Below, piece after piece: positions 1 to 23,953 of a stretch of 23,953 bases of DNA. The position numbers and the translations under genes are program-made. Below the pieces are notes generated by a model, which was not told the DNA's origin, did no database searches, and saw nothing but the letters and a program-made list of their open reading frames with translations. Origin of the DNA: a virus; IMG/VR virus record IMGVR_UViG_3300025769_000837, positions 1-23,953 of that record; one strand, written 5' to 3'. How positions within the stretch are numbered: position 1 is the stretch's first letter; the number at the start of each line of letters is the position of its first letter.

Positions 1-839
1 GCTCCATTACCAACGCTGGTGCCGCAGGTAATGTTGGTTCAGTAACAGTCGTTGCTGAAGCCAATGTTCCTGTAACTGGTTTGCAGGCCACAGGCTCTGT
101 AGGGACAGTGACAGTTGTTGCGGAAGCGAATGTCTTCCCAACAGGATTAGAAGCCACTGGTGAGGTAGGCGTACTTGCTAGTGTCACGGGCACTGCAAAT
201 GTTTATCCGACAGGTGTTGAGGGAACGGGGGCCGTTGGTACGGCAACCGTTTCTGGCGATGCGAATGTTCCTGTAACGGGGCTAGAGGCTACCACAGCCG
301 TTGGCTCTGTTACTGTTCAGGCAAATGCAGATGTAGATGTGACAGGTGTGGCAGCTACAGGACAGGTGGGTACAGCCACTGTCATTGGTGAGGCCAATGT
401 TCCTGTGACTGGTATTGCAGCAACTGGTGGTGTTGGCTCTGTTACAGTCGCTGCTGGCGCAGTGGTCCCTATAACAATGGACGCTCGCGCTAATGGTCTT
501 GTTGGCGAGGTTGAAGCAACAGGCGGTTCTGATGTTCCCGTTACTGGCCTTGAGGCTACAGGACAGGTTGGCACAGGAACGGTCATTGAAACACAAACAT
601 TTGTTTTCGTCACTGGAGTCTCTGGAGCAGGAGAAATTGGTGATGTATCAATAGATGCACAGACGCAAGTCAATGTGACTGGCGTTTCTGGAACTGGCGA
701 AGTAGGCCAAGTTCTTGTTTGGGGACGTATTGTTCCAAATCAGAATCCGAGTTATACTCCCGTAACACCATCTTCCACCCCTTCTTGGAGTGACGAATCT
801 CCGTCCCAGACTCCAGGTTGGGAAGACATAGCAGCATAG
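1..839 (+). CDS. Repeat-built phage fibre or virion surface protein, 5' end outside the window
   Basis: The reading frame is open from the first complete codon at position 3, so the TTG at 81 is only an internal codon and the true start lies upstream of the window. The visible 278 residues are mostly about ten tandem repeats of 22-23 residues with the pattern xNVxVTGLEATGxVGTVTV. This pattern alternates short beta strands with Gly turns and suggests an elongated beta-rich shaft. The last 30 or so residues change to a Pro/Ser/Thr-rich tail ending in GWEDIAA. There is no Cys and no signal peptide in the visible part. Proteins with this repeat are common in marine phage genomes next to tail fibre genes, usually without a defined function. 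It lies 9 bases before the large tail fibre gene, which supports a tail or surface role. The exact role is inference. Confidence 0.75.
   Translation, partial: SITNAGAAGNVGSVTVVAEANVPVTGLQATGSVGTVTVVAEANVFPTGLEATGEVGVLASVTGTANVYPTGVEGTGAVGTATVSGDANVPVTGLEATTAVGSVTVQANADVDVTGVAATGQVGTATVIGEANVPVTGIAATGGVGSVTVAAGAVVPITMDARANGLVGEVEATGGSDVPVTGLEATGQVGTGTVIETQTFVFVTGVSGAGEIGDVSIDAQTQVNVTGVSGTGEVGQVLVWGRIVPNQNPSYTPVTPSSTPSWSDESPSQTPGWEDIAA
3..716 (+). repeat. Tandem ~66-bp coding repeats of the fibre protein
   Basis: About ten units of 66-69 bp lie in frame, each encoding a variant of ANVPVTGLEATGxVGTVTV. Units are diverged at the DNA level. The best conserved parts encode PVTGLEATG and VGTVTV or VGSVTV. 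One unit (around residues VPITMDARANGLVG) has decayed from the consensus. Two or three units carry a one-codon length change. The array runs off the left edge of the window, so the total copy number is unknown. Confidence 0.85.
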
Positions 840-848
840 GGGAAAACC

Positions 849-3800
849 ATGCCTAGTACATATACACTTAATAATGGTATTGAACTCATTGGCACAGGCG
901 AACAGTCTGGCACATGGGGCGATACGACTAACACAAACCTTCAACTTTTAGACACTGCTCTTGACGGTCAGATTACAGTGACCTTGGCTTCAGCGGGAAC
1001 TTCTGGTTCTCCGAATACACTATCTATTAGCGACGGCACAACATCCGATGGTCGCAACCGCATGATTATCTTTGCAGACAGCGGTGATTTGGGTGCAACG
1101 GCCTATGTGCAGTTGACGCCGAATGACGCGGAAAAAATCATCTATATCCGCAATGATCTGTCTGGATCACGCAGCATCCTGTTCTTCCAAGGAACATATA
1201 ACGCAAGTAATGACTACGAAGTTCCTGCGGGAACGACTGCGGTGGTTTACTTTGACGGCGCGGGTGCTGGTGCGGTAGCGGCGAACGTTTTTAACAATGC
1301 GTACTTTGACAGCCTGCGCTTGGGCAGTGTGTCGGTGACCGCGATCCTAGACGAAGACAACATGGCGTCTGACAGCGCGACAGCCTTGGCAACACAACAG
1401 TCGATTAAGGCGTATGTGGATACACAGGTTGGTGCAAACAACGAGTTGTCCGAGGTTCTTGCTAACGGTAATACATCGGGTGGCAATGCTATTCAGATGA
1501 CAACAACCGATGAGCTTCAGTTTCGCGACACAGCTTTGAAGATTAGCTCTTCTGCTGATGGGCAACTGGACATTGACGCGGATACTGAAATTGAAATTGT
1601 TGCACCGACTGTTGATATTGATGCGTCTACAGCGATGACGATTGATACAGCGGCTCTTACAGTTACGGGCGCAGTTGATTTTAACACTTCACTTAACGTG
1701 GACGGCACTGTTACATCAGATGGCCTTACTGTAGCTGGCAACGTTAGCGTTGATGGCGGCACGATCAAGCTGGATGGAGACTATCCAACGGGTACAAGTA
1801 ACGTGGCGTTGGGTAATACGGCTTTAGATAGCGTTGCTTCAGATGGCAACTATAACGTAGCAGTTGGTTCAGGAGCCTTAACAGGAAATACTTCAGGTGA
1901 TAACAATGTAGGTTTGGGCAGAAGAGCATTATTCAATAATACTACGGCGAGTTCAAACGTTGCCATTGGCGCTCAAGCTCTCAATACAAGCACTACAGGC
2001 ACTGAAAACGTATCCGTTGGGCATCAATCTTCTCTCAGTAATGTTACTGGGTCAAACAACACTATGGCTGGCTATCAAGCAGGTTATCTTGTTGGCGATG
2101 AAATTGTCGCTACAGCTATTGTTTCTGGCGTGAACTATACGATTCAAACTCTTGGGACGACAGACTTCACATTAATTGGTGCGGGGGCCAACACTGTTGG
2201 CACAACATTTACTGCCACTGGCGCGGGAACTGGAACAGGTACGGCGTCTGCGAATGCTAACTACAACACGTTTGTTGGTTATCAGGCTGGGGACCTCATT
2301 GTCGGCGGTTCGAAGAACAGCATTCTGGGCAGTTTTGACGGTAACCAAGGTGGTTTGGACATCCGCAACAGTAACAATCACATTGTTCTTTCAGACGGTG
2401 ATGGGAACCCTCGGTTGTACATTGACGGCTCTGGGAACATGGCAGTAGACACCAACACCCTGTACGTCGATGCTACGAACAATCAGGTGGGGATTGGGAC
2501 GACAACAATCACTGAAAAATTAGAAGTCGCAGGGGACATTAGACTACAAAACGCATTAAAGTTTAGGGCAGATGATGACGCGGAAAACGCTGTTGTTTTT
2601 TTGGGGGACGATGATGAGTTTGCGCTAGAGTCTTTTGGCACTAATGGGATCATTACTTTTTCAACAAGCTCTTCTGTGACAGAAGCCATGCGGATCACTT
2701 CTGACCAAAAAGTTATTATCGGTGACACCTCTACTCGTGGGACTTACGGTTTAACTGTTGCAGAACCTGCCGATGGTGTTCGTATCTTTGGTATTGCAAG
2801 CGGTGGCGTAGATTCACTGCATTTTGACCAAGCACGAGGCAGTGTCGCATCACCAACCGCATCAAACGCAGATGGTGATGGTTCTTACCTTTCGTTCTCT
2901 AGTTATGATGGAACTAACTGGGATGACATTGGTAGCTTTGCTGTTGTAACGGATGGTCAGCAAGATGCAGGGCGCATGATTTTCCGTACAACACCTACAG
3001 GTGGTAGTCAAACGGAGCGTATGCGTATTGATCAAAACGGACGTGTCACTATTGGTGGCATATCTTCAGCAGCATGGGGATCAGCATACGATGTGCTTAC
3101 TGTAGGTAGTAGCATTGGTGGTGCATCTTATGCTGGTAGCTCTAATGCAGTGTTTATTACAAATAATGCGTACAACGACAACACTAACTGGAAATACGCT
3201 ACAACTGCAGCTGCTGCTGCTTATACGCAATATGCGGGTACACATACATGGCAATATGCTGGTTCAGGCACAGTAAATAATAATATTTCTTGGAACACTG
3301 CTTTAAAGATCGACTCGTCTGGGCGGGTTTCGATGGGAGCGGGAACAGATGCCGTCAGCACAATCACTAATGGGTGGTGGAATGGCTCAACTTTGTATTC
3401 GGGTATTCTTAATGTCCAAAACGTAAATGACGGTTCAGCACAAAAATACGTCAGCTTGGCGGTGTCTCGGCATACTAATGACGCTGAAGCAGGCCAGTTA
3501 GGGTTTGCTAAATCTCGTGGTTCTACAGCAAACTCAAAAACAACCGTTGGGAATGGTGACACTCTGGGGCTTATTACGTTCCAAGGCGCAGATGGAGTTA
3601 ATCTTGTAGAAGGTGCTAGAATTAGTGGGGCAACGGACAACACTGCGGCTAGTGATGACATGCCTGGACGCCTTCAGTTTTGGACAACCGCAGGCGGTGC
3701 AGCTTCCGCAACCGAGCGTATGCGGATTTCGTCGAATGGGTTTGTAAACATCGGAGGTTCTCGAACAGCAGATGAATCTTTAGTTGAGTTAAATAGGTCT

Positions 3801-4748
3801 GGGAGCAACACTGTTGGCGAAGGCCACATTGGTTTTGGTGGCACATCGGATCCCCTATGGGCGTTCAGATTTGATAATTCTGATTTTAATTTTCGCCTAG
3901 ACCGCTCATACGCTGGTTGGAATTCTGCCCCATCTATTAGCGTCAGACGCTCTAACGGTTATGTTGGCCTTGGTGTTGATACTGCATCTTACCAATTAGA
4001 TGTTCAAAATTCGGCCAACACGTTCAGTCGTATTTTAGCTACAGGCAACAACACAAGAGCCGCGTTCCTTGCTCAAGGGCATCTCAGTGACGGTACAGAT
4101 ATTAGTATGAATGTGGGAGTTTATGGGGACGCCAATCAGGGCGAAATCTCTATGGCTACAGGCCACCCACTTTTATTATACACTAATAACGATCCAACCA
4201 AAGGGGTTGAGCTACAAGTAGATGGCGATCTTAACATTAAAGACGGAAACCTAGTAGTCGCATCAGGTCACGGCATCGACTTCTCTGCTACAGGGGACGG
4301 CTCTGGTACTATGACTTCTGAGTTACTGGATGACTATGAGGAGGGGACGTTTACTCCTGTGGTTGCGGATGCTGCGTCTGGTGGGAACGAAGGATCAGCA
4401 ACAGAAGCCTATGGGTATTACACAAAGACTGGTCGCCAAGTAACCGTGCAAATCACGCTTCTAAATATAGATACAACTGGTTTGACTGGCGCAAATGATC
4501 TTTACATCACGGGCGTTCCGTTTGCGGCAGAGGGTTTGTCAGGAATAAACTATTTCACTGGCTCCATGTCGGCGGCATTGCTTACGAGCAGTGCAGATGT
4601 TGTTGTTCCAGAAATCTTTGACTCTTCTTCCTATGTCCGCATCAGAGAATGGAATCTTAGTGGTACTGGCACGGACTGGACCATTGTTTCTGAACTGACA
4701 TCTGGAACCGCAGACCTCAACATTACGCTAACTTACTTTGCAGCATAA
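849..4748 (+). CDS. Modular tail fibre / receptor-binding protein
   Basis: This 1299-residue protein is probably the host-recognition fibre. Residues 1-40 hold the NNGIELIGTGEQSGTWGDT type of beginning seen at the N-terminus of many marine phage tail proteins, presumably the part that attaches to the virion. Residues about 317-480 carry trimeric-adhesin-like head repeats (SNVALG, NVAVGSGAL, NVGLGRRAL, NVAIGAQAL, GYQAG). At least five MRI/LKI...NGxVxIG modules follow between residues 600 and 1060. The last 142 residues start at LLDDYEEGTFTPVV, a common C-terminal fibre domain. No intramolecular-chaperone peptidase (S74-like) end is apparent. The start ATG has a purine-rich site (gggga) six bases upstream. 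The order fibre shaft, fibre, small proteins, nozzle is consistent with a tail cluster. Receptor and host cannot be read from the sequence. Confidence 0.85.
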   Translation: MPSTYTLNNGIELIGTGEQSGTWGDTTNTNLQLLDTALDGQITVTLASAGTSGSPNTLSISDGTTSDGRNRMIIFADSGDLGATAYVQLTPNDAEKIIYIRNDLSGSRSILFFQGTYNASNDYEVPAGTTAVVYFDGAGAGAVAANVFNNAYFDSLRLGSVSVTAILDEDNMASDSATALATQQSIKAYVDTQVGANNELSEVLANGNTSGGNAIQMTTTDELQFRDTALKISSSADGQLDIDADTEIEIVAPTVDIDASTAMTIDTAALTVTGAVDFNTSLNVDGTVTSDGLTVAGNVSVDGGTIKLDGDYPTGTSNVALGNTALDSVASDGNYNVAVGSGALTGNTSGDNNVGLGRRALFNNTTASSNVAIGAQALNTSTTGTENVSVGHQSSLSNVTGSNNTMAGYQAGYLVGDEIVATAIVSGVNYTIQTLGTTDFTLIGAGANTVGTTFTATGAGTGTGTASANANYNTFVGYQAGDLIVGGSKNSILGSFDGNQGGLDIRNSNNHIVLSDGDGNPRLYIDGSGNMAVDTNTLYVDATNNQVGIGTTTITEKLEVAGDIRLQNALKFRADDDAENAVVFLGDDDEFALESFGTNGIITFSTSSSVTEAMRITSDQKVIIGDTSTRGTYGLTVAEPADGVRIFGIASGGVDSLHFDQARGSVASPTASNADGDGSYLSFSSYDGTNWDDIGSFAVVTDGQQDAGRMIFRTTPTGGSQTERMRIDQNGRVTIGGISSAAWGSAYDVLTVGSSIGGASYAGSSNAVFITNNAYNDNTNWKYATTAAAAAYTQYAGTHTWQYAGSGTVNNNISWNTALKIDSSGRVSMGAGTDAVSTITNGWWNGSTLYSGILNVQNVNDGSAQKYVSLAVSRHTNDAEAGQLGFAKSRGSTANSKTTVGNGDTLGLITFQGADGVNLVEGARISGATDNTAASDDMPGRLQFWTTAGGAASATERMRISSNGFVNIGGSRTADESLVELNRSGSNTVGEGHIGFGGTSDPLWAFRFDNSDFNFRLDRSYAGWNSAPSISVRRSNGYVGLGVDTASYQLDVQNSANTFSRILATGNNTRAAFLAQGHLSDGTDISMNVGVYGDANQGEISMATGHPLLLYTNNDPTKGVELQVDGDLNIKDGNLVVASGHGIDFSATGDGSGTMTSELLDDYEEGTFTPVVADAASGGNEGSATEAYGYYTKTGRQVTVQITLLNIDTTGLTGANDLYITGVPFAAEGLSGINYFTGSMSAALLTSSADVVVPEIFDSSSYVRIREWNLSGTGTDWTIVSELTSGTADLNITLTYFAA
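1797..2292 (+). repeat. Adhesin-head-like repeat array interrupted by a small inserted domain
   Basis: Residues 317-415 of the fibre contain successive NVA(V/I)G or NVxLG units about 20-30 residues apart, as in YadA-type adhesin heads and many phage fibres. After GYQAGYLVG the array is broken by about 55 residues (around 2094-2258) containing TLGTTDFTLIGA and FTATGAGTGTGTA. It then resumes with NTFVGYQAG at about 2265. The interrupting piece matches a short module I recall from many marine phage structural proteins. The identification is from pattern memory. Confidence 0.6.
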
Positions 4749-4776
4749 CCCCACACCATTGGGGTCGGACAGTCCG
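4748..4776 (+). other. Two small hairpins after the tail fibre gene
   Basis: Immediately after the tail fibre stop codon, ACCCC (4748-4752) can pair with GGGGT (4761-4765) around an 8-base loop. Directly behind it, CGGA (4766-4769) pairs with TCCG (4773-4776) around CAG. No T-run follows, so this is not a typical intrinsic terminator. It could slow RNA decay or weakly attenuate transcription between the fibre gene and the small genes. It lies in the largest non-coding gap of the window (48 bases). Confidence 0.4.
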
Positions 4777-4796
4777 CCGCCATAAAGGAGATAAAC

Positions 4797-5051
4797 ATGG
4801 CCTTAACCGAAAGAACCGAACAGGATAAATTGGAGGTAGTCGGAAAGTTCCGCCACATCCAAGTACGCACAGCAACCGTGATTGAACGTGACGGTGTAGA
4901 GATCAGCCGCAGCTTCTCACGCCATGTTGTTGCACCAGATGCAGACATCACAGGTGAAAGCTCACAGGTTCAAGCTATCTGTGCGGCAGTACACACAGAC
5001 GAAGTTAAAGCAGCCTATGCTGCACATCTAGCTGCGAACAATAACCCGTAA
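4797..5051 (+). CDS. Small conserved phage protein of unknown function (84 aa)
   Basis: An 84-residue soluble protein with a charged N-terminal half (MALTERTEQDKLEVVGKF) that reads as beta strands: QVRTATVIERDGVEISRSFSRHVV. The C-terminal half is alanine-rich and helical (VQAICAAVHTDEVKAAYAAH). A strong site AGGAG at 4786-4790 lies six bases before the ATG. It sits between the tail fibre and two other small genes in the same direction, an arrangement I remember from marine phages where such proteins follow the tail fibre. No catalytic motif is visible. A tail accessory or fibre-assembly role is possible but rests only on position. Confidence 0.7.
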   Translation: MALTERTEQDKLEVVGKFRHIQVRTATVIERDGVEISRSFSRHVVAPDADITGESSQVQAICAAVHTDEVKAAYAAHLAANNNP

Positions 5052-5072
5052 CCAGCACAGGAGAAATAAACA

Positions 5073-5450
5073 ATGGCTGTTACACACACTTGGTCAGTAA
5101 ATGACCAGCTTCAAACCAGAACACAAGATGGGCTTTCCGAAGTCGTGTTTTCTGTTGTCTGGCGTTTATCATCAGAAGAAACTGTAGACGGAACAACCTA
5201 CAGCATTTCCTCTGGAAACCAAATCAGTTTGAACACTGATAACCTTGACCCTGCGACGTTCACAGCGTTTGCTGACCTGACAGAAGCTCAGGTTGTCGGC
5301 TGGGCCAAGGCAACTATTGACGCCAACGCCGCTGAAGGCGAAGGTGTGACATGCGCCGAGTGGGAAGCAGGGCATGATCGCAATATTGCGAAGCAAATCA
5401 ACCCGCCCACCGCCGTAGAAACCGCCCCTTGGGTAACTGCAAACCCTTAA
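5073..5450 (+). CDS. Small conserved phage protein of unknown function (125 aa)
   Basis: A 125-residue protein. The N-terminal half appears beta-rich (THTWSVNDQLQTRTQDGLSE, then VVFSVVWRLSSEE). Next come the segment LTEAQVVGWAKATIDAN and a C-terminal part with Pro and Trp (NPPTAVETAPWVTANP). Similar short proteins beginning with a tryptophan-containing strand and ending in PxPW are common beside tail genes of cyanophages and other marine phages; the function is unknown. AGGAG lies 9 bases ahead of the ATG, and the gap from the previous gene is 21 bases, so co-transcription is likely. There is no signal peptide and only one Cys. A tail-associated or fibre-assembly role is inference from position. 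Confidence 0.7.
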   Translation: MAVTHTWSVNDQLQTRTQDGLSEVVFSVVWRLSSEETVDGTTYSISSGNQISLNTDNLDPATFTAFADLTEAQVVGWAKATIDANAAEGEGVTCAEWEAGHDRNIAKQINPPTAVETAPWVTANP

Positions 5451-5466
5451 TCTAGGAGACTGACAA

Positions 5467-5700
5467 ATGGCTGAGAAAAAAACAACGCCTATCGTCATCG
5501 ACGACAAAGAATACACTTTTGAAGACATGACCGCCGAGCAGCAGGAAATGGTAAACCACGTTGCAGACTTGGATCGCAAGCTGTCATCCACACGGTTTAA
5601 CATGACCCAGCTAGAAGGTGGTCGTAAGTTCTTCATTGATATGCTAAAGTCTTCATTAGAAGGTACTCCTGAAAACGCACAGGAAGTTGCCGCCGAATAA
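5467..5700 (+). CDS. Small coiled-coil protein, DUF6447-like
   Basis: A 77-residue acidic protein. Residues 9-20 (IVIDDKEYTFED) form a likely beta hairpin. Residues 22-65 form a long helix with a possible short coiled coil, containing MVNHVADLDRKLSST and MTQLEGGRKFFIDMLKSSL. The pattern of a short hairpin 'V/I-x-G/D-K-E-Y' followed by 'E-x-x-x-x-V-x-x-x-D-x-x-L' is like the small phage family DUF6447; this is recalled, not searched. AGGAG lies 8 bases upstream of the start, and the gene follows the previous one by 16 bases. It could be a tail assembly factor, but nothing in the sequence demonstrates it. Confidence 0.65.
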   Translation: MAEKKTTPIVIDDKEYTFEDMTAEQQEMVNHVADLDRKLSSTRFNMTQLEGGRKFFIDMLKSSLEGTPENAQEVAAE

Positions 5701-5716
5701 ATGCTGGGAGTAACGA

Positions 5717-8134
5717 ATGCCGCTAACCAAACTCCAGTTCCGCCCAGGAATTAACAGAGAAACCACGTCCTATTCTAATGAGGGCGGTTGGTTTGATATG
5801 GACAAGGTTAGATTTCGGTTTGGCTTTCCAGAAAAAATAGGTGGGTGGGAGAAAACTTCTTCCACCTACTTTCTAGGTACATGCCGTGCATTGCATCCAT
5901 GGGTTGCTTTGAACGGTGAACGCTACCTTGGTGTAGGCACACACCTCAAGTATTATATTAACGAGGGTGGTGGGTATAACGACATTACACCCATTCGTGC
6001 AACGACGGCTGCGGGGGATGTAACTTTTCAAACGTATAAAGCGTTGATGCTTAACCTATCTGGTTCGCTAGACATCAGCATAGATCAAACTGAAATTGGA
6101 CCGTTGTTGTATTTTGGAGGAGGCTCTCTTCCAGAAACAGGGTTTGTAAAAATAGACGACGAAATAATTTCATATGCTGCAATTTCAGGAACAACACTTC
6201 AGGGTTGTTTGCGAGGACAAAAAGGAACAGATGCTGCAACACACACTGGACTTGTTATAGAGGTTAGTTTTTCTACAATTGTTGTTACAGACACTAACCA
6301 TGGTGCTCTTGCAAATGATTTTGTTACTTTTTCTGGTGCAGCGTCAATTAATGCATCCGGAAATGTTGGTTCTGTTGCAGTCACTAGCGGTCTTTCCACG
6401 GGAAGTTCTACGTTTAATGACGTAGGACAAACGTCTACAAGTGGTTCTGGAACAGGTGCAAAATTTAATATCACGGCAAATAGCTCTAATAACACTTACA
6501 CAGTTAACTATGTGGAAAAAGGTGGTTCTGGTTACGCTGACAATGACACAATCACCATCGCGGGAACAAGTTTAGGTGGGGCTACTCCAACAAATGATTT
6601 AGTCCTAACAGTAACTACGCTTGCTGGAACCATAACAAGCACGATTTTAAATCAAGAATATGAAATTTCATATGTGCCCAATGACAATTCGTATTACATA
6701 AATGCTCGAACCGAAGAGGCTTTAGCTTCTATTACTACAACGGATGGGATTAACGACACTCTTGTTTTTGCTAATATTTCAAGTGGTTCCGGCGCAGGAG
6801 GAGCATCTACCGTTGGAACATATCAAATCAACACGGGTCTAGATACCACAATTACTGGTACAGGTTGGGGCGCAGGCACATGGAGCCGTGGAACGTGGGG
6901 CAGCGCAGCATCACTGATTGCCTCTGGTCAGACGCTTCGTATTTGGTCGCACGACAACTTTGGTGAGGATCTTTTAATCAACGTGCGTGATGCGGGTATA
7001 TATTACTGGGATAAAACCAACGGCACATCTACTCGGGCTGTAGCAATTAGTGATCTAGCAGGGGCGAATACCGCACCAACCATTGCTAAGAAAGTGCTTG
7101 TTTCTGATAGAGACAGGCACGTTATAGCTTTTGGTTGTGATTCACAACTCGACATTGGTACGCAGGATCCGTTGCTTATACGGTTCTCGGACCAAGGCTC
7201 AATAACCGATTGGGCTGCTACGGCGACTAATACTGCTGGGGACTTGCGCCTCGGTTCTGGGTCCGAGATTGTTACGGCTATTGAGACGCGGCAACAGGTT
7301 CTGGTGTTTACCGACGTATCGCTTCACGCAATGCAGTTTCTTGGGCCACCGTTTACCTTTGGCATAAACACGGTGTCGGAAAACATCACGATTGCTGGTC
7401 CGTTAGCAGCTATTGCAATCGAGGATCAGGTGTACTGGATGGGTGCAGAAGAGTTCTATGTGTATGGCGGTGCAGTGCAGCGTTTACCATGTACGGTGCG
7501 GGACTTTGTATTTAGCGACATCAACACTGACCAGCTTGAGAAAGTAACGGCGTCCACCAATACGGCTTTTTCTGAAATCTGGTGGTTCTATCCTTCAGCT
7601 TCGAGCACAGAGTGCAACAAGTACGTTGTGTACAACTACCAACAACAAATTTGGTACTACGGATCTCTAAATCGCACAGTTTGGCTGGACCGTGGTGTTG
7701 AGAGCTTTCCGATTGCGGCAAGCACCGACCATGCGCTGTATTATCATGAGCGTGGGTTTGATGACGGGTCGACTGCTCCTGCCACGGCGATTACGTCGTT
7801 CATCGAGAGTAGCCAGATGTCGCTTGGCGAAGGGGACAACTTTGTGTTCTTACGCAGGTTGATACCAGACTTGACGTTCCGTGATAGTACAGCGGTAACA
7901 CCTTCGGCTACGATGACGCTTGAGGCGCGAAATTATCCAGGCGGTGCGTATTTACAAACCAACAGCAAGACTGTGACCAAGACCGCGTCGGTTCCTGTGG
8001 AGCAATGGACTAATCAGGTTAACGTTCGACTGCGTGGTCGCTCGTTTGCGTTTAAAATAGAAACAACGGAGACAGGTGTAGGATGGAGACTGGGCTCTCC
8101 AAGAGTAGACGTGCAGCCTGACGGGATGCGGTAA
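5717..8134 (+). CDS. Head-tail junction / tail nozzle-type virion protein (P22 gp10-like)
   Basis: An 805-residue structural protein beginning MPLTKLQFRPGINRETT, a start I recognise from many marine podovirus virion proteins. The N-terminal 90 residues and the C-terminal half (residues about 380-700, including DQGSITDWAAT, AMQFLGPPFTFG, YWMGAEEFYVYGG and WYYGSLNRTVWLDRG) read as repeated beta blades, as in the beta-propeller plug and nozzle proteins of short-tailed phages such as P22 gp10. Residues about 105-185 and 212-305 are different in style, richer in Ser, Thr, Gly and Asn, and look like inserted modules. The role would be closing the portal or tail channel and keeping packaged DNA in place. 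The family assignment rests on general pattern and neighbourhood. The stop TAA overlaps the next ATG by one base. Confidence 0.7.
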   Translation: MPLTKLQFRPGINRETTSYSNEGGWFDMDKVRFRFGFPEKIGGWEKTSSTYFLGTCRALHPWVALNGERYLGVGTHLKYYINEGGGYNDITPIRATTAAGDVTFQTYKALMLNLSGSLDISIDQTEIGPLLYFGGGSLPETGFVKIDDEIISYAAISGTTLQGCLRGQKGTDAATHTGLVIEVSFSTIVVTDTNHGALANDFVTFSGAASINASGNVGSVAVTSGLSTGSSTFNDVGQTSTSGSGTGAKFNITANSSNNTYTVNYVEKGGSGYADNDTITIAGTSLGGATPTNDLVLTVTTLAGTITSTILNQEYEISYVPNDNSYYINARTEEALASITTTDGINDTLVFANISSGSGAGGASTVGTYQINTGLDTTITGTGWGAGTWSRGTWGSAASLIASGQTLRIWSHDNFGEDLLINVRDAGIYYWDKTNGTSTRAVAISDLAGANTAPTIAKKVLVSDRDRHVIAFGCDSQLDIGTQDPLLIRFSDQGSITDWAATATNTAGDLRLGSGSEIVTAIETRQQVLVFTDVSLHAMQFLGPPFTFGINTVSENITIAGPLAAIAIEDQVYWMGAEEFYVYGGAVQRLPCTVRDFVFSDINTDQLEKVTASTNTAFSEIWWFYPSASSTECNKYVVYNYQQQIWYYGSLNRTVWLDRGVESFPIAASTDHALYYHERGFDDGSTAPATAITSFIESSQMSLGEGDNFVFLRRLIPDLTFRDSTAVTPSATMTLEARNYPGGAYLQTNSKTVTKTASVPVEQWTNQVNVRLRGRSFAFKIETTETGVGWRLGSPRVDVQPDGMR

Positions 8135-8430
8135 TGTCTCGAAACTTAAACCTTCCGTTCTTTCCAATTGCGCCTCCAAGTTACGACCAGCAATACATTG
8201 CGGAGGTTGTTCGGGCTTTTTCTGTTTATCTAGAGCAGATGCAAAACCCAGGTGAAGGGCGAAACACCTTTGCCGTATTTACCAATTTACAAACCGACGA
8301 CAGCGGTCTAGAGCCAGGGGCTATCTTTAACCATGATGGATATGTTAGAGTGCCGTTAGCGCATTCTCCATACGTTCGTGGATCTCAGGCTACGGGCGCT
8401 GTTGGATCAGTAACAGTGAGTACACCATGA
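8134..8430 (+). CDS. Small virion-cluster protein ending in a fibre-type repeat (98 aa)
   Basis: A 98-residue protein starting MSRNLNLPFFPIAPPSYDQQ. Residues 16-40 (YDQQYIAEVVRAFSVYLEQM) look helical and resemble short conserved proteins found after the nozzle gene in marine phages. Residues 75-98 contain YVRGSQATGAVGSVTV, a single copy of the same repeat that builds the fibre protein at the left edge of the window. The start codon shares a base with the previous stop (TAATG) and the stop overlaps the next gene as ATGA, so it is translationally coupled on both sides. The function is unknown. A connecting or fibre-docking part is a guess based on the shared repeat. Confidence 0.7.
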   Translation: MSRNLNLPFFPIAPPSYDQQYIAEVVRAFSVYLEQMQNPGEGRNTFAVFTNLQTDDSGLEPGAIFNHDGYVRVPLAHSPYVRGSQATGAVGSVTVSTP

Positions 8431-8654
8431 CCGATACAATTATAACTATGCCCGACGGGTCACGCTGGAAACCTTCGTCAAGTTCTGATACAGTGCATTG
8501 TGTAAACTGTGATAATGCGGTTGACACGCCAGAAGAAGTCGCAAGCTACCCCGATGGGAACTGTCCAGATTGCGGACAGTCTTGGACAGGCGCAGAAAAA
8601 CGTAGCACCAGAATTACTGTGACTGCGCCTGAAGCTATTAGAGGGGAAGCCTGA
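8427..8654 (+). CDS. Small zinc-ribbon protein (75 aa)
   Basis: A 75-residue protein with two CxxC pairs: C25-V-N-C28 and C46-P-D-C49, followed by GQSW. This is a typical rubredoxin- or zinc-ribbon-like metal site with a 17-residue spacer. The N-terminal part (MTDTIITMPDGSRW) and the C-terminal part (STRITVTAPEAI) are short beta strands. The start overlaps the preceding stop as ATGA, and its own stop overlaps the next start as TGATG, so it is part of a tightly coupled cluster of virion genes. It may be a structural adapter or bind a nucleic acid or protein. The role is not evident; the zinc site is what the sequence shows. Confidence 0.75.
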   Translation: MTDTIITMPDGSRWKPSSSSDTVHCVNCDNAVDTPEEVASYPDGNCPDCGQSWTGAEKRSTRITVTAPEAIRGEA

Positions 8655-9457
8655 TGAGCCTTGGTTCTATACTTGGTGGTTTAGCTGGATTACTTATTCC
8701 AGGTGGTGGAGCTATTGCCGCTGCGATTGGCTCTGGTTTGGGCGGCTTAATTATTGACAAAAAGAAACCAAAGGACGCAATCAAAGACGCGTTGATTGCT
8801 GGGGTAGGAGCCAAGTTCTTTGGTCCAGCCATTCAAAACTCTGGCTTTGGTTCAGGCATTACATCGCTGCTGGGGTCCGCAGGCATTAACCCACTCGGCG
8901 CATCTGTTAGTGCTGCTGCTCCTATGCAGCAAGCTGTTGGTGGTGCGTTGACGAAAGAAGTCGCAACCAACCTTGCAACACAGGGTGCGCAAAACGCTGC
9001 TGGAAAAGGAATTGTAAGTCAGGTTCTTGGTGGCAACCCCTTGATGCTATACGGGGGGCTCACGGCCCTTGGTGCAGTAGAAGAGTTAACCAAACCAAAA
9101 GGCAACTTCAAAGAATTGTATGTAGATCGGTACACGGGCCGTAGGTTTAGCTCACCAGAAGCACGAGACGAATACGAAGAAATGTATAGGCAGAAACACG
9201 GGTTTGAATATCCAGAAGGTCTTCCTCCTCGGTCCACTGGGTATGCTATGGGTGGCTATATTGAAGGGCCAGGAACAGGGCGAAGCGACTCTATACCTGC
9301 GCAGATTTATCAAAACGGACAACCTGTACAAGAGGCAGCATTATCTGATGGCGAGTTCGTTATGACTGAACGCGCTGTAAAAGGGGCGGGTAACGGAGAT
9401 AGAGAAAAGGGCGCAGCTAAAATGTACGCGATGATGCGCGAGTTTGAGAGGGCATAA
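8654..9457 (+). CDS. Glycine-rich virion protein with glycine-zipper N-terminus
   Basis: A 267-residue protein. Residues 4-33 (ILGGLAGLLIPGGGAIAAAI and onward) are hydrophobic with Gly every 3-4 residues, a glycine zipper that could pack helices or enter a membrane. A short Lys-rich stretch (KKKPKDAIK) follows. Residues about 145-185 are polar and helical (YVDRYTGRRFSSPEARDEYEEMY). Residues 197-267 carry a motif widespread in marine phage virion proteins: MGGYIEGPGTGRSDSIPA, then ALSDGEFVMTERAVKGAGNG, then AAKMYAMMREFE. Between SDSIPA and ALSDGEFV there are 13 extra residues compared with the compact form I remember. It precedes the three large internal-protein candidates and overlaps both neighbours. 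It is probably a minor virion or ejection protein, but this is inference. Confidence 0.65.
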   Translation: MSLGSILGGLAGLLIPGGGAIAAAIGSGLGGLIIDKKKPKDAIKDALIAGVGAKFFGPAIQNSGFGSGITSLLGSAGINPLGASVSAAAPMQQAVGGALTKEVATNLATQGAQNAAGKGIVSQVLGGNPLMLYGGLTALGAVEELTKPKGNFKELYVDRYTGRRFSSPEARDEYEEMYRQKHGFEYPEGLPPRSTGYAMGGYIEGPGTGRSDSIPAQIYQNGQPVQEAALSDGEFVMTERAVKGAGNGDREKGAAKMYAMMREFERA

Positions 9458-11646
9458 TGACAGAAACAAACACACAAATCGCCGTACAAGATATCCCAGA
9501 GTGGATGAAAAATTACATGGCTACGGCGGATCCCAACTATACAGGGATTCTCGACGAGGCTATGCGTCAATACACGGCGCGTTCTGGGCAACTGACTGAC
9601 GCTCAACTTGCCGCTCTTACACCTGCCCAACTACAAGTTGCTGGACGTACCCCACTGCAAACGCAGGCGGGGCAACTCGCTGCTGCTGGCGTTGGTTCAT
9701 ATATGCCTATGCTGCAAGCGGGTGCCGGAACCGTTGGTGCGGGGGTCACGGGCCTTGGTACTGCGCTACAGACTATGCAGCAAGGGTATAACCCATTGGC
9801 GGCGGCACAAACTATGGTTACGGATGCCTATCAGGGTGCGGTGCCATATCGTGATTTTGCAGTGGGTCAATTGCAAGCAGCAATTCCCGAGGTGCAAGCA
9901 GCGGCTCAAGCTGGTGTAGGCGCGGCGGCGGCAGGTCGGCAAGGCGTACTAGAAGCGGGGCAGCGTGGAGAAGCGGCGTTAACGGGAGCCGCACGGCGCG
10001 GGGAACTAGCAGCGGCTGGCGGGGTTCGTGGTATAACGGATGCGGCTACGGCTGGAGCTCGTGCCGGAGAGCAAACAGCGGCGAATATCTTAGGGCAAGT
10101 GGGCGCGGGTCAGCAAGCTCTGACGGGGTCGGCCTCTGACATACAGGATATTGGTGCATTAGCACAACGCGCAGGCTTGGGTGCAGGGGCAGACGTGATG
10201 AACTTGGGTCGCAAGGCTGAGAGCGTTGGACTTGGTGCATTGCAAACACTGCCGGAATACGGAGCCCGTATGGAGCAGCAGGGGCAAACCACTGCTGGGA
10301 ACATATTACGGGCTGGTAGTGCGGCGGATGAGCTTGGTCAGTATGGCTTGACTGCGGCACAGGCTGGTATTGCAGGGTTGCAGGGTTCAGCGGCGGAGTT
10401 TGATCCGTCTTCGATACAGAACTACATGAACCCGTATGAGCAGTCTGTTATTGATGCTGCTATGCAGGACGTAGCACGGGCTGGTGCGATACAAAGAAAT
10501 CAGATGGATGCAACTGCGGTGGGTGCGGGTGCATTTGGAGGATCTCGTCAGGGTATAGAAGCAGCCGAGATTGGGCGCAACGTTATAGAGCAGCAGGCTA
10601 AGACAGCGGCGGGGCTAAGACAGGCTGGGTACGAAAGCGCATCGCAACGAGCGCAGGCCGCATACGAATCAGCAAAGGGTCGGCAGCAACAGGCCGCAGG
10701 ACTTACTGGTCAACTTGGACAGGCGGGTGCAGCCACGGGATTACAGGCAACACAAACTGGAATGCAGGCAGCGCAGGCCGCAGGGCAGGCAGCGCAGCAA
10801 GGTACGCAGGCTGGAGCCAACATTGCAACACAGGCTACGCAACTTGGACTGGCGGGTCTTGGACAGGCGGCAGCGAACAGAGCCACAAGTGGTCAGCTTA
10901 ATTTAGCTGGCACAGGGCAGGGTATGCAGGCAGCGCAGCAAGCTGGAGCCATGGGCGCGCAAGCCGCGCAAATGGGTATGGGCGCGGCACAGCAAGCGGG
11001 TCAAGCTCAAATGCAGGGCGCACAAATGGGTATGCAAGGAGCGCAAGCAGCAGGCCAGATGGGACTGGCTGGGGCGCAGGCAGCAGGCCAGATGGGCGCA
11101 CAAGGAGCGCAAATGGGCGCACAAACCGCAGCGCAAGGCGCAGGTCTTGGTATGCAAGGAGCGCAAATGGGTATGCAGGGCGCAGGTCAGGCAGCGGGTC
11201 TTGGTGCGCAAGTCGGTCAGATAGGGCAACAGTTTGGTCAGATGGGACTGGCTGGTGCAGGTCAGATGGGCGCGATTGCAGGTCAGTACGGACAGTTGGG
11301 CCAAGGTATTGCAGGCGTGGGTCAGGGACTGGGGTCCTTGGGCATGCAGCAAGCGCAGCTTGGAGAGGCGCAACAGGGCCTCAACCTCAACGACGTCAAC
11401 ACACTTCTGTCCGTCGGCGCACAAGAGCAGCAGCAACGTCAGGCAGAACTGGATGCAGCATACGCAAACCAGATGGCTCAGTACCAACGTCCGATGCAGG
11501 AGTTGGGTTTTTACTCAGATATCTTCCAAGGTATGCCTATTGGTCAGTCAACGTACTCGCAAACCACTACTCCGGCTCCAAGCACTATTTCTCAACTTGG
11601 CGGTCTGGCTGGCGGCTTGTATGGAATGTACCGCGCAACACGGTAA
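9457..11646 (+). CDS. Ala/Gly/Gln-rich internal virion protein candidate (729 aa)
   Basis: A 729-residue protein starting MTETNTQIAVQDIPEWMKNY. The first 320 residues are Ala- and Gln-rich helix. Residues 322-395 hold a conserved block: YMNPYEQSVIDAAMQDVARA, then AVGAGAFGGSRQGIEAAEIG and the helix QRAQAAYESAKGRQQQ. Related blocks occur in many marine phage proteins annotated as internal virion or DNA-ejection proteins. Residues about 413-640 are a low-complexity tract of A, G, Q and M. The C-terminus (ELGFYSDIFQGMPIGQST) returns to normal composition. It starts by overlapping the previous stop (TAATG). The position before two large proteins fits the set of three ejection proteins of podoviruses. 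No enzyme motif is visible. The ejection role is inferred. Confidence 0.65.
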   Translation: MTETNTQIAVQDIPEWMKNYMATADPNYTGILDEAMRQYTARSGQLTDAQLAALTPAQLQVAGRTPLQTQAGQLAAAGVGSYMPMLQAGAGTVGAGVTGLGTALQTMQQGYNPLAAAQTMVTDAYQGAVPYRDFAVGQLQAAIPEVQAAAQAGVGAAAAGRQGVLEAGQRGEAALTGAARRGELAAAGGVRGITDAATAGARAGEQTAANILGQVGAGQQALTGSASDIQDIGALAQRAGLGAGADVMNLGRKAESVGLGALQTLPEYGARMEQQGQTTAGNILRAGSAADELGQYGLTAAQAGIAGLQGSAAEFDPSSIQNYMNPYEQSVIDAAMQDVARAGAIQRNQMDATAVGAGAFGGSRQGIEAAEIGRNVIEQQAKTAAGLRQAGYESASQRAQAAYESAKGRQQQAAGLTGQLGQAGAATGLQATQTGMQAAQAAGQAAQQGTQAGANIATQATQLGLAGLGQAAANRATSGQLNLAGTGQGMQAAQQAGAMGAQAAQMGMGAAQQAGQAQMQGAQMGMQGAQAAGQMGLAGAQAAGQMGAQGAQMGAQTAAQGAGLGMQGAQMGMQGAGQAAGLGAQVGQIGQQFGQMGLAGAGQMGAIAGQYGQLGQGIAGVGQGLGSLGMQQAQLGEAQQGLNLNDVNTLLSVGAQEQQQRQAELDAAYANQMAQYQRPMQELGFYSDIFQGMPIGQSTYSQTTTPAPSTISQLGGLAGGLYGMYRATR
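10697..11390 (+). repeat. Low-complexity Ala-Gly-Gln-Met helical repeat tract
   Basis: This in-frame tract encodes units such as GAQAAGQMGLA, GAQAAGQMGAQ, GAQMGMQ and GAGLGMQ, that is, units of 11 and 7 residues. Exact or near-exact DNA repeats are present: gcgca(a/g)gcagcaggcca is repeated at 11041 and 11074 (33-bp spacing), and ggtatgcaaggagcgcaa occurs at 11029 and 11149 (120-bp spacing). The bias also leaves unrelated reading frames open on both strands across the tract; these are not genes. Confidence 0.8.
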
Positions 11647-11655
11647 GGAGTTATT

Positions 11656-14172
11656 ATGAACGTCGAAAACAGAAAGCTCTTTGTAAATCGGGACGCACGG
11701 AAACGTTTAAGCGAAATGGGTGGCATCATGGCTTCCTCGGGGGAGCTTATGAACGAGGTGCAGAAGTTTGCACCTGGCGGAGAAGTTGTTGTTGAACAGT
11801 ATGTTGCGGTTATACCTGGAATAAACGGGGGTCGTCCTGTTCGATTACGCGGTGACACGCTTGCAAGACTACAGGATCTCGCACCTGAGATCATGCAACA
11901 GGCGTTTGTTATGGACGCTGCTACTGCGGCTGAACGTGGTGTGGATGTAAACAGACTTCGTCCAGGTGATGCGTTTGTTGAGCGTCAGTTATCTTCTCCT
12001 ACACCTAGTCCTGTAGTTCAGGATTCTGTGGAGGACAAAAACTTTGGACAAAGGGTCGGGGACACACTACGAAGTGCGCTGCAACCTATTGGTGAGACTT
12101 TAAGAAATGTGGGCCAGCCTATTGGTGAAGAGATTCGGGCTGGATTGGAATCGTCATATAGCTACAATCCGTTGAGTGGAAACTTTACTGCACCGGATAT
12201 TCCATTTCGATCTCTTGAGGACCCCACCAACCCTATGGTTAGTTTAATTGAGTCAGGATTAAAATCCGCAGGCGTCGAGGATCCAAACGCAGCGTTAATT
12301 GGGCAAGTTGATCCTAGTCTCGTAGCTCAACTTTCGGCTCCTCCCATGTATGACATGACAAAGTTTAACAGACCTACGAGTGCGACAGAACCTGACATGA
12401 CCGCGTTGGAGGCTCTGGAATTACAACGGGCCTCGGATCCGCGTTCAGATGAGGGTATCCGAGCGCGTGTTGCTGAAAGTGCGCAGCGCGGCATGAGAGC
12501 GGGTGAGATTGCCAACATGCTTGGTCGTCCACTTTTAGAGATTTTAGATATTGGTGCAGGTTTAGCAAGTGCAGGTCTGTTAGAGGGTACGGCGTTTGCT
12601 TCAGATGTCATGTCTGCATTCCAGTCTGGTGTAATGGGGAATACGCAAGCTGGCGAGTTTTATGCGGGATTAGCAACAGACATTAAAGATTTGTCCGACG
12701 AGATGTACTACAACGAGGGGGAGGTGCTGCCTCGTTTAACCGCAGGTTTGGACAAAGGTTCGACGGAAGCTGAACTACTTGAGCAGAGTCGTAAGGACAT
12801 TGAATCTCAATCTTTGCGGAATATGTCGGATGCTATGTTGGCGAACGATCCATCGTTGTTTGCTGAAGGATCTGTGTCAGAGCGGTTACCAGACATCCCA
12901 GAGTCAGTTATCCAAGCGCGGAAGGGGACAGGTCCTGAAGTTTCCTTCATGGGTCTTGCTGAAGAACCTGGTGGTGCACCACTTGGGCGTGGTAGTTCGG
13001 AAACAATTAACTTTACCGCATTGCCTGAAGAAGATGTTCTCCGTAGTAATCCATCAAATTTACCTTATCTTGACACAAGCACGGGTGTGCCTTTGACTGT
13101 GGACGAAATTGCGGAACGACAGTTAACTGAACGAATCGAGGCAGCAGATGCTGGCTTAACAAATATTCAAGAGCAACCTGATCGTTTCCCAGCAGAAGAT
13201 GCGTATCAAGAGGCGCAGCAAGCCGAAATTAATCGCATATTATATCCAGAACGAGCACGAAAGTTTCGTGCAGAAGAGGAGCGCCTTGCGGGAAGAACAG
13301 AAGGTATGACTGATGCCGAAGCAAAAGCCTTTAATGAAAAGGTTCGTGCAGAATTAGAGTCTGAAAAGGCAGAGGACGGGGCACAAGAACAAGTAGCTAC
13401 AACAAAGGACGGCAATGGTCTTGACGAATCTCTTCGTCCAAGAGCTCGACCAGATTTACCATCCATTGAAAAGATAGCAAAAGACCCAAAGTTATCGCCT
13501 GAACAAAAAGCCAGCGCAGCATCTGATCAATTGTTTTCTGATATAACAGGGCAAAAAATAAGTATGTCCGCCAAAGACTCTGTCAAAGCGTATGAAAAAA
13601 TGTTTAGCGAAATGCTAGGCATGGACGATAAAGACGCCGAAAAAGAAATGTGGCACAACATGGCAATGATTGGGTTTGCCATCGCCGCAGGAGAAAGTCC
13701 TAGCGCATTACAGAACATCGCCAACGGTATGCTGGCTGGTACGAAGATGATGAAAGAAGATCGTGCCACTAAACAGAAACGCGAAGACGCCGTCAAAACA
13801 ATGGCGATTGAACGGGCATTTAAGTTGGAAGATGACGCTGCCAAGTTTCAAAGGGATCTTGCTCTTGCAAGGGTGCGCGGCTCTGGCACAGATAAATACA
13901 CAACGGAGCGAGAAAGAAGTCGTCTTAAAGAAGTTATTCTTCGAGATCCCTACGCTTATCCAGGTCTTTTAGGCGACGACGGTCAAATCGATCCGAATAG
14001 ACTAAACACATATCTTGATAGCGTTGTCACAGGAGACATTCCCGAGAAACCTAAACTTAGTCAAGAAGAAGCTATAGCTCAATACAACAGTATTCTTGCC
14101 ACCAGACCAGAGCTAAAAAGCGTTATGCTAACACGACTTAGAAATGAAGGTTACGACACAAAAGGGTTATAG
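11656..14172 (+). CDS. Internal virion protein candidate (838 aa)
   Basis: An 838-residue protein starting MNVENRKLFVNRDARKRLSE, followed by GGIMASSGELMNEVQKFAPGG, a beginning I recall from marine phage internal proteins. Residues about 85-110 include MDAATAAERGVDVNRLRPGD. The middle (residues 110-500) is Pro-, Ser- and acid-rich and probably flexible. The last 250 residues are helical (AYEKMFSEMLGMDDKDAEKE, then IGFAIAAGESPSALQNIANG). The C-terminal segment contains KLSQEEAIAQYNSIL. A clear AAGGAG site lies 7 bases before the ATG and the gap to the previous gene is 9 bases. It sits between the Ala/Gly/Gln-rich protein and the very large protein, which fits a three-protein ejection set, though no motif proves it. 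No transglycosylase or protease catalytic motif is visible. Confidence 0.65.
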   Translation: MNVENRKLFVNRDARKRLSEMGGIMASSGELMNEVQKFAPGGEVVVEQYVAVIPGINGGRPVRLRGDTLARLQDLAPEIMQQAFVMDAATAAERGVDVNRLRPGDAFVERQLSSPTPSPVVQDSVEDKNFGQRVGDTLRSALQPIGETLRNVGQPIGEEIRAGLESSYSYNPLSGNFTAPDIPFRSLEDPTNPMVSLIESGLKSAGVEDPNAALIGQVDPSLVAQLSAPPMYDMTKFNRPTSATEPDMTALEALELQRASDPRSDEGIRARVAESAQRGMRAGEIANMLGRPLLEILDIGAGLASAGLLEGTAFASDVMSAFQSGVMGNTQAGEFYAGLATDIKDLSDEMYYNEGEVLPRLTAGLDKGSTEAELLEQSRKDIESQSLRNMSDAMLANDPSLFAEGSVSERLPDIPESVIQARKGTGPEVSFMGLAEEPGGAPLGRGSSETINFTALPEEDVLRSNPSNLPYLDTSTGVPLTVDEIAERQLTERIEAADAGLTNIQEQPDRFPAEDAYQEAQQAEINRILYPERARKFRAEEERLAGRTEGMTDAEAKAFNEKVRAELESEKAEDGAQEQVATTKDGNGLDESLRPRARPDLPSIEKIAKDPKLSPEQKASAASDQLFSDITGQKISMSAKDSVKAYEKMFSEMLGMDDKDAEKEMWHNMAMIGFAIAAGESPSALQNIANGMLAGTKMMKEDRATKQKREDAVKTMAIERAFKLEDDAAKFQRDLALARVRGSGTDKYTTERERSRLKEVILRDPYAYPGLLGDDGQIDPNRLNTYLDSVVTGDIPEKPKLSQEEAIAQYNSILATRPELKSVMLTRLRNEGYDTKGL
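14161..14166 (+). promoter_or_regulatory. Ribosome binding site deciding the start of the largest virion gene
   Basis: aaaggg lies 10 bases upstream of the ATG at 14177. The alternative ATG at 14144 lies within the preceding gene and has only weak purines upstream. Together with the short distance from the stop at 14170-14172, this favours 14177. Confidence 0.5.
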
Positions 14173-14176
14173 TAGT

Positions 14177-17100
14177 ATGGCAGGGTTGTTCGACGACTTA
14201 TTGCAAGAAAACAATGCTCCACCGCCCTCCGCCCCCAGTGGTGGGTTGTTCGATGATCTTTTAGTGGAAGAAGCTGAAGAAGAATCAGATCAAACGGTCG
14301 TTGGTTCTATCGGTCGAGGTGTACCCGCTGGTTTAGTTAACATCGCACAGGGGATCTCGGAACTTGGTGCGGCTGGGTTAGAAGCTGCGAACATCGTAGA
14401 CGAGGGCAGTCAAGAAGCAGTCACACAAGCCTTTGAAAACTTCAAGGATGCGACAGGGTTACGACCAGAGCGCACTGCGGGTAAAGTCGCAGAGGTTATA
14501 ACAAACTATGCTACACCTGGCCTTGGCGTATTTAGCTGGGTATCTAAAGCAGACAAAGCACGGAAAGCTATACAGGCTGGAGCCCCGCTACCCAAAGCAA
14601 AGACTTGGTTTGGTAAGTCCGCTGTTAAGTTTGGGGAGAAAGCACCCAAAGCATTGACGGGCACACGCGTAGGTCGCGCTGCCTTGACCACGGTAGGCAC
14701 TGGAGTTGCCGACGTATTGGTGTCGCCTAGCTCAATGACCACGCTTGCGGACAGTTGGGATGCAATGCCCGAGTTTATGCGGACAGAAGACGAAAAAGGA
14801 CTGACAGGCAAAGAGCTCACAGGTGTCCGTCTGCGCAACAAGCTGCGTCTTGGTCTTGAGGGCGCAGGGTTTAACCTTGGTGCAGAGGTTGCACTTCCAG
14901 TGGTAGGTGCGACTATCAAAGGTATTGGTCAGGTTCCAGGTGTGCCAGCTATGGCTCGGGGGCTGTCTAATGCGTTTGACTACATGGGCAACAAGATCCT
15001 TGAAGCTCCTGTCATTGGACGTGTTACTAAAAAATATCTAACACCGAATGGCCTTGCAAACAGCGAAGTCATGACTGCGTTGCGGACAGCGGAGGGCATG
15101 ACCGAGGGTCAGGAAAAAATTGCCAGTGATATTGTACGAGACTATGACAAGGCTGTTCGAGACTTAATTAAGTTTCAGGGCGTCAGAGGTTTGTTTCGTT
15201 CGGGTCGAGAACGAATACAGCGCACATACAACGACACATTTGATTACCTAACAGGAGAAATGGCTCCTGCGGATTTCCGTTCAGCGTATGGTTCTAAAGT
15301 TACCAATGCTGCGGATAGAATGCGGGATCAAATTACAAATTTGAGCAACACCTTCCGGCAATCTGTTGAAGAATCTAACCTGCCAAGAGAAGAGATTGAT
15401 CGAATTGTAGGACTGTTTGATCAGAACCAAGCAACATATCTACGTCGGGTGTATGAGATTCAACTAAACCCTGACAAGTTTAAAGGCGTGGTTGTTAGAG
15501 ACTTACCTCAGTACAATGCTGCGCTGGCGCAAACCGAACAGGCAATGCGCAACAGAAACATGCGGATCCAGAACGGCATTAATAACGGCACCATCCGTCC
15601 TGACGATCCACAGGTAGAGCTTCTTGTAGACGACCCTAGAGCCGCAGCCGAATTGTTTATAGATCAACAGTTTGAAAATGCTGGCGTTACGTTAGGACAG
15701 TTTTCTTCAGATGCGCCAAGAGCTTTGCGAGAAGAATACGCAAGAGGCAAGAAGGCCGTGGAAAATGCCACGCGTGGCAACCTATTTAACCTGTCTAGTG
15801 GAATGCTGAAGGACAGGTCCTCGATCCTTGATGAGGCCCCTCTCTTGCAAGAGATGATGGGCGTCGTTGACAACCCCAAGGACGCATATCTTTACACAAT
15901 CAATAACTTATCAAACACTCTTGCTGCTCAGAAACTATACTCTGAGGTACAAAGAAGTTTAGGTAAAGTAGACTATCAAGCGGCGGCTCCAAGGCTGGCC
16001 TCTGGGACATACCGTCCCACCATCGATGGTAGCACTGTGCCTGATGACGCAGTGGCAAGCCTCACAGGGTTGGGTTATGTCAAAGCGGGGGATGCTGTAA
16101 GAGCTCAAGACAATGCTTTTGGCGGATCCTTTGGTGCTTTGAGTGGGGACTATGTTCCTGCTGAAGTATACAACGCTTTAACAACGCCTCTGCGCTCAAG
16201 CTCCTCGGTCCAAGAAGCTCTTGCTGTATCCTTGCAACTCAAGGGCTTGTCGCAGATGTCGAAGACGGTGCTCAATCCACTGTCACAAGTTCGAAACTTT
16301 TTGTCCAACACATTTGTTGTGGGGGCCAACGGTTTGCTTGGCAGAAACATGGGCATATTTGAAAGTGCAGACGTGCTCTTGGCAAATGCTGTCGATAGTC
16401 CCGAACAGTTCAAGTTACTTCGAGCCATGGCAAACGAGGGTGCGATTGGTCAGAACATTCAGATCAACGAGATGCGTAGACTTCTGCAAGAGCAAACAGA
16501 GCTTGGTGTTTCTTCTAGATTAAACAAGCTCGGCAACTTTGTTGTTGAGTCAAAAGCTGGTGCGCCAGTTCGCTTCATGCAGAAAACCTACCAGCTTGGC
16601 GATGACTACTGGAAGGTCGTGGGCGCGTTGGGGGAGAAAGCTCGATACGGCGCGGCTCTTCGTAAAGCTGGTGTTGATATCGACAACGTGTCACCACAGG
16701 TGCAGCAAGCTCTGATGGACGCGGGTCTTGTGCAGAGAACACGTTCGATTGCTGACACTGATTTCGGTGACATGCTTGCCATTGATCTTGTAAAGCAAAC
16801 CATGCCTACATACTCCATGGTTCCCGAAGCTATCAAAGCTATTCGTCGGGTCCCTGTCGTTGGTAATTTTATGGCGTTTCCTGCGGAGATTATTCGTACT
16901 TCTGGCAACATCGTAAACCGCGCTGTCAAAGAGATGGGGTTCAAGGCTACTCCAGAACTGATCCAAGCTCTTGGTGAGCAGCAGGCTCGTGCTCTTGCGC
17001 GTCAGATCCGTGGGATCGGGGCGCAGCGTTTGACAGGCTACATCTCTATGGCTGGTGTAGCGCCGATTGCAATGCGTGACGCTGCCCATAGCGTTCTTGA

Positions 17101-18367
17101 AGTAACACCAGAAGAAGAGCAGTTGCTGGCAGAGAACAGTCCGTACTGGACCAAAGGCAACACGCTTATGTTTTTAAGCAAGCTCAAGGACGGCGAGGCC
17201 GAATACGCTGACCTGTCCTACATGTTGCCCTATGAGTTTATGCTGGCCCCCGCCCGTGCGGCACTACAAGTGTATGGAGAGAAAGGCGAGGTTGGAGCCA
17301 ACGAAGCAGAACAGATCTTTGCTGCATCTTGGGAAGGGTTTAAGAAGTTTGCCGAACCGTTTGCGTCAGAAGCATTGGCAGCGGAGCGTGTGTTTGACGT
17401 CACTATGCGGGATGGTAAAACCCAGACTGGCGCAGAGATCTATGAGCCAGGTGAAATGTGGGGGGACAAACTTTCGAAGTCCTTGGTCCATGTAGCTGGC
17501 GCATTTATGCCAGGTATTATAGACCAGTTTACCACAGTCAAAGGCGGACAGTTTGTTCCTGGTCGTGCCACACGCGCAGTCACAGACATGCCGTCCAGAG
17601 AAGGCGACCCCTACACAGTAGCCGAAGAAGCAGGGACCATGATGATTGGTGTGCGTCCCATGAAGCTCAAGGTGGATCGGAGCCTTAGTTATGCTGGTGG
17701 AGAGTATTCTGCCAACCGCTCAAGTGCAGTGCAGATCTTTACAAAAGTTGCTGATGACAATGACGCGACAGAAGAAGACATCGTCAACGCGTATGTAAAA
17801 GCAAACGAAGCACGTCGTCGTCACCAAGCGGAACTACGGGACAAGATTGAAAAAGCCAAAGCCGCAGGAATGACCATTGGTCAAATCTATCAAGCATTTA
17901 AAAATACTGGCGTGTCGCAAAAAGAACTAACGCAGATTATGAACAACCGATACTCTCCAATTGAGGTCAGTCGAAGTTTAATTAGGGAAGTTAGCAACGA
18001 AGTTAACGTTAAACGTGAGAGCCGAATCTTAAAGAAACTACCTCGCACTGAAATACTTGAGGCAGCGAAAGCATTTAGAAACGCTCCAATTGTAGGGGAG
18101 CAGCAACCTGTTCCTACTGCACCTGCTTCTGGTGGGCTTTTCGATGATCTATTGCAAATGCCTTCACAACCACAGCCCACGGTCCCCGAACCACAGCCCA
18201 GCGAAACCTTTATCGGTCGTGCAGCAGGCTCGGTGATGGATACAGGGCGGGGGATCACACAAGGGTTGGTTGACCGTGCTCGTACCATAGCCCCAAGTTT
18301 GTTGGGCAGCGACCCAGTATCTCAGGCTGCTAACCAAGAGATCCTAAACCGCCGCGCAAATCAGTAG
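14177..18367 (+). CDS. Very large internal virion protein candidate (about 1396 aa)
   Basis: I place the start at the ATG at 14177. It follows the previous gene's stop by four bases, has aaaggg 10 bases upstream, and begins MAGLFDDLL. An in-frame ATG at 14144 would add 11 residues inside the previous gene and has a weaker upstream site. The motif GLFDDLL occurs at residues 3-9, 23-29 and 1320-1326, each beside Pro/Ser-rich linkers. The centre is mostly helical, with segments such as TVLNPLSQVRNFLSNTF (about residue 700) and RVPVVGNFMAFPAEIIRTSG (about residue 890). Size, position last in the structural cluster and helix-rich content resemble the largest ejected protein of T7-like phages (gp16), but the sequence has no recognisable transglycosylase motif at the N-terminus. 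Assignment is by context. Its last 7 bases overlap the convergent minus-strand gene. Confidence 0.65.
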   Translation: MAGLFDDLLQENNAPPPSAPSGGLFDDLLVEEAEEESDQTVVGSIGRGVPAGLVNIAQGISELGAAGLEAANIVDEGSQEAVTQAFENFKDATGLRPERTAGKVAEVITNYATPGLGVFSWVSKADKARKAIQAGAPLPKAKTWFGKSAVKFGEKAPKALTGTRVGRAALTTVGTGVADVLVSPSSMTTLADSWDAMPEFMRTEDEKGLTGKELTGVRLRNKLRLGLEGAGFNLGAEVALPVVGATIKGIGQVPGVPAMARGLSNAFDYMGNKILEAPVIGRVTKKYLTPNGLANSEVMTALRTAEGMTEGQEKIASDIVRDYDKAVRDLIKFQGVRGLFRSGRERIQRTYNDTFDYLTGEMAPADFRSAYGSKVTNAADRMRDQITNLSNTFRQSVEESNLPREEIDRIVGLFDQNQATYLRRVYEIQLNPDKFKGVVVRDLPQYNAALAQTEQAMRNRNMRIQNGINNGTIRPDDPQVELLVDDPRAAAELFIDQQFENAGVTLGQFSSDAPRALREEYARGKKAVENATRGNLFNLSSGMLKDRSSILDEAPLLQEMMGVVDNPKDAYLYTINNLSNTLAAQKLYSEVQRSLGKVDYQAAAPRLASGTYRPTIDGSTVPDDAVASLTGLGYVKAGDAVRAQDNAFGGSFGALSGDYVPAEVYNALTTPLRSSSSVQEALAVSLQLKGLSQMSKTVLNPLSQVRNFLSNTFVVGANGLLGRNMGIFESADVLLANAVDSPEQFKLLRAMANEGAIGQNIQINEMRRLLQEQTELGVSSRLNKLGNFVVESKAGAPVRFMQKTYQLGDDYWKVVGALGEKARYGAALRKAGVDIDNVSPQVQQALMDAGLVQRTRSIADTDFGDMLAIDLVKQTMPTYSMVPEAIKAIRRVPVVGNFMAFPAEIIRTSGNIVNRAVKEMGFKATPELIQALGEQQARALARQIRGIGAQRLTGYISMAGVAPIAMRDAAHSVLEVTPEEEQLLAENSPYWTKGNTLMFLSKLKDGEAEYADLSYMLPYEFMLAPARAALQVYGEKGEVGANEAEQIFAASWEGFKKFAEPFASEALAAERVFDVTMRDGKTQTGAEIYEPGEMWGDKLSKSLVHVAGAFMPGIIDQFTTVKGGQFVPGRATRAVTDMPSREGDPYTVAEEAGTMMIGVRPMKLKVDRSLSYAGGEYSANRSSAVQIFTKVADDNDATEEDIVNAYVKANEARRRHQAELRDKIEKAKAAGMTIGQIYQAFKNTGVSQKELTQIMNNRYSPIEVSRSLIREVSNEVNVKRESRILKKLPRTEILEAAKAFRNAPIVGEQQPVPTAPASGGLFDDLLQMPSQPQPTVPEPQPSETFIGRAAGSVMDTGRGITQGLVDRARTIAPSLLGSDPVSQAANQEILNRRANQ

Positions 18368-18570
18368 TCGGCTTCGATAAACACTCGCACACCATTGCCC
18401 CCGAACATTCTAACGAGTTCGTCGGCTGCGATTTCTGTTTCTTCCACGATCTCTTTGTCATTGGTCAGAGCAGCTAGGTTGATTGACATCCCGATAAACT
18501 CCATCAGTGCTTCTATCTGAGCAGGGTGCATTTCTCTAAGGCCAAGGCTTTTCATGTTTGGATCAATCAT
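18361..18570 (-). CDS. Small helical protein of unknown function, downstream of the polymerase
   Basis: I choose the ATG at 18570, which gives 69 residues starting MIDPNMKSLGLREMHPAQIE. GGGGAG lies seven bases upstream, and the ATG overlaps the polymerase stop codon as ATGA. A longer frame from 18585 would place this ribosome site inside the coding part. Residues 14-60 look like two acidic helices (AQIEALMEFIGMSINLAAL, then EIVEETEIAADELVRMF), ending in a short strand VRVFIEADY. The 3' end overlaps the convergent largest virion gene by 7 bases. No motif is recognised. As last gene of the replication operon it may be an accessory to replication, but this is only position-based. Confidence 0.65.
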   Translation of the reverse strand: MIDPNMKSLGLREMHPAQIEALMEFIGMSINLAALTNDKEIVEETEIAADELVRMFGGNGVRVFIEADY

Positions 18571-20468
18571 TCTATTTCTCCCCAATCTGGTTTGATGTCT
18601 ACGTCGATTTTAGAGGGAACCTTGAGTGGCACTCCTGTTTCCATGATCTCCTTAATCCTGTCCGCCTGCTCTTGGCTCTCTATGTTAAAGCATAACTCAT
18701 CATGAACCGTGAGCATAGGAGTAAGTCCCTCGTTGTAGCAATCAAGCATTGCTTTTTTTGTTTGGTCGGCTGCGGATCCTTGGATCAATCTGTTCAGCGC
18801 CTTGTATGTAAACGCCCGTTTGATCTGTTTGCCGTACTCCTTCTGTGCTTCGTCGTGAGGTAGGGGTTTGCCTACCCCGAAAGTGACAGGCTCCCAAAGC
18901 GGAAACCTGCACTTACGGCCCAGCAGAGTGCGTATCTGACCGTTCTCTGACGCCTGTTTGGTAGCCACGTCCGCAAGCTGCTTAACAAACGGAACCTTGT
19001 CCCGATGCTGACGGATCAAAGACTTCGCATCATCCGCTGGAATCCCAAGTTGGTCAGCTAGTTTTGCTACCCCCATGCCGTACATAATCCCAAGGTTTAC
19101 AGTCTTAGCTTGCTTCCGTGTAATGCCAGCAAGGTCCGCTACCATCTGGTGCAGGTCCACGTCCCCCGTGTTGAACTCCTCAACGATGTCATCAACCACA
19201 TGGTGCCTCATGTAATCAGGCATGGACGCCGCAAAGTGCACCAATAACCTCGGCTCTTGGCTCGAATAGTCAAACGATCCCCACTGGCATCCTTCGTTCG
19301 GCACAAACAAACCACGGATCATCTTCTTGATGTCAGGATCTCGCGCAGGAATTTGCTGGAGGTTTGGGTTCGAAGACGAAAACCGTCCTGTCACCGTGCC
19401 ACCTTCGTCCCGACGGGTAGAGTGGAGCTCCGTATGGATGCGTCCGTTGTGCTCGTGGCGCAGGATACTGTCGATAAACGTAGAGTCGGCCTTGTCGAAC
19501 TCGCGCAGCTTGACCAGTGCCTGACAGACTTTGGATGGGTGGTCGTTCAGAAACGATTTCGTAAAGGATGGCGCACCCTTCTCCGTGGTCTGGTATTCCA
19601 TACCCAGCTTGTCAAACATCTTCTGGATCGACGCCGATGCCCAGATGTCCACCTCCATGCCAGCCTCGCCTTCGATATACTTACGCAGCTTGGACGTCTG
19701 CTTACGAATCAGCTTCTTGTTTCGGTCAGCCTTGTCCAGATCGACACGCACCCCATTGCTCCGCATGTCCAACATACACGGAATCAAACCCGTCTCGATG
19801 TTCCAGATATGCCAGAGCTCCTGCTCTTCTAGCTGCACCTTCAGTGCGTCCCACAGTTTAAGCGTTGCCACGGCGTCCTGTTCTGCATAGGTCCCCACAT
19901 ACTTGGGCGGCAATAGATACATGCCAGACTTGGGATCCACGCCCCACTCTTTGGCTGCGGCTTGCAATAGCTTCTCGTCCTTACGCAACGCCACAAAGTC
20001 CCGAGCCATGGCATCAAGGCCAAAGGACCAACGGTTCTCGTCTACCAATGCGCCAGTAATCATGGTGTCGATAATCCGGCCCTTGATCTCTACGCCCTCG
20101 GCCCGTAGCCACCCCGCATCGTAGGTTGCGTTGTGCATGATCACGTTCATGTCCGGCACGGACAGTTGCTTCTTGATCCATTTGAGCGTGAACTTCGGAT
20201 CAAGGTTGTGTCCGTTCTCGTGCCGCATTGGGAAGTATCCTTTGTACTCCCCCGCTGCCACGGCTATGCCTATGATATGACCGTCTTTACGCGCCCATCC
20301 TGGTCCCAGTGTTTTGATGTTGGGATCGTATGTCTCAAGGTCCACAGCCACATCTTTGTAGCTGGTTAGATCCGGATAGTCCGGCGGGATATTCCAATCT
20401 ACATCTATCAAATCTAACTCTTGTTTGATCTGATGATGTAGGTCACTCCCGAATAGATTTTTCTGCAT
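18567..20468 (-). CDS. polA: Family A DNA polymerase with 3'-5' proofreading domain
   Basis: Replicates the phage DNA. Counting from the ATG at 20468 (MQKNLFG), which I prefer over a TTG at 20486, the protein has 633 residues and lacks the 5' nuclease domain of E. coli Pol I. Exonuclease motifs: Exo I D43-L-E45 (VAVDLETYD), Exo II N113-ATY-D117, Exo III Y194-AEQ-D198. Polymerase motifs: TGRFSSSNPNLQQIP at 360-374; motif A D400-YSSQ-E405-PR (E. coli has DYSQIELR); the O-helix R451-KQA-K455-TVN-L459-GIM-Y463-G; motif C H589-D590-E591. All metal and nucleotide-binding residues are intact, so the enzyme should be active. L459 occupies the position of E. coli Phe762. No DnaJ-like CxxCxGxG zinc motif is present. 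The start overlaps the upstream small gene by 26 bases and the stop overlaps the next ATG, so it is embedded in the replication operon. Confidence 0.95.
   Translation of the reverse strand: MQKNLFGSDLHHQIKQELDLIDVDWNIPPDYPDLTSYKDVAVDLETYDPNIKTLGPGWARKDGHIIGIAVAAGEYKGYFPMRHENGHNLDPKFTLKWIKKQLSVPDMNVIMHNATYDAGWLRAEGVEIKGRIIDTMITGALVDENRWSFGLDAMARDFVALRKDEKLLQAAAKEWGVDPKSGMYLLPPKYVGTYAEQDAVATLKLWDALKVQLEEQELWHIWNIETGLIPCMLDMRSNGVRVDLDKADRNKKLIRKQTSKLRKYIEGEAGMEVDIWASASIQKMFDKLGMEYQTTEKGAPSFTKSFLNDHPSKVCQALVKLREFDKADSTFIDSILRHEHNGRIHTELHSTRRDEGGTVTGRFSSSNPNLQQIPARDPDIKKMIRGLFVPNEGCQWGSFDYSSQEPRLLVHFAASMPDYMRHHVVDDIVEEFNTGDVDLHQMVADLAGITRKQAKTVNLGIMYGMGVAKLADQLGIPADDAKSLIRQHRDKVPFVKQLADVATKQASENGQIRTLLGRKCRFPLWEPVTFGVGKPLPHDEAQKEYGKQIKRAFTYKALNRLIQGSAADQTKKAMLDCYNEGLTPMLTVHDELCFNIESQEQADRIKEIMETGVPLKVPSKIDVDIKPDWGEIE
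18578..18583 (-). promoter_or_regulatory. Ribosome binding site for the small gene after the polymerase
   Basis: On the minus strand GGGGAG is followed by seven bases and then the ATG at 18570. It lies within the last codons of the polymerase gene, which is consistent with translational coupling. It decides between the start at 18570 and the longer frame from 18585. Confidence 0.6.
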
Positions 20469-20643
20469 GCTGTCGTCTGCTCTCAATGAATTTATCTTTG
20501 TTTCTTTCTACTTGCTGCCAACGCACATGGGCCGATAACTCTGCAAGTATGTGAACGAACTGACTCGGTTCGAACTTCGCTACTCTAACACCATCCTCGT
20601 ACACATTCATCCCATCGTCGGTAACTTTCCAAGTATACATCAT
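20443..20643 (-). CDS. Small unknown protein upstream of the polymerase (66 aa)
   Basis: I choose the ATG at 20643 (MMYTWKVTDDG), which has a strong GGGAGGAG site four bases upstream. A frame from 20685 would be longer but places the site inside the coding part. Residues 1-23 look like a beta hairpin (YTWKVTDDGMNVYEDGVRVA). Residues 24-66 are a charged helix (VHILAELSAHVRWQQVERN, then KFIESRRQHAEKSIRE). There is no cysteine, membrane segment or known motif. The start overlaps the previous stop (ATGA), and the 3' end overlaps the polymerase start by 26 bases. A polymerase or helicase accessory role is possible, but only context speaks for it. Confidence 0.65.
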   Translation of the reverse strand: MMYTWKVTDDGMNVYEDGVRVAKFEPSQFVHILAELSAHVRWQQVERNKDKFIESRRQHAEKSIRE

Positions 20644-20891
20644 TTTTCTCCTCCCAAGGCTGCATACCCACAGATGTCCACCCATCCGTCCATGTGATTA
20701 GACTTCATCAACCGCGAACATTTCATCAGGATCATGCATACTGCCACCTGTTCTCTCGTGATCTTCGTACCAAGGAACACGGACCATAGGTCTGCTATGT
20801 CTTGGAAGTTTTGTTTGGCGTCACCGTAGTCTTTGTTACGGTCCCCGTTGATAAGGTTCTCTGCCTGTTTGAGGATCTCATCTCGTTTCAT
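20640..20891 (-). CDS. DUF6378-type small protein (83 aa)
   Basis: An 83-residue all-helical protein. The pattern RDEILKQAENLINGDRNKDY, then GDAKQNFQDIADLW (residues 16-36), then VAVCMILMKCSRLM and MDGWVDICGYAAL (residues 49-79) matches what I recall of DUF6378. That family is common in phages of Proteobacteria, and its function is undefined. Conserved charged residues (GDR-x-x-x-YG, N, D, K-x-x-R and the final D-x-x-GY) are typical of a possible binding site. A MazG-like nucleotide-hydrolase role is conceivable because of helical E/D-rich motifs, but this is speculation. It overlaps the helicase stop and the next start by 4 bases each (ATGA), so it is translationally coupled in the replication operon. 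Confidence 0.75.
   Translation of the reverse strand: MKRDEILKQAENLINGDRNKDYGDAKQNFQDIADLWSVFLGTKITREQVAVCMILMKCSRLMKSNHMDGWVDICGYAALGGEK
20648..20655 (-). promoter_or_regulatory. Ribosome binding site for the 66-residue protein
   Basis: GGGAGGAG on the minus strand is followed by AAAA and then ATGATG. The first ATG (20643) overlaps the stop TGA of the upstream DUF6378-like gene. This near-perfect anti-Shine-Dalgarno match fixes the start and argues against the 20685 start. Confidence 0.65.
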
Positions 20892-22417
20892 ATCGTATAC
20901 CTGTAGTTATTGTTGCTCTGTAGAATGTAGAGATTGTGCCTTGCCCGTGTGACCGCAACGTAAAACGCACGGTGCTCATCGTCAGGGTAATCGCTCTCCA
21001 CACACGCCTTGGTTGACGCAAGGTAAACAACGCAGTTGTCATCCTCGCCTCCCTTCATCGCATGGAAGGTAGACAGTTTTATTCTGGGCTCTGACAGTAA
21101 ATCGTCACCCCGTCTTTCCATCGCATCGATGTAGTCTTGTTCGGCTCCGCCTACACGCATGACCTCATACGCACTCTGCTCTGGCCCAGCCAACAATCCA
21201 AATTCCTTTTGCAATCGATCCATGTTGAGCTCCGCATCAGGAGCCAACAGGTCCAGCATCTGTGTCGAACCGCGCTTGACCACTGCATTCTGTCCCTGCT
21301 TCGGGACCGACGAGTACAGGTCCTTGATCCTTTGCAGCCCCACAGATTTACCCGCACACAGGTCGTCCCATGTGTACAGGTTTGCCACGAGTTTCTCCGA
21401 CACACTGGGTCTGCCCTTCAAAGAATACTTGAAGCCCATCTCTTTGATCCGCTTTGCCAGGTCGTGAACGTACCCGTTGGTCCGAGCCATGATAGTCCAT
21501 GATCCCTCGTGCAGCGGTATCTCATCGAGGTACGTGACCCACTCAACCGTGCCTTCCTCTTCTCGGGGCTTAAACACTTTGATGTGCCGATCATCAATCC
21601 GCTTGGCAATATCCACGGCTAACCTATGCACAGATGCAGGGATCCTGTACGATTGCTCAAGCACCTCCACTTGGTTGGTGCATGTGTTAAACACATTAAC
21701 ATCCACGCCCGTCCAACGGTGGATGGCCTGATCGTCGTCGCCAGCAATAAAGACTTGGTCAGATGCGTCAGCGATTTTTGCCGCCATCTCCCACTGCAAC
21801 GGCGTGAAGTCTTGGGCCTCATCGATAAACAAATAGTCAAGGGCAGGGGGCTCCCCCACCTGTATATACTTGTCGATCATATCAACGTAGTCGTACTTGT
21901 TGACCGCACGTTTGTACTCTTCGATCTGTTCATGCAGTTGCACCAACTTGGGATAGAACAAACTACGGTCCGCCGTCTCGTTGAACTCCGTGTCCAAGTC
22001 CACCATCCGCAACCGTGCTCGGCCCACCATCTGTAGGTACACGGCCCCCGAACCTCCAATCGAAGGCAGGGACATACCGTCCTCAAGGCTATTGGTCAGC
22101 TTGCCCTCGAAGGTCAAACCCACCATCGCCCCGATGTTGTCGTAGTCTTCTTTGTTCAGAATGTCGGTAGGCTGTAACCCCAACCCACGGAATCCAAACG
22201 AGTGACTTGTCCGCATAAACGGAAAGTCTTTCGGCTCCAGTTGGAACTCGGCACACGCCCGTGTCACCATCTCCTCGATAGCCTTACGGGTAAACGAAAT
22301 CACCCCCACCCGTGACGGGTGCGCCCCTTGTGCCAGTGCCTCCTTGATCTCCTCAATCAAACGGTAGGTCTTGCCGCAACCTGGTGGACCCAGAATAAGT
22401 TTAGCCTTCGGGATCAT
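20888..22417 (-). CDS. UvrD-like superfamily 1 DNA helicase
   Basis: Unwinds duplex DNA with ATP, presumably ahead of the phage polymerase. All superfamily 1 motifs are present in order in 509 residues: Walker A G10-PPGCGKT17, motif Ia SFTRKAIEEM (41-50), motif II F197-I-DEAQD203, motif III GDDDQAIHRWTG (226-237), motif IV EQSYRIP (254-260), motif V LSTFHAMKGGEDD (448-460), and motif VI FYVAVTRAR (485-493). The protein is much shorter than UvrD, Rep or PcrA (about 670-730 residues), so the extra 1B/2B accessory domains are reduced, as often in phage versions. The start ATG at 22417 overlaps the AlpA-like gene by 17 bases, with agagg about 9 bases upstream. Phage helicases of this sort may act in replication or recombination; which one is not visible. 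Confidence 0.93.
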   Translation of the reverse strand: MIPKAKLILGPPGCGKTYRLIEEIKEALAQGAHPSRVGVISFTRKAIEEMVTRACAEFQLEPKDFPFMRTSHSFGFRGLGLQPTDILNKEDYDNIGAMVGLTFEGKLTNSLEDGMSLPSIGGSGAVYLQMVGRARLRMVDLDTEFNETADRSLFYPKLVQLHEQIEEYKRAVNKYDYVDMIDKYIQVGEPPALDYLFIDEAQDFTPLQWEMAAKIADASDQVFIAGDDDQAIHRWTGVDVNVFNTCTNQVEVLEQSYRIPASVHRLAVDIAKRIDDRHIKVFKPREEEGTVEWVTYLDEIPLHEGSWTIMARTNGYVHDLAKRIKEMGFKYSLKGRPSVSEKLVANLYTWDDLCAGKSVGLQRIKDLYSSVPKQGQNAVVKRGSTQMLDLLAPDAELNMDRLQKEFGLLAGPEQSAYEVMRVGGAEQDYIDAMERRGDDLLSEPRIKLSTFHAMKGGEDDNCVVYLASTKACVESDYPDDEHRAFYVAVTRARHNLYILQSNNNYRYTI

Positions 22418-22628
22418 AGTCTTTGCCTCTTGGTCTAGTGTTTACCCAGTCTTCGATCTCGGTCAAAACCCATCGGCTCGATGACCGTCTGTTGCTTTCG
22501 TCACCAAGAATAATAGGCTTGGGAAAACTGGTCGAGTTTTGCGCCAACTTGTAAACGTATGAACGCGATACCCCCAAGATATCCGCCACCTCTCCCACAC
22601 GCAGCAATCTGTTAGAATGGGATGTCAT
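22401..22628 (-). CDS. AlpA/excisionase-like helix-turn-helix DNA-binding protein (75 aa)
   Basis: A 75-residue protein whose residues 8-31 (LLRVGEVADILGVSRSYVYK, then LAQ) form the winged helix-turn-helix typical of AlpA-type and MerR/excisionase-like regulators. The wing and C-terminal helix (SSSRWVLTEIEDWVNTR) follow. It probably binds DNA as a regulator or an origin- or recombination-directing protein. The start has AAGGAG seven bases upstream. The gene overlaps the primase by 17 bases on one side and the helicase by 17 bases on the other, so it is a fixed part of the replication operon. No integrase is in the window, so an excisionase role has no contextual support here. A transcription or replication role is equally possible. 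Confidence 0.85.
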   Translation of the reverse strand: MTSHSNRLLRVGEVADILGVSRSYVYKLAQNSTSFPKPIILGDESNRRSSSRWVLTEIEDWVNTRPRGKDYDPEG

Positions 22629-23953
22629 TACTAATCTCCTTCGCAGGTAGTTCTATTTCCTCTTCCTCAAACGCAGGAACCCACCAACAGCGCAACGTGC
22701 TCCGTCGTTCCCCCTTGGGTCCACGCTTCCTTATATTCTGCACTCCGCTATCTCCTCCAAGATCACGGATCATCTGTGTCACCCACCCACGGCTGGTAAC
22801 ATTGAAGCGGCGGTTGTGCAGAAACTCCAACAGCCCCTCCAACTTGAACTTCGTAATGCCGCCATCGGTCCACGGTTTACCCATGTCCAGTTCCTCCGGT
22901 GCCATCGCCCGAATGTGGCTCGTGCAATACGTCCGCAACAGATCCTTGAACTGCCCTGCCATGGTCAGTTCCTCTGGTACGTCGATGTATGTCGCTTGGC
23001 TCATCAGCCCGTTGACCATCTGCTGCCAGCGGTTAGCCTTGGTTGTCGGCGGCATAAACATACACTGCTCCATGCATGCCCGTTGCCACAGGGTTTGGTT
23101 CTGTAGTTGCTCCGTGGACAGTTGGATCCGTGTCCCGTTTACGTCCATAAAGTACAGCCTTGGTTCCGACAGCATGATCGTCAGGCCACCAACCTGTGGC
23201 GCATCCGGTGCATCGTCACTGATACCGTGCTTCGCCAACACGCAGAGCGCCGGATCACAGTATGACTTGAACGGCTCGTCACTGCATGTATAGCTGTAAT
23301 CTTTCTTCTCATGCTGTTGAATGATCGTCGATACTTCCTTCGAAGGCAGCGGTGGAGAAAACAAAGTCCGGTTGTATTCCTCTATCGCCCCGTGCCAATC
23401 ATCAGGAAACTTCTTCTTGCAATACACTCCGATAAAAAACAGCAGTTTGTTTCGCGGCTCCGACTGCGGCCCGTCCGAAAAGATCTCCCGTATACACGGA
23501 GGCCCGTCAGTGAAATGCTTACGCGCTTTGGTCGTGGCCCGTACCGCTTCTAACTCAGACAGCGCAACACGGCCCTTGTCCACCGCATCCAAGAACTCGT
23601 CGAGTTCCATCGCCTCGACCTTCTCGTTGTAACAAAACCGCTGCGGTAACTCTGCATTAAAGTATGGCATGTTAATAAAGTTGCCCACGTCCCCACGCTC
23701 GGCAATGATCTTGTCCTGCTTTGGAAAGATCTCCACCCCACTGTGACCAAGCATGATCGACATCTCGGTCAGGTATTCACGGACCACGGCTGCTTGCTCA
23801 AACTCTTTGAGGAACAAATACAGGTGAGCACCACCCGACTTCGAGCGGCAATGAAACAACGGGAGCTTCAACTTGCGTATGCGCTCCTGTAATTCTTTAT
23901 GGTTCAAGTCATACACATCGATGTCAATAGCCCCGAACTTGCATTCGTTGTTC
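22612..23953 (-). CDS. Archaeo-eukaryotic-type (AEP) primase, 5' end outside the window
   Basis: Makes primers for phage DNA synthesis. The frame stays open to the right edge of the window, so the GTG at 23916 is an internal codon. Counting visible codons from 23952, the catalytic pair lies in FGAIDID (D10, D12), just upstream of that GTG. RSKSGGAHLYLFL (H43) and EIFPKQ (K78) follow, the usual three AEP catalytic elements, and GDVGNFINMPYF comes behind. This arrangement resembles AEP primases of phages and TOTE-type elements. The last 120 residues (LEGLLEFLHNRRFNVTSRGW and after) look like a winged-helix C-terminal domain. Visible length is about 446 residues. It overlaps the AlpA-like gene by 17 bases. 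Identification rests on motifs; the N-terminus is unseen. Confidence 0.85.
   Translation of the reverse strand, partial: NNECKFGAIDIDVYDLNHKELQERIRKLKLPLFHCRSKSGGAHLYLFLKEFEQAAVVREYLTEMSIMLGHSGVEIFPKQDKIIAERGDVGNFINMPYFNAELPQRFCYNEKVEAMELDEFLDAVDKGRVALSELEAVRATTKARKHFTDGPPCIREIFSDGPQSEPRNKLLFFIGVYCKKKFPDDWHGAIEEYNRTLFSPPLPSKEVSTIIQQHEKKDYSYTCSDEPFKSYCDPALCVLAKHGISDDAPDAPQVGGLTIMLSEPRLYFMDVNGTRIQLSTEQLQNQTLWQRACMEQCMFMPPTTKANRWQQMVNGLMSQATYIDVPEELTMAGQFKDLLRTYCTSHIRAMAPEELDMGKPWTDGGITKFKLEGLLEFLHNRRFNVTSRGWVTQMIRDLGGDSGVQNIRKRGPKGERRSTLRCWWVPAFEEEEIELPAKEISNDIPF
22636..22641 (-). promoter_or_regulatory. Ribosome binding site of the AlpA-like gene
   Basis: AAGGAG lies seven bases upstream of the ATG at 22628, inside the last codons of the primase gene. 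It confirms the start of the HTH protein and indicates coupled translation with the primase. Confidence 0.65.

Follow-up and report, generated by a model that had tools for sequence, protein, structure and literature searches.

In the stretch of viral DNA analysed here (the window; 23,953 nucleotides of IMG/VR record IMGVR_UViG_3300025769_000837), a marine phage protein of 1396 amino acids (aa) carries three copies of the peptide GLFDDLL, and these tandem peptides probably dock onto a matching mini-domain at the C-terminus of the 838-aa protein encoded upstream, thereby coupling two ejection-type proteins. The copies within one protein agree with each other, the upstream C-terminus alone among the segments tested switches together with them, the switches are found between near-identical backbones, and P22-like phages show a parallel arrangement. 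The positions of the features are given in Table 1.

Table 1. Features of the tagged gene and its upstream neighbours (positions in the window)
Feature	Positions	Strand	Basis or detail
729-aa Gln/Ala-rich internal protein, possible gp7 position, further upstream	9457..11646	+	ORF
838-aa protein, directly upstream gene, gp20 position, carrier of the proposed receptor	11656..14172	+	ORF
Proposed cognate receptor, C-terminal two-helix mini-domain ..QEEAIAQYNSILATRPELKSVMLTRLRNEGYDTKGL* of the 838-aa protein	14062..14169	+	Co-variation with tag class; AlphaFold2
Tagged virion protein, 1396 aa, gp16 position of the ejection-protein operon	14177..18367	+	ORF (ATG 14177-14179, last codon 18362-18364, stop 18365-18367); PHROG 22602 match
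Docking tag copy 1, GLFDDLL, residues 3-9	14183..14203	+	ggg ttg ttc gac gac tta ttg
Docking tag copy 2, GLFDDLL, residues 23-29, SGG before	14243..14263	+	ggg ttg ttc gat gat ctt tta
Docking tag copy 3, GLFDDLL, residues 1320-1326, SGG before	18134..18154	+	ggg ctt ttc gat gat cta ttg

The three copies reported by the first-pass annotation were located exactly to the base, with SGG directly before the second and third, and the codon differences that it had described were seen in all three nucleotide sequences. Such a repeat is not expected from the composition of the protein: among 2000 residue shuffles, no 7-mer occurred in three copies (0/2000), and any 7-mer occurred twice in only 9/2000. 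The copies have the character of a short linear motif, namely a short conserved peptide that is repeated in a disordered linker, the linkers themselves being variable. No other protein of the same genomes was found to carry two or more tag copies. The tagged protein matched PHROG 22602 “virion structural protein” (E=3.9e-19), and for a distant homologue, from Cellulophaga phage phi18:3, the annotation as a structural protein is based on MS/MS proteomics.

In 72 homologues, the same places are occupied by repeated peptides, two or three near the N-terminus and one or two near the C-terminus, but the peptides are different ones. The classes, which were assigned by eye ahead of testing, include GLFDDLL, FDPTKPF, FVPI, PPEPLGP, NPFLAL, APWE, LFGxP, and others. 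The GLFDDLL sequence itself is therefore often not kept, since homologues hold another peptide class at the places of copies 1 and 2, whereas the arrangement and the agreement among copies are conserved. For this reason, a lack of motif conservation, which the first-pass annotation had named as grounds for rejecting a docking role, would have been a misleading test. In 34/34 cases, the best-matching C-region of an N-region belonged to the same class, and the mean score was 50 between the own N- and C-regions as compared with 22 between different classes. One exception was observed: in L039, the N-terminal tags and the receptor are of the LFG class, and the C-terminal peptide is GLFSKI, so that the C-terminal copy may not strictly need to match. 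The repeated tags were absent from distant relatives (L123-127, pelagiphage HTVC027P; ~24% identity), and the search of bacterial genomes returned only two distant loci (Thiothrix MAG).

The 838-aa gene lies directly upstream of the tagged gene in every locus that covers this stretch, and the last part of its product follows the tag class. When nearest neighbours were chosen by the last 45 aa of this protein, 16/17 had the same tag class, a result equalled in 0/20,000 label shuffles; when they were chosen by backbone, only 2/17 did. The AUC for tag class was 0.97 for the upstream C-terminus, 0.67-0.69 for the other segments of the 838-aa protein, and 0.62 for the backbone. In a scan of ten protein families of the neighbourhood, only two bins exceeded 0.72, namely the final one of the 838-aa protein (0.94) and the initial one of the tagged protein (0.95). 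Of the two partners suggested by the first-pass annotation, the 838-residue protein showed co-variation, its last ~45 residues switching with the tag class, and the 729-residue protein did not (AUC 0.46-0.58). The broader proposal of a repeated docking peptide for another ejection protein fits the co-varying upstream C-terminus. Two loci found later, L088 (FVPI) and L097 (FDPT), both had the expected receptor; in L045, the receptor resembled the PPEPLGP class more closely than the FVPI class. For the C-terminal 60 aa of the 838-aa protein, AlphaFold2 gave a confident two-helix fold (helices 25-38 and 40-53), with a pLDDT of 87-93 over the last 40 residues. The model of an FDPT-class chain, made artificially by reading through the stop, had a pTM of 0.22 and a pLDDT of ~71-74 in the tags.

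Class switches occur between backbones that are 95–99% identical, and 21 class changes were placed on the backbone tree (40 rows). Loci L041 and L053 are 96-98% identical over L041 positions 3140 to 23733 apart from three places, which are 9589-10006 (receptor and N-terminal tags), 13785-13865 (C-terminal tag), and one 0.5-kb insertion. This pair, like L015/L022, shows the receptor and the N-terminal tags, which lie within about 250 bp, replaced as one block, as would be expected if a single DNA cassette, made up of the upstream gene's 3' end and the adjoining 5' end of the tagged gene, were swapped without the tag and tail ever touching. Such linkage is a very improbable explanation. It fails for the agreement of the C-terminal tag, because this tag is located ~4 kb from the receptor and switches to the same class although the ~1200 residues between are near-identical and were not exchanged. 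Moreover, the boundary of the cassette falls at the mini-domain and not at random points.

A comparable pairing was found in P22-like phages (Lederbergvirus, including P22 and Sf6), where the class of the gp20 tail equalled the class of the gp16 head in 86/86 distinct pairs. As in the window and its relatives, a gp20-like gene is followed by an adjacent gp16-like gene within the virion-protein operon, and the C-terminus of the first protein and the N-terminus of the second form matched classes that are swapped between near-identical bodies. For example, the gp20 bodies of L145 and L152 are 99% identical over 395 aa and their gp16 bodies 99% identical over 540 aa, whereas the tail and head differ. 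P22 and Sf6 themselves belong to different tail/head classes. According to PMC10883804, P22 with Sf6 gp16 alone or Sf6 gp20 alone forms no plaques, whereas P22 with both works, and gp20 without its last 33 aa is non-functional. The authors inferred an interaction, which in the accessible part of the paper is not located in the gp20-tail and gp16-head ends. Death of the mismatched whole-gene combinations is a further argument against linkage.

The two systems also differ. The P22-like bodies have no detectable homology to the 838-aa and 1396-aa proteins, and the functional parallel therefore rests on gene order and behaviour. P22-like gp16 has one head module (two NPFDQFD copies in ZP9), and no C-terminal copy was seen in it. 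In Sf6 and HK620, the polarity looks reversed, with a short ..FSSLWGD peptide on gp20 and a ~40-aa helical-looking head on gp16. A comparison of the GLFDD receptor with the NxFDQFD-class receptor of P22-like phages gave a shuffle z of 5.3, but the best HMM E was 0.49, and homology is not claimed. The analogous matched pair of P22-like phages goes beyond the first-pass annotation, as do the interchangeable peptide classes and the C-terminal copy that switches in concert from 4 kb away.

The P22 data also bear on whether the tags might serve as a packaging signal, which binds the scaffold, portal, or coat and recruits the large protein into the procapsid, the upstream tail being a second ligand of the same site. 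A peptide repeated at both ends of a protein that needs packing in the head would suit this function, and most loci do not extend to the capsid, portal, and scaffold genes, so that these were outside the co-variation scan. Nevertheless, the upstream C-terminus alone co-varied among the genes scanned, gp20 is packaged via its N-terminal 314 residues (PMC8402733), and P22 packages foreign gp16 without a matching gp20, the dead particles containing Sf6 gp16 (PMC10883804). We consider a packaging signal improbable; likewise, packing into the head, the alternative raised in the first-pass annotation, appears less likely by analogy than docking to an ejection protein, because mismatched gp16 is still packaged in P22.

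The presence of many classes on near-identical backbones resembles the outcome of diversifying or frequency-dependent selection. An inhibitor encoded by the host or a prophage, for example a superinfection-exclusion protein, could target the peptides, as could a satellite, and the matching of the tail would then be a by-product of exchange. In agreement with this, SieA of P22 works through gp16 and gp20; however, the SieA-escape mutations described for P22 lie in the bodies of gp16 (532, 546) and gp20 (338-350), outside the docking ends (PMC10883804). In addition, inhibitor targeting alone does not account for a class-specific receptor. As an explanation of the tags, it is unlikely, and it may be the reason for their diversity rather than their function.

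Under the preferred reading, docking of the tags to the upstream mini-domain, the 1396-aa protein would display its GLFDDLL copies, two at the N-terminus and a third about 70 residues short of the C-terminus, from flexible linkers rich in Pro, Ser, and Glu, and each copy would bind the small two-helix domain of the 838-aa protein. Tag and receptor would form a matched class, and recombination would swap this module while leaving both protein bodies unchanged. In the head or during ejection, the contact would couple the large protein to the 838-aa protein, a probable builder of a trans-periplasmic conduit; this role is proposed from gene position and the analogy with P22 gp20, the conduit protein, and gp16. 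With several tags, a single large protein would engage two to four conduit subunits, which would fit unequal copy numbers, such as the about 12 gp16 to 30 gp20 of P22 (PMC8402733). We infer from the observations above that the two proteins bind physically, in what stoichiometry, and when the contact comes into play. A similar contact between the C-terminus of a tunnel protein and the N-terminal domain of a large ejected protein has been proposed for N4 and DEV (periplasmic tunnel gp51/gp72 and vRNAP gp50/gp71), with three large proteins per nonameric tunnel, whereas a repeated peptide or class switching is not described there (PMC12633501, PMC10925440).

INPHARED was queried with receptors of the GLFDD and NPFLAL classes and with the tags of FDPT and the tag region of GLFDD; the matches were at chance level only, and a hit to an N4-like metalloprotease (E=0.02) was judged coincidental. 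Pfam and the gp20/gp16 PHROGs gave no match to the 838-aa and 1396-aa proteins, the only PHROG match being that of the tagged protein, and a PDB profile search found no relative. The literature search by motif sequence yielded no paper, no such motif was found in the polyvalent-protein paper, and no description of such a matched tag/receptor code was found in the literature.

The docking domains of modular polyketide synthases, which are enzymatic assembly lines, and the cohesin-dockerin pairs of cellulosomes are small terminal modules that come in matched classes and dictate partner choice among proteins conserved elsewhere. They are not virion proteins, and no relation is implied.

As to how the ejected proteins of short-tailed phages recognize each other, P22 gp16 and gp20 were known to have to match, and the determinants are not named in the accessible parts of the literature examined. 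Judging from sequence co-variation, the putative contact in two unrelated phage groups would lie between the last ~45 residues of one protein and the short peptide or head at the N-terminus of the following one. The classes predict which protein combinations are workable and which are not, and the natural near-isogenic pairs L145/L152 and L041/L053 differ almost only in the cassette. Tandem tags suggest a way, open to testing, in which unequal copy numbers could be bridged, and the modules could serve as small orthogonal peptide/receptor pairs. The chances seem evenly balanced that, in short-tailed phages, the junction of two ejection proteins is governed by a modular specificity code, with peptide/mini-domain classes of which some are helical and some hairpin-based, reversible polarity, valency tunable through tandem tags, and cassette exchange, by which co-infecting relatives would be kept from mixing their ejection machines.

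The first-pass annotation had reported three GLFDDLL copies at both ends of the largest virion protein in the window, here termed the tagged protein, and all three were confirmed at the positions listed in the table. The copies are encoded by differing codons, and SGG directly precedes copies 2 and 3. No 7-mer was present three times in any of 2000 shuffles of the tagged protein (the sequence used in several analyses began at 14180 and hence lacked Met1).

An IMG/VR scan yielded 72 related loci with identities of 49–100%. In all homologues with an intact N-terminus, a short peptide recurred two or three times within roughly the first 40 residues; where a C-terminus was present, one or two further copies lay, in most cases, approximately 70 residues before the end. 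The peptide varied among homologues, GLFDDLL not being universal; the classes were GLFDDL, FDPTKPF(TIV), FVPI, (Y)IPPEPLGP, NPFLAL, APWE, LFG[AV][PA], SEIDKLFTMEALTG, RDDLFL, and NPFAR. A C-region of the same class was the best match to the N-region in 34 of 34 distinct proteins, with L052 open at its 3' end; mean scores were 50 for a protein's own regions and 22 between different classes. The sole off-class C-copy was that of L039, with LFGVA at the N-terminus but GLFSKI at the C-terminus.

Alignment of the product of the gene directly 5' (the upstream protein) showed that its final residues vary with tag class. Across 20 dereplicated loci, tag class was shared with the closest sequence over the last 45 residues, the proposed receptor, in 16 of 17 cases, a result equalled in none of 20,000 label shuffles, and with the closest by backbone in only 2 of 17. 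In a scan of ten protein families, with the capsid, portal, and scaffold genes outside it, the only bins whose AUC for tag class exceeded 0.72 were the last one of the upstream protein (0.94) and the first one of the tagged protein (0.95); all others lay at 0.40–0.72, and the 729-aa Gln/Ala-rich internal protein showed no co-variation. The later-found loci L088 and L097 bear the expected tails.

Features of the window and compared loci, with upstream-protein tails by tag class
Feature	Location	Detail
Tagged protein	starts ATG 14177	1396 aa
GLFDDLL copy 1	14183-14203	residues 3-9
GLFDDLL copy 2	14243-14263	residues 23-29
GLFDDLL copy 3	18134-18154	residues 1320-1326
Upstream protein	11656..14172, +	838 aa
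Upstream protein, N-terminus	11656-11760	N.NRK[LM]F.NR.AR..L..MGGI..S
Protein entering from left end	3-839	array of ~22-aa units such as VTGLEATGAVGTVTV
98-aa protein	8134-8430	one ~22-aa unit, ..GSQATGAVGSVTVSTP-stop
267-aa protein	8654-9457	C-terminal stretch ..GRSDSIPAQIYQNGQPVQEAALSDGEFVMTERAVKGAG..
phi18:3 gp122	L076 5658-5969	104 aa; tandem ~28-aa repeats, LYDAVSKDYDLGTYEEFETKLQDPSKRK..
L041/L053 exception, receptor end and N-tags	L041 9589-10006	
L041/L053 exception, C-tag	L041 13785-13865	
Tail, GLFDD class		..PELKSVMLTRLRNEGYDTKGL-stop
Tail, FDPT class		..EMVEVIQNGKKIKVKKSQLK-stop
Tail, FVPI class		..AAGQTQYVGPDGNNYKVQ-stop
Tail, PPEPLGP class		..AAGKSEFVFGGQRYPVR-stop
Tail, NPFLAL class		..GVSDEKIKSQLIEAGHDPKTYGLI-stop
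Tail, LFG class		..VSTQADFDALKTGTVFLQKN..

The tag classes did not track the backbone: mapped onto a maximum-likelihood phylogeny of 40 backbones, from which the first 80 and last 150 residues of the tagged protein had been cut off, they required 21 changes, the minimum being 9. Differing classes occurred on 95–99% identical backbones in the pairs window/L003, L014/L016, L016/L020, L041/L053, and L008/L038. L041 and L053 are 96–98% identical from L041 position 3140 to 23733, except in the upstream-protein C-terminus with the N-tags, in the C-tag, and in a single 0.5-kb insertion. The receptor end adjoins the N-tags and both are replaced as one block, as would be expected if linkage alone caused their joint exchange; however, the C-terminal copy, 4 kb away, follows the class despite near-identical intervening sequence. 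It is mainly for this reason that a functional match of tag and receptor is favoured.

AlphaFold2 predicted a confident two-helix mini-domain in the last 60 residues of the upstream protein of the window (helices 25–38 and 40–53; pLDDT 87–93 across the last 40), whereas the FDPT-class tail was predicted as a beta-hairpin (residues 31–44, pLDDT 72–80) in an artificial stop-read-through chain including the tags (tag pLDDT about 71–74), whose pTM of 0.22 is too low for a firm statement on docking. Thus, different folds would read different peptide classes.

Several further features were observed. The receptor of L039, like its N-tags, is of the LFG class, and its GLFSKI peptide resembles the C-tags of L058/L066 (VGLFSGI); this locus is perhaps a recent recombinant. 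Repeated tags were absent from the distant relatives L123, L124, L125, L127, and HTVC027P (L074). The upstream protein of L123–L127 ends in a different conserved tail (..ALGDFAQI.TQ.DVD.FN.KYQV.LVLPQEA-stop), possibly another docking class. The N-terminus of the upstream protein is strongly conserved, homologues included; the middle of the protein varies to an extreme degree, in length as well as in sequence (566–913 aa for the whole protein). The 98-aa protein ends in a unit of the left-end array, and therefore this repeat is common to two window proteins. The gene of Cellulophaga phage phi18:3 gp122 adjoins that of the tagged-protein homologue, and its longer motif may play a similar role. 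In the 267-aa protein, the listed C-terminal stretch gave matches to the ends of several PHROGs for tape-measure proteins and endolysins.

A search with NPFDQFD led to P22-like phages, in which gp20 and gp16 are adjacent ejection proteins. In Shewanella phage ZP9, the protein at the gp16 position begins MANPFDQFDAQQENPFDQFD, and the preceding gene product ends ..AIDYLMQNPQFKEQFRAKYGYLPEGV-stop, a tail also found in DNA-transfer proteins of P22-like phages; in six further isolates with it, the next protein begins MAN[PVIF]FDQFD. P22 has the tail ..SYTSKSGIKFTVE-stop with its own gp16 head and belongs to a different tail/head class from Sf6; Sf6 and HK620 have ..FSSLWGD-stop with MAKAWKDV.ASPQYQAL... 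With 80 IMG/VR loci added, tail and head classes agreed in 86 of 86 distinct gp20/gp16 pairs. One body can occur with different classes: L145 and L152 share 99% identity in gp20 (395 residues) and in gp16 (540 residues) yet differ in the gp20 tail and gp16 head. Homology between the GLFDD and NxFDQFD receptors was suggestive, not significant. Phages Sf101 and Dewey (L135, L136) have a divergent gp20 tail, ..SIDYLKQHPELSIDFINRYGYLPSLGQ-stop, and a gp16 without FDQFD whose start, MANYRDLLEQAG, already belongs to its transglycosylase-like part; this may be an additional class or a degenerate tag.

Because neither the tagged nor the upstream protein is homologous in sequence to gp20 or gp16, we infer their ejection role from gene order, a virion-protein family match, and analogy with P22. 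In a published study, P22 formed no plaques when gene 16 alone or gene 20 alone was taken from Sf6, replacement of both worked, the dead particles contained Sf6 gp16, and loss of the last 33 residues destroyed gp20 function; the authors inferred that an interaction of gp16 with gp20 is required (PMC10883804). Packaging of gp20 runs through its N-terminal 314 residues, and P22 contains roughly 12 gp16 and 30 gp20 (PMC8402733). For N4, the tunnel protein C-terminus was proposed to contact the large ejected protein in its N-terminal domain, three such proteins being assigned to each nonameric tunnel (PMC12633501).

The comparisons establish the repeats, the concerted switching of classes, and the co-variation with the partner; binding, valency, and timing are inferred. 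The tagged protein would expose its three docking peptides on flexible linkers, and each peptide would dock onto the C-terminal mini-domain of one subunit of the upstream protein; this would keep the tagged protein on a ring or tube built by the upstream protein. The contact might be used in the head or, as P22 data suggest, during building of the ejection conduit. That gp16 and gp20 have to match is already known for P22/Sf6. We found no account of terminal peptide/mini-domain classes or concertedly switching tandem tags in the open-access literature. There is a fair chance that peptide/mini-domain matching represents a general, undescribed specificity code.
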